Assembly (NCBI RefSeq): GCF_030055425.1 | Contig: NZ_JASFYE010000002.1 | Location: 124,001-188,000, forward strand | Reading direction: 5' to 3' | Origin: Methanothermobacter sp. | GTDB lineage: Archaea; Methanobacteriota; Methanobacteria; Methanobacteriales; Methanothermobacteraceae | Length of the DNA: 64,000 nt | Shown: positions 1-64,000 of the stretch, in pieces | How the letters are laid out: every line of letters begins with the position of its first letter | Position numbering within the stretch: position 1 is the stretch's first letter | Notes under the pieces: model-generated | The model's database searches: none | Told to the model about the DNA's origin: nothing | Seen by the model: only the letters and a program-made list of their open reading frames with translations | Position numbers and translations under genes: made by a program

Positions 1-608
1 TCCCATTTGTCCTTATGGTGCTCTTTGGAATACCCCTACCCATAACAATAATGCAGATACTTGCAATAGACCTCGGTACCGATACACTGCCCGCCCTTGC
101 CCTGGGAAGATCCCCACCCGAATCTGATGTGATGCAGAGGCCACCAAGACCGGTTAGGGAGAGACTACTTAACCTTGAGGTCCTCCTCAGGGGGTACCTG
201 TTCACAGGATCCATTGAGGCATTTCTTGTGATGATGGCATACTTCCTTGTGCTCTCAGGGGGAGGATGGGTGCCAGGCCAGAGCCTCCCCGCAGATGACC
301 CCCTCTACATGAGGGCAACAACTGTTGTCTTTGCAGGTATAGTGATGGCCCAGATGGGCAATCTCCTCTCATCACAGACCACCCGCTCCTCAGCACTGAA
401 GGTGGGGCTTCTGAGGAACAGGTGGATACCCGCCGGCATGATATTCGCAGTCATTGTGATGCTGATGGTCATATATCTGCCCCCAATGCAGCCGGTTTTC
501 GGGACACAGCCACTGAAACCGGTTGAATGGCTGATGATCATCCTCTTTGCTCCACTGGTTTTTCTTACAGATGAGGCGAGGAAGTTAATTCAGAGGAGGC
601 TTGGTTGA
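1..608 (+). CDS. P-type cation-transporting ATPase, C-terminal part (5' end outside window)
   Basis: The reading frame is open from base 3, so the gene starts upstream of the window. The visible part begins in a membrane segment and has IDLGTDTLPALALG, the conserved loop after membrane helix 6 of type II (Ca2+/Na+/H+-type) P-type ATPases. About four further hydrophobic segments follow, ending in a basic tail (ARKLIQRRLG). This is the ion-pathway and C-terminal bundle; the phosphorylation and ATP-binding domains are not in view, so the transported ion cannot be named. The protein sits in the cytoplasmic membrane. Family assignment is firm, substrate is unknown. Confidence 0.85.
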   Translation, partial: PFVLMVLFGIPLPITIMQILAIDLGTDTLPALALGRSPPESDVMQRPPRPVRERLLNLEVLLRGYLFTGSIEAFLVMMAYFLVLSGGGWVPGQSLPADDPLYMRATTVVFAGIVMAQMGNLLSSQTTRSSALKVGLLRNRWIPAGMIFAVIVMLMVIYLPPMQPVFGTQPLKPVEWLMIILFAPLVFLTDEARKLIQRRLG

Positions 609-677
609 TCAGATATTTTTTCCTCAGAGAAGACCGGTAACCATATCATGAGCCGACTAGCAGGACTCTTTCAGAAA

Positions 678-688
678 TTTTTTAATAA
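678..688 (+). promoter_or_regulatory. Candidate TATA box upstream of small membrane protein/mthK
   Basis: A T/A-rich box (tttttaataat) lies about 40 bases before the start codon at 725. Archaeal transcription would start about 25 bases downstream, just before the GAGGAGGTG Shine-Dalgarno site at 711-719. Position and composition only; not tested. Confidence 0.35.
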
Positions 689-724
689 TGCAAATTAGAA
701 ACGTATTGCAGAGGAGGTGCCTGA

Positions 725-994
725 ATGAGATGGATTGCACTTATGCTTTTGATGGTATTTCTTGCCGGCGCCCTTGAAGCATGCGCTGCACACGACTCAG
801 ATTCCATGAAACCCACAATCAAGAGGGGCGGATTCAGCGGATTTAAGGGTTCATCAAAGAAGCTCAAAACAGATCTTGACGATGACGATGAGGGGGGCTC
901 CGGCGGCTGGTGGCTGCTTGCAGCTATTGTGATTGTTCTGATTGTTGCTGTGGTTCTGGCATACATATTCTTCACAAGGCGGGGGTCCCCATAA
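725..994 (+). CDS. Small secreted/membrane-anchored protein preceding mthK
   Basis: An 89-residue protein I do not recognise. It has a hydrophobic N-terminal signal-like segment (about residues 3-20), a Lys/Gly-rich middle, an acidic cluster (DDDDE, about residue 52), a glycine stretch and one strong C-terminal membrane helix (about 62-83) followed by TRRGSP. A strong GAGGAGGTG ribosome-binding site precedes the ATG. It ends 16 bases before the likely mthK start, so the two are probably co-transcribed. That context allows a link with the channel, but nothing in the sequence shows one. Confidence 0.7.
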
Positions 995-1010
995 GGGAAG
1001 GGTAATTGAA

Positions 1011-2021
1011 ATGGTGCTCATAGTTGAGATAATAAGGAAACACCTTCCCCGGCTTATGAGGGTCCCGGCTGCGCGGATATTCCTCCTTGCAGCAGCGGTC
1101 ATCGCCTACGGAACCCTTGGATTCCACTTCATTGAGGGTGAATCATGGACGGTATCATTCTACTGGACCTTCGTGACCATAGGGACCGTGGGTTATGGGG
1201 ACTACAGCCCATCAACACCACTGGGGATGTACTTCACCGTGACCCTCATAGTCCTGGGTATAGGGACATTTGCCATCGCAGTTGAGACACTCCTTGAATT
1301 CCTGATAAAGAGACAGCAGATGAGGCTTATGGGGCTGATAGACGTGGTTAAATCAAAACATGTGGTTATATGCGGGTGGAGTGAGAGCACACTGGAGTGC
1401 CTGAGGGAACTCGGTGGAAGCGAGGTCTTTGTGCTCGCAGAGGATGAGGGCGTCAGGAAGACTGTCCTCAAGAATGGTGCCAATTTCGTGCATGGAGACC
1501 CAACAAGGATATCTGACCTTGAAAAGGCCAATGTAAAGGGTTCAAGGGCAGTTATAGTTGACATGGAGTCTGATTCAGAGACAATACACTGTATACTGGG
1601 GATAAGGAAAATTGACTCCAGTGTGAGGATAATAGCCGAGGCCGAACGCTATGAGAACATCGAGCAGATCCGGATGGCAGGGGCCGACCAGGTGATCTCA
1701 CCATTTGTTATATCCGGCAGGCTCATGTCAAAAAGCATAGACGATGGCTATGAGGCCATGTTTGTACAGGATGTCCTTGCAGAGGGATCCACAAGGAGGA
1801 TGGTCGAAGTTCCAGTACCCCCTGAAAGCCCCATTGAGGGTGTATCGGTTCTTGAAGCGGACATCCATGAGCGGACAGGCGTGATAGTAATTGGCGTGGG
1901 GCGGGGCGATGAACTCATAATAGACCCACCCAGGGATTACGTATTCAAAGAGGGTGATATAATTCTGGGGATAGGGAAAACCCATGAGATAGATCGCCTG
2001 ATGGAATACATCGGGTCATAA
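1011..2021 (+). CDS. mthK: MthK calcium-gated potassium channel
   Basis: A 336-residue ligand-gated K+ channel: two membrane helices around a pore loop with the TVGYGD selectivity filter (T59-D64), then an RCK domain with a Rossmann fold (VVICGWSES from about 117) and a TrkA-C-like end. Ca2+ binding to the octameric RCK gating ring opens the pore. The sequence closely follows the structurally known M. thermautotrophicus protein, including pore-lining E92 and M107. I chose ATG 1011 because an upstream in-frame ATG at 942 lies inside the previous gene, and [14 protein letters not shown] matches the known N-terminus. Internal ATG 1329 (M107) has a GATGAGG site just upstream and would give the RCK-only subunit. 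Confidence 0.95.
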
Positions 2022-2029
2022 TCACGGAA

Positions 2030-2737
2030 TTATGGCCATATAACAGGGATCCGCCTCAGGGGCTCAACACGCACAGAATCGTCAAGAACAGTCCGGAAGG
2101 AATATGCTATCACATTCAAACCTTTACCATGGGCTTCTTTCAGTGCATATGAAAATTCAGGGTCCATTTCAATATTCGGAGAGAAAAAACGTGCATTTTC
2201 ACCAAAAACCAGAAAAAGGACGCTGCTTTTATAGCCCATTGAGAGCGCGGATGCAAGCTCCTCAACATGCCTCCTTCCCCTTACTGTGGGGGCATCAGGG
2301 AAGAGTGCCATCTCACCATTTACAAGGGTACAGCCCTTAACCTCAACAAGCATTTCTTCACTTTCTGATGTGAGAAGGAAGTCAATTCTGCTTTTTCCGA
2401 ATCTGTACTCCCTTTTTTTCACCCTGAAACCATGGAATTCGTCAACAAGCTCCGATTCTATAAGGCTGGCTGCGATGTCACTGTGGAAACCGGAATTCAC
2501 AAGGACCCACTCGTCCCCCCTTCTGAGTGCTATGACATCAAACCCGGTTTTCCTTTCTTTTCGGGCGGCTTTCCTAACGATAACATCATTTCCAGGTATA
2601 AGAAGCTCCTTTAGTCTACCGGGATCCTTGAGGTGGGCCAGCCCCCTTTCACCACCCACATCAACAACCATGGTGAACCTGTTGGGTCTTTCAAGGTATA
2701 TTCCCATCAGAGGGTTATCTATGATCATGGTAACCAT
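2030..2737 (-). CDS. sfsA: SfsA-family protein (sugar fermentation stimulation homologue)
   Basis: A 235-residue SfsA-family protein. Family hallmarks are RFTMVVDVGGERGLAHLKDPGRLKELL near the N-terminus (an OB-like nucleic-acid-binding part) and a nuclease-like core with RFGKSRIDFLL, EMLVEVKGCTL and FPDAPTVRGRRHVEEL (acidic plus E-x-K pattern). SfsA proteins are suggested to bind or cut nucleic acid; the physiological role is unclear. Starts at 2737 and 2728 are both possible. A TATA-like tatata lies only a few bases upstream of 2737, so the true start may be 2728 or the ATG at 2707. Convergent with mthK and divergent from cfbD. Confidence 0.85.
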   Translation of the reverse strand: MVTMIIDNPLMGIYLERPNRFTMVVDVGGERGLAHLKDPGRLKELLIPGNDVIVRKAARKERKTGFDVIALRRGDEWVLVNSGFHSDIAASLIESELVDEFHGFRVKKREYRFGKSRIDFLLTSESEEMLVEVKGCTLVNGEMALFPDAPTVRGRRHVEELASALSMGYKSSVLFLVFGENARFFSPNIEMDPEFSYALKEAHGKGLNVIAYSFRTVLDDSVRVEPLRRIPVIWP

Positions 2738-2764
2738 CCTTATATACTAATTTGACTTAAATGA

Positions 2765-2862
2765 ATATCAATCAGTCCATGGATATGAACTGTGGGGTTA
2801 GTGAATTCGTGTGCTGATGGATATCAATCACTCCCCGATATGAACTATGAGGTGAGAGAATT
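2765..2862 (+). repeat. Imperfect tandem duplication of the cfbD leader (two copies of about 43 bp)
   Basis: Copy A (2765-2807) and copy B (2821-2862) share atatcaatca, gatatgaact and gtgaatt/gagaatt blocks in the same order, offset by about 56 bases. Copy B carries the GGTGAG ribosome-binding site and runs into the TTG start of cfbD. Copy A ends in an equivalent position but is followed by a stop-rich reading frame. It lies between divergent sfsA and cfbD, so it may carry paired regulator sites. Confidence 0.6.
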
Positions 2863-3941
2863 TGCATCCAAGACCCAGCCCAATAGCAGCATCACTCTAC
2901 ACACTCAGAGACCTCGATGCTGACGTTATAATCCTCCACGGCCCCCATGGGTGCTGCTTCAGAACAGGAAGGCTCCTTGAAACCGACGGGGTCAGGGTGC
3001 TGACCACTGCAATGTCAGAGCAGGACTTCATATTCGGGGCCTCAGATAAACTGGCAGAGACACTCAGAAAGGCATATGAAATGTTTTCACCTGAACTTGT
3101 GGGTGTTGTTGGAACCTGTGCCAGCATGATAATAGGCGAGGACCTCAGGGAGGCGGTCCAGAGGGCAGACATACCTGCAAGGGTCCTGACGGTTGAATCC
3201 CATGGGGGATTCGGTGAGGGTGACAACACCGAGGGGGCCATAATAGTCCTTGAGGCGGCTGCAGAGCAGGGAATAATCCCCCATGAGGAGGCCGAAAGGC
3301 AGATAGAGATGCTCAGACTTGCAACTGAGATTGAGAAGACGAGGGGAATGGCACAGGGCGACTACATACGCCCCTCATATGGTGATGATAAGGATGAGGT
3401 GGCATTAAGGGTCAGTGAGGCCATAAAAGATGGTGAAAAAGTTGCATTTGTGCTTAACGCCAAGAAGGAGACATCATACCTATTTGCAGATCCCCTGACA
3501 CTTCCATTTCACTCAGTAAACCCTGATAACCACCCTCTTATAATTGCAAATCTTGACAGGAACACGGGTCTTCCAAGGATACGCAGACATGCAGCTAACA
3601 TACTCGCGGAAATAGAGGATGCAGGCAACCGTGTTGATTACATAACAGGGGGCCTCGATGAATACCCGGTAACAGGCAAAAGGGCGGCGGAGATACTGAG
3701 GGATGAGGAGATAGAATTTGCAGTCGTATCAGGTGTCCCCCATGCCCTGCCGGTTGAGGAACTTGAACTTGAGTCCGTCGCCGTTACAGACGGGCCAAGG
3801 CTCGTGGAACCACTAAGGAAGTTAGGATACACCCATGTGGTGGCTGAACTGGATGCACATGCAAGGACGCTGGGACAGAGCACCACCGTCGCATCAGACT
3901 TTGGAGATGCCCTGCGGAGAAACATTGAAAAGGTGATTTAA
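2862..3941 (+). CDS. cfbD: Ni-sirohydrochlorin a,c-diamide reductive cyclase, subunit CfbD
   Basis: A 359-residue NifD-like protein of the CfbCD complex. This nitrogenase-related enzyme makes the reductive ring closure that forms 15,17(3)-seco-F430-17(3)-acid on the path to coenzyme F430 of methyl-CoM reductase. Visible features are [11 protein letters not shown] near residue 27-37 and [16 protein letters not shown] near residue 80-95, the cysteine sites for the shared Fe-S cluster. It is shorter than NifD and lacks its cofactor region. The start is TTG 2862 with GGTGAG at 2851-2856. The next gene starts one base after the stop. The NifH-like partner CfbC is not in this window. Confidence 0.92.
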
Positions 3942-4946
3942 TTGGCTGAAACCGTTGGAATGATACTCTGCGGAGGATTTGGAAAGAGACTGAGACCTTT
4001 AACCGAGAAGATACCCAAACCACTCATAGAAATAAAAGAGGGCTACACAATCCTGGATAAACAGCTCTTTGACCTTAAAAATGCAGGTATAAAGAGGACC
4101 TATCTCCTCACAGGGTTCCTTGGGGATAAGATAGAGGAGAGGTATGGTGATGAGTACAAGGGCCTTAAACTGGAATATGTGAGGGAGGAGAAACCCCTGG
4201 GAACACTCAACGCAATAAGGCTGGGTATGGAGGCCATCGATGGAGATAAACAGTGCATAATACGCAACGGGGATGTGGTGGCGGACCTGAACATAAGGAA
4301 AATGATACACCTTGGGGAGATGTCCGATTACCCCCTCACCATCTTTATAACCAAGATGCAGTCACCCTACGGTATAGTGGAACTCAGCGGAGACAAAATA
4401 ATCAGCTTCAGGGAGAAACCACTCCTTGACTATTACATAAATGCAGGTGTGTACTTCTCCAAGGGGCAGCTGGACTTCGGGGACTTCGAGTCAGGTGATA
4501 TTGAGAAAACACTCTTCCCGCTCATGGCCAGTGAAAACAAACTCGGCTACTACCGGGAGGACGGCCTCTTCTGGATGGCAATAGACACCTCCAAGGAGCT
4601 GGAGGAGATACGTAAGGAGTACCGTAACAGGGAGGACAAGCCCTGGGGCTATGAGAAGGTCCTCATAAACACAGAGAAGTACCTCACAAAGGAGCTGTTC
4701 ATAAGGGAGGGCTACAGGACATCCTTCCACTACCATGAGAAAAAGGATGAGACCATGTACATAATATCAGGCTCAGGCTACATTGAATTCCAGGACAGGA
4801 AGGAGTACTTCAGCAAGAACGACACCATCAGAATTGAACCCGGTGAGAAACACTCCATTGTGGCAATGGAGAACACGGTACTCCATGAGGTATCAACGCC
4901 CCACCTCGATGACACCGTCAGGGTGAGGGACTACTACACCAGGTGA
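3942..4946 (+). CDS. Sugar-1-phosphate nucleotidyltransferase with C-terminal cupin domain
   Basis: A 334-residue two-domain protein. Residues 5-225 are a nucleotidyltransferase: [21 protein letters not shown] is the nucleotide/pyrophosphate-binding signature, with NGDVV as metal site and GVYF later. Residues 230-334 form a cupin ([21 protein letters not shown]), the type fused to mannose-6-phosphate isomerases. It probably makes an NDP-sugar for glycans or surface polymers; which sugar is open. The start is TTG 3942, immediately after the cfbD stop, using AGGTGAT inside the cfbD end, so translation is probably coupled. Confidence 0.82.
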
Positions 4947-4950
4947 TCCA

Positions 4951-5547
4951 TTGATAGTCATCATAGATTACGGGAGCGGGAACCTCCGCAGCATCTCCAA
5001 CGCCTTCAGAAAGATAGGTGCCCATGTTCAGGTAACATCAAGTCCAGAATCCCTCAATGACTCAGATGCCCTCGTGCTTCCAGGGGTGGGGGCCTTTGGA
5101 AGTGCAATGGATAAACTTGAGAATTTAAGGGACCCAATAATCAGGAACATAGAGGAGGGTAAACCCTTCCTGGGCATATGCCTGGGACTCCAGGTCCTCC
5201 TATCCGAGAGCCAGGAATCACCTGGCGTCAGGGGACTTGATGTGATACCAGGAAGGGTGGTGAGGATACCACCTGGAAACAAGGTGCCACATATGGGCTG
5301 GAACCAGCTGATCCCCAGGAGGGACTCCCCACTCCTTGAAGGCGTGGAGGACGAGTACTTCTACTTCGTCCACTCATACCATGCAGAACCGGCAGAAGAT
5401 GTTGTTGCGGCAACAACCGAGTATGGTATTGAGATGACAGCGGCCATTGAGGCAGATAACGTATATGCAACCCAGTTCCACCCTGAAAAGAGCGGTGAGG
5501 CGGGACTTGATATCCTGAGAAACTTCAGGGAAATAATCAGGGGGTAA
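4951..5547 (+). CDS. hisH: Imidazole glycerol phosphate synthase, glutaminase subunit HisH
   Basis: A 198-residue class I glutamine amidotransferase. It supplies ammonia to HisF for imidazole ring closure in histidine synthesis. The nucleophile is the Cys in FLGICLGLQVLL (about residue 77), and the His/Glu of the triad lie in QFHPEKSG near the C-terminus (about 175-181). VLPGVGAFGSAMDKL is also typical. The TTG start at 4951 follows the previous stop by a few bases, with AGGTGAT at 4941-4947. No other his gene is nearby, so histidine genes are scattered here. Confidence 0.93.
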   Translation: MIVIIDYGSGNLRSISNAFRKIGAHVQVTSSPESLNDSDALVLPGVGAFGSAMDKLENLRDPIIRNIEEGKPFLGICLGLQVLLSESQESPGVRGLDVIPGRVVRIPPGNKVPHMGWNQLIPRRDSPLLEGVEDEYFYFVHSYHAEPAEDVVAATTEYGIEMTAAIEADNVYATQFHPEKSGEAGLDILRNFREIIRG

Positions 5548-5553
5548 ATTTTA

Positions 5554-6909
5554 ATGGACATAGAGGGATTTGTAAGGCGCAACATAGACCACATGGACGA
5601 GGAATCCCTGCGAAGCATCCTGGCAGATAGGATACGGGAATTCAAGAATATCGACACCGAGAGGTCCCTGAGGATGGCAGATGCCGTGATATATGAGGTT
5701 AAAAATACACTTGGGACGGATGGTCTGGACGATGGATTGAGGGAGATAATATCATATCCCCTCGCCGGTGTTGGAATGGGCGAGATGGGTGTGGGATCCC
5801 GTGGAGAGGGGGACTTCTTTGTCCACAGAAAAATCGCCGATATAGTATCAAGCACAGAAACCGGGGCATTCATAAATCCCGAGGCCCAGGATGATGGTGG
5901 GGTTGTAAGGACTGACACCGCTAAGGGAGAGGTCTACATAACAACCGCCGTTGACGGAATCCACTCGAGGCTCAGCGAGTACCCCTTCCTGGGGGGCTTC
6001 CATGTTGCAAGGGCCGCCCTCAGGGATGTCTGCGTCATGGGATCCAGGCCAGTTGCACTCATAAGTGACCTGCACCTTGCAGATGATGGGGATGTTGGCA
6101 AACTCTTTGACTTCACAGCGGGTGTAGCGGCGGTCTCTGAACTGGTGGATGTCCCCGTGGTTGCAGGGAGCACATTGAGGGTCGGTGGCGACATGGTCCT
6201 CGGCGACAGGCTCGTGAGTGCGGTGGGAGCCATTGGGGTTTCAGGGACACCACCAACGGCCAGGAAGAGGGCCGAGCCAGGCGATATTATACTCCTTACA
6301 GAGGGCTCAGGAGGGGGCACCATCACCACAGCTGCCATCTACCATGGGCTCTTTGATGTTGTATGGGAGACCCTTGATGTGAACTTCATAAGGGCATCCG
6401 GGGCCATAATGGAGGCAGGGCTCCTTGAAGTGATCCATGCAATGACCGACGTCACAAATGGCGGGCTCAGGGGCGATGCCCATGAGATATCATCAACCAC
6501 CGGCGTGGGCCTTGAATTCGATGCAGAGGCTGTGAGGTCAATGGTAAACCCAAGGGTACTTGAAATGCTCGAAGAACTTGAAATTGACCCCCTGGGGGTT
6601 TCAATTGACTCCCTCATGATAATAGCACCTGAGGATGTCTCCCATGATGTCATGAGGGCAGTTGAAGGTGCAGGTGTCCCCATAGCCGAGGTGGGAATGG
6701 TCACCGATTCAGGTGTTCCCATCCTCATAGGGGATGGTGAGATGAAGGAGCTCAGACCCCTCTTCCGTGAGGCCGCCTACACACAGATAAAGAAGATGGT
6801 TGGCGATGAAACACCCCATGACTTTGAGGAGATGAAGAGAAAGGTTGAGGAGGCCGCAAGGAGGGCCATAGAGAAGAAGGATATGATTGTTAAACTCATA
6901 GGGAAGTGA
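5554..6909 (+). CDS. AIR synthase-related (PurM/SelD/HypE superfamily) protein
   Basis: A 451-residue PurM-like ATP-binding protein. The core (about residues 80-400) has GMGEMGVGSRGEGDF, then TAVDGIHSRLSEYPFLGGFHVARAALRDVCVMGSRP, the usual AIRS-N region, and MTDVTNGGLRGDAHEIS, the AIRS-C glycine-rich loop. An extra ~80-residue helical N-terminus and a charged helical C-terminus set it apart from SelD and HypE. It matches an archaeal AIR synthase-related family whose reaction I do not know. Superfamily members activate acyl or seleno/phosphate groups with ATP. It starts 7 bases after hisH and probably shares its transcript. Confidence 0.75.
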   Translation: MDIEGFVRRNIDHMDEESLRSILADRIREFKNIDTERSLRMADAVIYEVKNTLGTDGLDDGLREIISYPLAGVGMGEMGVGSRGEGDFFVHRKIADIVSSTETGAFINPEAQDDGGVVRTDTAKGEVYITTAVDGIHSRLSEYPFLGGFHVARAALRDVCVMGSRPVALISDLHLADDGDVGKLFDFTAGVAAVSELVDVPVVAGSTLRVGGDMVLGDRLVSAVGAIGVSGTPPTARKRAEPGDIILLTEGSGGGTITTAAIYHGLFDVVWETLDVNFIRASGAIMEAGLLEVIHAMTDVTNGGLRGDAHEISSTTGVGLEFDAEAVRSMVNPRVLEMLEELEIDPLGVSIDSLMIIAPEDVSHDVMRAVEGAGVPIAEVGMVTDSGVPILIGDGEMKELRPLFREAAYTQIKKMVGDETPHDFEEMKRKVEEAARRAIEKKDMIVKLIGK

Positions 6910-6920
6910 ATGGTGTCCAT

Positions 6921-7298
6921 ATGGATGATGGGGGCTACATATCAACCCTGGATGCGGTCCTTGGACTTGCAGTGGTCTTCATACTTACGGCATCAGTTCT
7001 CAACACCGGCACAGCTCCTGTGGATGACACCCTGGAAGCTTCAGATGTCCTTGATGCAATGGCATCCTACCCTGCAGATAAACCGCTGCTTGAGGAACTT
7101 GCAGAGTCCTCTAATGCTACAGCTGCATCAGGGTTCCTCAACATGACCCTTGAGGGGATGAACTACAATCTGACCATGGATAATGGTTCTGGAGAGGTTA
7201 CAGTTGCCTCCCGCGGTTTAATGGGGGATGCAGAAAACATAGATACCGCTGTGGCCTGCCGGGGCACTGTGCTCTTCAGGCTTTATGTGTGGAGATGA
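6921..7298 (+). CDS. Small pilin-like exported protein
   Basis: A 125-residue protein I recognise only by form. MDDGGYISTLDAVLGLAVVFILTASVLN is a short charged leader with Gly, then a hydrophobic helix, as in archaeal prepilin-like proteins that often read D-x-G-(Y/Q)-x-S-T-L-D. The rest (residues 35-125) is a small Asn/Thr-rich outer domain with a few N-glycosylation sequons (NAT, NMT, NLT). ATG 6921 has GGTGT a few bases upstream; GTG 6906 is an in-frame alternative that overlaps the previous gene. Function unknown. Confidence 0.6.
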   Translation: MDDGGYISTLDAVLGLAVVFILTASVLNTGTAPVDDTLEASDVLDAMASYPADKPLLEELAESSNATAASGFLNMTLEGMNYNLTMDNGSGEVTVASRGLMGDAENIDTAVACRGTVLFRLYVWR

Positions 7299-7357
7299 TT
7301 GCTGGCATGGAAAAATATTAATAGTTGATTGCCCAATCTTTTTATTGGTTTCATTTT

Positions 7358-7429
7358 GCCCTGATAGTGTAGCGGATATCACGTAGGACTGCGGATCCTA
7401 TTACCCGGGTTCAAGTCCCGGTCAGGGCA
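7358..7429 (+). tRNA. tRNA-Arg, anticodon GCG
   Basis: A full cloverleaf can be drawn: acceptor GCCCTGA (7358-7364) pairs with TCAGGGC, the anticodon stem TAGGA/TCCTA encloses loop CTGCGGA (anticodon GCG, reads CGC), and the T arm is CCGGG-TTCAAGT-CCCGG. The discriminator base is A and no CCA is encoded (the next base is T). T33 and the D-arm GTG/CAC pairs are present. It marks the left edge of the AT-rich island. Downstream T-runs near 7465-7495 could end its transcript. Confidence 0.95.
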
Positions 7430-7690
7430 TCTACTCAGTAAACTTTCATGAGATAGGTTTTAGTCATGGCTTTGGTTTTTTATAATATATTTTTTCTATA
7501 ACCTCTCTTTTATACTTGAAAAAGCCACTATTTTGATGATCCTAGGTCATCGCTTATTAGGCTCATTAAATACAGTAAAATTAATACTTACAACTCTAAT
7601 TAATGAATAAAAATATTACTAAAAATTAAATAGTAAATATTATATTATTCTTAGAATAATTAATATTATAGCTTAAAAGGAGGTTGAAGG
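7430..7690. other. AT-rich leader region of the island, no clear gene
   Basis: About 260 bases with very high A+T and many stops in all frames. I see T-runs after the tRNA, a near-palindrome around CCTAGG (7535-7551, GATGA...TCATC arms), a perfect 17-bp palindrome (7644-7660) and an AAAAGGAGGT ribosome-binding site (7675-7684). It most likely holds the tRNA terminator and the island promoter. No repeat of the tRNA 3' end was seen. Confidence 0.6.
7644..7660. promoter_or_regulatory. Perfect palindrome upstream of the radical SAM operon, candidate operator
   Basis: ATTATTCT-T-AGAATAAT: 8-bp arms with one central base, inside an A/T-rich block that could also hold the TATA box, and about 18 bases before the AAAGGAGGT site. 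Size and symmetry fit a dimeric repressor site such as those of metal regulators (DtxR/Fur-like), but no regulator gene lies beside it. At this base composition, chance palindromes are possible. Confidence 0.4.
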
Positions 7691-7738
7691 ATGGACTATG
7701 AAGAATTTTTGGAAATGGGATGTTTCCATAACCATTGA
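7691..7738 (+). CDS. Possible 15-codon leader peptide
   Basis: ATG 7691 opens MDYEEFLEMGCFHNH and stops at 7738. Its ribosome-binding site AGGAGGT (7678-7684, 6-base spacing) is the best in the island. It overlaps a 34-codon ORF in another frame (7698-7802). It could be a translated leader, a peptide substrate for the radical SAM enzymes downstream, or noise. Cys, His and Asn near the C-terminus would be reasonable targets for modification, but this is speculation. Confidence 0.3.
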   Translation: MDYEEFLEMGCFHNH

Positions 7739-7802
7739 GATAGTTATTTGTTTATTTATTTTTGAAGAATTGGAATTATTAATTGGGTATTGGGGGCTAT
7801 AA
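7698..7802 (+). CDS. 34-residue ORF abutting the first radical SAM gene
   Basis: This ORF starts at ATG 7698 (MKNFWKWDVSITIEIVICLF...) and its TAA ends at 7802, directly before the ATG of the radical SAM gene at 7803. The product is aromatic and hydrophobic, has one Cys (residue 18), an acidic patch EELE and ends GYWGL. GAAGGA at 7686-7691 may serve as ribosome-binding site. The exact junction and the shared strand suggest a real gene coupled to the enzyme: a small membrane peptide or a modified-peptide precursor. No known precursor family is recognised. Confidence 0.4.
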   Translation: MKNFWKWDVSITIEIVICLFIFEELELLIGYWGL

Positions 7803-8786
7803 ATGGAATATATCCCCTTTCTATTGGTATTTCACATAACTGGGCACTGCAATTTGAAGTGTTGTTATTGTTATGCAAATCGATATAAACGGGAACATGT
7901 TGACTTTGATGCTATAAAGGATGTTTTAAGACAATCAAAGGAATTAGGTTCAAGACATGTTATATTTAGTGGAGGGGAACCACTAATTCACCCAGAATTT
8001 CATGAGATATTAGAATATGCCAGTGAACTCCAACTTGGCATTCACATAACGTCTAATGGCACTCTCCTTGATAATGAAACTACAGTGAAATTAAAATCGG
8101 TGGATGCTAAAGTCACGATAAGTCTTGATGGGGCTTTTCCAGAAATAAATGACCCATTACGGGGGCCCGGGACATTCAAAATGGCTGTAAGTGCAATAGA
8201 AAATCTTGTAGACAACGGTGTTTATACTTCGATGAGAATGACTCTGCTTAAAAGTAATTTATTCAATGTACGTGATTATATTGAACTTGCTATAGAAAAA
8301 GGGGTAAATCGCTGCATAATTGAACGCATGACATTATCAAACTATAATAAAAGAGAATTAGCAAACCTAGAAATCACAAAAGAGGACCTTTTTCATACCT
8401 TTAAAATACTTTACGACTATAAGGACCTTAAATGTCTCAGAATAGGATCTAATGATCCACTCTGGCTTATTTTTTGTCGGAAAAACTATATTGATAAAGA
8501 CAATATATGTGGAGGATGTACTGCAGGTGTAGCTGCTGTTTCTATTAACCCTGATTTAACAGTATCCCCTTGTCCTAGATTAGATATCATTTGTGGCAGT
8601 TTAAAGGACCATTCTTTAAAATCTCTCTGGAAAAAATCGGAGGTTTTTAGGAATTTACGTAATAGGAATCTTTTTGAAGGATGTAATTCGTGTCAATTTA
8701 AAAATCTTTGTGGTGGTTGCAGAGGAGCCGCTCATGCCCATGGATTCTATTTAGGAAGAGATCCTCAGTGCTGGAGGCTAGAATAA
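7803..8786 (+). CDS. Radical SAM/SPASM domain enzyme 1
   Basis: A 327-residue radical SAM enzyme. The SAM-binding cluster motif CxxxCxxC is C16-C20-C23, followed by FSGGEPLIHPEF (SAM-binding GGE) and HITSNGTLL. The C-terminal ~90 residues hold a SPASM-type set of cysteines (CGGCTAG, SPCPRL, CNSCQFKNLCGGC, PQCW) for auxiliary [4Fe-4S] clusters. Such enzymes modify peptides (PqqE, anSME types) or tetrapyrroles (AhbC/AhbD types). Substrate unknown. First large gene of the AT-rich operon; the next gene overlaps its stop by one base (TAATG). Confidence 0.85.
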   Translation: MEYIPFLLVFHITGHCNLKCCYCYANRYKREHVDFDAIKDVLRQSKELGSRHVIFSGGEPLIHPEFHEILEYASELQLGIHITSNGTLLDNETTVKLKSVDAKVTISLDGAFPEINDPLRGPGTFKMAVSAIENLVDNGVYTSMRMTLLKSNLFNVRDYIELAIEKGVNRCIIERMTLSNYNKRELANLEITKEDLFHTFKILYDYKDLKCLRIGSNDPLWLIFCRKNYIDKDNICGGCTAGVAAVSINPDLTVSPCPRLDIICGSLKDHSLKSLWKKSEVFRNLRNRNLFEGCNSCQFKNLCGGCRGAAHAHGFYLGRDPQCWRLE

Positions 8787-9742
8787 TGAACTGCGTACTT
8801 ATGGTTACTAAATCGTGTAATATAACTTGTAAATACTGTTATATGGATTCAAAAAGTATAGATTCCAAAATTGAACCACTTAAACCCATAATGGATATAA
8901 TAGAATTATTAGAAACCATAAAACTCGAAAAATTGGTATTGGGAGGCGGAGAACCTTTTTTAAGAAAAGATATATTCAAAATACTTGAAGATAGTGTAAA
9001 GAGGTTTTGCACCAGTATTTTAACAAATGGAACCATGATTAATAAAAAAATTGTGGAAAAACTGAAATATACAGGAATTGATTGTATAAGCATTAGTTTA
9101 GATTCACCACACCCTACAATCCATAACCAATTTAGAGATAATTCCTTTTCTGATGCTCTAGAATCCATTAAAAGCTGCATAAAACATGGAATAGATGTTG
9201 ATATGGGGGTTTGTGTACATAAAAAAAATTTTGAATATTCAATAGAGCTCATTAAAATGGCTGAAGATCTTGGTCTCTCATCAATTACCTTTGAAGGACT
9301 TAATCTTATAGGAAGAGCTGAAGACCGCAAATATCTGCAACTTGAAGCGCAAGAAACAGATCATTTTTTAGAGAAAGTATACGAATATTTAAAAGATGAA
9401 AAACCGGATATCAATGTTATAATGTTTTATCCCCAATGGGTTAGATGGGACAGTAATGCTAAGGGATGTGAAGCTGCAAAAAGCTTTTTTGGCATCTTAC
9501 CTAACGGAGAAATGGTACCATGCACCAATATACCTATTTCATTGGGCAATGTACTCAATAAAGATTTTGAAGTTCTATGGAATAGTGAAATTATGAATAA
9601 GATCCGGAATTACAGAAGGGGAGGTTGTAAAATATGCAAATATAAAGATAAATGTGGTGGTTGCCGAAGCAGAGCCTATTGTACAGGTGATTTACTTGGA
9701 AGCGACCCTCTATGTACATTATCTCATGAGAAGGTGATTTAG
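8786..9742 (+). CDS. Radical SAM/SPASM domain enzyme 2
   Basis: A 318-residue paralogue of the previous enzyme. I start it at ATG 8786, which overlaps the preceding stop, because GGAGG at 8773-8777 is well placed and the protein then begins MNCVLMVTKSCNITCKYC (cluster Cys 11, 15, 18). LGGGEPFLRKDI binds SAM. The C-terminal cysteines (KGCEAAKSFFGILPNGEMVPC, GCKICKYKDKCGGC, DPLC) are a SPASM-type set. Twin SPASM enzymes in one operon suggest two steps on one substrate. A longer in-frame ORF from 8708 lies inside the first enzyme and is not supported. Confidence 0.85.
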   Translation: MNCVLMVTKSCNITCKYCYMDSKSIDSKIEPLKPIMDIIELLETIKLEKLVLGGGEPFLRKDIFKILEDSVKRFCTSILTNGTMINKKIVEKLKYTGIDCISISLDSPHPTIHNQFRDNSFSDALESIKSCIKHGIDVDMGVCVHKKNFEYSIELIKMAEDLGLSSITFEGLNLIGRAEDRKYLQLEAQETDHFLEKVYEYLKDEKPDINVIMFYPQWVRWDSNAKGCEAAKSFFGILPNGEMVPCTNIPISLGNVLNKDFEVLWNSEIMNKIRNYRRGGCKICKYKDKCGGCRSRAYCTGDLLGSDPLCTLSHEKVI

Positions 9743-10596
9743 TGTCAAATAAAAGACGTATTATCAGGGAATTAATTACCCTTCCTAGACCACAACTTTT
9801 TCCTATCCCAGCCAGTGCGGGGATGTGTGGGCTGGCTTTATCTTCATCCAGTATTAATTTTCATGAAATATCAAATGCAATAATAATACCTATTTTAATT
9901 TGGTGTGGTGGCCAGGTGTTAAATGACCTTTTTGATTCAGAGTTTGACAAAATATACCATCCTGAGTGGCCTATTCCATCAGGGTTGATAAATAAAAATC
10001 TGGCTTTTGTTTATGCAATGATCTTTTATATGGCCGGGTTTTTAGTTGCATTCTACATAAACATTTATTGTTTAATAACAACAGCTGTTGCGGCTTTTTT
10101 TGCTACAGTATACAATCAATTAAAGAGAAGAGGCATTTATGGGAATATTTGTTTTGGTTTGGCTGTGGCTTCATGCGTGTTAATTGGAACAGCTATAAAT
10201 AAGGCCATATCCATGTTAATTTTACTTGTTATATTTATATCAAGCTTGGTTCATATGAGTGATAATATACTTGGGACTTTTCCTGACATTGAAGCAGATA
10301 AAAAGATTGGTTTTCAAACATTACCTATACAAATAGGACCCGAATACTCGGCCATCATTAGTTTTGTACTTTTTTCACTGGCAAGTTTACTTACTCTGTT
10401 ATTATGGAGAGTGGGCTTGAGTATTTTCTATTTGCCTTTGGCTACTGTGGCTATAGTCTCTATATTATGGACTTCTTTTCTTGTTTTAAAGGATCCTATG
10501 AAATTCTGTAGACTAGAAGGGTTCTGGATTGTATATTCATTATTCATGGGTGAAATATTGCTTTATACATCTTTGATAGTAGGTTCCTGTATCTAA
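9742..10596 (+). CDS. UbiA-family prenyltransferase
   Basis: A 284-residue membrane prenyltransferase with about eight hydrophobic segments. First diphosphate/Mg2+ motif: NDLFDSEFDKIYHPEWPIPSG (the NDxxDxxxD type); second: DIEADKKIGFQTLPIQIG (DxxxDxxxG-TLP type). It would move an isoprenoid chain onto an aromatic ring, tetrapyrrole, glycerol lipid or other acceptor. GTG 9742 overlaps the previous stop (TAGTG) with AAGGTGAT upstream. The usual archaeal lipid enzyme is of this family, but the operon context with two radical SAM enzymes points to a special acceptor. Confidence 0.85.
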   Translation: MSNKRRIIRELITLPRPQLFPIPASAGMCGLALSSSSINFHEISNAIIIPILIWCGGQVLNDLFDSEFDKIYHPEWPIPSGLINKNLAFVYAMIFYMAGFLVAFYINIYCLITTAVAAFFATVYNQLKRRGIYGNICFGLAVASCVLIGTAINKAISMLILLVIFISSLVHMSDNILGTFPDIEADKKIGFQTLPIQIGPEYSAIISFVLFSLASLLTLLLWRVGLSIFYLPLATVAIVSILWTSFLVLKDPMKFCRLEGFWIVYSLFMGEILLYTSLIVGSCI

Positions 10597-10613
10597 TGTC
10601 AAGAGGTGGAAGA

Positions 10614-11153
10614 ATGTCTGAAAAATATCGAAGCTTTCACTTTACCAATAGGGAAATTGCTATGCTGGCAGCATTCTCGGTTCTACTGCTATCTGTAGAT
10701 CTTATCTGGATTTTAGGTCCTATTCTGGGAAATATAATCTATGGAATTATTGATGGGATTATACTGATCACGGCAGCCATTGTTATTGGTAGGAGGTACA
10801 CTGTCTTAAACCTTGGAATAATTCGGACTATCGTCGAAATATTTATAGCAGGCGCTTTTGTGGGGACCCTCACGGCATTTGATTATCTGGTCAGTGCGCT
10901 AGTACTTGAGACGATTTTACAGTTTTCAACACCATATGCAGCAAATTTAAGAATCAATGTCCTTGGCATGACACTGTATGGTTTGGTAACAAGGTTGATG
11001 TTCATAACAATAAGTGTTTTTATTTATGGCATGATTTTACCCCTCTGGCTCATGTTATTCATGATTATTGTGCCTGTCATAACCTATGCAATAGGAGGAT
11101 TTATAGGCCACGGTGTAGGCAACAGAGTTAAGAATACTGTGACAGCAATATAA
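10614..11153 (+). CDS. ECF transporter S component-like membrane protein
   Basis: A 179-residue integral membrane protein with about five or six helices. FTNREIAMLAAFSVLLLS at the N-terminus is the usual S-component opening. It is followed at once by T- and A-component genes, so it is probably the substrate-binding subunit of this ECF importer. Substrate unknown; it does not look like BioY, ThiT or CbiM to me. ATG 10614 has AGAGGTGG upstream; an in-frame ATG at 10596 overlaps the UbiA stop and would add six residues. Confidence 0.7.
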   Translation: MSEKYRSFHFTNREIAMLAAFSVLLLSVDLIWILGPILGNIIYGIIDGIILITAAIVIGRRYTVLNLGIIRTIVEIFIAGAFVGTLTAFDYLVSALVLETILQFSTPYAANLRINVLGMTLYGLVTRLMFITISVFIYGMILPLWLMLFMIIVPVITYAIGGFIGHGVGNRVKNTVTAI

Positions 11154-11206
11154 AGTTCAATTTCAGACCTGAAAATTCAATTAAATCAGAAAAATAGGGT
11201 TATTCA

Positions 11207-11992
11207 ATGATTGAGTATATAAACTCAGATTCAATAATCCACAAATTGAATCCCTTTACAAAATTTTTATTCTCCCTCATAGTTTTAACTGCGAGCATAA
11301 TAACATCTTCCGTATGGATTCTGGCATCTTTAATAACGGTTTCTATAATTTGCTGGTTAACCGCAAGGATTCCCCTTAAAAATTTTAAAGTATTACTCAT
11401 TGTCATAGTTGCAATGATTGTAATCGGTACTTTAACTCAATCTCTATTCTTTACAGAGAAACCCGGATACACTGGAACCAAAACAGTTCTTTTTAATATA
11501 ATTCCATATGATCTGCCAGTAATAGGTGCTCTACCCATCACACTTGAAGGACTAAAGTATGGAATTATCTTTTCCATGAGAATGACAGCAATAGTAATTT
11601 CGTCACTCCTACTTCCTATCACGACACACCCAACTGAAATAATACTAATGTTAAAAAGGATGAAATTTCCAGAGTGGTTGATTCTGGTTATTACAATGTC
11701 CATCCGTTTTTTACCCATGAGCATCCAAAACTTCAACACCATGAGAAATGCTCAGCGACTTAGAAAGGGTAGGCTTGAATTGAAGGATCTTCTTTTGCTT
11801 TTGGAGTCTCTCATCATAATATCAGTTTTAACAGCAAAGAAGATGGCACTTTCACTGGAAATTAAAGCATTTGGACACAGCAAAAAAAGGACCTCCTTTA
11901 AGACCCTTCAATTCCGTTTCCGGGATTTAATATTCACCTTGTTTTCAATCACGATTCTTTTTATAGCGCTACTCGACAGGTGGTGGTCCTGA
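11207..11992 (+). CDS. ECF transporter transmembrane (T) component, EcfT/CbiQ family
   Basis: A 261-residue EcfT-type protein. The N-terminal INSDSIIHKLNPFTKFLFSL is the standard entry of CbiQ/EcfT proteins (D-x-x-H-x-L-x-P-x-x-K), followed by four or five membrane helices. The coupling-helix region has AQRLRKGRLELKDLL (the Ala-Arg-Gly-type motif that docks on the ATPases, here AQRLRKG). It links the S component to the ATPase. The next gene starts one base after the stop. Confidence 0.88.
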   Translation: MIEYINSDSIIHKLNPFTKFLFSLIVLTASIITSSVWILASLITVSIICWLTARIPLKNFKVLLIVIVAMIVIGTLTQSLFFTEKPGYTGTKTVLFNIIPYDLPVIGALPITLEGLKYGIIFSMRMTAIVISSLLLPITTHPTEIILMLKRMKFPEWLILVITMSIRFLPMSIQNFNTMRNAQRLRKGRLELKDLLLLLESLIIISVLTAKKMALSLEIKAFGHSKKRTSFKTLQFRFRDLIFTLFSITILFIALLDRWWS

Positions 11993-11993
11993 A

Positions 11994-13631
11994 ATGGACG
12001 CAATCCAAATAAAAAATTTTTCATTTCGTTACGCAGGTTCAGATAAACCCGCACTTCGGAGAATAAACTTTACAGTAAAAAAAGGGGAATTTGTTGGAAT
12101 CACGGGAAAATCAGGCTGTGGAAAATCTACTCTCCTTTATGCTTTAAGAGGGATAATCCCCCATGCAGTTAAAGGTGAAAGGCGGGGTTCAGTCAGAGTC
12201 TGGGGACTCGATACAGAGGAAAATGGAATAGAAACACTCACATCTCATGTGGGTATGGTGTTCCAGAATCCAGAACTTCAGATTTTTAGTGTAACCGTTG
12301 AGGATGAAGTTGCCTTTGTAGCTGAGAACTTAGGTTATTCCCCTGACAAAATAGAGGAATGTGTAGATTTTGCACTAAACGCTGTGGATATAGCCGAAAT
12401 CAGATATCGTTACCCTCATGATTTATCTGGCGGAGAAAAACAGAAGCTGGCCATAGCATCTGTCTTATCAGTTAAACCTGAAATCCTATTATTGGATGAG
12501 CCAACATCGGAACTTGATGCAAAGGGAAGACACATGGTTCTTGAAACCCTAAGAAAATTGAATTCTAAAGGCATGACTGTAATAATTGCGGAACATAACC
12601 TTGATGAGGTAGCCCCCCTTATGGACAGGTTGATTATTCTGGATGAAGGCCGAGTCAGAGTTTCTGGAAAGCCAGAGAATGTATTCAGATCTAAAAAATT
12701 TTTTGAACTAAAATTAAGAGCTCCCCAAGTTGTTGAGGTCGGTATGAAGCTTAGAGAGCAGAAAGTTCCTCTATCGATATATGATGCTACGGAGTGTCTG
12801 AAAAATAAACTCCATGATATCCAGGTTCAGAGATATGATTGTCAGACTCCTCGGGGAAAACCGGTAATTGAGGTGAGGAATCTCTTCTTCCAGAAGGATG
12901 GTAGGAAAATTCTAGATAATATCAATATGCATATCAATAGGGGAGAGGTTGTAGGGCTAATCGGTCCGAATGGTTCAGGAAAAACAACCCTCGCAATGAT
13001 GCTAACGGGCATTTTAAGACCTTCGAAAGGAAAAATTAGGATTCTAGACGAATTTGTAGATGGAAACCCACGAAAAGTTCATGGAAAAATTGGGTTTCTT
13101 TTTCAGAACCCAGAACATCAAATTTTCTGCAGTTCTGTAAAATCTGAGGTTAAATATGGAGCTGAAAATAGGGGGGATCTGGTTTCTGCCCTGCTAAAAA
13201 AGATGGATCTTGAGAAGTTTGAGGATAAACATCCACTAACCCTTAGTAGGGGGGAGTTGCAGAGAGTAGCAACTGCCACAGTACTTTCAATGGATCCTGA
13301 AATACTTATTATAGATGAACCAACGACTGGGCAGGACTGGGATCATGTAAAGGGGTTCATGGATTTTCTCATGGGCCTGAGAACGAAAGGAAAGACGATT
13401 CTCCTCATTACACATGATATGAGAGTAGCTGCAGAGTACTGCCAGAGGCTGCTTGTAATGAAAAAGGGGAAGATAGTGATGGATTCATACACACGGAATG
13501 TCTTTGCAAATGTGGAATTCCTTAAGGAAGCCGACCTGAAACCTCCACCTATTTCCGAGATAAGTCGGATGGCAGGTATAAATCCGCCTCTTCTCAGGGT
13601 GCATGAGATCAGATTAAAGAAATGTGGGTGA
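11994..13631 (+). CDS. ECF transporter ATPase, two ABC domains fused (EcfA1A2-type)
   Basis: A 545-residue protein with two ABC ATPase domains. Domain 1: Walker A GKSGCGKST (residues 38-46), Q-loop VFQNPELQIF, signature LSGGEKQK, Walker B ILLLDEPTSELD, switch His in IIAEHNLDEV. Domain 2 (from about residue 295): Walker A GPNGSGKTT, Q-loop LFQNPEHQIF, signature LSRGELQR, Walker B ILIIDEPTTGQD, THDMR. Each EcfA usually comes as a separate gene; this fused form supplies both sites. The Gly-to-Arg change in the second signature may weaken one ATP site. Confidence 0.92.
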   Translation: MDAIQIKNFSFRYAGSDKPALRRINFTVKKGEFVGITGKSGCGKSTLLYALRGIIPHAVKGERRGSVRVWGLDTEENGIETLTSHVGMVFQNPELQIFSVTVEDEVAFVAENLGYSPDKIEECVDFALNAVDIAEIRYRYPHDLSGGEKQKLAIASVLSVKPEILLLDEPTSELDAKGRHMVLETLRKLNSKGMTVIIAEHNLDEVAPLMDRLIILDEGRVRVSGKPENVFRSKKFFELKLRAPQVVEVGMKLREQKVPLSIYDATECLKNKLHDIQVQRYDCQTPRGKPVIEVRNLFFQKDGRKILDNINMHINRGEVVGLIGPNGSGKTTLAMMLTGILRPSKGKIRILDEFVDGNPRKVHGKIGFLFQNPEHQIFCSSVKSEVKYGAENRGDLVSALLKKMDLEKFEDKHPLTLSRGELQRVATATVLSMDPEILIIDEPTTGQDWDHVKGFMDFLMGLRTKGKTILLITHDMRVAAEYCQRLLVMKKGKIVMDSYTRNVFANVEFLKEADLKPPPISEISRMAGINPPLLRVHEIRLKKCG

Positions 13632-13641
13632 GGGATAGGAG

Positions 13642-15372
13642 GTGCTGGGGCTCATTAAACTGGCTGGAAAAAGGAGAGTTAAACTTTTCATAGCATGTTC
13701 ATTGCATGTAATCGCTTCTGCTCTGGCAGTAGTCCCATTCCTTGTGATATACCTTATTTTCATTGAGATATTCAGTGGATCCTGCAACCATCGGAGGGTA
13801 TGGATGCTAATGGCTTTAATACCAATTATCTACTTGGCAATGTCAGCTATCCTTGTATCTGCATACAATGTATCACATGCTGCAGCATATGAAATCCTTG
13901 CAGACACCAGAATTGATCTGGGAAGGAAATTTTTCAATTTGCCAATGGGATATTTCAATGATAAGAATACTGGTGAACTGGAAACAGTAATGAATGAGAA
14001 TGTAGAAATTCTTGAGCTTTTTTTAGCCCACCACCTTCCAGAGATGATAAGTACAGTATTTGTACCTTTATCCCTTGCATTGATACTCTTCTTAATGGAT
14101 TGGAGGATGGCAATGGCTTCTATACTACCAGTGACCCTTGCAATGGCTGTGATCATGACAAAAGATCAGAAATGGAAAGATATGATCGACGCGTATCTTA
14201 GGGCTCAGGCAGAAATTAATTCAACAATTTTGGAATACGTAGAGGGTATTAAGGTGATTAAGGCCTTCAATCAAACACCCAATTCATTCAGGCGCTATCT
14301 AAACACCATGGCTTGCTGGAGGGAAAGTATGATTGAATGGTCAAGAGAAAGGGCCCTTCCCTTCACGATTTACCAGGCTCTGATAACATCCACCCCAATA
14401 TTTATAATTCCGGCGGGTCTTTTGCTATATAACCTAGAAATTATTTCTAAGGATACATTTTTAATGTTTCTCATACTCGGTCCAGTTTTAGGAAGCCTCT
14501 TTATGCGCATATATGACTTTTTAAGGTACGGTGTTGAGGAAAAGGAATGCGTAAATAGGATCAGGAAGGTGTTAAATGCAGATGAGATGATTGATAATGG
14601 AAATGAAAATGTTGAATACTTTGATATAACATTCAGGAATGTTTATTTTGCCTATGAAACCGGAAATGCTGTGCTGAAGGGTATAAGCTTTCATGTACCG
14701 AACGGAACAAGATGTGCCATCGTTGGACCTTCTGGGGCGGGTAAAACCACGATAGCAAGGTTGATATGTAGATTCTGGGATGTCGACGATGGTGAGATTC
14801 TCGTTGGAGGATGCGACATAAAGGATATGTCAGTAAAGGATCTTCTATCACATGTTTCAATGGTTCTACAGGAACCATACCTCTTCAATGATACGATACT
14901 GGAGAATATCAAGATGGGAAATCCTGATGCATCTGTTGATGATGTAATTGTGGCTTCAAAGGTCGCTGGGTGTCATAAATTCATAGAAAAACTTCCTAAT
15001 GGTTATTTAACTTGTGTAGGTGAAAGTGGCGTGAAATTGAGTGGTGGAGAAAAACAGAGAATTTCAATTGCAAGGGCATTTTTAAAGGATGCACCTATCG
15101 TTATAATTGATGAAGCCACGGCATTTCTTGATCCGGAAAACGAGGCGATAATACAGGAAGCTGTAAGTAAGTTAACCTCTAATAAAACTGTCATTGTGAT
15201 AACTCATAAACTTCATACAATACGTGAAGTGGAAAATATACTTGTCATTAAAGAAGGAAAAATAGTTGAAAGGGGACATTTTGATGAATTGATAACTAAA
15301 GACGGTCTTTTCAGGGAAATGTGGCATGATTATATGTCATCGATGAACTGGAGTATTAAAAAGGTGAGATGA
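13642..15372 (+). CDS. ABC transporter half-molecule 1 (exporter fold, IrtA/YbtP-like)
   Basis: A 576-residue half-transporter: a six-helix type IV (exporter-fold) membrane domain (about residues 15-310) and an ATPase domain with Walker A GPSGAGKTT (from 362), signature LSGGEKQR, Walker B IVIIDEATAFLDPENE and TH switch. The DEATA-x-x-DPENE D-loop is like that of siderophore and metallophore half-transporters which, despite the exporter fold, import metal complexes; this is from memory. GTG 13642 has GGGTGAGG 8 bases upstream. It surely pairs with the next gene. Confidence 0.88.
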   Translation: MLGLIKLAGKRRVKLFIACSLHVIASALAVVPFLVIYLIFIEIFSGSCNHRRVWMLMALIPIIYLAMSAILVSAYNVSHAAAYEILADTRIDLGRKFFNLPMGYFNDKNTGELETVMNENVEILELFLAHHLPEMISTVFVPLSLALILFLMDWRMAMASILPVTLAMAVIMTKDQKWKDMIDAYLRAQAEINSTILEYVEGIKVIKAFNQTPNSFRRYLNTMACWRESMIEWSRERALPFTIYQALITSTPIFIIPAGLLLYNLEIISKDTFLMFLILGPVLGSLFMRIYDFLRYGVEEKECVNRIRKVLNADEMIDNGNENVEYFDITFRNVYFAYETGNAVLKGISFHVPNGTRCAIVGPSGAGKTTIARLICRFWDVDDGEILVGGCDIKDMSVKDLLSHVSMVLQEPYLFNDTILENIKMGNPDASVDDVIVASKVAGCHKFIEKLPNGYLTCVGESGVKLSGGEKQRISIARAFLKDAPIVIIDEATAFLDPENEAIIQEAVSKLTSNKTVIVITHKLHTIREVENILVIKEGKIVERGHFDELITKDGLFREMWHDYMSSMNWSIKKVR

Positions 15373-17097
15373 ATGTATAGTAGATTATTTCACCTTGTGG
15401 GAAAAAATAAGAATCAGTTAAAGTTCACACTTATTTTAATGTCAATTTATGGCATTATCAAAACTGCCCCTCTAGCTTTTCTTTATTTAATTATAGTAGA
15501 GTTTTTAAAGCCCGTTCTTAATATTCCAAGGATTTTAACCATATACTTACTTATGGTGGTTAGCTACGTAATCATAAACAGCATTGACCACTATCTGTTT
15601 CTCAGATCAATGCAGCAAGGCCTTAAAATTTCCTATGATCTCAGAATGAAACTTGGAAATAAATTAACAAAAATATCACTGGGGATTTTCACAAAAAAAA
15701 CCACGGGAGAGTTTAATACAACACTTAGCGAATATGTGAGCAGGGTGGAATATTTCATAACATATATGGCACCATACCTAATTACCTCAAAGGCATCATT
15801 TATTTTTATCATAATCATTTTTTTTATTTTGGATTGGAGGATTGCACTGGCTTCCATTTCAGCGATTCCTCTGATTTGGATGGCCTTTAGATATTCTGAT
15901 AAAATTTCTGAAAAGGTCAAAAGGGAACGAGAAAGGTCACTTTTCAGACTGAATTCACGGATAGTTGAATTCATAGAATGCATGCCAGCCATAAAAATTT
16001 TCAATCAGGAATTTTCTAGCCTTAATAAGTTGAGAAAAAGTGTAGAGGATTTTAGGGATAGGAACATAAACACTGTATCGGCTACAGTAATTCCTAATAT
16101 AATCCTCCTTATATCTTCAAGTTTACTGATAGGATTCATCATGCCAGCATCATTATATCTTTATTTCAGGGGGGCACTGAACTCTGAAATCCTCGTATTC
16201 TGTTTAATAGCCGCACCTGCACTCTCAGAGGCTCTCGCACATTATCTTTATGGTTACCTCCACATGAAACATTCAGTTGGTAAAGCAATGAATCACATAA
16301 TCAAACTTTTAGAGATGAAAACCCTTCCAGAATCATGTGAAAGCAGAGAACCTGAAAAATTTGATATCGAATTTGAAAATGTTACCTTTTACTATGAGGA
16401 GAAAAAAATACTCGATAACATCAGTTTCAGAGTTCCTGAGAACAGTATAACGGCACTTGTGGGCCCATCAGGCGCTGGTAAGACAACCATTACAAATCTC
16501 ATCCTCCGATTCTGGGACCCTACCTCAGGTAAGGTGAAGATTGGAGGCTATGATCTGCGGGATATGGATATGGAGACGCTCTTTTCATGTGTTTCCATAG
16601 TCTTTCAAGATGTCATACTTTTCAATAACACCGTTAAGGAGAATATAAGAATTGGAAGGAATGATGCAAGTGATGATGAAGTCATAAAGGCTGCCAAGGC
16701 TGCCAGGTGCCATGAATTTATAATTCAACTCCCCCGGGGATATGATACTGTCATAGGGGAAAAAGGGGCAAGGTTAAGTGGCGGGGAAAGACAGAGGATA
16801 GCGATAGCCAGAGCAATTCTTAAGGATTCACCAATTCTTATTCTGGATGAGGCAACTGTTTATGTGGATCCTGGAAACGAAAAATCGATACAGGAGGCAC
16901 TCGGAGAATTGATCAGGAACCGAACAGTTCTTATGATCGCTCACAGACTTTCCACAATAAGATCAGCAGACCAGATAATAGTCATTAAAGATGGTAAAAT
17001 CGCTGAAAAGGGTAAACATAATGAGTTAATGAAACAAAATGGACTTTATAGGTATTTATGGGAGATCCAGGAATCTGCAGAAGCATGGAAAATTTAA
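15373..17097 (+). CDS. ABC transporter half-molecule 2 (exporter fold, IrtB/YbtQ-like)
   Basis: A 574-residue partner of the preceding half-transporter, same layout: membrane domain to about residue 310, then Walker A GPSGAGKTT (from 364), Q-loop VFQDVILFN, signature LSGGERQR, Walker B ILILDEATVYVD and AHRLST. Both halves keep the catalytic Glu and switch His, so both ATP sites look active. ATG 15373 follows the previous stop directly with AAGGTGAGAT. Last gene of the AT-rich operon. Confidence 0.88.
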   Translation: MYSRLFHLVGKNKNQLKFTLILMSIYGIIKTAPLAFLYLIIVEFLKPVLNIPRILTIYLLMVVSYVIINSIDHYLFLRSMQQGLKISYDLRMKLGNKLTKISLGIFTKKTTGEFNTTLSEYVSRVEYFITYMAPYLITSKASFIFIIIIFFILDWRIALASISAIPLIWMAFRYSDKISEKVKRERERSLFRLNSRIVEFIECMPAIKIFNQEFSSLNKLRKSVEDFRDRNINTVSATVIPNIILLISSSLLIGFIMPASLYLYFRGALNSEILVFCLIAAPALSEALAHYLYGYLHMKHSVGKAMNHIIKLLEMKTLPESCESREPEKFDIEFENVTFYYEEKKILDNISFRVPENSITALVGPSGAGKTTITNLILRFWDPTSGKVKIGGYDLRDMDMETLFSCVSIVFQDVILFNNTVKENIRIGRNDASDDEVIKAAKAARCHEFIIQLPRGYDTVIGEKGARLSGGERQRIAIARAILKDSPILILDEATVYVDPGNEKSIQEALGELIRNRTVLMIAHRLSTIRSADQIIVIKDGKIAEKGKHNELMKQNGLYRYLWEIQESAEAWKI

Positions 17098-17131
17098 AGT
17101 AGTGGAACTTTATGAGACCCCACAGCTACTT
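17097..17131 (+). terminator. Candidate hairpin at the end of the island operon
   Basis: AAGTAG (17097-17102) and CTACTT (17126-17131) can pair, extended by TGG/CCA inside, right after the last ABC gene. Only a short T-rich stretch follows, so termination is uncertain. It coincides with the return to the host base composition. Confidence 0.35.
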
Positions 17132-17168
17132 ATGTTTGCGTATTCAAGATAAATAATGGTGGGTTGTC

Positions 17169-18518
17169 ATGGGGAACTACTTCAACCCTGAAATAGAGAC
17201 AATGGAACGGGGGGACCTGGACGCCCTCGTGGAGGAAAGGATAAGGTATACAGTGAACTATGCCTACGAGAACTCCCCATTCTACAGTAAATGGTTCAGG
17301 AAAAACAAGATCAAACCCTCGGATATAAGGAGCCATGAGGACCTCAGGGAGCTCCCGATAATAACCGGTGAAACAGTCAGGGAAAACCAGCCCCCTGAAA
17401 GGGATGACTTCGAATTCAGATGCGCCCCATGGGAGGATATATACACCATACATGAGACCAGCGGTACCAGTGGAAGGCCTAAGTCCTTCTTCCTAACATG
17501 GGGGGACTGGCAGAGGTACGCCGAGAAGTACGCAAGGTCATTCGTATCCCAGGGATTTGAGAGGGGCGACAGGGTGGTTGTATGTGCCTCCTATGGCATG
17601 AACGTGGGTGCAAATACCATGACCCTCGCAGCGCAGAAGATAGGGATGACCATAATCCCCGAGGGCAAATGCACCTTTCCTGTGAGGATAATAGAGAGCT
17701 ACCGTCCCACGGGCATAGTTGCAAGCATATTCAAACTCCTGAGGCTTGCGAGGCGCATGAAGGAACAGGGCCTTGACCCCCGGGAGTCAAGTATAAGGAG
17801 ACTGGTTGTGGGTGGTGAAAGCTTCGCACCCGAATCAAGGGAGTACGTGGAGGAAATATGGGGCGTGGAAGTCTACAACACCTATGGAAGCACAGAGGGG
17901 ACCATGTGCGGAGAATGCCACATCAAGGAGGGCCTGCATGTCCCTGAGGACCTGGTGCACCTGGACGTTTATGATCCAGCCATGAGGGACTTTGTTGATG
18001 ATGGGGAGTGCGGCAGAATAGTCCTCACAACACTCCTGCCCGTGGGTGAGAAAACAGGGACCCTCCTCCTCAACTATGACACCGAGGACACCACGGTTGT
18101 AATCTCAAGGGATAGGTGCAAATGTGGAAGGACCCATATGAGGATAATGAACCCTGAAAGGGAGGCTGAGACCTTCTGGGTGGCAGGGCACCCGTTCAAC
18201 AGGGTTGATGTTGAGGCTGCAGTTTTCCAGAGGGAGAATATGGATTATCTAACAGGTGAATACGAGGCTTTCCTCTATGGTGACGAGGATGAGGGGCCAA
18301 TAACAATGAGGGTGTCTCTGGAGTGTGAGGACCCTGAAAACTGTGCCTTGGACCTAATAAAGGAGAACTTTATAAAGGCATTCTTCAAATATAAGAGAGA
18401 GCTCTACGAAGCATATACAGAGGGTCTTTTTGAGATACTTTTCAACTTCACAGGGCCAGGGGAACTTGAATTCTACAGGGTCAAGGGAAGACCAAAACGT
18501 ATCGTTGATAGAAGATAA
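17169..18518 (+). CDS. Coenzyme F390 synthetase / phenylacetate-CoA ligase family protein
   Basis: A 449-residue adenylate-forming enzyme of the PaaK-like family. IHETSGTSGRPKSFFLTWGDW is the P-loop (A3-like) motif, VVVGGESFAPESREYVEE and VYNTYGSTEGTMCGECH complete the ATP and substrate site; a Cys pair follows (RDRCKCGRTH). In Methanothermobacter, relatives adenylate the 8-OH of F420 to make F390, a signal of oxygen or redox stress. Several paralogues exist there, so the substrate of this one is not certain. ATG 17169 has GGTGGG upstream. First gene right of the island. Confidence 0.8.
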   Translation: MGNYFNPEIETMERGDLDALVEERIRYTVNYAYENSPFYSKWFRKNKIKPSDIRSHEDLRELPIITGETVRENQPPERDDFEFRCAPWEDIYTIHETSGTSGRPKSFFLTWGDWQRYAEKYARSFVSQGFERGDRVVVCASYGMNVGANTMTLAAQKIGMTIIPEGKCTFPVRIIESYRPTGIVASIFKLLRLARRMKEQGLDPRESSIRRLVVGGESFAPESREYVEEIWGVEVYNTYGSTEGTMCGECHIKEGLHVPEDLVHLDVYDPAMRDFVDDGECGRIVLTTLLPVGEKTGTLLLNYDTEDTTVVISRDRCKCGRTHMRIMNPEREAETFWVAGHPFNRVDVEAAVFQRENMDYLTGEYEAFLYGDEDEGPITMRVSLECEDPENCALDLIKENFIKAFFKYKRELYEAYTEGLFEILFNFTGPGELEFYRVKGRPKRIVDRR

Positions 18519-18564
18519 CGGCGATATTTGAGGTTGATACCGTCTTCAGCTTTGAGGTACAAGC

Positions 18565-19812
18565 ATGCTTAACGCAGAAACCTACGTCACATCAACAGAG
18601 GGGATCGGTGGAAGGATCCGGGTGCATAACAGGGACTTCCAGGTTGAGGAATTACCGCTCACAGAGCCAAGCGGGAGCGGACCCAACACCTGGATATGGA
18701 TGGAGAAAGAGGACAGGACAACCCTGGATGTCCTTCTGGACATTGCAAGGGAACTGCACCTTGACCGGAGGAGAATGGGATTCGCAGGGATGAAGGACAG
18801 AAACGCGGTAACCAGGCAGTGGATATGCGTCAGCAACACAGACCCCGAGGACCTTAAGAGAATAGAGGACCGAATCAGGAATGTCAGGTTCCTGAAGGTT
18901 ACATCCAATGAAAAAAAGCTCAGAATGGGTCAGCTAAGGGGTAACAGATTCAGGATTCTCATAAGGGACCCTGAAGCTGGTGACCCCCTTGAGAAGACCC
19001 GGGAGACCCTGGATGAGCTTCAGGAGAAGGGTGTTCCAAATTACTACGGATGGCAGCGATTCGGAAGCCCCAGGGCAATCACACACCTCGTTGGCAGGGC
19101 ACTGGTGCATGGTGATGTGAAGGGCGCAGTTGACACCTACATTGGAAACCCAATTGAGGGGGAATCCGAGCTTGTATCCAGGGCGAGACGGGCATATGAT
19201 ATGGGGGACCTTGAGGGTGCATATGAACTCATGCCTGCCTCTCTAAGATATGAGAGGATGATGCTCAGGGTCCTCATCAGGGACCTCAGAAAGGGAGAAC
19301 TCTCTGAAAAATCCTATATAACCGCGGTACATGCACTCCCCAAGCCCCTCAAGAGGATGTTCGTCCATGCCTACCAGTCCTACCTCTTTAACCGTGCGGT
19401 CAGTGAGAGGGCGGCTCTTGGCATAAACAGTTACCTTGAGGGTGACATCATCATAGACAATGAGCAGCACATAATCCATGACCCGGATCCAGGGGAGGTG
19501 GAGGAGATGATCCTCAACTTTGAGGCACACCCCACAGCGCCACTCTACGGTAGCAAGGTGCCACTGGCAGATGGAAAACCTGGGGAGATCGAGAGGAGAA
19601 TACTGGAGGAGGAGGGTGCTTCACCCCTAGACTTTAACTCCATAAAGGTTCCTAAACTTGGAAGCCATGGTATGAGAAGGTCCATAAGGTTCAGGATATG
19701 GGATGTTTCGGCCAGCAGTAACCATGAGGGAATCACAGTTGAATTTTCAATACCGAAGGGATGCTATGCGACATCTGTTTTAAGGGAGATAATGAAGAAG
19801 GACGTTGCATGA
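18565..19812 (+). CDS. truD: tRNA pseudouridine(13) synthase TruD
   Basis: A 415-residue TruD-family enzyme that makes pseudouridine 13 in tRNA. The catalytic Asp lies in [15 protein letters not shown] (about residue 75). [25 protein letters not shown] is the next family motif, and the long insertion of archaeal TruD follows. ATG 18565 has GAGGT 6 bases upstream. The end overlaps the next reading frame by a few bases if that gene uses TTG 19805. Confidence 0.93.
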
Positions 19813-20236
19813 ACTGTTAGATCTTATGGAGATGGTTAATTTGGAGATCAGCTGCAGAATCATTTCAAGGGGAAAGGGAAGGGGTTCTGTGATAATGTCA
19901 GATAAGCCCCTGAGTTTCCTTGGAGGTGTTGACCCACAGACAGGTACTATTATTGATCCCCGCCACCCCCTGCATGGCAGGAGTATGAGCGGGAAGGTCC
20001 TTGTGATACCTGGTGGTAAGGGTTCAACGGTTGGATCCTATGTCATATTCCAGATGTCAAAGAATGGTACGGCGCCAGCAGCCATAATATGCTCAAATGC
20101 AGAGCCAATAATCGCCACTGGAGCCATAATGGCAGGTATACCCATGGTTGACAGGCCAGAGGCCGATCTTTTTCAAATGCTAGAGGATTCAGTGGAGGTT
20201 GAGGTGGACGCGGTTGAGGGAAAAATCAGGGTCTAG
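19805..20236 (+). CDS. Aconitase X small subunit (DUF126; phosphomevalonate dehydratase small subunit)
   Basis: A protein of about 130-143 residues with the DUF126 core [50 protein letters not shown]. In archaea this subunit joins a large AcnX subunit to dehydrate 5-phosphomevalonate in the modified mevalonate pathway to isoprenoids. The large subunit is not in the window. The start is uncertain: TTG 19805 overlaps truD, while ATG 19832 or TTG 19841 would fit the usual compact N-terminus better. Confidence 0.85.
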
Positions 20237-20258
20237 GGGTTACACCCACCATACAGGG

Positions 20259-20609
20259 TCATGATTCAATGGCGGATCTCAGCACACCACCTGAAGCCCC
20301 GCCGAGTATCCCGAGACTCACATCCCCTGCAAGGGCGTAGATGAGTATTGAGAGGATGGCTGCATTCATTGATCCAGTTTTAAGGTAAACAATGAGGATA
20401 TTTATCAATCCCACGGCAGCCCCCATGATGGCCCCATTGAGGGCACCTACTGGATATTCACCATCTGCAATGTAACCACATACCAATGCCGCCACGATTA
20501 TTGAGAGTATACCTGTGAATGATGGAATCACAAATCTGAATACGGGTCCAAGGACTGCCGTTAGTAATATGCCTGCAGCAACTGCCTTCCAGCTGAATCT
20601 CAATTCCAT
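20259..20609 (-). CDS. DUF5518-like small membrane protein
   Basis: A 116-residue, very hydrophobic protein with four predicted helices rich in Gly and Ala (for example GALNGAIMGAAVGLINILIVYL). This small-residue pattern is that of the glycine-rich membrane proteins common in methanogens (DUF5518-type, my recollection). Function unknown. ATG at 20609 on the minus strand; divergent from the gene at 20709. Confidence 0.6.
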   Translation of the reverse strand: MELRFSWKAVAAGILLTAVLGPVFRFVIPSFTGILSIIVAALVCGYIADGEYPVGALNGAIMGAAVGLINILIVYLKTGSMNAAILSILIYALAGDVSLGILGGASGGVLRSAIES

Positions 20610-20708
20610 TACTGATCACCCAGAGATAATAAATTTGCAGCGATATATAATCTTTGGCATGAGACAGGATGCATATAATCTGTTATTCCAGGACATGGGG
20701 ACCATTAA

Positions 20709-21248
20709 ATGGACAGGAAATACTTCTCAGTTTTTCTTGCAGTGTGGACGGTAGCATTTCTAATTGCAGGGTCGGTGCCCTACCTCAGATTTAAACTCAT
20801 AGCCGGACTTATCATATTCCTCTTTATTTCAGGATTCGCTAAAAGGTCCCCTAAAAAAGAAGCACTTTATATTGCTGCGATACTCTACCCTCCAGCTGAG
20901 CTTGCACTGAAATTTTCAGTGACCCTTATCGACCCTGTAGCAGTTAATATGGCTGAACACTTCATTGCAGGGGCCCTGGCTGCCCTCGCAGCATCCGTGG
21001 TTCTTGAGAGAGCACTTGAGAAGCTGGATGGGTGGGATGAACTTGCATTTACTGTATCAGCAGCGGTTCTCTTCTGTCTCTTATATGAGATCACGGGCTA
21101 TATGGTTTACTATGAGCCATCCGCCATCCTCTACTCTGATACCATGAGGGATCTTTCCATGAACATTGCAGGGGCGGTGATGACAGCATCCATCACCACA
21201 TGGTATGATAGCAGATCAGGGGACCGATGGCGGCACAGGCGGCTCTGA
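20709..21248 (+). CDS. Hypothetical membrane protein, about five helices
   Basis: A 179-residue membrane protein. Hydrophobic segments lie at about 7-22, 28-43, 52-72, 80-97 and 108-130, with a last one near 148-163. Charged residues within the helices (AEHF in the fourth, LYEITGY in the fifth) resemble small membrane hydrolase- or carrier-like proteins, but I recognise no family. Its last ~33 bases overlap the convergent pilin-like gene on the other strand (21216-21455). Confidence 0.6.
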   Translation: MDRKYFSVFLAVWTVAFLIAGSVPYLRFKLIAGLIIFLFISGFAKRSPKKEALYIAAILYPPAELALKFSVTLIDPVAVNMAEHFIAGALAALAASVVLERALEKLDGWDELAFTVSAAVLFCLLYEITGYMVYYEPSAILYSDTMRDLSMNIAGAVMTASITTWYDSRSGDRWRHRRL

Positions 21249-21455
21249 ACTGTTGTTTACAGGTGGAGCACCACCCCCTCCAGTGTCACCGGCATCAGTA
21301 TTATTTCGAACCTCAGCGGTATCCTGTGCAGAGTTCAGGGTGCTTCTCTGGAAGTATGACCTGTAAATCACAAGCGCCAGGATAGCAACCACTATTATGG
21401 CCCCAAATAGCAGGATATATTCTGATGATGACTGTCCTGCTTCATCCTTAATCAA
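21216..21455 (-). CDS. Class III signal peptide (pilin-like) protein 1
   Basis: A 79-residue type IV pilin-like protein. MIKDEAGQSSSEYILLFGAIIVVAIL is the archaeal class III signal: charged leader, G/Q cleavage site, S-x-E-Y-x-L-L, then the helix. The peptidase EppA would cut at Gly-Gln, exposing the helix for filament assembly. The tail is Gly/Pro-rich with NNS and NNT sequons. Downstream paralogue of the next gene, with a shared 51-nt identical stretch. Confidence 0.78.
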   Translation of the reverse strand: MIKDEAGQSSSEYILLFGAIIVVAILALVIYRSYFQRSTLNSAQDTAEVRNNTDAGDTGGGGAPPVNNSSEPPVPPSVP

Positions 21456-21681
21456 TTTAACACCTATATCGTTGGGTTAGGTTCAACAGGAGGAACCACT
21501 GGAGGTTTTATGGGTTTGCCCGGTGGTTCTATGGGTTTTGGTTCGGGAACAGGTTTCGGGGATGTTGAATTATTTGCACTGGCATTTTTAGCGGCATCTG
21601 AGCCATTAATATTTTTTCTGACATCCTGAATATCCTGTGCAGAGTTCAGGGTGCTTCTCTGGAAGTATGACCTGTAAATCA
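21320..21681. repeat. 51-nt exact direct repeat shared by the two pilin-like genes
   Basis: Bases 21320-21370 and 21631-21681 are identical. The segment encodes the end of the pilin helix and the following [16 protein letters not shown]. Flanking sequence differs far more, including at silent sites. That pattern suggests recent duplication with strong selection or gene conversion over this stretch. Confidence 0.85.
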
Positions 21682-21799
21682 GTATCGCCACAATTGAAAT
21701 GACGATCACACCCCCAAAGAGGAGGATGTACTCGGCTGCACCCTGCCCTTCTTCATCAACAACTAATGAGGCAAGACCCGTAACATCACCCCCTGTCAT
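21464..21799 (-). CDS. Class III signal peptide (pilin-like) protein 2
   Basis: A 111-residue paralogue of the preceding protein. The class III motif [25 protein letters not shown] sits after a longer leader (about 18 residues); cleavage is expected between Gly and Gln. After the shared [15 protein letters not shown] comes an Asn/Ser-rich stretch and a Pro/Lys-rich tail ([16 protein letters not shown]...), probably extended or glycosylated. It is upstream in a two-gene pilin operon. A doubled ATATGACAGG lies at its start. Confidence 0.78.
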
Positions 21800-21876
21800 A
21801 TCCTGTCATATATTAATAAGTTCCAATCAAAATATATAATTTTCCCGAGGTTCATATTATTCTAACAGGTGTTTCA

Positions 21877-23085
21877 ATGAGGTTCGCGGTAAAGGGGGAA
21901 CTTGTAGACCTTGAATCAGGGGATCATGAGAGAAGATACATTCTGATCGACAACGGAAAAATAGCGTCTGTTGAGAGGCACATAAAAGGCGTTGATTTGG
22001 TTGATGCCTCAGACAGATTCATTCTACCAGGCTTCATAGACCTCCATGTGCATATCATGGAGGATGGATTCAGGGTGGAGAGCAAACTTGAGGATCCCCT
22101 CTCACTCTACTTCTACAGGGCACTTGAGAACATGAGGAAAACGCTCCACGCGGGTGTTACAACGGTAAGGGATGCTGGGCTGGCTGACATGGGCGTTAAA
22201 ATGGCATCTGAAGCCCACATGATCCAGTCACCCCGCATGCAGATAAGTGTCACACCCCTATCGGTGACTGGAGGACACTTTGACTTCCACACCCGCTCGG
22301 GAATGAACATTGAGCGAACATACCCCGGTCTCCCCTCAGGTATCTGTGATGGCGTCTCTGATGTGCGGAAAAAGACCCGGGAGGTCCTCAGGGCAGGGGC
22401 AGATGTTGTGAAGGTCATGGCAACTGGCGGTGTTATGAGCAGCACCGACTCCCCATCTGACACACAGTTCACGGTTAAAGAACTTGCCGCAGTGGTGGAG
22501 GAGGCATCATTCAGAGGAAAAAGGGTGATGGTCCATGCACATGGACTTCAGGGGATAAGGAACTCCCTGAGGGCGGGGGTGCATTCTGTTGAACATGGTA
22601 CATACATCGATGGAAGAACAGCAGCTGAGATGTCTGAAAGGGGTGTCTACCTTGTACCAACATTCCTGGTAACCCGCCTTAACTGCAGAAGGGCAATGCG
22701 CGGTGAACTCCCGGAATACAGCAGAAAGGACGCCATTGAAGTCGCCAGGGTCCACAGGGACAACATGGAAACAGCCAATGAAAAGGGGGTTAGGATGGTC
22801 ATGGGAACCGATTCAGGGGTTATTGAACATGGCAGGAATCTCATGGAACTCTCTTATCTCACAGAAATCGGCATGGAGCCACTGGAAGCATTGAGGGCTG
22901 GAACTGTACATGCAGCAGAGTGCATGGGTTGGGAAGACCGTATAGGAACTCTGGATAGGGGTAAGATCGCGGATATTGTTATAACTGGTGTCGATCCGGT
23001 TGAGGAGATTGAAAAACTTTCAGACCTGGGGAATATTCAGTGGGTTATACGGGATGGTGTAATCTACAGGTCCCCGGACGACTGA
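21877..23085 (+). CDS. Metal-dependent amidohydrolase (imidazolonepropionase/prolidase-like)
   Basis: A 402-residue amidohydrolase-superfamily enzyme. Metal ligands are visible in LPGFIDLHVHIMED (HxH), the carboxylatable Lys in ADVVKVMATGG, His in MVHAHGLQG and SVEHGTYID, and the Asp in MVMGTDSGV. This set is that of the binuclear-metal group with Xaa-Pro dipeptidase, imidazolonepropionase-like and aryldialkylphosphatase-like members. Substrate cannot be predicted. ATG 21877 with AGGTG 5 bases upstream. Cytoplasmic, no signal peptide. Confidence 0.8.
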   Translation: MRFAVKGELVDLESGDHERRYILIDNGKIASVERHIKGVDLVDASDRFILPGFIDLHVHIMEDGFRVESKLEDPLSLYFYRALENMRKTLHAGVTTVRDAGLADMGVKMASEAHMIQSPRMQISVTPLSVTGGHFDFHTRSGMNIERTYPGLPSGICDGVSDVRKKTREVLRAGADVVKVMATGGVMSSTDSPSDTQFTVKELAAVVEEASFRGKRVMVHAHGLQGIRNSLRAGVHSVEHGTYIDGRTAAEMSERGVYLVPTFLVTRLNCRRAMRGELPEYSRKDAIEVARVHRDNMETANEKGVRMVMGTDSGVIEHGRNLMELSYLTEIGMEPLEALRAGTVHAAECMGWEDRIGTLDRGKIADIVITGVDPVEEIEKLSDLGNIQWVIRDGVIYRSPDD

Positions 23086-23168
23086 TATCTACTTAATGTG
23101 AAGGGGAGGTGCTTGACCACCCCCAGCGGTGTCACCCACCGGCGAATGATATCTGCTTACTGTGAAGG
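23083..23168 (+). repeat. Direct repeat around the copA leader (two 22-bp copies)
   Basis: TGATATCT-A/G-CTTA-A/C-TGTGAAGG occurs at 23083-23104 and 23147-23168 (20 of 22 bases the same, 64-base spacing). Copy 2 contains the AAGGTG ribosome-binding site of copA; copy 1 covers the stop of the amidohydrolase. Between them lie C-rich and GGTG blocks. It could be a paired regulatory site or a small duplication. Confidence 0.6.
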
Positions 23169-23176
23169 TGTCCTGG

Positions 23177-25549
23177 ATGAAAAGGATAAAGATAAGGATA
23201 GGCGGAATGGGGTGCGCAGCATGCGCCCTCAAGATAGAGGATTCACTTAAGAACCTTGAGGGAGTATCTGATGCCTTGGTTAACCTTGTGGAGGGCACGG
23301 TATCTGTTGAGTATGACCCTGAAACTGTGGGGCTCCCATCACTGGAGGCCGCCATAGAGGAAGCGGGTTACAGTGTCATCAATGAACACCTGACTGTTCT
23401 TGTAGGGGGTATGAGCTGTGCAATGTGTGTACAGAGGATAGAATCAGCACTGAAGGAACTTGAGGGCGTGAGTGATGCAACGGTCAACCTTGCAGCTGAA
23501 AAGGCATACATAGCCTACAACCCATCCCTTGCATCAGCAGAGGATTTCAAAAGGATCATCGAGGACCTCGGCTATGAATTCATGGGAACCGAGGGTGATG
23601 ATGAGATTCAGGAGGACCAGGGCCCAAAGCTGAGAAGAATAGCTGTGGGTTTTGGTGTTTCACTGCCTCTCATGGCCATGATGTACCTGGGTATACACCC
23701 ACCGGTAAATGAGGGCCTCTTCATGCTCCTGGTCTCTGTGATACCATTCGCATATGTATCAGAACCGATATTCAGGGGTGCACTGCGGTCCCTGAGATCA
23801 GGAACACTTGACATGGATGTTATGTACTCCATGGGTATAGGGGTGGCTTTCCTTTCAAGTTTACTTGGTACCGTGGGGCTTCTCCCATCGAGTTTCATGT
23901 TCTATGAGACAGCCCTGATGCTGGCATCCTTCCTGACACTCGGAAGGTACCTTGAGGCAAGGGCCAGGGGAAAGACATCAGGGGCGATAAGGAGGCTCAT
24001 GGAACTCCAGCCCGACACCGCCACCATCCTCAGGGAAGGGAAGGAGGTTGAGGTCAGGGCTGATGACCTGGCTGAGGGTGACGTGGTTGTTGTGAGGCCT
24101 GGTGACAGGATACCCGCGGATGGTCGGGTTCTTGAGGGAGAATCATATGTGGATGAATCCATGATCACAGGGGAACCGCTCCCTGTACTTAAAACCAGGG
24201 GATCTGAGGTTATCGCAGGGACCATAAACACCGATGGGGTGCTTAGGTTCAGGGTTGAGCGAACAGGGGATGATACATTCCTTTCCAGAATCATAGGCTT
24301 GGTTGATGAGGCCCAGGCATCAAAGCCACCGGTTCAGAGGATCGCTGACAGGGCTGTGTCCTATTTCATTCCAGCTGTTCTTACAGTTGCACTGGCAGCA
24401 TTTCTATTCTGGTACCTTGTTGAGGGGGCCGGTCTTCTAATATCGGTCACGGTACTGATCTCGGTACTCGTTGTGGCCTGCCCCTGCGCCCTTGGACTTG
24501 CAACACCAACTGCGGTGACTGTTGGTATAGGAAGGGGGGCTGAACTTGGAATACTCATAAAGAAGGGCGAGGCACTTGAGGTTGCAGGCAGGATATCCTG
24601 CGTACTCTTTGATAAGACAGGCACACTTACAGAGGGGAAACCCGAGGTCACGGACATCTTTGGGGACGTGCTGGAGTATGCAGCTGCCCTTGAGGCCAGA
24701 TCAAGGCACCCCATCGCAGTTGCGGTCACAGAGAGGGCCATGATGGAGGGCCTGGAGATACCAGAGGTTGAAGATTTCAGGGCCATTCCAGGAAAGGGCC
24801 TTGAGGGTAAAATCAACTCCCAACATGTGATTGCAGGTAACAGGGCCCTCATGGATGAATTCGGTGTGGAGATTCCAGGGGATGCCGAGAAATTAGAATC
24901 AGAGGGGAAGACAGTGGTCATGGTTGCAGCTGACGGCGAGTTTAAGGGGGTTATAGCGGTCTCTGACAGGATAAAACCCGGCTCAGCAGCCGCTGTAGGG
25001 GAACTTGAAAGGATGGGAATCAGAACGGCAATGATCACCGGGGATAACAGGAGGACGGCTGAGAAGGTGGCAGGGGAAGTGGGAATCAGCACCGTCATCG
25101 CGGAGGTCCTGCCTGAGGATAAGGCATCAAGGGTCTCTGAACTCAGATCACGTGGTGTGGGAGTTGCCTTTGTGGGTGATGGTATAAATGATGCCCCCGC
25201 CCTCTCAGAGGCAGATCTCGGGATTGCACTGGGAGGGGGAACGGATGTTGCAAAGGAGGCAGGTGAGGTGGTCCTTGTTGGTGATGACCCGCTTGATACC
25301 GCGGCAGCTCTCCAGCTTGCAGGTAAGGTCATCTCAAGGATAAAGCAGAACCTCTTCTGGGCCTTCGCCTACAACGTGATACTCATACCTGTGGCTGCCG
25401 GCGCCCTTTACCCTCTGGGGGTGGTGTTCAGGCCAGAGTATGCCGGCCTGGCAATGGCCCTGAGCTCAGTCACCGTGGTTTCACTGTCACTTTCACTCAG
25501 AGGGTACACCCCACCTGCAAGAAGGTTGAGGGAGATTAAAGAAAATTAG
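23177..25549 (+). CDS. Copper-type P1B ATPase (CopA-like)
   Basis: A 790-residue heavy-metal exporter. Two N-terminal HMA domains carry GMGCAAC and GMSCAMC metal sites. The membrane CPC motif is in [13 protein letters not shown], the phosphorylation site is [11 protein letters not shown], the HP motif is SRHPIAVAV and the hinge is [13 protein letters not shown] plus CxxC HMA domains indicates Cu+ (or Ag+) transport out of the cell. I start at ATG 23177 (AAGGTG six bases upstream); GTG 23162 is a possible longer start. The end overlaps convergent polC by four bases. Confidence 0.92.
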
Positions 25550-28500
25550 AGGAATACGTCCAGGGAGCTCTGCCTTGACCTGTCACTCTCAAAGAGGGAG
25601 TTCACACCGTACTCCAGTATCTCTATCCTCTGCATAAGGTATGGGTCTATGGGGTACCTTGATGCGAGGTTCTTTGATATTTCAAGGTACTTTATAACCG
25701 AGCCCTTCGAAACGGTGAGCACAAGGTTACCGCCGCACCGGCACTCCCCGCTGAGGGGTATGCGGCGGTACTTGCGGTTACACTTGGTGCACCTCACCTT
25801 CTGCCTGGAGAATGCCCTGATGTTACCCATCATATCGGGGAGGAAGTGGGACATGAGGACCCCCTCAACCACAGCCCTCTGATCCACGGCCCTTATCTTC
25901 TCTGCTAGGCTTATCTGGGATTCCACCTTCTCCTTCATGGTGGGGAGTAACTTGTAGAGGCACACCTTGGGCCCGGCATGTATGCTGGAGGTGTTATGGG
26001 AGAACATGAGTCTGCTGTACTGTTCGGGCTTTCCCAGGCGTTTTTCAACGTTATCTATAACATCAAGCACATCTGTCGGTTTAGCATGCTCAAAACTTTT
26101 CTCATAGACCTCAAGGGGTATCATGTCCATTGCATCTATGTTGTGGGATTCATCATCGATCTCCTCTGGGTCTATCCTTGTTGAGAGAACGAGTGGGGCA
26201 TCCATGCTACCCCCACGGGTGCTCGGGAGGTAGGACTTGGAGAAGTTGAGGAGGGCGTCCAGGAGGAGCATGACCGAGTCCTCGTCGCTGTCACAGTTCC
26301 TCCTCTTGGCTGAATGGAAGTAGGGGTGGGCGTAGCATGCAGAGGCCTCTGTGAATCCTATGATCCTTCCAAGAACAGCGGCAGATGTATGGGGGGCTAG
26401 ACCAGCTATGAGGTGCCCCACAAGGTCATCCCTTGTTTTAACGTTGTAGAACCTTTCAAGGCCATAGAACCTTTCAAGGAGGTCATCAACGAAACCCGCA
26501 ACCCTTACAAGGTAATCGGCGCAGTTCTCTGATATGACCACGTCCTGGACCTTGAGTTCAAGTATCTGGTCCTCCCTCTCAAGTTCCTCCCCGTAGCAGT
26601 CGTGGGTGTATCCGAGTTCGCGCAGTTTACTGACAGGTACGCCAACCTCCCTGGGGGTGAAGTGTGTGAGGGGAAGATCGGTGGAGTCATGGCGGATTGT
26701 CGCATCCTTGAATGTGTATACGTCGTTCTTGGCCCTCAGTATACCCTTCTCAAGGGGTTCAGGGAATTTATCAGCGGATATCATCCCCTCAACCCCCTTT
26801 ATCTCATCCATCTTACGGACGGATACATTTTCACCGGCCCTTTTAAGGAGGGATGCAAGGTTGATCTTTCTCTTCCCGGGTTCACCTATCACTGTCCTTG
26901 AACCACAGCTGGGACATATGGACTGCATTGAACTGACCCTGCATGATGGGCAGGTGGCCCTCCCCACCTCAACAACAATGGAGCCCCTCTTTGCTGCATC
27001 AGGTATGTTACGCCGGCTTCCACCGTACTTTCCTATTGGGAAGAGTACATGGGGTGCGGGCCTCATCTTGCGCTCCTTGGTCTTCTCTGGCCGACCAACA
27101 CGTGTACCTATGTAGGTGGGGGCCTTCTTCATTATCCTGACACCCGAGACCCTGTTAAGGGCCTCAAGGGTGTCATCTGAATCTTCAAGGGACCCCCTGA
27201 GGGTGTTGAGGAGTGCGAAGGCATCATCGTATCCAATGATAACCCCTGATTCCTCCTGCCTGTGGGGCACACCAAGGATCTCCAGTATTCGCTTCTCAGG
27301 TTTAAGGTCAAGGGACAGTTCATCATTTAATCTGCCGGTTTTTAACCATTCCCTGAGTCTGTTGAGTTCCTCAACAGTCACGTCATGGTAGAAGTAGGTG
27401 TAGCGTGGATGGAGGGGCACACCGTACTCCTCTGAAATCCTGAAGGCCTCTTCAGCCCCAACCCTGAGCTCATTCCAGCTGTACCTGTGGCGGGCGAGGT
27501 TCAGGGGGTCGCTCTCAGGGTAATCCTCTGATGAGAGCAGGGTCTGGATCCACCACTCCTCGCACCAGCCTGCGGGCATGAGGACGTGGTTGTTCCTGAG
27601 GAACTCCCCGAAGGCAACCAGCATGTCCCCCAGGAAGAGTATCTCCTCAACCTCGGGTCGCACCCGCCTGGCGGTCTCAACATCCTCAATCCTGATGACG
27701 TCACCGTTCCTGAGTTTAACTATGGGGCCCTCTATTGTGTCCACCGGGACAACGCAGTTTCCCTTACCTGGCCTTTCAATTTTCATCTGTGTCCCCACCG
27801 CCAGGAACTCCAGCAGCTCCATGGTGGCGGGGTGAACCCCCATGGCTGCAAGCCCAGTGTTCCGTGACCTCCCATACCTCAGCCTGAATGCCCCCTTCCT
27901 TGAGGGGTAAGCCAGAACGGGTCTTCCACCGATTATATCCTCCACATATTTGCTGTCGGCCTTCACAACAACCTTATCTTCACCTTCATCCTTCTTGGGG
28001 GCCTTTGAGAATTTTTCCAGCCAGTCCCAGCCCTCAAGTTTTAACTGCCTGGCGTATTTGAGTACCTTTGGGGCCTTCTGTATCACCCCCTCAACCATGG
28101 CGAGGAGGGCCCCTCCGCGTATGTTGTTTGTCTCAACCCTCTCAAGGTCCCTGTGGGATACCTCCACCTTGTCTGTTGGCTCCCCTGTAACCTCCACAGG
28201 GATGTTGCTGGCTGCAAGGCGCACCTCATCTGGTTTGGGGCTGTACTGGAGGTTTGTAACCTCTGATTCGTAGAGTTCAACCTCCTCCACGTATCTCTCT
28301 ATCTCCCTATCGACGGGTTTGTACCTGTCAAGGTTTATGGCGAGGCGTATGTAATCGGCTATGAGGACTGAAAGGGCGGCTGCGGTACCCCCGGCACTCC
28401 TTATGGGCCCTGCAAAGTAGACTGCGAGGTACCTTGAACGGTCGAAGTTCTCCTTTATCCTGACCTTCGCTATACCCTCAAGGGGGGCTGCCACCACACC

Positions 28501-28824
28501 CTCTGTCAGTATTGCAAGGGCTGTCCTGAGGGCCTGATCTGCAAGCCCCTCCCTTTCAGCAGGGTCATCATCAGGGACGGGCTGGGATGCTATCTCCGCC
28601 GCTATCTGGAAAGCAACCTCTTCACGTCCCCTGTCTTTTTCAAGTTCCTTTATTCTTTTAGCTATACCTTCAGGGCCCACAAGCCCCTCAACACGTTCAG
28701 CAAGGTCCTTGGCCAGGGGTATCTCAGGTTTGGTGCTAACGTCAAGGCCCTTAGCCCTGGCCTTTCCTGCAATTTCATATAGGCGTTCAGTCTCCCTTTC
28801 AAGTTCATTGAAGTAATCAATCAT
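25546..28824 (-). CDS. polC: DNA polymerase D large subunit (DP2)
   Basis: A 1092-residue large catalytic subunit of the euryarchaeal replicative polymerase PolD. Family signs are [25 protein letters not shown] near residue 125-150, and the two-barrel core with [45 protein letters not shown] (acidic catalytic residues). Zinc sites are CPSC...CPSC (about 630) and CTKC...CRCGG near the C-terminus. No intein is seen in this gene. I prefer ATG 28824, since GTGA lies 6 bases upstream; TTG 28830 is also in frame. The small subunit is elsewhere. Confidence 0.96.
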
Positions 28825-28882
28825 GGTCAATCACGCATCCACAGGGTGCACTTCCTCCTTGTTATCCGACTGCAAACTTAAA

Positions 28883-28894
28883 CTTATATTATAT
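28883..28894 (+). promoter_or_regulatory. Candidate TATA box for secG-purB
   Basis: CTTATATTATAT lies about 55-65 bases before secG, between divergent polC and secG, with the expected start of transcription near 28915. Position and sequence fit an archaeal promoter. Confidence 0.45.
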
Positions 28895-28947
28895 GGTACT
28901 GTCAGAGATATAATAGGTTTATCTATCAATACTCATGGTGATTTTTC

Positions 28948-29106
28948 ATGGCAAAGAAGGATAAAAAGACACTTCCACCAAGTGGAGCAGGTCTTGTAAG
29001 GTACTTTGAAGAGGAAACGAGGGGACCAAAACTCACACCTGAACAGGTCGTCGTGATGAGCATAATACTGGCTGTATTCTGCCTGGTGCTCAGGTTCTCT
29101 GGTTGA
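28948..29106 (+). CDS. secG: Preprotein translocase subunit SecG/Sec61-beta
   Basis: A 52-residue tail-anchored protein: MAKKDKKTLPPSGAGLVRYF, then EEETRGPKLTPEQVVVMS and one membrane helix (about 35-50). PPSGAGLVRYFEEE is the archaeal Sec61-beta hallmark. It is the small subunit of the SecYE translocon. The ATG has GGTGAT 5 bases upstream (28937-28942). purB follows within 12 bases, so the two are co-transcribed. Confidence 0.95.
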   Translation: MAKKDKKTLPPSGAGLVRYFEEETRGPKLTPEQVVVMSIILAVFCLVLRFSG

Positions 29107-29117
29107 GGAGTGTTAAA

Positions 29118-30467
29118 ATGGCCATTCATCCTGTTGAGTTCAGGTACGGGACCCCTGAAATGAAGGCTATCTGGGAGGCCGAAAACAAACTCCAGCGGAT
29201 GCTCGACGTGGAGGCCGCCCTTGCAAGGGCAGAGGGTGAACTGGGGATCATACCAGAGGAGGCCGCAGCCGAGATCGCAAGGAAGGCCAGCACCGAGTTC
29301 GTTACCCCTGAAAGGGTTAACGAAATCGAAAGGGAGACAAAACACGACATAGCATCCATTGTAAAGGCACTGGCAGAGCAGTGCGAGGGGGATGCAGGGG
29401 AATACGTGCACTTCGGTGCAACATCCAATGACATTGTTGACACCTCCAACTCCCTCCTCCTGAGGGAATCCATAGATGTTCTGAGGGATAAACTGGTTGA
29501 GGTTTTAAGGGTACTCCTGGCACTGGCAGATGAGAACAGGGACCTGGTGTGCATGGGTAGAACCCACGGCCAGCATGCCCTCCCAACAACCTATGGCATG
29601 AAATTCGCCCTCTGGGCAGATGAGATACACAGACATATCGAAAGACTTGACGCCTGCAGAAAAAGGCTCTGCGTGGGCATGATGACCGGTGCCGTTGGCA
29701 CAACAGCCGCCCTAGGCGAGGATGGCCTCGAGGTCCATGAGAGGGTATCTGAGATCCTTGGACTTGAACCTGTCCTCATATCCAACCAGGTTGTCCAGAG
29801 GGACAACCATGCAGAGTTCATAATGGTCCTTGCAAACATAGCCACAACCCTCGATAAGATAGCCCTGGAGATAAGGAACCTCCAGCGGACGGAGATAATG
29901 GAAGTGGGTGAAAAATTCGACCCTGAGAAGCAGGTCGGAAGCAGCACAATGCCCCATAAGATGAATCCCATAACAGCTGAGAGGATCTGCGGTATAGCAA
30001 GGGTTATAAGGTCCTACGTTGTGGCTGCACTCGAGAACAACCCCCTCTGGCATGAAAGGGACCTCACAAATTCGTCCTCTGAGAGGATAATCCTCCCTGA
30101 GGCCTGCATACTCACAGATTACATACTTAAACTGACACTTGACGTGCTCAACAACCTGGTGTTCTACCCTGAAAACATAAAAAGAAACCTTGAGCTCACA
30201 GGTGGACTTATAATGGCTGAGAGGCTCATGGCGGAGCTCACAAGGAGGGGGATGGGTAGGCAGACAGCATACGCCGCTGTACGCCAGTGCGCCATCGAGG
30301 CAAACCGGAAGGGAATGAACCTAAGGGACGTGGTTCTTGAAAGGAAGGATATCATGGAGCACCTTACAGAGGATGACCTTGAGGAGATAATGAACCCTGA
30401 AACCTACACCGGTTCGGCCTCAAGGATCGTTCAGCGGGTCCTTGAGGAGTCAGAGAACTGGCTCTGA
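29118..30467 (+). CDS. purB: Adenylosuccinate lyase
   Basis: A 449-residue fumarase/aspartase-superfamily lyase. It releases fumarate from SAICAR and adenylosuccinate in purine synthesis. The signature GSSTMPHKMNP is the mobile catalytic loop, with GRTHGQHALPTTYG carrying the catalytic His and TSNDIVDTSNS earlier. ATG 29118 has GAGGAGTG 5-6 bases upstream; an in-frame start at 29103 would overlap secG and is not needed. Confidence 0.96.
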   Translation: MAIHPVEFRYGTPEMKAIWEAENKLQRMLDVEAALARAEGELGIIPEEAAAEIARKASTEFVTPERVNEIERETKHDIASIVKALAEQCEGDAGEYVHFGATSNDIVDTSNSLLLRESIDVLRDKLVEVLRVLLALADENRDLVCMGRTHGQHALPTTYGMKFALWADEIHRHIERLDACRKRLCVGMMTGAVGTTAALGEDGLEVHERVSEILGLEPVLISNQVVQRDNHAEFIMVLANIATTLDKIALEIRNLQRTEIMEVGEKFDPEKQVGSSTMPHKMNPITAERICGIARVIRSYVVAALENNPLWHERDLTNSSSERIILPEACILTDYILKLTLDVLNNLVFYPENIKRNLELTGGLIMAERLMAELTRRGMGRQTAYAAVRQCAIEANRKGMNLRDVVLERKDIMEHLTEDDLEEIMNPETYTGSASRIVQRVLEESENWL

Positions 30468-30494
30468 ACCATTCATGGACCATGGGGGCATGAT

Positions 30495-30509
30495 GGTGTT
30501 TAATACACC
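30495..30509 (+). terminator. Candidate hairpin after purB
   Basis: GGTGT (30495-30499) and ACACC (30505-30509) form a short stem, followed by an A/T-rich stretch with several short T-runs. Weak; may end the secG-purB transcript. Confidence 0.3.
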
Positions 30510-30570
30510 GAAATAAAGTTTTCATAAGTTTTATATGTGTAATGACCACATAGATATGGCCGGTGATAAT

Positions 30571-31473
30571 ATGCAGCCAAAGGAAATAAAATCTGTAAGG
30601 GTTGTCCCCTACACCATTATGAACTCATCGATAGGGGCAGTATGGGCATTCCTCTTCGCCCTCCTGATCCTGATATTCGCCGGTGCAATAGGGTCAGCAC
30701 TTCCAGCTGAAATGAAAGTATTGAAGGGGTTGATCACTGGAATATCAGTTGTTGGACTGGTTGTTTTACCTGTTGGAGCCTTCCTGCTGAGCATAGTAGA
30801 ATCATTCCTGAGGGCATTCATTTACAACGGCCTCACCCCCCGCCTTGGAGGTATCAGGCTCAGCTTCATTGACATGGAGCAGATAGAATCATTTGACATC
30901 GTGAACACAGCACTCATACTCTCAGCAGTCAGTGCCATCATCACATTAATATACCAGCTCCTGGTATCCCCCCTTCAGTGGGTATTCTTCAACGCAATCC
31001 TCAGCATTGCAAGGACGGTTGAACCATCAGCAGCATCAAGCATGGCCGCAGTTGGATCTGCAACGGCACTTGGCACCGTCGTCAACATAGTCATAACACC
31101 CATAATGACCTTCATAGCAGCGTTCATAGGAACAGCCATTGTACTCCTCCTCTACAACTTCCTCTCAGGGAAGATCTCAGCGATAAAACTGAAACTCACA
31201 GAGACAGGGGATGGCTTTATGAGCATAGACAGGATAGAGGCCATACCACTTGGACTCATAACAGGGTCAATTTCTGCTGTTATAGGCCTCATCATAGGGG
31301 TCATAACATTCATAGTTTCAGCCATCGGGGGAGACTACGTCACAGGGCTCATTTTACTGGTGATTGTGACCATCGGGGCATTCCTTTATGCCTTCATAGT
31401 CTATGCACTGACAGCACTGTTCTACAATGTCCTGGCACCAAGGATAGGGGCCGTGCAGATAAGAATGGAGTAG
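30571..31473 (+). CDS. Membrane protein with an internally repeated module
   Basis: A 300-residue membrane protein with about six to eight helices. A motif of the form YN-x-L-(x)2-R/K-x-(G/S)-x-I-x-L occurs three times: YNGLTPRLGGIRLSF, YNFLSGKISAIKLKL and YNVLAPRIGAVQIRM, each after a hydrophobic helix pair. This implies a duplicated fold of about 120 residues. I know no function. ATG 30571 has GGTGAT close upstream; an ORF start at 30535 is in frame but without a good site. TATA-like tttatatg lies at 30530-30537. Confidence 0.65.
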   Translation: MQPKEIKSVRVVPYTIMNSSIGAVWAFLFALLILIFAGAIGSALPAEMKVLKGLITGISVVGLVVLPVGAFLLSIVESFLRAFIYNGLTPRLGGIRLSFIDMEQIESFDIVNTALILSAVSAIITLIYQLLVSPLQWVFFNAILSIARTVEPSAASSMAAVGSATALGTVVNIVITPIMTFIAAFIGTAIVLLLYNFLSGKISAIKLKLTETGDGFMSIDRIEAIPLGLITGSISAVIGLIIGVITFIVSAIGGDYVTGLILLVIVTIGAFLYAFIVYALTALFYNVLAPRIGAVQIRME

Positions 31474-31596
31474 AAACAACCCTTTCTTTTTATTTTATAC
31501 GAACAGTTTCAAAATTTAAAGGATTTAATACTTTAATTGAGCACTTTAGAGTATCCGATGCCGGTAAAGACCATTTTTAGCTCTAATGACACTTTT

Positions 31597-31605
31597 TTTA
31601 TATGA
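31597..31605 (+). promoter_or_regulatory. Candidate TATA box for nrdD
   Basis: TTTATATGA preceded by a T-run, about 60 bases before the nrdD start. The gap 31474-31662 otherwise holds a T-rich stretch (31482-31499) that can end the preceding transcript. Confidence 0.45.
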
Positions 31606-31662
31606 TGAAAAACATAATAACTAACAATCTGATTACTTTAAAAGGAGCTATATGGTGATCCT

Positions 31663-33978
31663 GTGATTGATGATTCACGTCTTCTGGCTGCCATACCAAC
31701 AAAGGCAGAAACATGTGTCCTGAAAAATAATGGCATAAGGGAAAAATTCAGCCATGAAAAACTTGTAAAATCCCTCCTGAACTTGGGGGCCAGCCTATGG
31801 ACCTCCGAAAATGTGGCCTCAGAGGTTGCAAGGTCAGTTTACAATGGAATAACCACCAAGGAGATAAAGATCCTGGTTTATGATGCCCTCAAGAAGGTTG
31901 ATGAGGAACTGGCAGACAGGTACCTTGCAGCCAACAGAATGAGGGTGAGAACATCCAGGGACAGAATAGAGACCTTCGACCAGAAAAAGATTGAGGAGAA
32001 CCTTGTAAGGGAGGCCGGGGCCTCTGAGGAAGTTGCAAGGGAAATCGCATCTGATGTCTGGAGGGAACTCAAGAAACTCAACGTGGAGTACCTCACAGCT
32101 CCAATGATAAGGGAGGTCGTGAACACCAAACTCATAGAACACGGCCTTGAAACCCTCAGGAGGAGGTACACACGTCTCGGTATCCCCGTCTACAACATAA
32201 CAAACCTCATAGAGAACGGGTCCAGGGACAACGCCAACATGATCCACAACCCCGAGACCGTGCACAAGTACGTGGCCGACGAGGCCCTCAAGCAGTACGC
32301 ACTCCTCCACATACTACCATCCAGGCTTGCAGACGCCCACATGTCAGGGGACATACACATACATGACCTTGAATTCTTCGCTGCAAGGCCCCTCAACTGT
32401 CTACAGCATGACCTCAGACTCTTCATAAGGCACGGCCTCCGGGTTGACGGTACAGGTGACCATACATCTGTGGCAGGACCACCAAAGCACCTGGAGACAC
32501 TCATGAACCATGCAGGGGAGATAATGCTGGCATCCCAGCAGAACATGTCAGGCGGCCAGGCAATGAGCCTCTGGAACGTCTTCGTGGCACCCTTCGCATC
32601 TGGACTTCCATATGAGAAGATCAAACAGGCGGTCCAGATGTTCATATTCAACCTCAACATGGCCTACGCTGCAAGGGGTAGCCAGGTGCCATTCACAAGT
32701 ATAAACCTTGAGTTCGGGGTCCCCGAGTTCCTTGAGGACGAACCTGCCTATGGACCCAGGGGTGAGCACGTTGGTGTGTACGGTGACTTCGCAGAGGAGG
32801 CGAGGCTACTGACAAGGGCGTTCACAGAGGTGCTCCTTGAGGGGGACGCGGACGGCAAACCCCACCTCTTCCCCAACACCATCTACACCATAAGACGGGA
32901 GACACTGAAGGGTGAATTCCATGAGGAACTTGGACTGGTACATGAACTGGCATCCAAGTACGGGACAGCCTACTTCATAAACATGCTGGCAGATTACCGG
33001 GGTGAGATGGCCAACTACATGGGCTGCAGGACAAGCCTCGCAGATAACTGGACAGGTAACTGGGAGGAGGACTGCCTAAGGACAGGTAACCTTGCCTACA
33101 TAACCCTGAACCTCCCAAGGGTGGCATACCAGTCCAGGGATGACGATGAACTCTTCGAGTACCTTGATGAGTACATTGACATGGCGGTGGAGGTCCTGAA
33201 GATAAGGAGGGAACAGGCACTCCACTGTCTGGATGACTACCACCTTCTACCATTCCTCTCCCAGGAGATAGATGGTGAACGCTACTACAGGATAGAGAAT
33301 GCCACAATGAGCTTTGGATTCACAGGACTCAATGAGATGCTGGAGTACCACCTGGGCTCCGGTATAGAGGACCCTGAATCCAACAGGTTCGGTCTGAGGG
33401 TTGTGGAGCACATAAATGAACGCGCAGCTGAACTCAAGAAGGAGACAGGCTGGAGGTGGAGCGTGCTCCAGACACCTGCAGAGTCCACTGCCCACAGGTT
33501 CGCGATGCTGGACCATGAGCACTACCCTGAGGAGGCGGTGCTCCAGGGTACCAGGGGGGCATACTATTACACCAATTCAAGCCACACACCCGTGAATGCA
33601 GAGGTGGATATTGTACAGAAGATAAAGATCGAGGAGAAGTACCACCCCCTCACACCGGGAGGCCACATATTCAACGCCTGGCTCGGCGAGGCTAAACCCG
33701 ACCCCGCTGCCCTTGAGGGCCTCACAAGGAAAATCTGCAGAAGTAGTGACATAGGATTCTGGGCCTACAGCAACGCCCTTAGCTTCTGTCTCAGGTGCAA
33801 GACCCTTATGAGGGGGCTTCAGGATTCCTGCGCCCGCTGCGGTGAAAGGGATGATGTTGAATGGTATGACCGGATCACAGGTTACGTGCAGCAGGTCGGA
33901 AGGGCCAAGTCCTCAAGCGGCGGCTGGAACAGGGGTAAACAGCAGGAACTTCTGGATAGAAGGAGAATAAACATCTGA
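31663..33978 (+). CDS. nrdD: Anaerobic (class III) ribonucleoside-triphosphate reductase
   Basis: A 771-residue glycyl-radical enzyme that makes dNTPs from NTPs without oxygen. ATP-cone regulatory sequence fills the first ~150 residues, with two cone-like stretches. The catalytic barrel has GDIHIHDLEFF, NMSGGQAMSLWN and GCRTSLADN. Near the C-terminus are four Zn cysteines (CLRCKTL...CARCG) and RITGYVQQVGRAKSSSGGWNRGKQQEL, with the radical Gly expected in RITGYV. The start is GTG 31663, with GGTGATC just before it; spacing is short. The activase NrdG is not adjacent. Confidence 0.94.
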   Translation: MIDDSRLLAAIPTKAETCVLKNNGIREKFSHEKLVKSLLNLGASLWTSENVASEVARSVYNGITTKEIKILVYDALKKVDEELADRYLAANRMRVRTSRDRIETFDQKKIEENLVREAGASEEVAREIASDVWRELKKLNVEYLTAPMIREVVNTKLIEHGLETLRRRYTRLGIPVYNITNLIENGSRDNANMIHNPETVHKYVADEALKQYALLHILPSRLADAHMSGDIHIHDLEFFAARPLNCLQHDLRLFIRHGLRVDGTGDHTSVAGPPKHLETLMNHAGEIMLASQQNMSGGQAMSLWNVFVAPFASGLPYEKIKQAVQMFIFNLNMAYAARGSQVPFTSINLEFGVPEFLEDEPAYGPRGEHVGVYGDFAEEARLLTRAFTEVLLEGDADGKPHLFPNTIYTIRRETLKGEFHEELGLVHELASKYGTAYFINMLADYRGEMANYMGCRTSLADNWTGNWEEDCLRTGNLAYITLNLPRVAYQSRDDDELFEYLDEYIDMAVEVLKIRREQALHCLDDYHLLPFLSQEIDGERYYRIENATMSFGFTGLNEMLEYHLGSGIEDPESNRFGLRVVEHINERAAELKKETGWRWSVLQTPAESTAHRFAMLDHEHYPEEAVLQGTRGAYYYTNSSHTPVNAEVDIVQKIKIEEKYHPLTPGGHIFNAWLGEAKPDPAALEGLTRKICRSSDIGFWAYSNALSFCLRCKTLMRGLQDSCARCGERDDVEWYDRITGYVQQVGRAKSSSGGWNRGKQQELLDRRRINI

Positions 33979-34001
33979 GCCTGACCTGCTCATTTATCTA
34001 T

Positions 34002-34019
34002 CCAGAAATGTATTTCTGG
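34002..34019 (+). terminator. Terminator hairpin after nrdD
   Basis: CCAGAAAT-GT-ATTTCTGG is a perfect 8-bp inverted repeat about 24 bases after the nrdD stop. It is followed by T-rich sequence (34020-34055), which is the main archaeal termination signal. The rest of the gap to 34252 shows no gene. Confidence 0.55.
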
Positions 34020-34252
34020 TTGTATTTTTCTTTTAATTGATTTTCTTGTAACTTGAAGAGCTTTCTTTTTTAATCAAGCACCTAAAGTCTATCCCTGAAG
34101 CTCCCTGTATTGGAGTCTTCCAGTGTCTGGCGATAAAGTATGGTTTCCCTTTCTGAGTATTTCATCAGATGGAAGTACAGTTCCCTAAGAGAATTGCGGG
34201 TTTAAAGGCAGAAAAGTAAGTAGAATGAAGGTCTTGTACTGAATTATACCAG

Positions 34253-35356
34253 TTAATCTCCACTGAACCTCACAGGCACCGTCTGGGACTCTGATGATCC
34301 TCCAAAACCGTGGGCTATCATAGTGTGTCTCCCGGGGCCACCGGCAACCACCAGGATGACATCTTCGGGACCTCTAGTTATATTTACCATGCCATCGGTT
34401 ATGAGGTCCTCATCCAGCTTCCTCCCCCCACGGTCAGCCAGGCGAGCCTCCACGGTTGCATTTTCATGTATATAATTTTTAACATCCTCCCTGCTCCACC
34501 CATGGGATGCGACGGTCTCTGCATGCTCAGGGCTCATTATAACCAGTAGCTCCCCGGGGACATGACAGTTGTTGCAGCCGGCCGTCGAGGCGGTGTGCAC
34601 GATGGTGTCAAGGAGGTCCTCGGGGGTCCTGCTCCGGTGGTCATTCACATTGTGTGGCGCCTCAACTCCAATCACGGTCACCGTGCTCTCTTCAGCGCCG
34701 AAACCCCTCTCGACGTGCAGGGGCTCCCAGGGGCTTTCATCCTCATTCTCCGCGAAGCAGTAGCTGTACTTTGCAGGTGAACCCATAGTGGCATGGTCAC
34801 CCACCCCGGGAACAGCACCTGCAATGTTGATTAGGGAGAGCCTCAGGGCACGCCCGAGGGTGGCACAGGCAAGGTTGCCGGGTCCAAGGCATCCCACACC
34901 TGAGTTGAAGCCGAGTTCATCTGCAGCGGGGCCGTTGACCAGGACCGCAACCGCCACTGGGTGTGTCGTGGCGTTTATACCTGCAAGGTTGAATTCGTCC
35001 CGTCCGACACCATCGATGCATGCCTCTATGAGCGGCATCATTGGGGGTATGCAGCCGGCCATCACAGCATTCACAGCCACCTTCTCAACGGTGGCGATCC
35101 CCATCCTCGGGGGGAGTGTGGCTATAACGTCCTCTGGTTTCCGGGGGGTGTATCTGTAGAATTTCCTGACACGGCCCTCTGTGGGTGGTATGATGGGTAG
35201 TCCATCGGTCATCCTCTTCTCATAGAACTCCAGGCTGATCCTCTCGGGGTCAGGGTCGACCATGACCTTCATATCCTCGGGGGATGAGCTGCACAGTCTT
35301 TCATCTTTCAGGAGGTCCTCTATGAGGCATCCGCATGATTTATCGATTTTAACCAA
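34253..35356 (-). CDS. Partner protein of the UGSC-type protein, unknown function
   Basis: A 367-residue protein I recognise only by context. It begins with a short Cys-containing segment ([14 protein letters not shown]), includes [33 protein letters not shown] and a central Gly/Ala-rich domain with [30 protein letters not shown], then [19 protein letters not shown] and a final [16 protein letters not shown]. Several conserved-looking Cys and His might bind metal. TTG 35356 follows the upstream gene, whose end holds the AGGTGAT site, so the two are translationally coupled. Confidence 0.65.
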
Positions 35357-35360
35357 CCTA

Positions 35361-35870
35361 TCACCTCAGATGGTCCAGTATGGAGGGTATCAGTTTCTCA
35401 GCCTTTCTCCTTACAGTTTCGGGTTCCAGACCCGCTATGGGGTGTTCCACCTCAACTATTCGAAGACCGGGCATGCCGTGGGCTGCTGCCAGTCTCCTGG
35501 CGTATTCACTGAAGCGGTCTGAGCAGATGGAGATGGTGGGGACGCCCATACCCTCCAAGCGGATGGCGTCAAGGATCACCCATGTGGTGCAGGAGCCACA
35601 GTCACCCAGGGCAAGGATGCAGAGGTCACCCCTGGCAGCCCTCTCTATCTGTTCAGCCTCTGCAGGGGCACCTGCAGGTTTTTCTGACCAGATGAATTTG
35701 AAGCCTCTGAGCTCTGATTCCAGAGTTCTCAGTATGATGTCTGCACCGGGCTTTGTGTTATCAAAGAGTGATATGGTCCCGGCATCACCTATGCTGTTAA
35801 CCGGGATCTCCTCCATGCTGGTATCTGCCAGGGGGTCCATAACCTCCCTTTCAATGATTTTCACCTTCAT
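35361..35870 (-). CDS. UGSC-family (cysteine form) protein
   Basis: A 169-residue protein with [17 protein letters not shown] (Cys-Gly-Ser-Cys). In the UGSC family the first position may be selenocysteine (U-G-S-C); here it is an ordinary TGC cysteine. The motif implies thiol/selenol redox or metal chemistry. The last third carries a Rossmann-like pattern ([24 protein letters not shown]). Likely forms a pair with the downstream protein. Reaction unknown. Start ATG 35870. Confidence 0.7.
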
Positions 35871-35885
35871 CTGACCACCATACTG

Positions 35886-37460
35886 TCAGGCCTTTAAGCG
35901 GAGCCTTTTTACCACGAAGTCCCTTTTAAGTGAAAGTAGGAATGATGCAGCCCTTGGACCCATCTTCTTACCTATCAGAACCTTATATATGGCCTGGAAT
36001 GCCTTCTGGGGTTTGAGCCCATGCTTTCTCAGTATGCTGTACATTTCGTCGTGGAGTTCCTCAGGGCTCATATCCGTGGACTCAAGGACGCCTGCAAGTT
36101 CCTCAAGGAACTTCCTCTGGGGCTCTGAGAGTTCAACCTGCGGGAGTTCATCCTGGACATGGAACTTCACGAAGTCCGGGGCATAGAGTCTGAGCCAGTT
36201 TTTAACATTTTCAACCCGTTCCCTCAGCTGGGTTAACTGCTCCTCTGTTAAATCCCCTAGTTCTTTGTCCATGAACTCATCTGGAAGCTGTGAGTTCCTT
36301 TTGAGGATACCGTAGAGCCTTTCAAGGTCGTCCCCGGCGATCTGATAGGCCACGGTCATGAAGCGGTAGGATGGCCTCAGTGGAAGATCAGGTCCATCTA
36401 TCATTGAGACCCGGTAGATCCTCCTGAGTTTCTGCTCCTCCTTCTCTGAGGCAGCCTCCTCCATACCATAATATATCCTCTCTGTCCGGTCGAACTGGTC
36501 CATGAGGTCAAGGAATGGCATGTCAGGGTTGAAGTCCTTGTGTTTCATGGGCTTACTACGGAATATGAAGTAGTTGAGGCTCTCAGGGGGCCCTATCTCA
36601 AGCCACTGGCCTGGTGTGAAGAATACGCCCCTTGACTTGGACATGGCCTCCCCCCTGAGGGTTATCCACTCATAGGGGACCGGGTAGGGGGCCGGGTAAT
36701 CGAATATCTCCTCTGAGATTATGCTGCTCACGTCATATGAGCCGCCGCTTGCGGCATGGTCCTTACCGAAGGGTTCGCAGGTGACACCCAGGATCTTCCA
36801 CCTCGCGGCCCACTCAACCCTCCAGGTGAGTTTACCGAGCCCTGACTTTATGTCCATCTCCCCATCGAATCCACAGTCGCAGCGGTACCTCACTGTGTCC
36901 CCGCTGAAGTCATATGCCTCTGTGGTGTTCACACGGCCGCACCTCTCACAGATGGGGTTGTAGGGGAGCCAGTCATCCCTCAGGGGCCTCTCCCTGAACC
37001 TGTTGAATATCTCCCTTATCTCGCCGGCCCTCCTCAGGGAGGTTCTTATGTAGTCATTGTAGACCCCCTCGGTGTACATCCGGGCCCCTGAGTGGTGCTC
37101 GACCCTTATCCTGAACCTTTCAAGGGCATCCAGGAAGGGTCTCTGGAAGTGTTCCACGAAACTCTCGCAGCAGCCCTCAGGGCAGGGGATCATGGAGTAG
37201 GGCACTCCCAGGTACTTCTCGTAACTTTCTGGGAGGGGATAGGGGACCTTTCTGAGGGGGTCATGGTCGTCTGCTATCCAGACGGTCCTTGATCTGAACC
37301 CATCCTTTTCAAGTGACTTTGATATTGAGCTTGCTATGAAAACGTCGCAGGAGTTTCCTATGTGTATTGAGCCTGATATGGATGTTCCGCTTGCAACAAC
37401 GTGCTCATCAACATCCCTTTCCTTAAGTTCATCGGCTATCCTTTCAATCCAGTGCTTCAA
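35886..37460 (-). CDS. lysS: Class I lysyl-tRNA synthetase
   Basis: A 524-residue archaeal-type LysRS. It has a class I Rossmann fold: [16 protein letters not shown] (HIGH-like motif HIGN) near the N-terminus and EAMSKSRG as the KMSKS loop. Paired cysteines in CERCGRV...CDCG form a Zn insert. I place the start at TTG 37460, because GGTGATC sits 4 bases upstream and [12 protein letters not shown] is a plausible beginning; a longer ATG start at 37517 would add 19 hydrophobic residues without a ribosome-binding site. Confidence 0.93.
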
Positions 37461-37554
37461 GAAGATCACCTGTAAGCGTGATAGAATAAGTGCAGTAAAA
37501 AATTGTGTGAACTTCAAAATATATTAATTCTTCTCTAAAAAAAGGAGTGGGGGT

Positions 37555-38856
37555 TCAGTCGAAGATCCTGGTATCTGCACTGTCAAGCCACTCGTTGACA
37601 ATCTTAACAGCGCAGTACTCACCGCACATGGTGCAGGTGTCTGGATCCTCAGGCGGACGCTCGTCCCTTATGCGCCTTGCCTCTGCAGGGCACATGGCTG
37701 CATCGAACTGGGCCTCCCAGTTGAGCTTCTTACGGGCGTTGGCCATTTCAAGGTCCTTCTCTCCACTGTGGATTCCCTTGGCCATGTCACCAACGTAGGC
37801 CCCGATCCTTGTTGCAATTACCCCCTCCTTAACATCGTCAGGGTAGGGGAGTGCAAGGTGCTCTGCAGGTGTAACATAGCATATAAAGTCTGCACCTGCA
37901 GCTGCAGATGCAGCGGCCCCTATTGATGAGACTATGTGGTCATAGCCAGCCCCTATATCCGTGACTATTGGTCCCAGCATGTAGAATGGGGCCCCACGGC
38001 AGAGTTTCTTCTGGAGTATGACGTTGGCCTTTATCTCATTGATGGGTATATGGCCCGGGCCCTCAACGATGGTCTGGACACCGGCCTCCCTGGCCCTGTC
38101 GATGAGTTCACCCAGCACTATGAGTTCCTGGACCTGGGCACGGTCGGTTGAGTCTGCAATGGCACCGGCCCTCATTGCGTTTGCCATTGACATGACAAAG
38201 TCGTGTTCCTTGGCTATCTCCAGTATGTAATCGAAGTTCTCATAGAGTGGGTTTTCCAGTCCATTTTCAACCATCCAGGCTGATACGAAGGCCCCTCCCC
38301 TGCTCACAAGGCCACCCTCGCGGCCCTGCCTCTTGAGCCTCCTGAGGGTTTCCCTGTTGACACTGCAGTGGATTGCCATGAAGTCTATACCATCCTTTGC
38401 CTGCTTCTCAATGGCCCTGAACATGACGTCCTCGTCCATGTAGATGGCAGCACCCTCCTTCCTTATGGTCTCGATGGCTGCCTGATACACGGGCACGCTT
38501 CCAACGGGTATGGGTGAAAGGTCCAGTATACGCCTCCTTATCTCGTCGAGGTCCCCTCCCACTGAGAGCTCCATGAGGGTGTCTGCCTTGTTTTCAATGG
38601 CAACACGGGCCTTCTCCTCCTCCATTTCGAAGTCCACGATGTCGGTGGATGTCCCTATGGTGGCGTTGACCTTGGTCCTTAAGCCCTCACCTATACCGAC
38701 AGGGGCAACATCGTCCCTGTTCAGGTTGCTGGGGATGGCTATTCTTCCACTGGCAACTCCTCTTCTTATGAATTCTGGGGTGACGTTCTCTGCCTCTGCC
38801 ACCGCCTTCATTTCTTCTGTTATAACACCTTTTTTAGCTTCATCCATTTGAGTCAT
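37555..38856 (-). CDS. thiC: Phosphomethylpyrimidine synthase ThiC
   Basis: A 433-residue radical SAM enzyme of the thiamine pathway. It converts aminoimidazole ribotide to HMP-phosphate. The unusual C-terminal cluster motif is [12 protein letters not shown] plus a nearby Cys (AAMCPAE). Family blocks include [34 protein letters not shown] and [13 protein letters not shown] 38856 has GGTGAT upstream. The leader (38857-39074) shows no thiamine riboswitch that I can recognise. Confidence 0.95.
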
Positions 38857-39074
38857 ACAATCACCGTCTGGTTTGACCCTTAACCCGTGCGGGTATGATC
38901 GGGATCAGCTGGAATGAGATTCATGCGCATCTTATATTGGTTCAATCCAGTTATAAAAACTATGAGGTTTTAATCTCCTTAATAAAAATTCATGGTCTCT
39001 GATGTCAGGGGATCCTTCATTTTCTTGGGTAGGAGGGCATTCATAGTTTATCTGCTAGTGAGATATCTGCTAAA

Positions 39075-40004
39075 TTATACTGGGGGTTCATAGCCCCAGT
39101 GCCTCTTAAAGCGTCTCACAGCAGATTCCAGATCTGGAATGTTTGTCTGGGTCCCCTCTTCCTCCACTATGAAGGATGCAACCGCCGATGCAAACCTGCC
39201 ACAGTTCATGAGATCTGCACCGGCAAGGTATGCCCTCATGAACCCTGCCCTGTAGGAGTCACCGGCCCCTGTGGGATCTGCTGCCTGTCGGGGTATTGCA
39301 TCGATTTCCATCACCTCATCGGCATAGATAACACTTCCATCCCTGCCGTAGGTCTTAACCACAACATCCGGGCCAATGTCTCTGAGACCCTCAACATCAA
39401 CCTCCAGTCTGGAGCATATGCGGTCTATCTCGTGGTGGTTGCCAAAGAGGATGTCACATACTTCCACGGCCCTCTCAAGCTGGCTTCTGGAGTACATGTG
39501 GAGGTCCTGTCCCGGATCGAAGGATATGATCTTTCCCAGTGACCTTGCGAATTCACCGCACCTGCAGTTAAAGGATGGGTCTCCGGTTGCAAGGTGAACC
39601 GCCCTTGCAGATTCTATTACTCTGCGCGGGATCTCGCTCTCCCTGAACTGCGCCGCGGCACCCCAGTAGAAGTAGCTTATCTGGTTGTGGTCGGCGTCTG
39701 TCATCACAAAGGCGGTTGGTGTTGTCTCAGATTTCACCACAATCATGGAGCTTATATCTATGCCGCTGGCCTCAAGGAGTCTTCTGTAATCTGATCCCTC
39801 AAAGTCGCCTCCAACGGCTGATACAAGTGATGTTCTAAGCCCCAGCTTTGACCCCACCAGGGCGACGTTGGCCGCCGCTCCACCATGGAGGTTCCTCATC
39901 CTCCTTATGGCCGTTGATGAGTTGGGTTCGGGAAATTTATCAAGCTGTATTATGTAGTCAAAGGCGGTATGTCCAACAGCAAGAAGGTCTCTGTCTTCAT
40001 TCAT
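39075..40004 (-). CDS. PfkB-family sugar/nucleoside kinase
   Basis: A 309-residue ribokinase-superfamily protein. NLHGGAAANVALVGSKLGL is motif 1 and DPTGAGDSYRAGFMRAYL is motif 2, with the catalytic Asp and anion hole. It will phosphorylate a hydroxymethyl of a sugar or nucleoside with ATP. Methanogen relatives act on nucleosides (cytidine, adenosine) or ribose-like sugars; which one is open. ATG 40004 has GGTGAT 5 bases upstream. Confidence 0.82.
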   Translation of the reverse strand: MNEDRDLLAVGHTAFDYIIQLDKFPEPNSSTAIRRMRNLHGGAAANVALVGSKLGLRTSLVSAVGGDFEGSDYRRLLEASGIDISSMIVVKSETTPTAFVMTDADHNQISYFYWGAAAQFRESEIPRRVIESARAVHLATGDPSFNCRCGEFARSLGKIISFDPGQDLHMYSRSQLERAVEVCDILFGNHHEIDRICSRLEVDVEGLRDIGPDVVVKTYGRDGSVIYADEVMEIDAIPRQAADPTGAGDSYRAGFMRAYLAGADLMNCGRFASAVASFIVEEEGTQTNIPDLESAVRRFKRHWGYEPPV

Positions 40005-40076
40005 GGAATCACCCTGAAAATATAATTAAACTCTGCCACGGCGACTTATAACATCATTGATTATTCGTTAAACAGA

Positions 40077-40931
40077 TCAGTGTAGCGGTTCAAAACCCGC
40101 CTCCAGCACAGCCTCCTGGCCCTCCCCCATCATGAAATCCATGAATTCATCGACCACTTCACTTTTCTGACAGGCAACGGCACTTATAACGTGCCTGGTC
40201 TCATTCTTGAGGATTTCAGAGCCACTGAACTGACTTGCACTGAGGAATGTCATGAGTTCCTGGTCGCTCTTGACGATCCTCTGGGCATGGTATGGGGACC
40301 TGACCTCCCTCACAATTTCAAAGCTGACACCGGAATCTGAAAGCACCTCCCAGGCCAGCCTCTGGGCCGAACCTTCAACACCAATGAATGATGAGCCATC
40401 AAGTTCCCTCATGGTTGTTGCATTGCCACCCACAAGCACCAGGTGGTCGTATGCAACCGGCACGAAGTCCAGGCCCCTCTGGTAGGCCTGCAGGGGATCG
40501 TCAAGGAATATCACATCAAGCATACTTCTTTCTGCAAGGTGGAAGAGGTCAGCATCACAGCATGAAAACAGGGATGCCCCCACCCCGAACCTCTCAATGA
40601 GGACCTCGGCAAGGTTTGATGAAACATAACCCGCCGCAACCATGAGTCTCCCTGAACCACTGAGGACTTTCAGGTACCGCATGTAGGTTCTTAGGATCTC
40701 CATACCCTCCGGTGTGAGTTCTGATCCCGCTCCACTGCTTTTCACGAGCTTAACCCCGAGAAGAGATTCTGCCCTAAGAATCCTTCTGTTTAAAACCTGT
40801 GGTGTCACACCAAGTATCCTTGCGGCCTTCCTCTGGGAGAAGGTTTCCCCTATTACACGGAGGGTCTCAAGGAACCTGTGATCCATTTCATGGTCGTTGA
40901 TCTTCATTCCAGGGAGGGGTTCAATATCCAT
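40077..40931 (-). CDS. LysR/ModE-like transcriptional regulator with ligand-binding domain
   Basis: A 284-residue regulator. Residues 15-80 form a winged helix-turn-helix (FLETLRVIGETFSQRKAARILGVTPQVLNRRILRAESLLGVKLVKSS). The rest resembles a periplasmic-binding-protein fold as in LysR or PBP-like ligand domains (MVAAGYVSSNLAEVL...SMLDVIFLDDPLQAY). It could sense an oxyanion such as molybdate or tungstate, given nearby Mo/W genes, but this is inference only. Divergent from hxlB. ATG 40931 chosen; MKINDH at 40907 is an alternative. Confidence 0.72.
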   Translation of the reverse strand: MDIEPLPGMKINDHEMDHRFLETLRVIGETFSQRKAARILGVTPQVLNRRILRAESLLGVKLVKSSGAGSELTPEGMEILRTYMRYLKVLSGSGRLMVAAGYVSSNLAEVLIERFGVGASLFSCCDADLFHLAERSMLDVIFLDDPLQAYQRGLDFVPVAYDHLVLVGGNATTMRELDGSSFIGVEGSAQRLAWEVLSDSGVSFEIVREVRSPYHAQRIVKSDQELMTFLSASQFSGSEILKNETRHVISAVACQKSEVVDEFMDFMMGEGQEAVLEAGFEPLH

Positions 40932-41018
40932 GGGGATACCTCTAATCTGGGTGAATTTTCACCCCCTAACATCATCCCGCCTATAGCATGGGGGCAGCTG
41001 GCTGGAATTATTTTTTAC

Positions 41019-41026
41019 TCTTATAT
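41019..41026 (+). promoter_or_regulatory. Candidate TATA box for hxlB
   Basis: TCTTATAT after a T-run, about 40 bases before the start codon, in the divergent gap 40932-41060. Confidence 0.4.
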
Positions 41027-41060
41027 CTCATGATCCATATATTAGATTACAGGTGTTGCA

Positions 41061-41645
41061 ATGATAATGAGAGAGGCCATCAGGGATATAGTTGATAATC
41101 TGGAGAAGATGGAAAGGGAGATTGACGCCGACACAGTTGATAGATTCATAGAAACCCTCACATCCGCAGGAAACGTCTTCGTGCTTGGACTGGGGAGGTC
41201 GGGGCTCGTTGCAAAGGCCTTCGCCATGAGACTCATGCACCTTGAGATAAACGTCTTCGTGGTGGGTGAGACCATAACACCCGCAATAAATGAGGGTGAT
41301 GCGCTGATTGCAATATCAGGTTCAGGGAGGACAAGCTACATAGTCAACGCTGCCAGGATAGCCAGGGAGAGGGGTGCAATGGTAGTTGCTGTAACCTCTC
41401 ATCCAGAATCGGAACTTGGAGGGATAGCTGACCTCACTGTAACCGTGAGGGGCAGGACAAAGATTGATGGTGAGAAGAACTATATGAAGAGGCAGATACG
41501 GGGCAACCATCACTCAAGGACACCTCTGGGTACACTGTTTGAGATATCAGCACTTGTCTTTCTGGACGGCCTCATAGCTGAACTCATGCACCGGCTTGAT
41601 AAGAGGGAGGAGGACCTCAACGAGAGGCACAGCGTTTTTGAATGA
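41061..41645 (+). CDS. hxlB: 6-phospho-3-hexuloisomerase
   Basis: A 194-residue SIS-domain isomerase. VFVLGLGRSGLVAKAFAMRLMHL and IAISGSGRTSYIVNAA are the sugar-phosphate-binding loops. It interconverts hexulose-6-phosphate and fructose-6-phosphate. Archaea without an oxidative pentose pathway use it with hexulose-6-phosphate synthase to make ribulose-5-phosphate. The C-terminal HHSRTPLGTLFEISALVFLD is typical. ATG 41061 (or 41067) with AGGTG upstream. The synthase gene is not in view. Confidence 0.85.
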   Translation: MIMREAIRDIVDNLEKMEREIDADTVDRFIETLTSAGNVFVLGLGRSGLVAKAFAMRLMHLEINVFVVGETITPAINEGDALIAISGSGRTSYIVNAARIARERGAMVVAVTSHPESELGGIADLTVTVRGRTKIDGEKNYMKRQIRGNHHSRTPLGTLFEISALVFLDGLIAELMHRLDKREEDLNERHSVFE

Positions 41646-41665
41646 AATCTATGTTTCGAACATCT

Positions 41666-42445
41666 TTAAAGCTCAGAATCAGTGGCAATACCCGAATCAA
41701 GTATTATCCTCTCAGGGTGGCTGTATATGTTGAACCTCCTGCCCCTTACAAATCCAAGCATCGTAAGACCCGTCTTCCTTGCAGCGTCATAGCCTGATGA
41801 TGTTGGGGCGGCGTTCGATGCTATTATGGGAACCCCTGCACGAACAACCTTTATCAGCATATCCGCGGGCATTCTGCCACTGTAGACCATGAAGCTCCTG
41901 GAGAAGTTAACACCGTCCATGGCACCGGAACCCAGAGCCTTATCAACCGCCACATGCCTGCTAACATCCTCGAATACCCTGAATTCATCCCCGGTCACAA
42001 GGGCGGCAACATGCGTACCTCCGGTCATCCTCCACACGGTCGCTGCCTTCACCATTCGCCTGAATGCATGGAATATGTCCTCAGCCCTCACCCTCAGGTC
42101 TGAGTCAACTGGTTCCACCATCTCAGCCCTCTGCCTCCATCCACCGAAGCAATCAGAGCCCATCACAAGCTCACGCCTTATCTCAAGGTCCTCTGATTCT
42201 ATCTCAACGTCGATGAGGTTCTCTGTGATATCCATGGATACTATATCATCCACCGAGTCCACGAATCCCTCGCCGAGAAGGTAGCCTGCTGCGAATTCCC
42301 TAAGGGCAGCGGGACTTGTGGTGAAGCGCTGTTCCAAGCCCCCATTTATTCGGATACGCACCTCAAGGTCATTCACGATTCTTTCTGGGACCCTCCGCAT
42401 CTCATCCTCCACACGGAATGCCTCAACCTCTCTGTAAAGTGACAT
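41666..42445 (-). CDS. fdhD: FdhD, sulfur carrier/sulfurtransferase for formate dehydrogenase
   Basis: A 259-residue FdhD-family protein that passes sulfur from a desulfurase to the Mo/W cofactor of formate dehydrogenase. Family blocks are RFTTSPAALREFAAGYLLGEGFV, GTHVAALVTGDEFRVFEDVSRHVAVDKALG and SGRMPADMLIKVVRAGVPIIASNAAPT. The loop usually carrying a CxxC pair reads SDCFGGWRQ with only one Cys. It lies beside NuoE/NuoF-like and FdhA-like genes, its likely clients. ATG 42445 with GAGGTGTGG upstream. Confidence 0.9.
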   Translation of the reverse strand: MSLYREVEAFRVEDEMRRVPERIVNDLEVRIRINGGLEQRFTTSPAALREFAAGYLLGEGFVDSVDDIVSMDITENLIDVEIESEDLEIRRELVMGSDCFGGWRQRAEMVEPVDSDLRVRAEDIFHAFRRMVKAATVWRMTGGTHVAALVTGDEFRVFEDVSRHVAVDKALGSGAMDGVNFSRSFMVYSGRMPADMLIKVVRAGVPIIASNAAPTSSGYDAARKTGLTMLGFVRGRRFNIYSHPERIILDSGIATDSEL

Positions 42446-42574
42446 TCATCCACACCTCTCATCTAAAAACATATATTCACCCTGGTTTAACAGTTAAACA
42501 GATGTTTAATCATTCATCCTAATTAATATGAATGCGACACTAGAATGGATCTCACATTTAGGTGGAGGTTTCTG

Positions 42575-43024
42575 ATGGATAAGGAATTGAAGAGGATATT
42601 TTCTGGCTACACTGGCCATGCCTCAGAGATCATACCCATCCTCCAGGATATTCAGAATGTCTACGGCTATCTGCCGGAGCATGCCCTGGAGGAGGTTGCT
42701 GGTTTCACAGGGGTCAGTAAAACACATGTATACGGGGTTGCAACCTTTTATGCCCAGTTCAGGTTCAAACCGAAGGGAAGGAAGCACATAATGGTCTGCA
42801 CCGGAACAGCGTGCCATGTAAGTGGGGCCGAACAGGTCCTGGATGCCCTTGAGAGGCACCTTGGCATCGGTGAGGGTGACGTCACAGAGGATATGGAGTA
42901 CTCCCTGGAATCGGTGGGATGCATTGGCTGCTGCTCCCTGGCGCCATGTGCCATGGTGAACGATGAGGTTGTATCACGCATAAAGCCATCAAGGGTAAGC
43001 AAAATTTTCCCAAAAAAGTCTTAG
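42575..43024 (+). CDS. NuoE-like [2Fe-2S] subunit (24-kDa type)
   Basis: A 149-residue thioredoxin-like [2Fe-2S] protein. Cluster ligands are in CTGTACHVSGAEQVL and VGCIGCCSLAP. HVYGVATFYAQFRFKPKGRKHI is the family core. In NADH-linked hydrogenases, formate dehydrogenases and complex I this subunit works with NuoF. I start at ATG 42575 because GGTGGAGG lies 6 bases before it; an in-frame ATG at 42545 has none. The NuoF-like gene follows 10 bases later. Confidence 0.9.
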   Translation: MDKELKRIFSGYTGHASEIIPILQDIQNVYGYLPEHALEEVAGFTGVSKTHVYGVATFYAQFRFKPKGRKHIMVCTGTACHVSGAEQVLDALERHLGIGEGDVTEDMEYSLESVGCIGCCSLAPCAMVNDEVVSRIKPSRVSKIFPKKS

Positions 43025-43034
43025 AGTGTTTAAA

Positions 43035-44897
43035 ATGTTTGAAGATATTGCAGGAAGGGCACTGGATGAATACATGTCCCTCTTCAGGGACGGGCCGGTT
43101 ATATTCCTGGGTTCAGCAACATGTGGAAGATCCGCGGGGGCTCATGAAATAGAGAGAGTATTGCTTGAGAGGGCTTCTGAACTCTCAGTTGAATGTCGCA
43201 TCGTACACACAGGCTGCATGGGCCTCTGCTACGCTGAACCCATGGTGACCGTGTTCAACGGTGATACCCGTGGCGCCATCTACGGGCCAGTGAACAGGAG
43301 ACTTGGAAAGAGGATAATTCAGGAGCTCGCTGATGGTGAGGAATCCTCAGCCATTGGTCATGTTAATGTGGCCTTCAGTGGCGACTCATTTGAACCCTCC
43401 TACAGCATTGACTTCATGGAGAAACAGTCAAGGAGGATACTCAGAAGATGCGGCCTCATAGACCCAGAGAACATCAACCATTACCTGGCGACAGGAGGAT
43501 ATCGGGGGCTCCTCAGGGCACTGGAGATGGAACCTGAGGATATCATTGAAGAGGTGAAGGATTCTGGACTCAGGGGCCGTGGGGGAGCAGGATTCCCCAC
43601 CTGGCTCAAGTGGAGCCTCTGCCGCCAGGAGGAATCCGATGTGAAGTACCTGGTATGCAACGCCGACGAGGGCGACCCGGGTGCCTTCATGAACCGTTCA
43701 CTCATAGAGGGGGACCCCCACTCCCTCCTGGAGGGGATGCTCATAGCATCATATGCTGTGGGTGCAGAGGAGGCCTACATCTACTGCAGGGCAGAGTACC
43801 CCCTTGCCCTTGAAAGACTTAGAACCGCAATATCTGACCTCAGGGACCTTGGACTCCTTGGGGAGGACATCCTGGACTCTGGGTTCAGCCTTGATATAAG
43901 GATAAAGGAGGGGGCAGGGGCATTTGTATGTGGAGAGGAGACAGCCCTCATAGCATCCATTGAGGGTAAAAGGGGAATGCCCCGTACCAGACCACCATTC
44001 CCAACAACAAGCGGCCTCTGGGGGAGACCAACAGTTATAAACAATGTGGAGACACTTGCAGCTGTCTCAATGATAATGCAGCATGGCCCAGAGTACTTCA
44101 ACACCCTGGGGACGGAGGGGAGTCCCGGGACCAAGACCTTCTCCCTTGTGGGGGATGTGAGGAGAACCGGCCTCATAGAGGTTCCCCTGGGCACAAGCCT
44201 GAGGGAGGTCATCCATGATATTGGTGGGGGTGTAAGGGACGGTGAACTCAAGGCCGTCCAGATAGGAGGACCATCAGGCGGATGCCTCCCGGCAGAACTT
44301 GTTGACACAGGAATAGACTATGATTCACTGACATCTGCCGGTGCAATAATGGGGTCAGGGGGGCTCGTGGTTTTATCTGACCATACATGCATGGTTGAAC
44401 TTGCAAGGTACTTCCTTGAGTTCACTCAGCGGGAATCATGCGGAAAGTGTGTCCCGTGCCGTGTGGGTACAAGGCAGATGCTCATGATACTCAATGATAT
44501 AGTTGAGGGTTCAGGAAGAGAGGAGGACCCGGAGATTCTAAGGGACATAGCAGAGACCGTCAGGGCAGCATCCCTCTGTGGCCTGGGCCAGACATCCCCA
44601 AACCCTGTTCTAACCACACTCAGGTACTTTGAAAACGAATACCAGGACCACATAAACGGAAAATGCACTGCAGCATCATGCAGCCAGCTCATGCACTACC
44701 TCATAGATTCAGAAAAATGTGACGGCTGTATGGCCTGCCTGAAGACATGCCCTGCAGACGCCATTGAGGGTTCAAAGGATGAGGTGCATGTTATAGATCA
44801 GGAGAGCTGCCTCAAGTGCGGCTCCTGTCTCGACACATGTAAGAGGGACGCTGTTCTGAGGGTGCCAGGGCCATATTCACCTGCCAATCAGGACTGA
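43035..44897 (+). CDS. NuoF-like flavoprotein with N-terminal thioredoxin-like and C-terminal 2[4Fe-4S] domains
   Basis: A 620-residue electron-entry subunit. Domains in order: thioredoxin-like [2Fe-2S] part (Cys in [16 protein letters not shown]), NuoF core with [14 protein letters not shown] (FMN/NADH site), [27 protein letters not shown] ([4Fe-4S]) and SLCGLGQ, then a ferredoxin end with [12 protein letters not shown] and [11 protein letters not shown]. This is the HydB/HymB/NuoF-like layout of NAD(P)-linked or bifurcating enzymes. ATG 43035 preferred over GTG 43026. It overlaps convergent moaA by 10 bases. Confidence 0.92.
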
Positions 44898-45805
44898 TAG
44901 TAGGGAGACCTCCTTCTGATGGCCTCAAGAAAGAGTTCACGGAGACCCTCAAGGTCACCGGAGCTGAGTGCTTCCCTGGTGTCCACAAGGTTGTCGTTAC
45001 GGAGGAGGCATGGCTTCAGCTTCCCATCAGGGGTTACCCTAAGCCTTGTGCAGTTTGCACAGAACCTCGTATTGTCCATGGGCCTCACAACCTCCACCTC
45101 CCCACCCCCGATGAAGTACTTCTTGCGGTCCTGCATGAATTTCCTTGTTATTATACGGTCAGCCATCTCTGCCAGTTCAGCCTCAATGGGGGTTATGTCG
45201 CAGTGGTACCTCTCCACTCCATTATCAGGGCAGCTGTCGGTTTTCAGGAGTTCTATTATCTGCAGTACAGCACCCTGCTGGCGACAGAACTCAAACATGT
45301 CCCATATTTCGTGGTGATTGACACCCCTCAGTATCACCATGTTTATCTTGACAGGGTCGAGGCCAGCCATAACGGCACCTTCTATCCCCGCCTTAACCCT
45401 CTCAAGGTAGTCCTTCCTGGTTATGAACCGGTAGGTTTCAGGGTTGAGGGTGTCGAAGCTGACATTGACCCGGTCAAGCCCGGCATCCCTCAGGGGGACA
45501 CTGAGGTCATCAAGGAGGGTCCCGTTGGTTGTTATGGAGATATCCCTGAATCCGATACTGTCTATCCTCTCGACTATCTCAACAATATCATCCCTTATGA
45601 GGGGCTCGCCACCTGAAAGCCTTATTTTCTTCACACCAAGGTCAGAGGCCACCCTGCATATGTTCTCTATATCCTCCGGGCTCATCTCCTCGTCTGAACG
45701 CACGATTCCGTCCCGGTGGCAGTAGATACAGCTGACATTGCAGCGCCCCGTTACAGATATTCTCAGTGATACCAGCGGTCTTCTGTGGTTATCACGGACC
45801 TGCAT
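44888..45805 (-). CDS. moaA: GTP 3',8-cyclase MoaA
   Basis: A 305-residue radical SAM enzyme, first step of molybdopterin synthesis. The N-terminal cluster is [12 protein letters not shown], then [12 protein letters not shown] and TNGTLL. The C-terminal cluster is [18 protein letters not shown], for GTP binding. In this context it feeds Mo/W cofactor to the neighbouring formate-dehydrogenase-like and Fwd enzymes. It lies in an opposite-strand pair with mobB, 14 bases apart. Confidence 0.93.
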
Positions 45806-45819
45806 TCTCTACCCCGATA

Positions 45820-46503
45820 TTAATCTGGTCTTTTTATGATGAGATCAACCTTTTGATGTTTAAGGCTTTCTGTATCAAGGGCATCCACCATGCCGAGAAC
45901 AGTACCTGCTATGAAGTTCTGGACGAAGGGGTTCAGGGGGACGGGGTTTCCATTTACCCTGAGGAGAACCCTATCAGGCTGGCTCTTACAGTCTGTACCA
46001 TCTGCCTCGCCCTGCACCTTTGCCTTTGCAAACTCTCTGCATGATTCAAAGCCGCACTTACCGCAGTTGAGGTCCTGAAGGAGGCCGTAGCTTCTTCTTT
46101 CTATGAGCTCAATCAGGTCATCCACTTCATCGATTTTGAATGGGTCAACAACCTTCAGGGTGAATTCTCCTGGTGTGGATGTTGATATGTTGGCATACTC
46201 CATTGACTTGAAGCCCTCAACCACAAGGAAGTCGATGTCATCCAGCATCTCAAGGACACCCACAACCTCAGGGAGGCCCATTTCCCTGTTGATAAGGAAG
46301 AAGGTTTCCCTTCCAGTTCCTGCAACTATCTCTGCACCGGCCCTCCGGTGCCTGTCGGTGTCCTTGCCTGGAAAATCAAATCCCCCATGGGTATGCTTGA
46401 GGGTCGCGACCCGGTAACCCGCATCCACGAGTTTCCTGACGATTTTCTCAACCAGGGCGGTTTTGCCGGTGTCCTTGGTGCCTGTCACCCCTACTATCCT
46501 CAT
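45820..46503 (-). CDS. mobB: MobB-like GTP-binding protein with C-terminal cysteine domain
   Basis: A 227-residue protein. The N-terminal P-loop is GVTGTKDTGKTALVEKIV, with LKHTHGGFDFPGKDTDRHRRAGA and FLVVEGFKS: the MobB family, which supports guanine-dinucleotide attachment to molybdopterin. After about residue 145 comes CGKCGFESCREFAKAKVQGEADGTDC, a four-cysteine Fe-S type domain not present in plain MobB. Its role is unknown; it may sense cluster or redox state. Divergent from the fdhA-like gene, so the 46504-46575 gap holds both promoters. Confidence 0.9.
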   Translation of the reverse strand: MRIVGVTGTKDTGKTALVEKIVRKLVDAGYRVATLKHTHGGFDFPGKDTDRHRRAGAEIVAGTGRETFFLINREMGLPEVVGVLEMLDDIDFLVVEGFKSMEYANISTSTPGEFTLKVVDPFKIDEVDDLIELIERRSYGLLQDLNCGKCGFESCREFAKAKVQGEADGTDCKSQPDRVLLRVNGNPVPLNPFVQNFIAGTVLGMVDALDTESLKHQKVDLIIKRPD

Positions 46504-46575
46504 ACTTTCACCTCTTCATAAACTTTATTTTATGTGGGGATAAATTTTCAGTATAAAAAATTAGCTGAAGATAAC

Positions 46576-49230
46576 ATGAAGGGGACTGTAAAATTCAGGA
46601 TCGATGGAAGGGAAGTTGAGGCAGCCAGGGGGATGACGGTCCTCCAGGCAGCCCTTGCAAATGGCATCTACATACCCAACCTCTGTTTCAGGGAGGGTCT
46701 TGAACCATTTGGGGGCTGCAGGCTGTGTCTGGTTGAAAACAGTGAGGGACGTCTGGTCACTGCATGCGAGACCCCCGCAGAGGATGGTGCTGAGTTCATA
46801 TCAGAGTCTGAAAGGATAAACAGGATCAGGAGGACCACCCTATCCCTGATAATAGCTGACCACAGCAGGGATTGCCTTGCGTGCCCTGCATCAGGTGACT
46901 GCAGACTTCAGGAGGTCTCATCCTACCTCAACGTATCTGAGGGGGACCTTGAGAGGCTGAGGCCTGAGATTTCAGGGATTGAGGTGGATGAATCCAACCC
47001 CTTTTTCATGAGGGACCACGATAAGTGCGTCCTCTGCGGCATATGTGTACGTGTCTGCAGGGGAGTGGGTGCAGAGGCGGTTGATTTTGCATACAGAGGC
47101 CATGACACAAGGATAGCCACCTTCATGGACAGGGATATACTTGATTCAAGCTGTGTCTCATGTGGCGAATGCGTCGAGGCATGCCCGGTGGGTGCCCTTC
47201 TACCCAGGACTGAGAGGCCATCCACCGAGGTGAGGACTGTATGCCCCTACTGCGGCGCCGGCTGCGAGATCTACCTTGGGGTGAGGGGGAACAGGGTTGT
47301 GAGTTCAAGGGGCGCCCCTGAAAGCCCTGTTAACAGGGGAAGGCTATGTGTGAAGGGGAGGTTCGCACTTAAATTTGTAAGCAGCCCTGAGAGACTCAAA
47401 AAACCATTGATAAATGTTGATGGAGAGTTTATAGAGGTGGAATGGGATGAGGCCATCTCAGTTGCGGCTGAAAGGCTCTCTGAATACGCTGGGGAAGAAT
47501 TTGCGGCTGTGGCATCTGCCAAGTGCACCAATGAGGAGAACTATCTGCTGCAGAAGTTCACAAGGGTCGTTATGGGTTCAGGGAACATTGACCACTGCGC
47601 AAGGCTCTGCCATGCCCCCTCACTTACAGCACTTAGAATGAGCCTTGGTAGCGGGGCAATGACCAACTCCATATCTGAACTGGAGGGCTCCAGGTGTATA
47701 CTGGCAGTGGGAACCAACCCAACAGAGACACACCCTGTAACCTCCTACAGTGTAATCAGGGCCGCGAGGTCTGGTGCAAAGCTGGTTGTTGTTGATCCAA
47801 GGAAAACCCGGCTATCTGAACTTGCAGATATCCATCTTCAGAATAGACCAGGATCTGACATCCCACTTTTAATGGCAATGTGCCGCTTCATATTGGAGGA
47901 GGGTCTGCATGACGGTGAATTCATAGGGTCCCGCACAGAGAAATTTGAGGAGTTCAGGGATGCCGCCATGGCCCTGGATCTTGATGAGGTGGAGAGGGTA
48001 ACCGGTGTTAAACTTGAGGACATAAGGAGAGCCGCAATAACGTACGCCTCAAATTCCCCGGCATCCATAATATATTCAATGGGCATCACCCAGCACGTCA
48101 ATGGGACGGGTAATGTGCTTGCACTGAGCAACCTGGCGCTTCTTACAGGTAACATCGGTATAAAATCAGGGGGTATCAACCCGCTGAGGGGCCAGAACAA
48201 CGTTCAGGGAGCCTGTGATATGGGGGCGCTCCCTGACCTCCTCCCGGGTTATCAGGAAATTGGTGAGGCTGCAGGGAAATTCTCTGAGAAATGGGGTTCA
48301 CCCATCCCCCCTGCAGGGATGACGCTCCCTGAGATGTTTGATGCCGCAAGGGACGGAAAAATCAGGTGCATGTACATAATGGGTGAGAACCCACTTCTGA
48401 GTGAACCTGACACTGAAAAGACCCGGGAGGCCCTTGAGGGTCTTGAATTCCTTGTGGTACAGGATATATTCCTCACCGAGACAGCAGAACTTGCGGATGT
48501 GGTTCTGCCCGCTGCATCATTTGCAGAGAAGGATGGTACATTCACCAACACCGAGAGAAGGGTTCAGCTTCTGAGAAAGGCACTGGATGCCCCAGGGGAT
48601 GCGCTCCCTGACTGGCAGATAATCTCCATGATTGCAGAGAGGATGGGAAGGGAGGACTTTGATTATGAATCAGCGTCCAGGATATTCGATGAGATAAGGG
48701 AACTTGTACCATCATATGCTGGTATCTCCCATGAAAGGCTGAAATCTGGTGGGATACAGTGGCCCTGCATATCAGAGGATGACGCTGGAACAGGATACCT
48801 TCACTCTGAGGGATTCCCAACACCCACAGGAAGGGCATCATTCCTGCTGCCTGATTACCAGTTCAGGGAGGTCTCAGAGGAGTATCCGCTGGTCCTTGTA
48901 ACGGGGCGGAATCTCTACCAGTACCACACAAGGTCCATGACTGCAAGGGTGAGGGAACTGGCATCATTCTCAGACCATGAGGAGCTTCTCATGAACCCTG
49001 CTGACGCCGCCTCCCTGGGTGTAAGGGATGGGGATACCGTTGAGGTCACATCAGAGAGGGGCTCCCTCAGGGTGAGGGCAAGGGTTACAGATGATGTGAT
49101 GGTGGGCGTGGTATTCATGACATTCCACTTTGCAGATGCTCCTGCAAATGTCCTCACAGGCGGAGACCGGGACCCTGTTTCAGGGATGCCTGAACTCAAG
49201 TTCACCCCGGTCAGGGTGTTTCGCGTCTAA
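46576..49230 (+). CDS. fdhA: NuoG/FdhA-type catalytic subunit of a formate-dehydrogenase-like complex
   Basis: An 884-residue fusion. Residues 1-80 are a [2Fe-2S] ferredoxin (CFREGLEPFGGCRLC...ACETP), then a His/Cys [4Fe-4S] segment (DHSRDCLACPASGDC), two [4Fe-4S] motifs (CVLCGICVRVC, CVSCGECVEACP) and the FdhF-like catalytic part (CPYCGAGCEIYLG, then DHCARLCHAPSLTAL with Cys as likely metal ligand, no Sec). The C-terminal MGD-binding domain has TGRNLYQYHTRSMTARV. With NuoE/F-like subunits it would form an NAD(P)-type or bifurcating formate dehydrogenase. ATG 46576; an in-frame start at 46534 exists. Confidence 0.9.
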   Translation: MKGTVKFRIDGREVEAARGMTVLQAALANGIYIPNLCFREGLEPFGGCRLCLVENSEGRLVTACETPAEDGAEFISESERINRIRRTTLSLIIADHSRDCLACPASGDCRLQEVSSYLNVSEGDLERLRPEISGIEVDESNPFFMRDHDKCVLCGICVRVCRGVGAEAVDFAYRGHDTRIATFMDRDILDSSCVSCGECVEACPVGALLPRTERPSTEVRTVCPYCGAGCEIYLGVRGNRVVSSRGAPESPVNRGRLCVKGRFALKFVSSPERLKKPLINVDGEFIEVEWDEAISVAAERLSEYAGEEFAAVASAKCTNEENYLLQKFTRVVMGSGNIDHCARLCHAPSLTALRMSLGSGAMTNSISELEGSRCILAVGTNPTETHPVTSYSVIRAARSGAKLVVVDPRKTRLSELADIHLQNRPGSDIPLLMAMCRFILEEGLHDGEFIGSRTEKFEEFRDAAMALDLDEVERVTGVKLEDIRRAAITYASNSPASIIYSMGITQHVNGTGNVLALSNLALLTGNIGIKSGGINPLRGQNNVQGACDMGALPDLLPGYQEIGEAAGKFSEKWGSPIPPAGMTLPEMFDAARDGKIRCMYIMGENPLLSEPDTEKTREALEGLEFLVVQDIFLTETAELADVVLPAASFAEKDGTFTNTERRVQLLRKALDAPGDALPDWQIISMIAERMGREDFDYESASRIFDEIRELVPSYAGISHERLKSGGIQWPCISEDDAGTGYLHSEGFPTPTGRASFLLPDYQFREVSEEYPLVLVTGRNLYQYHTRSMTARVRELASFSDHEELLMNPADAASLGVRDGDTVEVTSERGSLRVRARVTDDVMVGVVFMTFHFADAPANVLTGGDRDPVSGMPELKFTPVRVFRV

Positions 49231-49295
49231 CTAAAGATGAGGCGTGCCCCAACAGCACATTCATTGATTATTTTTCCATTGCTGGCTGACCAGAG

Positions 49296-49316
49296 ATGTG
49301 TGCTAACAACACACCC
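49296..49316. promoter_or_regulatory. Inverted repeat 1 upstream of the fwd operon (candidate operator)
   Basis: ATGTGTG-CTAACAA-CACACCC: 6-7 base arms. It lies just before a TATA-like stretch (acatatatat, 49316-49325), about 60 bases upstream of a second similar repeat. Both share TGTGTG and ACACAC, which argues for one DNA-binding protein. Confidence 0.5.
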
Positions 49317-49352
49317 ACATATATATTTTTCTATTTGTTTTTTGTAGAAAAT

Positions 49353-49362
49353 TATTATATAC
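49353..49362 (+). promoter_or_regulatory. Candidate TATA box of the fwd operon
   Basis: TATTATATAC about 40-50 bases before the fwdH start. Transcription would begin near 49383, inside inverted repeat 2, so a protein bound there could block initiation. Confidence 0.45.
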
Positions 49363-49373
49363 ATAGCGGCTAA

Positions 49374-49392
49374 ATGTGTGATTAACACACAT
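49374..49392. promoter_or_regulatory. Inverted repeat 2 at the fwd start site (candidate operator)
   Basis: ATGTGTG-ATTAA-CACACAT, perfect 7-base arms with a 5-base centre, directly before the GGTGA ribosome-binding site of fwdH (49393-49397). It could act as DNA operator or as an mRNA hairpin beside the start site. FwdH, an HTH protein encoded right after it, is the obvious candidate ligand; this is inference. Confidence 0.55.
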
Positions 49393-49401
49393 GGTGACCC
49401 T

Positions 49402-49878
49402 ATGCCGAAACATATAGTTTCTGGACTCAAATACATAGCAGCTGTAAACCTAACAAAACAGGGCCATTCACAGAGAGAGATAGCCAGAGCTCTGAAGATA
49501 AACAGATCAACTGTTTCTCACTACCTCAACGGGAGAAACCTCTCATGGAGGTCAATAGAGATTGCAAGGGTAATAACAGAGATGTGTCCAAGGGATTTCC
49601 TTCTTCTCACCCACTCCCTTACACAGAACACAGAGATGACAAGGACGATAGTGAAGACATGCCAGCAGAGGGAATTCCAGGGAAACGTCAGGAACTCATG
49701 TATTGGGTGCGGGCTATGTGTGGACACATGCCTCATGAAGGCCATAAACCTCCGAGACCTCAAGGCACATGTGGATTTCGAATGGTGCTGCGGGTGTCTC
49801 ATATGTGTTGATATGTGTCCAACTGATTCTATAGAAATAAAGGAGGTAGAAATTGATGGAAACGACCGAAGTAATTGA
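49402..49878 (+). CDS. fwdH: FwdH: helix-turn-helix protein fused to a 2[4Fe-4S] ferredoxin
   Basis: A 158-residue protein. Residues 1-50 have a DNA-binding helix-turn-helix ([25 protein letters not shown]). Residues 90-150 hold two [4Fe-4S] motifs ([11 protein letters not shown] and [12 protein letters not shown]). It opens the fwd operon, as fwdH does in Methanothermobacter by my recollection. The fusion suggests a redox- or metal-responsive regulator of the operon, in addition to or instead of electron carriage. ATG 49402, with GGTGA 4 bases before. A longer frame from 49378 has no support. Confidence 0.82.
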
Positions 49879-50905
49879 AGGTAAGAATATTACCGTGGAG
49901 CGGACCGGCGAAGAAAACAGAAAGTTGATCTTCCAGGATTGCCTCTGCGCTGTGTGTGGACTGTGTGGCGAGATATGCCCGGTCAGTGCAATCGAGGTTA
50001 ACCCAACAGGTGCAATGGTCAGAACAGAACAGGATGAATCAAAGATACTTATCGATGAGAACAAATGTGTCCTCTGCGGTATGTGCAGTTCAATCTGCCC
50101 ATTCCAGGCTCTTGACCTTCAGATTGATGGAACATCCATAAAGGAACTTGCAGAATATCCTAAAATCCTCAAATCAGCCGAAATTGATGATGAAACATGC
50201 ATACAGTGCAAGGCATGTGAAACAGCATGTCCACAGGACGCCATAACCATAACAAGGGAACTTCCAGAAAGGAAGGACCTCATCACAGGTGAAATCGAAA
50301 TAGACAAGGACACCTGTATATACTGTGGTATGTGCGAGGAAATGTGTCCTGTTGACGCCATAGAGATAGAACACCAGATACCAAGTTCAGCAAGCCCAAC
50401 CGTTGCAACCGACATCAACGTGGATGAGGACAAATGTGTTCACTGTGGAATATGTAAGAGGATCTGCCCAGTTGACGCCATAATGCAGGTCTGCAGGATC
50501 TGCCCATACGGTGAGTACGAGATAAAGGTCCCTGAGGTTACAGGAACATCCTACATCGACCCTGAGCTCTGTGTAAACTGTGGCTGGTGCCAGGAGATCT
50601 GCCCTGTTGATGCTGCAACAGTGACGAAGCCATTCGAGGGAGAACTGATAATCGATGAGGACACATGCCAGGCCTGTGAAACCTGCGTGATGGCATGCCC
50701 ATGCAACGTTCTCTCATTCCCGAAACCAGAGAAACCAGGTGAAAAACCAGCCAAACTCTACAAGGACGAAAGATTCTGCATATACTGCGGAGCATGTGAA
50801 AGATCATGCCCTGTGAACGCCATAGAGGTTAAGAGGAGCAAGATAAATACAACTCCAATAAAATCAAAGGCATGGAAGAACGCCTTTGAATCACTACTCA
50901 AATAA
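49856..50905 (+). CDS. fwdF: FwdF: polyferredoxin with eight [4Fe-4S] clusters
   Basis: A 349-residue polyferredoxin of formylmethanofuran dehydrogenase. Eight CX2CX2CX3CP motifs can be counted ([96 protein letters not shown]). They form the electron wire that links the Fwd hexamer to the heterodisulfide reductase-hydrogenase partner. AGGAGG at 49841-49846 serves either TTG 49853 or ATG 49856; I take ATG. It overlaps fwdH. Confidence 0.94.
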
Positions 50906-50919
50906 ATGGAGGTAATCAG

Positions 50920-51168
50920 ATGGCAATTGGACTTAAGGCATACCCTGAACTCTGCCATGGATGCGGAAACTGCGTAATCGCATGTCCCGTGAACGCCCTC
51001 AGAAGCCCGGAAGTCGCCGGTGGAAAGGGCCCAACAGATGATGTTGAGATCATCATGATAGTTGAGGACGGGGTTGTAAACATAAAAAACCCTGACCTTT
51101 GCGGAAAATGCGGCACATGTGTTGAAAGTTGTCCTGTGGATGCAATTAAACTGGAGGAGTTAGAATGA
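50920..51168 (+). CDS. fwdG: FwdG: 2[4Fe-4S] ferredoxin subunit
   Basis: An 82-residue ferredoxin with two cluster motifs (CHGCGNCVIACPVNAL and CGKCGTCVESCPVDAI). It passes electrons between FwdF and the active-site subunit. ATG 50920 with GGAGGTAAT upstream; its stop overlaps the start of fwdD (ATGATGG), a translational-coupling sign. Confidence 0.93.
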   Translation: MAIGLKAYPELCHGCGNCVIACPVNALRSPEVAGGKGPTDDVEIIMIVEDGVVNIKNPDLCGKCGTCVESCPVDAIKLEELE

Positions 51169-51557
51169 TGGCTATACTCAACACAGGAAGGACAATATGG
51201 CAGGGACAGGCCATAGAATCAGGTAAGGATCTTAAGATGTACGTGGACGCAGCTGCAATAGCTGAAATGAACCCTGAAATGATGAGTGAACTTGGAATTA
51301 AGGAAGGAGATAATGTAAAGGTGATATCTGAATACGGAGATGTTGTTGTTAAAGCTGTTAAGACCAGAGAAACTCTTCCTGAGGGAATGATATACATACC
51401 CATGGGGCCATGGGCCAACCGCGTGGTGAAGCCCAACACAGATTCAACAGCAACACCCAGCTTTAAAAACATTCCAGTGGAGGTTATACCCACTGATGAA
51501 GAGGTTCTTGACATGCCTACCCTCATGAAGGTCTATGGTAAGGTAGGTCAGATTTAA
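51165..51557 (+). CDS. fwdD: FwdD: molybdopterin-dinucleotide-binding subunit
   Basis: A 130-residue C-terminal-type MGD-binding domain of formylmethanofuran dehydrogenase. It begins MMAILNTGRTIWQGQAIESG, with LGIKEGDNVKVISEYGDVVVKAV and GMIYIPMGPWANRVVKPNTDSTATPSFKNIPVEV matching the fold that holds the tungstopterin together with FwdB. The first two codons are both ATG, so the true start is 51165 or 51168. GGAGGAG precedes by 6-9 bases. Confidence 0.93.
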   Translation: MMAILNTGRTIWQGQAIESGKDLKMYVDAAAIAEMNPEMMSELGIKEGDNVKVISEYGDVVVKAVKTRETLPEGMIYIPMGPWANRVVKPNTDSTATPSFKNIPVEVIPTDEEVLDMPTLMKVYGKVGQI

Positions 51558-51579
51558 TTAGTTCAGCGGGAGGATTCAA

Positions 51580-53289
51580 ATGGAATACATGATCAAAAAC
51601 GGATTTGTTTACTGTCCTCTTAACAATGTCGACGGAGAAAAGATGGATATCTGCGTCAGGGATGGTAAAATAGTTGAAAGTGTCAGTGACTCCGCCAAGG
51701 TGATCGACGCATCCAACAAAATAGTCATGCCTGGTGGTGTCGAGATACACTCTCATATCGCAGGTGCTAAGGTTAATGTTGGAAGGATGATGAGGCCAGA
51801 GGATAGTAAAAAAGACGTTGAGAAATTTAAAGGCGGAAGGGCAGGTAGTGGATTTTCTGTGCCTTCAACCTTCATGACAGGTTACAGGTACGCAAGGATG
51901 GGTTACACCACTGCAATGGAGGCAGCAATGCCGCCACTACTGGCAAGGCACACACATGAGGAGCTACGGGAAACACCGATACTCGACAATTCAGCGTACC
52001 CCCTTCTTGGCAACAACTGGTTTGTCATGGAATACCTCAAAGAGGGCGACATAGACGCATGTGCAGCTTATGTTTCATGGATCATGAAGGCAACAAAGGG
52101 TTATGCAATAAAAATTGTCAACCCCGCTGGTACTGAGGCATGGGGATGGGGTGGAAATGTTCACGGTATCTATGATCCAGCGCCCTACTTTGACATAACC
52201 CCTGCCGAGATAATTAAGGGTCTCGTTGAGGTCAACGAAAAGCTTCAGCTACCCCATTCAATACACCTGCACTGCAATGATCTGGGACACCCCGGGAATT
52301 ATGAAACAACACTGGCTTCATTCGACCTTCCAAAGGATATAAAGGCAAACCCCGCGACAGGTGACAGGGACACGGTGGTATATGCAACTCACGTCCAGTT
52401 CCACAGTTATGGCGGAACCACATGGAGAGACTTTGAATCAGAGGCCCCCAGCATAGCAGAATACGTGAACAAAAATGACCATATAGTCATAGACGTTGGA
52501 CAGGTAACACTTGACGAGACAACAACAATGACCGCTGACGGCCCAATGGAATATGACCTCCACTCACTCAACGGACTCAAATGGGCAAACTGTGACGTGG
52601 AACTTGAAACAGGTTCAGGTGTTGTACCATTCATATATTCTGCAAGAGCACCTGTTTCCGCTGTTCAGTGGGCAATAGGAATGGAGTTATTCCTCTTAAT
52701 CGATGATCCGGGCAAGGTATGCATGACCACAGACACTCCAAATGGAGGTCCTTTCACAAGATATCCACGTATAATAGCATGGCTCATGAGCAACAAGTAC
52801 AGAATGAATCTCATCGAAGGGGAACTCCATAAATGGGCCCAGAAGAGAAGCAGCATAGCCACAATTGACAGGGAATACACATTCTCCGAGATTGCTGCGA
52901 TCTCAAGATCCACAGCTGCCAAGGTTCTTGGCCTCAGTGACTTCAAAGGACATCTGGGTGTAGGTGCTGACGCAGATATTGCGATATATGACATCAACCC
53001 GGAGACCGTGGACCCATCCAACGAATACGCAAAGATTGAAGAGGCCTTCTCAAGGGCGGAATACGTCCTTAAGGATGGTAAAATAGTTGTAAAGGATGGA
53101 AATGTCGTTGAAGATCCATATGGAAGAACCTTCTGGTCATACACCGAGGTTGAGGAATCCCTTTACAATGAGGTTCTTGCCAATGTGGAAACCAAGTTTA
53201 AACAATACTACTCTGTGAACTTTTCAAACTACCCAGTTGAGGATGGCTACCTTAGGAATCCTGCTCCAATCAAAGGGGTGGTTCTATGA
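51580..53289 (+). CDS. fwdA: FwdA: formylmethanofuran dehydrogenase amidohydrolase subunit
   Basis: A 569-residue subunit with a binuclear zinc centre that condenses formate (made at FwdB) with methanofuran. Zn ligands appear in GVEIHSHIAGAKVN, the carboxylated Lys in GYAIKIVNPAG, His in SIHLHCND and VYATHVQFHSYG, and catalytic Asp in CMTTDTPNGGP. ATG 51580 with GGGAGG upstream; fwdC starts four bases before its stop. Cytoplasmic. Confidence 0.95.
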   Translation: MEYMIKNGFVYCPLNNVDGEKMDICVRDGKIVESVSDSAKVIDASNKIVMPGGVEIHSHIAGAKVNVGRMMRPEDSKKDVEKFKGGRAGSGFSVPSTFMTGYRYARMGYTTAMEAAMPPLLARHTHEELRETPILDNSAYPLLGNNWFVMEYLKEGDIDACAAYVSWIMKATKGYAIKIVNPAGTEAWGWGGNVHGIYDPAPYFDITPAEIIKGLVEVNEKLQLPHSIHLHCNDLGHPGNYETTLASFDLPKDIKANPATGDRDTVVYATHVQFHSYGGTTWRDFESEAPSIAEYVNKNDHIVIDVGQVTLDETTTMTADGPMEYDLHSLNGLKWANCDVELETGSGVVPFIYSARAPVSAVQWAIGMELFLLIDDPGKVCMTTDTPNGGPFTRYPRIIAWLMSNKYRMNLIEGELHKWAQKRSSIATIDREYTFSEIAAISRSTAAKVLGLSDFKGHLGVGADADIAIYDINPETVDPSNEYAKIEEAFSRAEYVLKDGKIVVKDGNVVEDPYGRTFWSYTEVEESLYNEVLANVETKFKQYYSVNFSNYPVEDGYLRNPAPIKGVVL

Positions 53290-54098
53290 ATGAGATAATA
53301 CTGAAACCAAAGGAACAGCCTGAAGTACCGCTTGAAGCCCCAAACATAAAACCAGATGTTTTCGCAGGCCTGTCAATAGATGAAATCAAAGACATCGAAA
53401 TAATGCATGGAAACAAAACCGTCAATCTATCAGATTTCTTTGACGTTGAGGGAGAATCCGCTGAAAGCCCTGAGGACATAAAGATAGTGATTGATGGCTC
53501 CGTTCATAGTACAAAAAGGATAGGCCAGGAGATGACCGCTGGAGAGATACAGATTAAAGGTGACGTTAACATGTATGTCGGTGCGGGCATGAAAGGCGGT
53601 AAAATCACTGTCGAAGGCAATGCCGCTCCATGGGCAGGTCAGAATATGGCAGGCGGTGAACTGGAGATACTTGGTGATGCAGGTGACTACGTCGGATCAT
53701 CCTATCGTGGTGACTGGAGAGGAATGAATGGAGGCACAATTATAGTTCATGGCAATGCAGGAAACGAAATCGGGGAATACATGAGGGGCGGAAAAATAAT
53801 TGTCAAGGGTAATGTCACATATATGCCTGGAATACACATGAACAATGGCCTTATAGTTATAGAGGGCAATGCACTGGGAAGAGTTGGCGGTGAAATGGCC
53901 GGAGGCACCATAATTGTTAAGGGTGCTATAGAAACTTTCCTGCCTGGATTCAAGTATCTTGGCGTTGAAAAGAACATTGAAGTGGATGGAGAAGAATTCG
54001 AGGGAGCTTTCTATAAATTTGAAGGAGACTATGCAATAAAAGGAGCAAAGGGAACTGTTTATGCCGCTGTTGGCTGTAACGATCACATAGTTCCCTAA
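53286..54098 (+). CDS. fwdC: FwdC: formylmethanofuran dehydrogenase subunit C
   Basis: A 270-residue beta-helix subunit. The central part repeats G-x-x-x-G-x-x-M-x-x-G-x-I-x-V-x-G about seven times (for example GAGMKGGKITVEGNAAPWAGQNMAGG, GEYMRGGKIIVKGNVTYMPGIHMNNG), as in the glutamate synthase GXGXG domain. It holds FwdA and FwdB together. ATG 53286 overlaps the fwdA stop (ATGA). Confidence 0.95.
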   Translation: MNEIILKPKEQPEVPLEAPNIKPDVFAGLSIDEIKDIEIMHGNKTVNLSDFFDVEGESAESPEDIKIVIDGSVHSTKRIGQEMTAGEIQIKGDVNMYVGAGMKGGKITVEGNAAPWAGQNMAGGELEILGDAGDYVGSSYRGDWRGMNGGTIIVHGNAGNEIGEYMRGGKIIVKGNVTYMPGIHMNNGLIVIEGNALGRVGGEMAGGTIIVKGAIETFLPGFKYLGVEKNIEVDGEEFEGAFYKFEGDYAIKGAKGTVYAAVGCNDHIVP

Positions 54099-54114
54099 TC
54101 TGGGAGGTATACTC

Positions 54115-55413
54115 ATGGAATATGTTAAAAATGTAACATGCCCATTCTGCGGCACCCTCTGTGACGATATTATATGTAAGGTAGAAGACGATGAAATCGT
54201 TGGAACCATCAATGCATGCCGTATAGGTCATAGCAAATTCGTACATGCTGAGGGCGCAGTCAGATACACGAAACCCCTTATAAGAAAGAATGGGGAGTTC
54301 GTTGAGGTAAGCTATGATGAAGCAATTGATAAAGCAGCGAAGATCATAGCAGAATCAAAAAGACCCTTAATGTATGGATGGAGCTGCACAGAATGTGAAG
54401 CCCAGGCTGTGGGGATGGAACTTGCAGAGGAAGCAGGTGCAGTGATTGATAACACAGCATCTGTCTGCCATGGGCCATCCTTACTTGCGGTACAGGACAC
54501 AGGATACCCTGTATGTACACTTGGAGAGGTCAAAAACAGGGCTGATGTCGTTGTTTACTGGGCATGTAATCCTATGCATGCTCACCCAAGGCACATGTCA
54601 AGGAATGTTTTTGCAAGGGGCTTCTTCAGGGAACGTGGAAAATCAGATAGGACAGTGATTGTGGTTGATCCAAGGTACTCTGACACAGCCAAACTTGCAG
54701 ATATACATTTAAAGCTTGATTTCAACAGGGATTACGAGCTTGTCGATGCAATGAGAGCATGCCTCATGGGACATGAGATACTCTATGATGAAGTTGCAGG
54801 TGTTCCACGTGAAAAAATCATAGAGGCAGTGGAAGCTCTCAAAAACGCCCAGTTTGGTATACTCTTCTTTGGTATGGGTATAACACAGAGCTTAGGAAAA
54901 CACAGAAACATAGACACAGCAATTATGATGGTCCAGGACCTCAATGACTTTGCTAAATGGACCCTTATACCGATGAGGGGCCATTACAATGTGAACGGAT
55001 TCAACCAGGTATGTTCATGGGAAAGCGGGTTCCCCTTCTGTGTTGACTATTCAACGGGCGAACCCAGATATAACCCTGGTGAAACCGGTGCCAACGACCT
55101 TCTCCAGAATAAGGAAGCCGATTCAATGCTGGTTGTGGCCTCTGACCCAGGGGCACATTTCCCACAGAAGGCCCTCGAGAGAATGGCTGAAATACCTGTT
55201 ATTGCTGTTGAACCACACAGGACACCAACAACAGAACTGGCCGACATAATCATTCCACCGGCAATTGTGGGTATTGAAGCGGAGGGCACAGCTTACAGAA
55301 TGGATGGTGTGCCCATAAAAATGAAGAAGGTTGTTGAGTCAGAGCTCCTCTCAGACAGGGAGATTCTGGAGAGACTCCTTGAAAAGGTAAAGGAATACAG
55401 GGCCTCAAAGTAA
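54115..55413 (+). CDS. fwdB: FwdB: tungstopterin catalytic subunit, formylmethanofuran dehydrogenase
   Basis: A 432-residue W/Mo oxidoreductase subunit that reduces CO2 to formate inside Fwd. The N-terminal [4Fe-4S] site is CPFCGTLCDDIICK plus ACRIGH. The likely metal ligand is the Cys in NTASVCHGPSLLA (near residue 118), so this is the Cys form, not Sec. PRYSDTAKLADIHLKL and EPHRTPTTELADIIIPPAIVG bind the pterin. Last gene of fwdHFGDACB; a T-rich stretch follows (55430-55450). Confidence 0.95.
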   Translation: MEYVKNVTCPFCGTLCDDIICKVEDDEIVGTINACRIGHSKFVHAEGAVRYTKPLIRKNGEFVEVSYDEAIDKAAKIIAESKRPLMYGWSCTECEAQAVGMELAEEAGAVIDNTASVCHGPSLLAVQDTGYPVCTLGEVKNRADVVVYWACNPMHAHPRHMSRNVFARGFFRERGKSDRTVIVVDPRYSDTAKLADIHLKLDFNRDYELVDAMRACLMGHEILYDEVAGVPREKIIEAVEALKNAQFGILFFGMGITQSLGKHRNIDTAIMMVQDLNDFAKWTLIPMRGHYNVNGFNQVCSWESGFPFCVDYSTGEPRYNPGETGANDLLQNKEADSMLVVASDPGAHFPQKALERMAEIPVIAVEPHRTPTTELADIIIPPAIVGIEAEGTAYRMDGVPIKMKKVVESELLSDREILERLLEKVKEYRASK

Positions 55414-55429
55414 TCAGGCCCACCATTTC

Positions 55430-55450
55430 TATTTATTTTAAAATTTTTTG
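55430..55450 (+). terminator. T-rich termination region after fwdB
   Basis: About 20 bases after the fwdB stop the RNA-like strand has tttctatttattttaaaa and a T6 run. Archaeal termination needs only such T-tracts. No clear hairpin. It runs directly into the first copy of a 34-bp repeat. Confidence 0.4.
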
Positions 55451-55559
55451 ATCTGGTTTCTGTTCATTTTTATGGATACTTATTTTATGGGTACTTAAAC
55501 ACATTGAAATATTTCAGTTGTTCTGTTTTTGATCTGGTTTCTGTTCATTTTTATGGATA
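55445..55559 (+). repeat. 34-bp perfect direct repeat upstream of the nif operon
   Basis: Copies at 55445-55478 and 55526-55559 are identical (TTTTTGATCTGG...TATGGATA), 81 bases apart. Related shorter pieces follow each (acttaaacacat after copy 1, gttgaacacat after copy 2). The region 55414-55669 has no gene. The repeat lies 40-150 bases upstream of the nifH TATA box, so it may be an activator site, or a local duplication. Confidence 0.75.
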
Positions 55560-55594
55560 GTTGAACACATAATTTTCAGCCATGCACCGAAAAA

Positions 55595-55605
55595 TTTAAA
55601 TATGA
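55595..55605 (+). promoter_or_regulatory. TATA box of the nif operon
   Basis: TTTAAATATGA after CGAAAA (a purine-rich BRE-like stretch). Transcription would start near 55627, about 8 bases before the NrpR operator. Confidence 0.55.
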
Positions 55606-55634
55606 TATCCTCCAATAGTAGAGTGTCGGAAGAA

Positions 55635-55648
55635 GGAAGCATACTTCC
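55635..55648. promoter_or_regulatory. NrpR operator (GGAA-N6-TTCC)
   Basis: GGAAGCATACTTCC fits the methanogen nitrogen-repressor NrpR operator exactly (GGAA, six bases, TTCC). It lies between the TATA box and the nifH start, as in Methanococcus nif promoters. An extra GGAA at 55628-55631 gives no matching half-site. It predicts repression with ammonium and release by 2-oxoglutarate. Confidence 0.8.
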
Positions 55649-55654
55649 GTCTGA

Positions 55655-56497
<843 letters not shown>

Positions 56498-56506
56498 GTG
56501 TTAAAA

Positions 56507-56824
56507 ATGAAGATGATAAGGGCAATAATAAGACCTGAAAAGTCCGAAGAGGTGGCTGATGCTCTGGATGATGCAGGGTTCCCGGCCCTCACAAAGATGG
56601 AGGTTATAGGGAGGGGTAAGCAGAAGGGCATTCGCTTTGATGAAATTTACTATGATGAGATACCCAAGACCATGCTGCTCATCGTTGTGGACGATGCTGA
56701 TGCAGAGAAGGTGGTCTCGGTTATCAGTGAAAGCGGATACACAGGAAAAATTGGGGATGGTAAAATATTCATAAGCCCAGTGGAAAACGCCTACACCGTC
56801 AGAACAAGAGAGGAAGGCCTTTAG
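56507..56824 (+). CDS. nifI1: NifI1, PII-like nitrogenase regulator
   Basis: A 105-residue PII-family protein (MKMIRAIIRPEKSEEVADALDD, then KIGDGKIFISPVENAYTVRTREEGL). With NifI2 it binds NifDK and switches it off in response to ammonia, relieved by 2-oxoglutarate. The gap between nifH and nifD is the usual place for this pair in archaea. ATG 56507 with AGGTG 6 bases before it; GTG 56498 is in frame but poorer. The T-loop Tyr region differs from GlnB. Confidence 0.92.
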   Translation: MKMIRAIIRPEKSEEVADALDDAGFPALTKMEVIGRGKQKGIRFDEIYYDEIPKTMLLIVVDDADAEKVVSVISESGYTGKIGDGKIFISPVENAYTVRTREEGL

Positions 56825-56832
56825 GTGTCTGA

Positions 56833-57198
56833 ATGAAGGAAATAATCGCCATAATAAGACCAAAAAGCATGAAGAAGACCAGGGATGTTCTTGAATCCCT
56901 GGGATTCCCCTCATTCAACGCCACCAGAGTTCTCGGAAGGGGCAAGCAGAGGGCAATAATTGATGAGGTCAGCATTCCCACACCCCCAGAGGGGATTGAT
57001 GAGAAGAGGGGAACAATGAGATACATTCCCAAGAGGATGATCCAGATAACCGTGGAGGATCCTGACGTCCAGCTGGTTGTGGAGGCCATAATGAAGGTCA
57101 ACCACACAGGAAAAATTGGGGACGGAAAGATCTTTGTATGCCCGGTTGACGATGCAATGAGGATAAGGACTGGTGATAGAGGGACTGAAGCGCTTTAA
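56833..57198 (+). CDS. nifI2: NifI2, PII-like nitrogenase regulator
   Basis: A 121-residue PII-family partner of NifI1, with KIGDGKIFVCPVDDAMRIRTGDRGTEAL at the C-terminus and a longer T-loop region (SIPTPPEGIDEKRGTMRYIPKRMIQITVED) as in NifI2. ATG 56833 is seven bases past the nifI1 stop. A TATA-like ctttatattt at 57201-57210 after it could be an internal promoter for nifD. Confidence 0.92.
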   Translation: MKEIIAIIRPKSMKKTRDVLESLGFPSFNATRVLGRGKQRAIIDEVSIPTPPEGIDEKRGTMRYIPKRMIQITVEDPDVQLVVEAIMKVNHTGKIGDGKIFVCPVDDAMRIRTGDRGTEAL

Positions 57199-57269
57199 CC
57201 CTTTATATTTGGATTGAAATGGTAGAGGGCGGTTTTAGTTTCTCCGTATAAATCAAAGGATGATTGAAA

Positions 57270-58682
57270 ATGCCATTTGAACTGTTTGATGTCGATGCTG
57301 AAATACCAGATAGAAAAAAGCACATCTATGTAAAGAAGGAGGCGGATCCCCAGGAGGACATACCAGCATGTAACACGACAACGATCCCCGGCTGTATGAC
57401 AGAAAGGGGATGCGCATTTGCAGGTGCAAAGGGTGTGATAACAGGGGCAATAAAGGATGCGCTTCACGTTATCCATTCACCTGTTGGATGCACAGCATAT
57501 GGCTACGGTACAAAGAGATACCCCACATCACAGAAAATGCCTGATGGAAGCATGTTCCCAATAGAAAACTTCAACCTCAAATACATAACCGGAACGGATC
57601 TGAGTGAGTCTGATGTGGTGTTTGGTGGTATGGACAAACTCAAAAGGTGCATCCTGGAGGCGGTCAGGGAATTTCCAGAGGTAAATGCGGTTTACACCTA
57701 CGCCACATGCACAACAGGTCTCATAGGGGACGATATTGATGCAATCTCAAGGGAGGTCTCAGAGGAGATTGGTAAGGATGTTGTTGCAATAAACGCTCCG
57801 GGCTTTGCGGGTCCAACACAGTCAAAGGGACATCAGGTTGCCAACTACACCCTCTTTGAGGACCTGGTGGGAACCGCAGAGCCCCCCAGAACCACGGAAT
57901 ATGACGTGAACCTCATAGGGGAGTACAATATCGATGGGGACCTCTGGGTTCTGAAAAAATACTTTGAGGAGATGGGGATAAACGTCCTGAGCACATTCAC
58001 AGGCGACTGCTGTCACGACGAGATAAAGTGGATGCACAGGGCAAAGCTGAGTCTGGTCAGATGTCAGAGATCAGCAAACTACATTGCAAAGCTCCTTGAG
58101 GAGAGATATGGCGTCCCCTACATGAAGGTTGATTTCTTTGGAATGGAATACTGCAGAAAAAACCTCATGGCAATAGGGGAGTATTTCGGAATACCAGAGA
58201 AGGCAGAGAGGGTGATAGAGGACAGAATGGAAAAAATAGGTCCAGAGATTCAGTATCTCAGGGATAAACTCAGGGGTAAAAGGGTCTGGGTTTTCTCAGG
58301 AGGCCCGAAAAACTGGCATCTTCCCAGACCACTCGAGGACGAACTTGGAATGGAAGTGGTTGCAGTTTCAACAATGTTCGAACACGAAGACGGCTACGAG
58401 AAGATCAAGAAAAGGGTCCGGGAGGGCACAGTGATAGTGGACGACCCCAACTCACTGGAACTCGAGGAGATCATCGAGAAATACAGGCCAGACATCATTC
58501 TATCAGGAATAAAGGAAAAATACCTCGCCCATAAACTTGGAGTGCCCTGTATACTCATCCACTCATATGAAAACGGGCCATACATAGGCTTTGAGGGATT
58601 CCTTAATCTGGCGAGGGACATGTACGCGGCAATATACAATCCTGTATGGGATCTGCTTGAATTCGAGGAGGATGTTAACTGA
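57270..58682 (+). CDS. nifD: Nitrogenase MoFe protein alpha chain NifD
   Basis: A 470-residue alpha subunit. P-cluster cysteines are in [22 protein letters not shown] and [13 protein letters not shown]. Cofactor ligands are the Cys in [22 protein letters not shown] and the His in [18 protein letters not shown]. The metal (Mo, V or Fe) cannot be read safely from this; the operon lacks extra anf/vnfG genes, so Mo is likely. ATG 57270 with AGGATGAT; TTG 57264 is the alternative. nifK overlaps its stop by one base. Confidence 0.95.
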
Positions 58683-60061
58683 TGCCAGAAATAAACGTGA
58701 TGGAGAGGGGAAGGGAACTTGTGATAAACCCCCTCGTGACCTGCCAGCCATTCGGTGCAATGTTCGCAACACTGGGTATAAGGAGGGGGCTGCCCCTGGT
58801 TCACGGCTCCCAGGGCTGCAGCACCTTTGTGAGATACGGGCTTAACAGACACTTCAGAGAACCCGCAGAGATAGCCGTCACATCGCTTCATGAGGACGCT
58901 GCCGTATTCGGAGGTAGAAGTAACATAATAAACGGTGTTAAAAACCTTGTGAAGAGACTCAGACCCGACCTTGTGGGAATTGTAACCACCTGCTCAAGTG
59001 AAATAATAGGGGATGACGTGGATGGTTTCATGAGGGTCGCTGAGACTGAACTGAGGGATGAACTTGGAGACAGGTTCCAGACAAAACTGGTCCACATATC
59101 AACACCCAGCTTCGTTGAAAACCACTTCAGGGGATACGGAAATGCCATAAAATCATTCATAGAGACCCTCGCCAGGGAGGATGGAGACTGTAACCATAGG
59201 CTCAACGTGATACCGGGTATAGTTAACCCTGGCGACATAAGGGAGATAAAACACATCCTGGGCCTTATGGGCATTGACCATATCATACTCACTGATACCT
59301 CAGATCCCTTTGATTCCCCACTCAGACCATCAAAAACAGAGAAGATGCCATTCTACCCCCGTGGAGGAACACGGGTTTCTGAAATAGAGGACTCATCAAG
59401 CAGTATTGGAACAGTGACAATGACCATGTATGGTGATGAAGCAGTGAATACACTTGAAAAGCGATTCGGGGTACCGGGTGAGTACTCCATACCAGTGGGG
59501 GTCCGCAATACAGATGAATTTGTTCGCACGGTAGCCAGGATTTCAGAGAGTGATGTGAATGATGAACTGCTCGATGAAAGAGGCATCCTGATTGACTCAA
59601 TGGCGGACCTCAGTTCAAGGTACCTCTCTGGAAGAACAGCCGCGGTCTACGGGGACCCTGACATGGTTGCGGGAATATCAAGGTTCCTCTGTGAACTTGG
59701 GATGGTTCCACTCCACACTTGCACAGGAACAGATAACCAACTATTCCTTGATAGGATGAAGACAGTGGCATCTGAGGCAGGTGAAAGGATAAATGTCATG
59801 ATAAAATCAGATCTCAGGGCACTTGAGGCGAAACTCGCAGAGGAACCTGTTGACCTCATGATAGGAAACTCAGATGGCAGACTCATAGCCCAGGACCTTG
59901 GAATACCCCTTGTGAGGGTTGGCTACCCGGTATATGACAGGGTGGGCTATCAGAGGGTGCCCATCACAGGCTACAGGGGGGCAGTGAATCTCATAAACAG
60001 AATAACAAACACAGTACTCAGGGAATACTATGAACCACAGCACTGGAAACTGCAGCAGTAA
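58682..60061 (+). CDS. nifK: Nitrogenase MoFe protein beta chain NifK
   Basis: A 459-residue beta subunit. P-cluster cysteines lie in [30 protein letters not shown] and [39 protein letters not shown] is the standard block. Short compared with bacterial NifK, without the long N-terminal extension, as usual for archaeal nif. Its 3' end overlaps nifE by 32 bases. Confidence 0.96.
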
Positions 60062-61472
60062 AGAGAATTTTTCAGCGGGCACCGCAGGTGATCTAAAGGT
60101 TGAGGAGGTCCCTGAAGCGGTTATAGAGACACTCTCCCCCAGAAAAGAACACTTCACAAGGAGCTGCAGCGGGTCAGGGCCACGCTGTAATCGTGAATCA
60201 CTTCCAGGCATGGTAACCCAGAGGTCATGTGTTTATGGGGGGGCGAGGGTTGTCCTCATGCCCATAACGGATGCAGCCCACCTTGTGCATGGACCTGTGG
60301 GATGCGCTGCATGCACCTGGGACATCAGGGGAAGCAGAAGCTCAGGGTCTGAACTCTACAGGATGGGATTCTCAACTGGTCTTGAGGAAAAGGATGTGGT
60401 GTTTGGGGGGGAGGATAAACTCCTTGAATGTATACTGGAGATAAGTGAAATTCACTCCCCCTCAGCCATATTCGTCTACTCCACATGTGTTTCAGGCGTT
60501 ATAGGGGACGACATAGCGGCTGTATGCAGAACAGCAGAAAACAAAACAGGAAGATGGGTAATACCGGTGCAGTCTGAGGGATTCAGAAGCTTCAACAAGT
60601 CACTCGGCCACCAGCTAGCCTGCGATGTTATTCTCAGACACATAATAGGGCGTGGAGATGCTGAAGTCAGGGAAAACTCGGTTAACCTTGTGGGTGAGTT
60701 CAATGTTGCAGGGGACCTCTGGGAGATAAAGGGTCTACTTGAGAAAATGGGTATTTGCGTGGTTTCATCCATAACCGGTGACTCAACAGTGGCTGAAATC
60801 TCAGAAGCCCACACAGCGCAGCTTAACATTGTACAGTGCAGCAAGTCATCAGGTTACATTGCAGAGGAGATGAAGAGGAAATACGGGATACCCTACATAA
60901 ATGTCAATTTTTTTGGCATAAAAGAGACCATGGATTCTCTCCTATCAATTTCAGATTTCTTTGGTCTCAGCGATGAAAAATGGATCAGCTCAATGGCAGA
61001 AAAAACATATAGAATCATCAGGGGCTACAGGAGAGCCCTTGAGGGTAAAAAGGTGGCAATATACGTGGGCGGTAACAAGGCATGGTCCCTTATAAGGGCA
61101 TTCGGGGACCTTGGAATGGAGGTGATAATGAGCGGAACCCAGAATGGGCTCCCTGAAGACTACCTGAAGATAATGGAGAAGTCAGGAAGGGAACTGATAC
61201 TCTTTGATGATGCAAATCCAGTTGAACTTTCAGAACTGCTGCGAAAGTACAGGCCTGATCTGCTTGTTTCAGGGGCCAAGGAAAAATATCTCTCCTATAA
61301 GCTTGGAATACCCTTCTGTGAATTTAACCATGACAGGATAAAACCATTCTCAGGCTTTGGAGGATTCCTGAATTTTGCCGAGGAGGTTAAAAGAACCCTG
61401 GAAAGTCCCATATGGACTATTGCCAGCAAAAAAAGGTTATCAGGACCAGGAGGTATGTCAGGTGGAGCATAG
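60030..61472 (+). CDS. nifE: NifE, FeMo-cofactor scaffold alpha-like subunit
   Basis: A 480-residue NifD paralogue for cofactor maturation. It has [36 protein letters not shown] and [18 protein letters not shown], the NifE Cys sites, and [22 protein letters not shown] with its Cys. The N-terminal CSGSGPRCN adds further cysteines. ATG 60030 lies 32 bases inside nifK. Pairs with NifN as the NifEN scaffold. No nifB is in the window. Confidence 0.93.
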
Positions 61473-62805
61473 AAGCACCATAATGAATCCTGGAACCATC
61501 TGTCAGCCCCTGGGTGCCGTCATGGCGTTTCTGGGCATCAGGGGCTCAATGCCACTCATACATGGTTCACAGGGCTGCAGCACATATATGAGGTTTCAGC
61601 TCACAAGACACTTCAGAGAACCTGTGAATATAGCCTCAAGTTCCCTGAGTGAAGCTACAGTTGTATATGGTGGAGAAGAAAACCTTTTAAGGGCCCTGAA
61701 GACGGTTGAAGAACAGTACAGCCCTGAAGTTATAGGTGTAATTTCAGGTTGCCTCTCAGAGACAATAGGAGATGACATTGATAGAATAGTGGATAAACAC
61801 AGGGGAAGAGGAGAGTCTGAGATTATAACGGTTTCATCACCTGGCTTCAGAGGTTCACACGTGGATGGATATGAGGCCGCTGTTAAATCCATTCTCAGAT
61901 CACTTGTCAGGGGTCATGCTGAACCTGTTGATAGAATAAACATCATAAATGGTATCATGAGCCCTGCAGACACCTCAGAGATAAAGAATATTCTTGAAGG
62001 AATCGGCGTGGATTTTCTCATGATAACCGATAACTCTGAGTCCCTTGACGAACCATTTGATGGTGACCCGTATTTTATAACACGTCACGGAACATCCATC
62101 CATGAAATAGCTGGTGCAGGTAGCTCCATGGCCACCCTTAACCTTGGGGGGTACGGTGGAGGGGAGTTCCTGGAAAAGAAATACGGGGTTAAAAACATTG
62201 AACTCCAGATCCCTGCAGGTCTTGGAGGTACAGATAAATTTTTAGGGGTCCTCCTTGATCTTTTCCATTCAGATATTTCCCGCTCCATCAGGAGGGAGCG
62301 GGGTAGACTGATGGATGCGATGATAGATTCCCATCAGTACACCTCAGGAAGGAGAGTGGCCATATTTGCAGACCCAGCATATGCTGTTGCATTAACATCG
62401 CTGGTACTTGAGATGGGAATGCAGCCGTACGTTTTCACAGGTTCCAGGAGCAGATACTTCCATGAAAAAATCAGCCAGCTCCAGAGTAAATGGGGGTCCC
62501 GATTTCTGGCACGGAGTGGGGTTGATATATTTGGCTTAAGGGAAAACCTTGCTGGCAGAGAGATCGACGTCCTTATAGGAAACTCCCACTGCGCAAGGGT
62601 AGCCAGGGAACTTGGAGTGCCCCTCATGAGGATTGGATTCCCGGTTTACGATAGGGTGGGGTCCCAGAGAATAAGAATAGCAGGATACGCCGGGGGGATA
62701 GCCTTTGTTGACTCCCTCACAAACCTGATACTCGAGAGCCACTATGATGAGGGATATGAAATTGAGGGTGATACATGTGATAAGGATAGCTGTTGCGTCG
62801 GATGA
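61462..62805 (+). CDS. nifN: NifN, FeMo-cofactor scaffold beta-like subunit
   Basis: A 447-residue NifK paralogue. It has [42 protein letters not shown] and [16 protein letters not shown], and a C-terminal [27 protein letters not shown] start at GTG 61462, 11 bases inside nifE, with AGGAGGT 7 bases upstream. A longer frame from 61375 lies within nifE and has no ribosome site. The C-terminus ends with a Cys cluster ([11 protein letters not shown]). Confidence 0.92.
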
Positions 62806-63112
62806 CGGTAGATACGTTAACAGACACTTCGCAGATGCAGACGGCTTCATAGTTTTTGAGAGGATTGATAATGAAATCAAATTTTCTGAAATAAGGAAGG
62901 TGGATGGGGGAAAAATAGAAAAGCACGACGATAGATGGAGGCGGGTCCTGGACCTTATTGATGACTGTGAAATCGTAATATGCAGAAGGATAGGGGAAAA
63001 ACCACTTGAGGAGGCTAAAAGGAGGGGTGTTATAGTCTTTGAATCAGATGATGGAATATCTGCGGCAATACTGAAATCACTCACGGAACTGAACATATCC
63101 TGCAGAGTATAA
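62777..63112 (+). CDS. nifX: NifX/NafY-like cofactor-binding protein
   Basis: A 111-residue NifX/NifB-C domain protein: [32 protein letters not shown] is the family N-terminus, with HFADAD at the cofactor-binding spot. It probably shuttles or stores FeMo-co precursor. GTG 62777 with GGGTGAT upstream is the best start; the ATG at 62744 would add 11 residues. It overlaps nifN by 29 bases. Confidence 0.82.
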   Translation: MIRIAVASDDGRYVNRHFADADGFIVFERIDNEIKFSEIRKVDGGKIEKHDDRWRRVLDLIDDCEIVICRRIGEKPLEEAKRRGVIVFESDDGISAAILKSLTELNISCRV

Positions 63113-63122
63113 TGGGTCTCCC

Positions 63123-64000
63123 ATGAGAGTCTTCACAACCTGCACAAGGGACTGTCCAGGCGCATGTGGTCTCACAGTCAGGGTTAAGAGGGGAGTTGTA
63201 AGGTCGATAGGTGGAAACAGAAAACATCCACACAGCAGGGGATTTTTATGCAGAAAAACGGCCAAATATCATATTATGAGGCTCTACTCCCCTAAAAGGA
63301 TCCTGAAACCCCTCATGAGAGATGGAAATCAGTGGAGGACCGTATCCTGGGATGAGGCTCTTCAAACAGTAGCTGATGTGATGAACAGATGTGTGGATGA
63401 ATACGGTTCAGAATCCATAGTCTATTATCAGGGATTTGGTGCAAGAACAGCCCTGAGACTTCTTAACCGGAGGTTTTTCAATTCTCTGGGGGCAACAACC
63501 CTTGAGGGAACACTCTGTGGAGGTACAGCCATAGCTGCCCATAAAATGGATTTCGGGAAAAGGATATCCCATGAACCAAGCGACCACCTCAACAGCAGAA
63601 ACATATTCATCTGGGGACGTAACCCGGCAGTTACCGACCTTAACCTCTGGAGGATAGTAAGGAGGGCCCAGCGCAAGGGGAAAACCATCGTCACAGTTGA
63701 CCCTCTAAGGACTGAAACAGCCGCCAGAGCAGATATCCACTGCCGGGTTAGACCAGGCACCGATATGTACCTTGCAATTGCACTTTCAAAGATCATCATG
63801 GATGAGGGACTCCACGATCAGGGGTTTATTGAGGACCATGCAGACAACTTCGATGCCTACCTGAACGTCCTCGATGCCTTCAGCCTCTCTGAACTATCAG
63901 GGATCACAGGGATTCCCGAAAGGATGATGTATGAGCTTGCCTTCATCTATTCAGATGTCCCGAGCAGCATAATAATTGGGTGGGGTCTGCAGAGGTACTT
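63123..64000 (+). CDS. Molybdopterin oxidoreductase (formate-dehydrogenase-like), 3' end outside window
   Basis: At least 292 residues, running off the window. The N-terminal [4Fe-4S] site is CTRDCPGACGLTVRVK with a fourth Cys in GFLCRKT. SWDEALQTVADV and YQGFGARTALRLL follow, and GTLCGGTA carries the Cys expected to hold Mo/W. TVDPLRTETAARADIHCRVRPGTDMYLAIALSK is the MGD-binding stretch. It is of the FdhF/Nap superfamily. It follows nifX by about 10 bases and may belong to the nif operon, perhaps in electron supply; the reaction is not known. Confidence 0.8.
   Translation, partial: MRVFTTCTRDCPGACGLTVRVKRGVVRSIGGNRKHPHSRGFLCRKTAKYHIMRLYSPKRILKPLMRDGNQWRTVSWDEALQTVADVMNRCVDEYGSESIVYYQGFGARTALRLLNRRFFNSLGATTLEGTLCGGTAIAAHKMDFGKRISHEPSDHLNSRNIFIWGRNPAVTDLNLWRIVRRAQRKGKTIVTVDPLRTETAARADIHCRVRPGTDMYLAIALSKIIMDEGLHDQGFIEDHADNFDAYLNVLDAFSLSELSGITGIPERMMYELAFIYSDVPSSIIIGWGLQRY

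Follow-up and report, generated by a model that had tools for sequence, protein, structure and literature searches.

An apparently acquired gene island in a Methanothermobacter genome resembles a RiPP cluster and may encode a peptide metallophore with its own uptake system

Where did the AT-rich genes lying between a tRNA-Arg gene and the coenzyme F390 synthetase gene of a Methanothermobacter genome come from, and what do they make? They occupy about 7.4–17.1 kb of the window, the 64,000-nucleotide stretch of contig NZ_JASFYE010000002.1 that we analysed. An earlier note, made from the sequence alone, had described this block as AT-rich, confined to one strand with tight overlaps, devoted to biosynthesis plus transport, and possibly inserted; it had proposed a GC and codon-use profile, a comparison of the tRNA-Arg locus among congeners, and a search for relatives in other archaea. 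The profile bears out the compositional claim. GC content between 7.0 and 17.0 kb is 0.34–0.41 compared with about 0.50–0.54 on the flanks, and GC3 is 0.25–0.37 in island genes and 0.54–0.61 in host genes, with a small pilin-like gene as the exception (0.49). Codon use of the island is unlike that of the host: choice is flipped for Lys, Glu, Tyr, and Leu, TTA accounting for 0.26 of Leu codons in the island versus 0.02 in the host, and AAA for 0.69 versus 0.36 of Lys codons. The gene coordinates (Table 1) agree with the one-strand layout, and a TAATG stop/start overlap can be read at 8783–8787.

The earlier note gave the two flanking genes as neighbours in a Methanothermobacter genome. Indeed, F390 synthetase comes next after tRNA-Arg, only some 130–230 bases on, in each of the seven other genomes of the genus, and the extra ~9.7 kb at this site is confined to the window species among the eight genomes compared. 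Thus, a true insertion is present, and only in this species. Together with the foreign codon use and a relative found elsewhere in one other species of the genus (see below), the empty sites support the view that the island is a horizontally acquired block, as had been suspected. The opposite explanation, that the other species recently lost the block, was dropped, since the two island-bearing species of the genus use different sites, each empty in other congeners, and since the codon use is foreign. The role of the tRNA as an attachment site, also raised in the earlier note, is not supported. As had been noted, the island genes include no integrase (Pfam, NCBIfam), and there is no direct repeat or duplicated tRNA 3′-end at the island ends checked; in addition, no tRNA lies beside the three other loci, except for two tRNA-Gly genes ~3 kb beyond one of them. 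We therefore dropped tRNA-mediated integration. The tRNA is the sole Rfam match, and no RNA element was found in the leader by this search. Elsewhere in the window (21216–21799, minus strand), two adjacent small pilin-like ORFs have a common segment (EYILLFG...) and look like a duplication.

Table 1. Coordinates of features in the window (unprefixed positions) and at loci of related genomes (L numbers). G031 and G035 represent two species from a different genus within the order; G001 is a congener of the window species.
Feature	Position	Strand	Basis
tRNA-Arg (gcg), left flank of insertion	7357..7431	+	ARAGORN, Rfam; kept in 8/8 genomes of genus
Shine-Dalgarno GGAGGT, 6 nt before mini-ORF	7679..7684	+	sequence; similar motifs in relatives
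15-codon ORF, MDYEEFLEMGCFHNH and stop, putative RiPP precursor	7691..7738	+	same place in G031 and G035; frameshifted remnant in G001
Radical SAM/SPASM enzyme 1 (327 aa)	7803..8786	+	Pfam/NCBIfam; orthologues 53–55% identical in G035, G031
Radical SAM/SPASM enzyme 2 (318 aa)	8786..9742	+	Pfam/NCBIfam; orthologues 48–50% identical; start overlaps enzyme 1 stop
UbiA-family prenyltransferase (284 aa)	9742..10596	+	Pfam UbiA 7e-36; NDLFDSEFD and DIEAD motifs
Membrane protein (185 aa), presumed ECF S component	10596..11153	+	position before T and A; weak profile match
ECF T component (CbiQ family, 261 aa)	11207..11992	+	Pfam CbiQ 1.4e-24
ECF A component, two ATPase domains (545 aa)	11994..13631	+	NCBIfam TIGR04520 above cut-off, two stretches
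ABC half-transporter 1 (576 aa), YbtP-like	13642..15372	+	best non-tandem PDB chain YbtP, 348 bits
ABC half-transporter 2 (574 aa), YbtQ/YbtP-like	15373..17097	+	best non-tandem PDB chains YbtQ 316, YbtP 315 bits
Coenzyme F390 synthetase, right flank, outside island	17169..18518	+	TIGR03335, 915 bits; adjoins tRNA-Arg in other seven species
Palindrome TTAATTAGTTATTACTAATTA	L021 about 12280-12320; L022 about 12545-12580	minus	
Maturase-free ECF + ABC-pair modules of G035/G031	L063:8264-15032; L064:8258-14963; L065:3717-9941		

The earlier reading of the genes was right about the block itself but overlooked a 15-codon ORF that follows the tRNA and precedes the first annotated gene (start codon ATG at 7691, stop codon at 7736–7738), at ideal spacing from its GGAGGT and just upstream of two radical-SAM/SPASM genes. 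At the equivalent place in G031 and G035, two species from a different genus within the order, the mini-gene reads MSYEEFLMLGCKHNH followed by a stop, three synonymous codons being the sole differences between these two. The window peptide is identical to that of G031 at 11 of 15 residues, and the highest count among 20,000 random pairs was 7. Of the 151 genomes of the order, 3 contain the coding pattern (0 for a reversed control), and the mini-ORF is present wherever an intact radical-SAM pair was found; the DNA between it and the first maturase gene shows no conservation. The consensus of the precursor is M-x-Y-E-E-F-L-x-x-G-C-x-H-N-H. On these comparisons we take the mini-ORF as a translated, selected peptide, and it is very probably the substrate of the radical-SAM pair. 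Precursor and modifying enzymes stay together in three genomes, with a remnant in a fourth, and since the mini-gene is kept beside the other intact pairs too, the block looks like a RiPP cluster. A pattern scan of ~85,000 genomes returned four matches in unrelated taxa, which we took as chance, all being without an adjacent radical-SAM gene; the scan used one genome per species and omitted near relatives of the window, so that further members of the family may exist. An AT-rich palindrome, TTAATTAGTTATTACTAATTA, lies upstream of the mini-ORF in G031 as well as in G035 and is a possible operator.

Both maturases match PF04055 and PF13186 above cut-off and carry CxxxCxxC and a SPASM domain, and their motif cysteines are invariant among orthologues. 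Profile matches in the PDB are SkfB, CteB, SuiB, anaerobic sulfatase maturase, and PqqE, with SkfB and CteB on top for maturase 1 and PqqE best for maturase 2. Both enzymes score far under the cut-off of every named NCBIfam equivalog listed: the best matches, NirJ2/AhbD (heme), reach 155–170 bits against a cut-off of 500, and for PqqE, MftC, AhbD, and NirJ scores of at most 170 bits compare with cut-offs of 265 to 515. Neither maturase has an N-terminal recognition domain, and neither an obvious recognition domain nor a peptidase is present in the cluster. Maturase 1 was found, at the sensitivity used, in 3 of 396 archaeal genomes, scores falling from 640–704 bits to 221 bits for the next relatives; no mini-ORF comparable to that of the window lies beside eight of these next-best relatives (221 bits and below) that were examined. 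A first scan of genome contigs with the maturase gave nothing, as did viral contigs and phages, and plasmids gave only generic radical-SAM proteins of ~27% identity. Viperin-like defence was dropped, the PADLOC matches being limited to the generic radical-SAM core.

The proposed search for relatives thus led to an intact radical-SAM pair outside the window species in G031 and G035 only. The G035 cluster includes two S genes, a dedicated UbiA, and a class II terpene-cyclase-like (squalene-hopene-cyclase-like) protein with a DSDDTA motif (L029:2685-4238), which is found in no other of the 151 genomes of the order. The G031 cluster also has two S genes, and UbiA is missing from it; the sole UbiA of this genome lies elsewhere and is more distant in sequence. 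In the window, the island protein has the UbiA family score (PF01040, 7e-36) as well as two Asp-rich motifs and is the second UbiA of its genome, besides the housekeeping one. Since G031 and G035 differ in UbiA and cyclase, the precursor, two maturases, ECF module, and ABC pair appear to form the core; prenylation would not be essential, given that G031 has no UbiA at the locus and a single distant one elsewhere, and prenylation and cyclisation look like optional tailoring. We found no UbiA-type prenylation of a RiPP in the literature searched, and no paper describing the cluster. Elsewhere in their genomes, G031 and G035 have S, T, A, and ABC-pair modules of the same design lacking maturases, one S component belonging to the Trep_Strep/MptD family and the others to PF09819. 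In one of these modules (L065) an ABC gene is apparently split over two frames.

ECF transporters are importers of trace nutrients, usually vitamins. An iron-regulated one takes up heme (PMC7299338). In the island, T (CbiQ) and A (ECF ATPase) components are both recognised, and the 185-aa protein before them has the size and position of an S component. It matches nothing in the family libraries; its profile weakly matches the MptD/Trep_Strep S family, a single-sequence structure model was too poor for use (pTM 0.33), and orthologues were found in 4 of 152 genomes of the phylum at the sensitivity used. Compared with half-transporters of known structure, ABC1 scores 348 bits with YbtP, 287 with IrtA, and 241 with Sav1866, and ABC2 scores 316 with YbtQ, 315 with YbtP, and 272 with MsbA. 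On sequence similarity the putative heterodimer is therefore closest to YbtP/YbtQ/IrtA. In the PDB search the largest tandem eukaryotic exporters, whose chains align twice, outscore YbtP and YbtQ, so that import by the ABC pair is suggested and not proven. We consider it likely that the transporters import the product. The 'biosynthesis plus transport' of the earlier note was correct, and the biosynthetic part can now be narrowed to a RiPP-like peptide pathway, the transport part to a probable importer.

A degraded relative provides a further view of the transporters. In G001, a congener of the window species, it sits between thiD and purA (locus L023), unlike the tRNA-Arg site of the window; the thiD–purA site is empty in the window species and in G006, a close sister of G001. 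The S component, too, is absent from G006. In the G001 mini-ORF a frameshift has removed the HNH end, maturase 1 is both frameshifted and internally deleted, no maturase 2 is left, and UbiA is reduced to its last ~23 residues. The S, T, A, and ABC2 genes retain their full length. An extra A occurs in ABC1 within a run of five, which in this single genome of the species may be a homopolymer sequencing error or a true break. Island proteins of the window and G001 are 60–71% identical, compared with 85–90% for most flanking core proteins such as F390 synthetase, which suggests that the two species acquired their islands separately. A short AT-rich stretch just before the broken mini-ORF (L023:8528-8830) contains a 59-aa ORF with no Pfam match and resembles a decayed mobile-element fragment.

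Taken together, our reading of the locus as a RiPP cluster gained by horizontal transfer, which yields a peptide metallophore and includes the means of taking it up, stands at about even chances; that the product is a metallophore is itself slightly less than an even bet. A metallophore is favoured because of the C-terminal Cys and two His, the YbtPQ/IrtAB-like pair, the ECF module, and the uptake-only relative. No metal regulator or metal-linked gene was found in the cluster. In the proposed pathway, translation of the 15-residue precursor is well supported by comparison. The radical-SAM/SPASM pair would then modify it, as gene order, co-occurrence, and family suggest, probably by cross-linking or oxidation of Tyr/Glu/Phe or of the C-terminal Cys/His. 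Optionally, UbiA would attach an isoprenoid, which in one relative the class II terpene cyclase may cyclise. A host protease might release the C-terminal GCxHNH part, whose single thiol and two imidazole groups could chelate a transition metal, a role proposed because of the CxHNH residues and the transporter similarity. Finally, the S component would bind the metal-loaded product, and ECF T/A and the YbtPQ/IrtAB-like pair would import it, a step that both homology and the uptake-only relative support. The G001 pattern, with synthesis broken and S, T, A, and ABC2 intact, is the one expected if uptake is useful without synthesis; transporters retained after, or despite, loss of synthesis fit uptake of a product made by neighbours.

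The same retention would also fit immunity to an antibiotic. The product could be an antimicrobial radical-SAM peptide (sactipeptide- or ranthipeptide-like) that the ABC pair exports; the ECF and ABC genes would then give self-protection, and G001 would be an immune non-producer. Bacteriocin clusters often contain radical-SAM/SPASM enzymes and ABCB-type heterodimers. We regard this as unlikely: the half-transporter ranking places YbtPQ/IrtAB over MsbA and Sav1866, ECF modules are importers, and neither ABC protein has a peptidase domain (Pfam, NCBIfam). Quite unlikely, too, is a peptide-derived redox cofactor of the PQQ/mycofactocin kind, made membrane-soluble through UbiA and salvaged by the ECF module like a vitamin. 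PqqE and MftC are among the NCBIfam and PDB matches, Tyr-Glu-Glu is kept in the precursor, and vitamins are the usual ECF cargo; however, the cluster has no partner dehydrogenase, only 3–4 of about 151 genomes of the order have it, the conserved Cys/His end would be left unexplained, and G031 lacks UbiA at the locus. The substrate of the enzymes could also be a small molecule, for example a tetrapyrrole, the mini-ORF being only a regulatory leader peptide. This, too, is quite unlikely: NirJ2/AhbD matches of both enzymes, matches of UbiA to chlorophyll and heme o synthases, and the existence of an ECF heme importer (PMC7299338) speak for it, but the NirJ2/AhbD scores are far under the equivalog cut-off and a leader peptide needs no retention of 11 of 15 residues and a C-terminal GCxHNH. 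Its tetrapyrrole form is further weakened, and heme/tetrapyrrole biosynthesis was dropped, because siroheme decarboxylase AhbA/B (PF17805) is missing from all four genomes, while a control search finds PF17805 in Methanosarcina.

The proposed metallophore cluster shares traits with several known systems. As in PQQ and mycofactocin biosynthesis (PqqA/PqqE, MftA/MftC), a very short ribosomal precursor adjoins a radical-SAM/SPASM enzyme, but the island has two maturases, both under the family cut-offs, no PqqD-like chaperone, a 15-residue precursor ending in GCxHNH, and UbiA and import genes. SkfB and CteB (sactipeptide/ranthipeptide) have the same peptide-modifying radical-SAM/SPASM fold; unlike them, the island maturases are archaeal and without the N-terminal recognition domain, and the precursor has one Cys. 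Among RiPP metallophores, methanobactin is made with MNIO enzymes. The thiooxazole metallophores are made with them as well (PMC13097082). These and noursin (PMC10206099) resemble the island in being ribosomal peptides with proposed metal binding via side chains, whereas the island uses two radical-SAM enzymes and predicted uptake via ECF and a YbtPQ-like pair. The siderophore importers YbtPQ and IrtAB are likewise ABC half-transporter pairs with an exporter-type fold, but the island pair is coupled to an ECF S/T/A module. The ECF heme transporter LhaSTA (PMC7299338) also combines S, T, and A modules to take up a trace nutrient; in contrast, the presumed island S is in an unrecognised family, and an extra ABC pair and biosynthesis genes share the operon.

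More tentatively, the cluster may represent an undescribed archaeal RiPP class with a 15-residue precursor and two stand-alone maturases, whose products, in some species prenylated by the membrane UbiA enzyme and cyclised by a class II terpene cyclase, would be lipidated metallophores imported by ECF and YbtPQ-like transporters, with uptake-only cheaters. To our knowledge, no such metallophore has been described from an archaeon. The system is small, and a 15-mer substrate is easily synthesised, making both maturases directly testable; the uptake-only relative is a natural control for transport direction and for public-goods cheating in methanogens. If the proposal is true, methanogens would produce and share a ribosomal peptide altered by both radical and isoprenoid chemistry.

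Follow-up and report, generated by a model that had tools for sequence, protein, structure and literature searches.

A conserved 15-codon gene ahead of two radical SAM/SPASM enzymes in an acquired island of a methanogen: a probable precursor peptide gene linked to an ECF-type transporter

In the RiPP systems that depend on SPASM radical SAM enzymes (sactipeptides, ranthipeptides, SuiB/StrB, PqqA-PqqE and mycofactocin), a short peptide gene lies directly 5′ of the gene for the radical SAM/SPASM enzyme. Gene-encoded precursors can be very short: MccA of microcin C7 has 7 residues and PqqA about 23. Few archaeal peptide-derived natural products are understood. Thioamidated RiPP clusters of Methanobrevibacter and Methanothermobacter, which are defined by TfuA-YcaO, are said in the sections of PMC8120280 drawn on here to contain radical SAM proteins. 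As to transport, the relevant excerpts of PMC5037267 identify structure 5EDL as YkoE, which pairs with YkoD, a protein carrying a fused pair of ATPase domains, and those of PMC10967856 and PMC10246721 describe YbtPQ and IrtAB as siderophore importers. In the text sampled from open-licence PMC papers we found no description of the peptide or of the gene cluster reported below, the closest account being that of PMC8120280.

The window analysed is a stretch of 64,000 nucleotides from a Methanothermobacter genome of 1.67 Mb in 12 contigs. A coenzyme F390 synthetase gene at position 17169 (TIGR03335, 915 bits) marks the host as a methanogen. Between a tRNA-Arg gene and this synthetase gene lies an AT-rich stretch (7432-17168), the GC content being ~32-44% over about 7440-17100 vs ~46-54% on both flanks. 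The same site is empty in the seven other genomes of the genus, in all of which about 130-230 bases separate the two genes. As the distance in the window is ~9.7 kb, the AT-rich block next to tRNA-Arg is regarded as an acquired island, headed by the 15-codon gene. No convincing attachment repeats were found at the far end of the island and no peptidase gene was seen within it; in the leader region Rfam returned the tRNA alone, plus a sub-threshold match overlapping it. Intact relatives of the cluster occur in two genomes from another family within the window's order (G053 and G110), and a decayed one in a genome of the window's genus (G002). The features are as follows.

7357..7431, plus strand: tRNA-Arg (gcg), found by ARAGORN; left border of the acquired island
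7644..7660, no strand assigned: 17-nt palindrome ATTATTCTTAGAATAAT, 5′ of the peptide gene; possible operator, weak, in an AT-rich region
7678..7684, plus strand: Shine-Dalgarno sequence AGGAGGT of the 15-codon gene, seen in the sequence ~7 nt before the ATG
7691..7738, plus strand: 15-codon gene MDYEEFLEMGCFHNH, stop TGA, proposed precursor peptide; same position in G053 and G110
7698..7802, plus strand: 34-codon ORF MKNFWKWDVSITIEIVICLFIFEELELLIGYWGL, stop TAA at 7800-7802; out of frame with the 15-mer, not conserved, judged to be no gene
7803..8786, plus strand: rSAM1, radical SAM/SPASM protein of 327 aa (PF04055 and PF13186); 55% identity to G053, 53% to G110
8786..9742, plus strand: rSAM2, radical SAM/SPASM protein of 318 aa (PF04055 and PF13186); 48-50% identity to its relatives
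9742..10596, plus strand: UbiA-family prenyltransferase (PF01040), accessory; 51% identity to G110
10614..11153, plus strand: predicted ECF transporter S component, a 180-residue membrane protein; no Pfam family, model fold matches S components
11207..11992, plus strand: ECF T component, CbiQ family (PF02361)
11994..13631, plus strand: ECF ATPase with two fused ATPase domains (TIGR04520, 436 bits in two stretches, cut-off 315)
13642..15372, plus strand: ABC transporter 1 (ABC1), exporter fold; nearest to YbtP/IrtA among single-unit PDB chains
15373..17097, plus strand: ABC transporter 2 (ABC2), exporter fold; nearest to YbtQ/YbtP among single-unit PDB chains

An earlier note on this DNA had pointed to a 15-codon ORF with a good ribosome-binding site at 7691-7738. 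Its coordinates proved exact, and the AGGAGGT preceding its ATG is taken to match the archaeal anti-Shine-Dalgarno sequence. In both G053 and G110 a 15-codon gene, MSYEEFLMLGCKHNH, stands behind AGGTGAT and 5′ of rSAM1, the distance from the peptide ATG to the rSAM1 ATG being 112 bases in the window and 111 and 98 bases in G053 and G110, respectively. The three intact peptides, of which those of G053 and G110 are identical as protein, share 11 of 15 residues (M, Y, E, E, F, L, G, C, H, N and H) and give the consensus M-x-Y-E-E-F-L-x-[ML]-G-C-x-H-N-H. At the codon level, the genes of G053 and G110 differ by three synonymous and no nonsynonymous changes; compared with the window, G053 shows three synonymous and four nonsynonymous codons, and G110 five and four.

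All ORFs of 8-70 codons on both strands around the rSAM1 start were compared, of which the three genomes have 11, 11 and 16. The 15-mer was the sole strong shared small ORF, with a BLOSUM similarity of 66 in both relatives vs 27 for the next unrelated ORF. When DNA of three relatives was aligned with that of the window and scored against shuffles, the 48-base peptide gene reached z values of 7.1-8.4 and the opening 90 bases of rSAM1 10.5-11.6; the 60 nt upstream of the peptide gene gave 1.0-3.3, and the spacer following it -2.7 to 0.8. The peptide gene thus appears as an island of similarity amid poorly alignable spacers. Upstream of it, G053 and G110 carry at a similar position a palindrome different from that of the window, TAATTAGTTATTACTAATTA (loci L022 and L023); ATTATTCTTAGAATAAT and TAATTAGTTATTACTAATTA might be candidate regulator-binding sites, though weak ones, the region in the window being AT-rich.

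The pattern EFLxxGCxHNH-stop, with at most two mismatches, occurs in 3 of the 151 genomes of the phylum, one copy each, whereas the reversed pattern used as a control occurs in none of the 151. The peptide and rSAM1 (E 1e-60) are found in the identical three: the window's genome, G053 and G110. By these sequence comparisons, the conservation of the 15-mer exceeds chance. It is a short gene that is conserved, constrained in its reading frame and preceded by a ribosome-binding site, and both its position and the genomes in which it occurs tie it to rSAM1, rSAM2 and an ECF S component dedicated to the cluster. That it is a real, translated gene we regard as practically certain.

The most serious rival to a precursor is a regulatory leader peptide, whose translation or stalling would control rSAM1 expression and which would be no substrate at all. 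The gene is short, lies immediately before the first enzyme, and encodes a peptide with an end rich in His and Cys; moreover, strong hairpins are predicted just past the peptide stop, ahead of the rSAM1 start, in G053 (z -4.6) and G110 (z -3.6). In the window, however, such a hairpin is absent (z +1.0). Also against this reading, a leader peptide should retain its control codons rather than its full sequence: here the entire peptide is conserved, YEEFL included, changes at His and Ser codons are silent, and there is no run of a single codon. A leader function is therefore improbable. The hairpins of G053 and G110, although both strong, are unlike each other (L022:2473-2542 and L023:2473-2530, minus strand).

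The proposed transporter genes bear on what may happen to a peptide product. A structural model of the 10614-11153 protein (pLDDT 68) superimposes on 5EDL with Z 12.8 and an rmsd of 3.4 over 163 aligned residues. Other S components score Z 8.6-9.7 and unrelated pMMO entries reach up to 9.1, so that the assignment rests mainly on the 5EDL match. The fold comparison was needed because a profile of the protein searched against PDB sequences gave no true relative. The protein is accordingly read, on its modelled fold, as a putative S component, and together with it the T component and the two-ATPase protein expected of a group I ECF transporter are present. Relatives of this S component at 1e-8 occur in 4 of the 151 phylum genomes, namely the three with the peptide and G002. 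The window has one such gene; G053 and G110 have a second (L039:10266-10805 and L040:11831-12382), ~40% identical to that of the window. For ABC1 the best prokaryotic single-unit PDB match is YbtP (348 bits; Sav1866 242, TM288 230) and for ABC2 it is YbtQ (316 bits; MsbA 272), tandem eukaryotic ABCB proteins, mostly efflux pumps, outranking YbtP and YbtQ overall in both cases. Chains 6p6i_A and 6p6i_B are presumed to be YbtP and YbtQ, respectively, partly from the chain names of 8vsi.

These proteins might instead export the modified peptide as a secreted, bacteriocin-like product. Both ABC proteins have the exporter fold and score against curated models of peptide exporters as well. But the Pfam scan showed no peptidase domain on either, no immunity gene could be recognised, and the S component, part of an importer, strictly co-occurs with the cluster. 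We consider a bacteriocin unlikely, and retain import of a peptide-derived product as the preferred reading.

The two enzymes, described in the earlier note as radical SAM/SPASM proteins, bear out that description, since both domains exceed the Pfam cut-offs in each. The rSAM2 start overlaps the rSAM1 stop. Both proteins begin at most 12 residues from the radical SAM domain and have no added N-terminal domain. Profile matches to PDB sequences are led for both by SkfB, 5wgg, anSME, 5v1q and PqqE; taking 5wgg to be CteB and 5v1q to be SuiB, the leading structures appear to be peptide-modifying SPASM enzymes. The structure model of rSAM1 (pLDDT 52) was left out of the analysis. A PqqD-type recognition domain (PF05402, E 0.1) was found in none of the three cluster genomes and in 5 of 14 control genomes, a search that a divergent RRE could escape. 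Other genomes of the genus encode a separate SPASM protein (L004, L005 and L006; 454 aa long in two cases), which ranks there with the closest relatives of rSAM1.

Curated models rank the enzymes in another order, with NirJ2 and AhbD first, followed by mycofactocin, GeoRSP, NirJ and TIGR04053 types, every one scoring far short of its cut-off. For rSAM1 and rSAM2, respectively, the scores are 155 and 170 bits with NirJ2 and 154 and 153 bits with AhbD (equivalog cut-off 500 for both), 142 and 85 bits with the mycofactocin maturase MftC (cut-off 265), and 110 and 98 bits with PqqE (cut-off 381.35). The UbiA protein scores 89 bits with ChlG (cut-off 313) and 50 bits with CyoE (cut-off 210.3). It is encoded in two of the three intact clusters, directly after rSAM2 in the window and adjoining the ECF-S gene in G110, while G053 has a distant paralogue only. 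In G110 a 517-residue squalene-hopene-cyclase-like protein (L040:10185-11738) lies between UbiA and the second ECF-S gene; it carries a DSDDTA stretch, which we take to be the class II cyclase motif, and is found in 1 of the 151 phylum genomes. The G053 cluster contains neither UbiA nor the cyclase-like protein.

From these rankings one could propose that rSAM1 and rSAM2 act on a tetrapyrrole in the manner of NirJ, AhbC or AhbD, that UbiA adds a prenyl group to it in the way of the synthases of chlorophyll or heme O, and that the transporters move the product, the peptide being a regulator or chaperone. This proposal is quite improbable: the scores that suggest it fall far under the cut-offs, the mycofactocin maturase model comes nearly as high for rSAM1, and the conserved peptide is left unexplained.

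As for the 34-codon ORF at 7698-7802, it does end where the first radical SAM gene begins, in the same frame, as had been observed previously; its ATG lies 7 bases downstream of that of the 15-mer, in a different frame. Its hydrophobic product (ending in GYWGL) had been put forward as a precursor, with conservation ahead of enzyme homologues as the check. On that check the general idea of a small precursor gene ahead of SPASM enzymes stood, through the 15-mer conserved in G053 and G110, and the 34-mer did not, with a similarity in relatives of 16 against 66 for the 15-mer, a level that sequence comparison does not place above chance. There is next to no chance that the 34-mer is the precursor, abutting and in frame with rSAM1 though it is in the window, as its frame in G053 and G110 reads MKNF-stop, closed after four codons, and in the decayed cluster of G002 the ATG is missing and the frame is not open.

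The copy in G002 occupies a different genomic place (L041:7974-15160). A stop interrupts its rSAM1, as do deletions that extend into the UbiA tail, so that the enzymes are deleted while most of the importer genes are intact. Its peptide ORF, behind a good ribosome-binding site, begins MNYKEFLKLGCFNN and extends past 15 codons. The ECF S, T and ATPase genes and ABC2 are open, and ABC1 has one frameshift near a run of A. An importer that outlasts the enzymes suggests a substrate that others supply, a reading kept at the level of suggestion because of the ABC1 frameshift. Beyond these genomes, 12 stretches matched a relaxed peptide pattern; none is a 15-codon ORF, and they are attributed to chance. 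None of the 12 had a relative of rSAM1, rSAM2 or ECF-S at 1e-3 within the stretch of DNA searched around it, and the rSAM1 profile matched in one of five of their genomes (8e-38), the ORFs at the pattern locus there (L033) including no radical SAM gene. Searches for rSAM1 confirmed 0 of 18 candidate stretches in genome contigs and 0 of 29 in viral contigs, where the peptide pattern was likewise absent (0). Among plasmids, 356 records held rSAM1 relatives, none with at least 60% identity, the best among the matches listed being ~27-29%. At 1e-55 the rSAM1 profile found nothing in 391 evenly drawn genomes from the bacterial class of the L037 genome, nor in 227 from the phylum of the L031 genome; both searches ran without a positive control and show little. 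The same chemistry may operate with another peptide elsewhere, among relatives below those thresholds.

Taking enzymes and transporters together, we find the best overall explanation to be that 7691-7738 encodes a precursor peptide of 15 residues, and hold it with good confidence. Given its conservation beside two radical enzymes and a transporter dedicated to uptake, the peptide is probably the starting material for a small molecule that the cells both make and take up. Served by a strong ribosome-binding site of its own, it would be translated more than the enzymes are, and the hairpins of G053 and G110 may raise the ratio of precursor to enzyme. Both enzymes would modify the peptide, guided by the invariant YEEFL segment and acting likeliest at the invariant C-x-H-N-H end; that it is the substrate of both is very likely. 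In some lineages UbiA would prenylate the product as an optional step, to which one lineage may add the cyclase-like protein. The small product would leave the cell, and the ECF importer together with the ABC pair that resembles YbtPQ/IrtAB would bring it back in, probably along with a metal. Handling of the product by the transporters is somewhat favoured. The sole pointers to a metallophore are the conserved Cys and His residues, such residues being able to bind metal, and the likeness of the ABC pair to siderophore importers; we accordingly hold a metallophore as a possibility on the doubtful side. More speculative still, and unlikely to hold in full, is an archaeal natural product of peptide origin that forms a new class, in which a 15-residue precursor and two radical SAM enzymes without classical recognition domain yield a prenylated metal chelator or cofactor, in one lineage perhaps cyclised and terpenoid, that is secreted and recovered via its own ECF importer, and is shared widely enough for some strains to keep the importer after losing synthesis. 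Should the product prove to chelate metals, it would reveal how competition for metals works in some methanogens, and that gene-encoded peptides are among the things an ECF transporter can serve. Gene callers normally report nothing as short as a precursor of 15 residues. As the cluster combines a minimal substrate with two small enzymes and an importer of its own, peptide modification and uptake are each directly testable.

Compared with the SPASM RiPP systems, the locus shares a conserved short gene next to the maturase, here the 15-mer beside rSAM1, and a maturase of the peptide-modifying type with radical SAM and SPASM domains, SPASM enzymes acting on other substrates as well; SPASM structures, SkfB, anSME and PqqE among them, are what the enzyme profiles match. 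It differs in that the precursor has 15 residues only, that there are two paralogous enzymes, that these have no extra N-terminal domain in a genome with no detectable PqqD-type domain, and that they score under the cut-off of every curated model among the matches listed. Microcin C7 and PqqA resemble it in having an extremely short gene-encoded precursor, but the chemistry, MccB adenylation for microcin C7 and a PqqD-dependent PqqE for PQQ, is different. No YcaO or TfuA was among the matches listed for the cluster proteins scanned, so that the TfuA-YcaO definition does not apply. Like YbtPQ and IrtAB, the best prokaryotic single-unit PDB matches, ABC1 and ABC2 form an adjacent pair of exporter fold, with a transport direction that is predicted here; unlike them, the pair is archaeal and lies beside an ECF module. 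The S fold, the T component and the single protein with two fused ATPase domains recall YkoEDC of the group I ECF transporters, which the excerpts of PMC5037267 used here present as thiamine-related and from Gram-positives, whereas the present system is linked to radical SAM enzymes and two exporter-fold ABC proteins. Judged by the tests run, the system appears to work like a radical SAM RiPP while belonging to none of the PQQ, mycofactocin, NirJ2/AhbD or TfuA-YcaO groups.

Follow-up and report, generated by a model that had tools for sequence, protein, structure and literature searches.

A gene for a 15-residue peptide that ends in Cys-x-His-Asn-His, together with the two radical SAM enzymes encoded directly behind it, forms the strongly supported core of a 9.7-kb gene island in Methanothermobacter sp., and the transporters further downstream suggest that its product is a ribosomally made metallophore of a kind not previously described in archaea. 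The peptide is very probably the substrate of both enzymes. The full reading, in which a radical-SAM RiPP with a CxHNH core and optional prenylation acts as a metallophore served by its own uptake system, has in our judgement a slightly better than even chance of being correct. Within the window (the whole stretch of 64,000 nucleotides that was analysed), the features of the island are:

7357..7431, + strand: tRNA-Arg(gcg), left border of the island
7679..7684, + strand: Shine-Dalgarno sequence GGAGGT, 6 nt 5' of the peptide ATG, identified from the sequence
7691..7738, + strand: putative precursor peptide, 15 aa, MDYEEFLEMGCFHNH followed by a stop, with orthologues in G046 and G103
7803..8786, + strand: rSAM1, radical SAM/SPASM enzyme, 327 aa, with CxxxCxxC at residues 16-23 and conserved SPASM cysteines
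8786..9742, + strand: rSAM2, the other radical SAM/SPASM enzyme (318 aa, counted from its ATG at 8786), assigned by Pfam
9742..10596, + strand: accessory UbiA prenyltransferase, 284 aa, with NDLFDSEFD and DIEAD motifs, nearest to DGGGP synthase
10614..11153, + strand: ECF-type S component in no named family, assigned by AlphaFold2 model and Foldseek
11207..11992, + strand: ECF T component (CbiQ family), assigned by Pfam/NCBIfam
11994..13631, + strand: ECF duplicated ATPase with two fused ABC domains, assigned by Pfam/NCBIfam
13642..15372, + strand: YbtP-like exporter-fold half-transporter (ABC1), assigned by comparison with half-transporters in the PDB
15373..17097, + strand: YbtQ-like exporter-fold half-transporter (ABC2), assigned in the same way; end of the island

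The island is horizontally acquired. It forms a low-GC stretch (~32-41% GC, from ~7.4 to 17.1 kb) between flanks of ~50% GC, and its 9.7 kb are inserted here between the tRNA-Arg and an F390 synthetase gene; seven further genomes of the genus have the F390 synthetase gene shortly or directly downstream of this tRNA-Arg and lack the island. No attachment-site repeat was found at the island ends, and the tRNA was the sole match in the Rfam scan. Elsewhere in the window (55670-62805), a NifH-like ORF followed by four NifD/K/E/N-like ORFs makes up a nitrogenase-type cluster, as judged by translations alone.

The peptide ORF (ATG GAC TAT GAA GAA TTT TTG GAA ATG GGA TGT TTC CAT AAC CAT TGA) sits unannotated between the tRNA and rSAM1 and was overlooked in the first-pass annotation. 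It encodes a C-terminal Cys-Phe-His-Asn-His, it is preceded at close range by a strong ribosome-binding site, and its length is fixed by an in-frame stop (TGA, 7685-7687) just 5' of the ATG. Two methanogens from another family (G046 and G103) encode MSYEEFLMLGCKHNH, followed by a stop, in the equivalent position; their peptide genes differ at three codons, with three synonymous and no nonsynonymous changes. The position and length of the peptide and its G-C-x-H-N-H end are shared by all three loci. When 152 Methanobacteria genomes were searched with a degenerate DNA pattern for EFLxxGCxHNH, it occurred once per genome in 3 of them, exactly the same three that carry intact rSAM1 and rSAM2; this strict co-occurrence comprises the only three intact loci in the sample. 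A small, conserved precursor ORF thus both adjoins and co-occurs with modifying enzymes, as in RiPP pathways. Against GTDB r220 contigs the same pattern gave five bacterial matches, with ~4 expected by chance according to our own estimate, and none adjoined an ORF with CxxxCxxC. A 34-aa ORF in another frame (7698-7802), which abuts the rSAM1 ATG, was rejected as a candidate: the other loci lack it and encode the 15-aa peptide instead. In G046 and G103 (L024 and L025), a conserved 26-nt palindrome, TAATTAGTNNNNACTAATTA, lies ~40 nt 5' of the peptide ATG and reads TATTAATTAGTTATTACTAATTAATA in G046. A regulon search with it found the locus itself as the sole match in those two genomes, and the palindrome is likely the operator of a pathway-specific regulator.

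Both enzymes matched Pfam Radical_SAM (5.5e-27 and 1.1e-25) and SPASM (1e-7 and 1.8e-9). Their orthologues, intact among the 152 Methanobacteria genomes only in G046 and G103, are 48-55% identical, and invariant cysteines across the three loci are C16/C20/C23 with C236-C323 in rSAM1 and C11/C15/C18 with C228-C310 in rSAM2. The highest-scoring NCBIfam models (among them NirJ2, AhbD, MftC, GeoRSP and TIGR04053) reached at most 170 bits against cut-offs of 265-500. NirJ2 and AhbD ranked top for both enzymes, at ~150-170 bits against cut-offs of 500, and PqqE and MftC scores were likewise far under their cut-offs. The first-pass annotation had proposed placing the enzymes in a tree; in a tree of SPASM families that included NirJ, MftC and PqqE, rSAM1 and rSAM2 formed two separate supported clades grouping with none of these three, on an unresolved backbone. 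Judged by these sequence comparisons, both enzymes lie outside AhbC/AhbD/NirJ, PqqE and MftC. The nearest solved chains in a profile search (SkfB, 5wgg, anSME, SuiB and PqqE) were mostly peptide- or protein-modifying, and a scan of GTDB r220 contigs with an rSAM1 profile returned zero relatives. For rSAM1, an AlphaFold2 model built on three sequences had a low pLDDT (52) and was set aside. On the Methanosphaera plasmid pNP174 (L079, 8971-9995), a radical SAM/SPASM gene that is annotated as two split ORFs adjoins a BREX locus.

The two enzyme genes and the UbiA gene are the trio noted in the first-pass annotation, and each neighbouring pair does overlap by one base (TAATG, 8784-8788, between rSAM1 and rSAM2; TAGTG, 9740-9744, between rSAM2 and UbiA). 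The UbiA stop overlaps a possible ATG at 10596, although the ECF S-component start at 10614 (ATG) is better placed. That the three proteins work in a fixed ratio is unsupported as a general rule, and UbiA is best regarded as accessory, because the peptide, enzyme pair and transporters are intact in G046 without it; an orthologue occurs only in G103, besides a remnant described below. The protein matches Pfam UbiA (7e-36), contains two Asp-rich motifs (NDLFDSEFD and DIEADKKIG), and has as its nearest solved structure the archaeal lipid enzyme DGGGP synthase (85 bits, versus 50 bits for chlorophyll synthase) rather than ChlG or heme O synthase. In G103 (L025, 15185-16735), a class II terpene-cyclase-like gene follows UbiA and precedes a second ECF S component. 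Its 517-aa product contains SQHop_cyclase (squalene-hopene-cyclase) domains and a DSDDTA motif, and the gene is unique among the 152 Methanobacteria genomes. This pairing hints at an isoprenoid tail that could be cyclised.

A further genome of the same genus (G146; L026, 5975-6690) carries a degenerate version of the island elsewhere on its chromosome. Here rSAM1 carries a frameshift and a partial deletion and reads into the last ~23 residues of UbiA, rSAM2 is lost, and UbiA survives as this C-terminal remnant alone. The peptide gene keeps its start as MNYKEFLKLGCFNN, while its end is frameshifted from HNH and a stop to NNIRFEDS... The peptide C-terminal motif is therefore retained where the maturases are retained and lost where they are lost, in a single case of decay that is no proof of a substrate relation. 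ABC2 and the ECF genes have kept their full length, and a single frameshift in ABC1 could reflect either decay or a sequencing error. Broken maturases beside a nearly intact importer could be expected if this lineage used its neighbours' product.

The adjoining importer/exporter set noted in the first-pass annotation consists of a complete ECF transporter (S, T and ATPase) and two exporter-fold half-transporters. The S component was modelled by AlphaFold2 with a mean pLDDT of 76, and its best Foldseek matches were ECF S components (5edl: probability 1.00, TM 0.69, E 1.1e-3). G046 and G103 each encode two S components, 40-52% identical to that of the window; a plasmid search with the window's S component gave zero matches. 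The ABC proteins were ranked against half-transporters in the PDB; tandem-domain eukaryotic transporters score higher because their two domains add up. ABC1 scored highest against YbtP (348 bits), above IrtA, YbtQ (254 bits) and Sav1866 (241 bits), and ABC2 against YbtQ/YbtP (316/315 bits), above MsbA (272 bits). On this ranking the tandem pair is of the YbtPQ type (the yersiniabactin importer), with a putative function in siderophore import. In 11 plasmid neighbourhoods of pair homologues, hand-picked from the best matches and taken without a control set, a TonB-dependent receptor was nearby in seven, and in four of these siderophore transport was annotated. Two of those with the TonB link also contained an NRPS or NRPS/PKS gene. 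The identical S-T-ATPase-ABC-ABC order was seen on one Corynebacterium plasmid. The link to TonB or siderophores was absent from the Prevotella and Paenibacillus neighbourhoods, and in Anaerococcus the pair adjoins a peptide/nickel transporter.

These results fit a model in which the 15-aa peptide would be divided into a leader (~MxYEEFLxxG) and a core (~C[F/K]HNH), and rSAM1 and rSAM2 would each introduce one modification, probably crosslinks or oxidations at the Cys/His/Asn end. Exported or released, the product would bind metal through Cys/His ligands and be taken up again by the YbtPQ-like pair, the ECF S-T-A2 importer or both. UbiA, with the class II terpene cyclase in G103, may add an optional isoprenoid tail. 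A prenylated peptide had been one of two earlier readings, and the conserved peptide gene directly upstream accords with it. The suggestion, made in passing, that the product could act as a metal ligand agrees with the CxHNH end and the YbtPQ/ECF-type uptake cassette. Neither a peptidase gene in the cluster nor, in Pfam scans of the island proteins, an RRE/PqqD domain was detected; such leader-binding domains are common, though not universal, in RiPP pathways.

One close parallel is the equibactin locus of Streptococcus equi (eqbA-N). Its eqbHIJ genes, without which siderophore-dependent iron import fails, specify an importer of the ferric-siderophore-like kind and sit beside a YbtPQ-like eqbKL that is dispensable for import and perhaps serves in export (PMC3672683). 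A similar gene set is listed for a siderophore island of C. difficile (PMC6814731). Like the island described here, these loci are mobile islands with a permease/ATPase importer and a YbtPQ-like pair beside a metallophore pathway, which in our case is a proposed one; unlike it, they specify an NRPS-made chelator (PMC3672683, PMC6814731). By analogy the ribosomal 15-aa peptide and its two radical SAM enzymes would occupy the place of the NRPS genes. Methanobactin and other MNIO-dependent RiPPs share with our model a ribosomal peptide proposed as a metal chelator with dedicated transport, but in our model maturation falls to a pair of SPASM radical SAM enzymes, the host is archaeal, and no MNIO (DUF692; MbnB/MbnC) was found in a Pfam scan of nine island-region proteins. 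A search of the open-access literature found no radical-SAM and UbiA RiPP cluster, no methanogen metallophore and no system with such a combination.

The peptide and maturases would also fit a secreted antimicrobial or signalling peptide, with the exporter-fold pair as exporter and the ECF system for re-import or immunity. Exporter-fold ABC transporters are often peptide exporters, and the island is mobile and sporadic. We nevertheless consider this role unlikely: the half-transporters are closer to the siderophore importers YbtPQ/IrtA than to single-chain exporters, an ECF importer is present every time whereas an immunity gene is absent, and metal ligands abound in the tiny predicted core. 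It is less probable still that the product is a redox or enzyme cofactor scavenged by the importer. ECF transporters are usually vitamin and cofactor carriers, and in the PQQ and mycofactocin pathways a short precursor peptide likewise lies directly 5' of a SPASM radical SAM enzyme, with MftC and PqqE among the nearest-scoring families. However, PQQ uses Glu/Tyr and mycofactocin Val/Tyr of the precursor, whereas the conserved end here is CxHNH, and by Pfam and NCBIfam the island contains no partner dehydrogenase, no PqqD/MftB-like chaperone and no MftD- or PqqC-like gene.

The other earlier reading, in which AhbC/AhbD/NirJ-type enzymes and a ChlG-type transferase yield a modified tetrapyrrole or quinone, now appears highly improbable; under it, the small ORF would be only a regulatory leader peptide. 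NirJ2, AhbD and AhbC are indeed the nearest named NCBIfam models and have an identical domain order, but both enzymes score only 153-170 bits against 500, occupy clades distinct from NirJ and are accompanied by a peptide gene; the best AhbD match in a search of four genomes was 162 bits against the cut-off of 500, and UbiA lies nearest to DGGGP synthase. A regulatory leader would not be expected to show amino-acid-level conservation of its last residues, or to lose them together with the enzymes.

A peptide metallophore matured by radical SAM enzymes would add a very small radical SAM substrate, of 15 residues with a predicted core of five. Such a 15-aa gene falls below usual annotation limits, and systems of this kind are easily overlooked. 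More speculatively, and with the odds against it, methanogens may encode a lipid-tailed RiPP metallophore, made by two radical SAM enzymes from the 15-aa peptide and bearing an isoprenoid tail that is cyclised in one lineage, which would set it apart from described ribosomal chelators; if so, archaeal peptide natural products could be linked to both prenylation and the cyclisation of terpenes. Methanogens lean heavily on nickel, cobalt and iron, and a horizontally transferred peptide metallophore, if confirmed, would change the view of metal competition among them.
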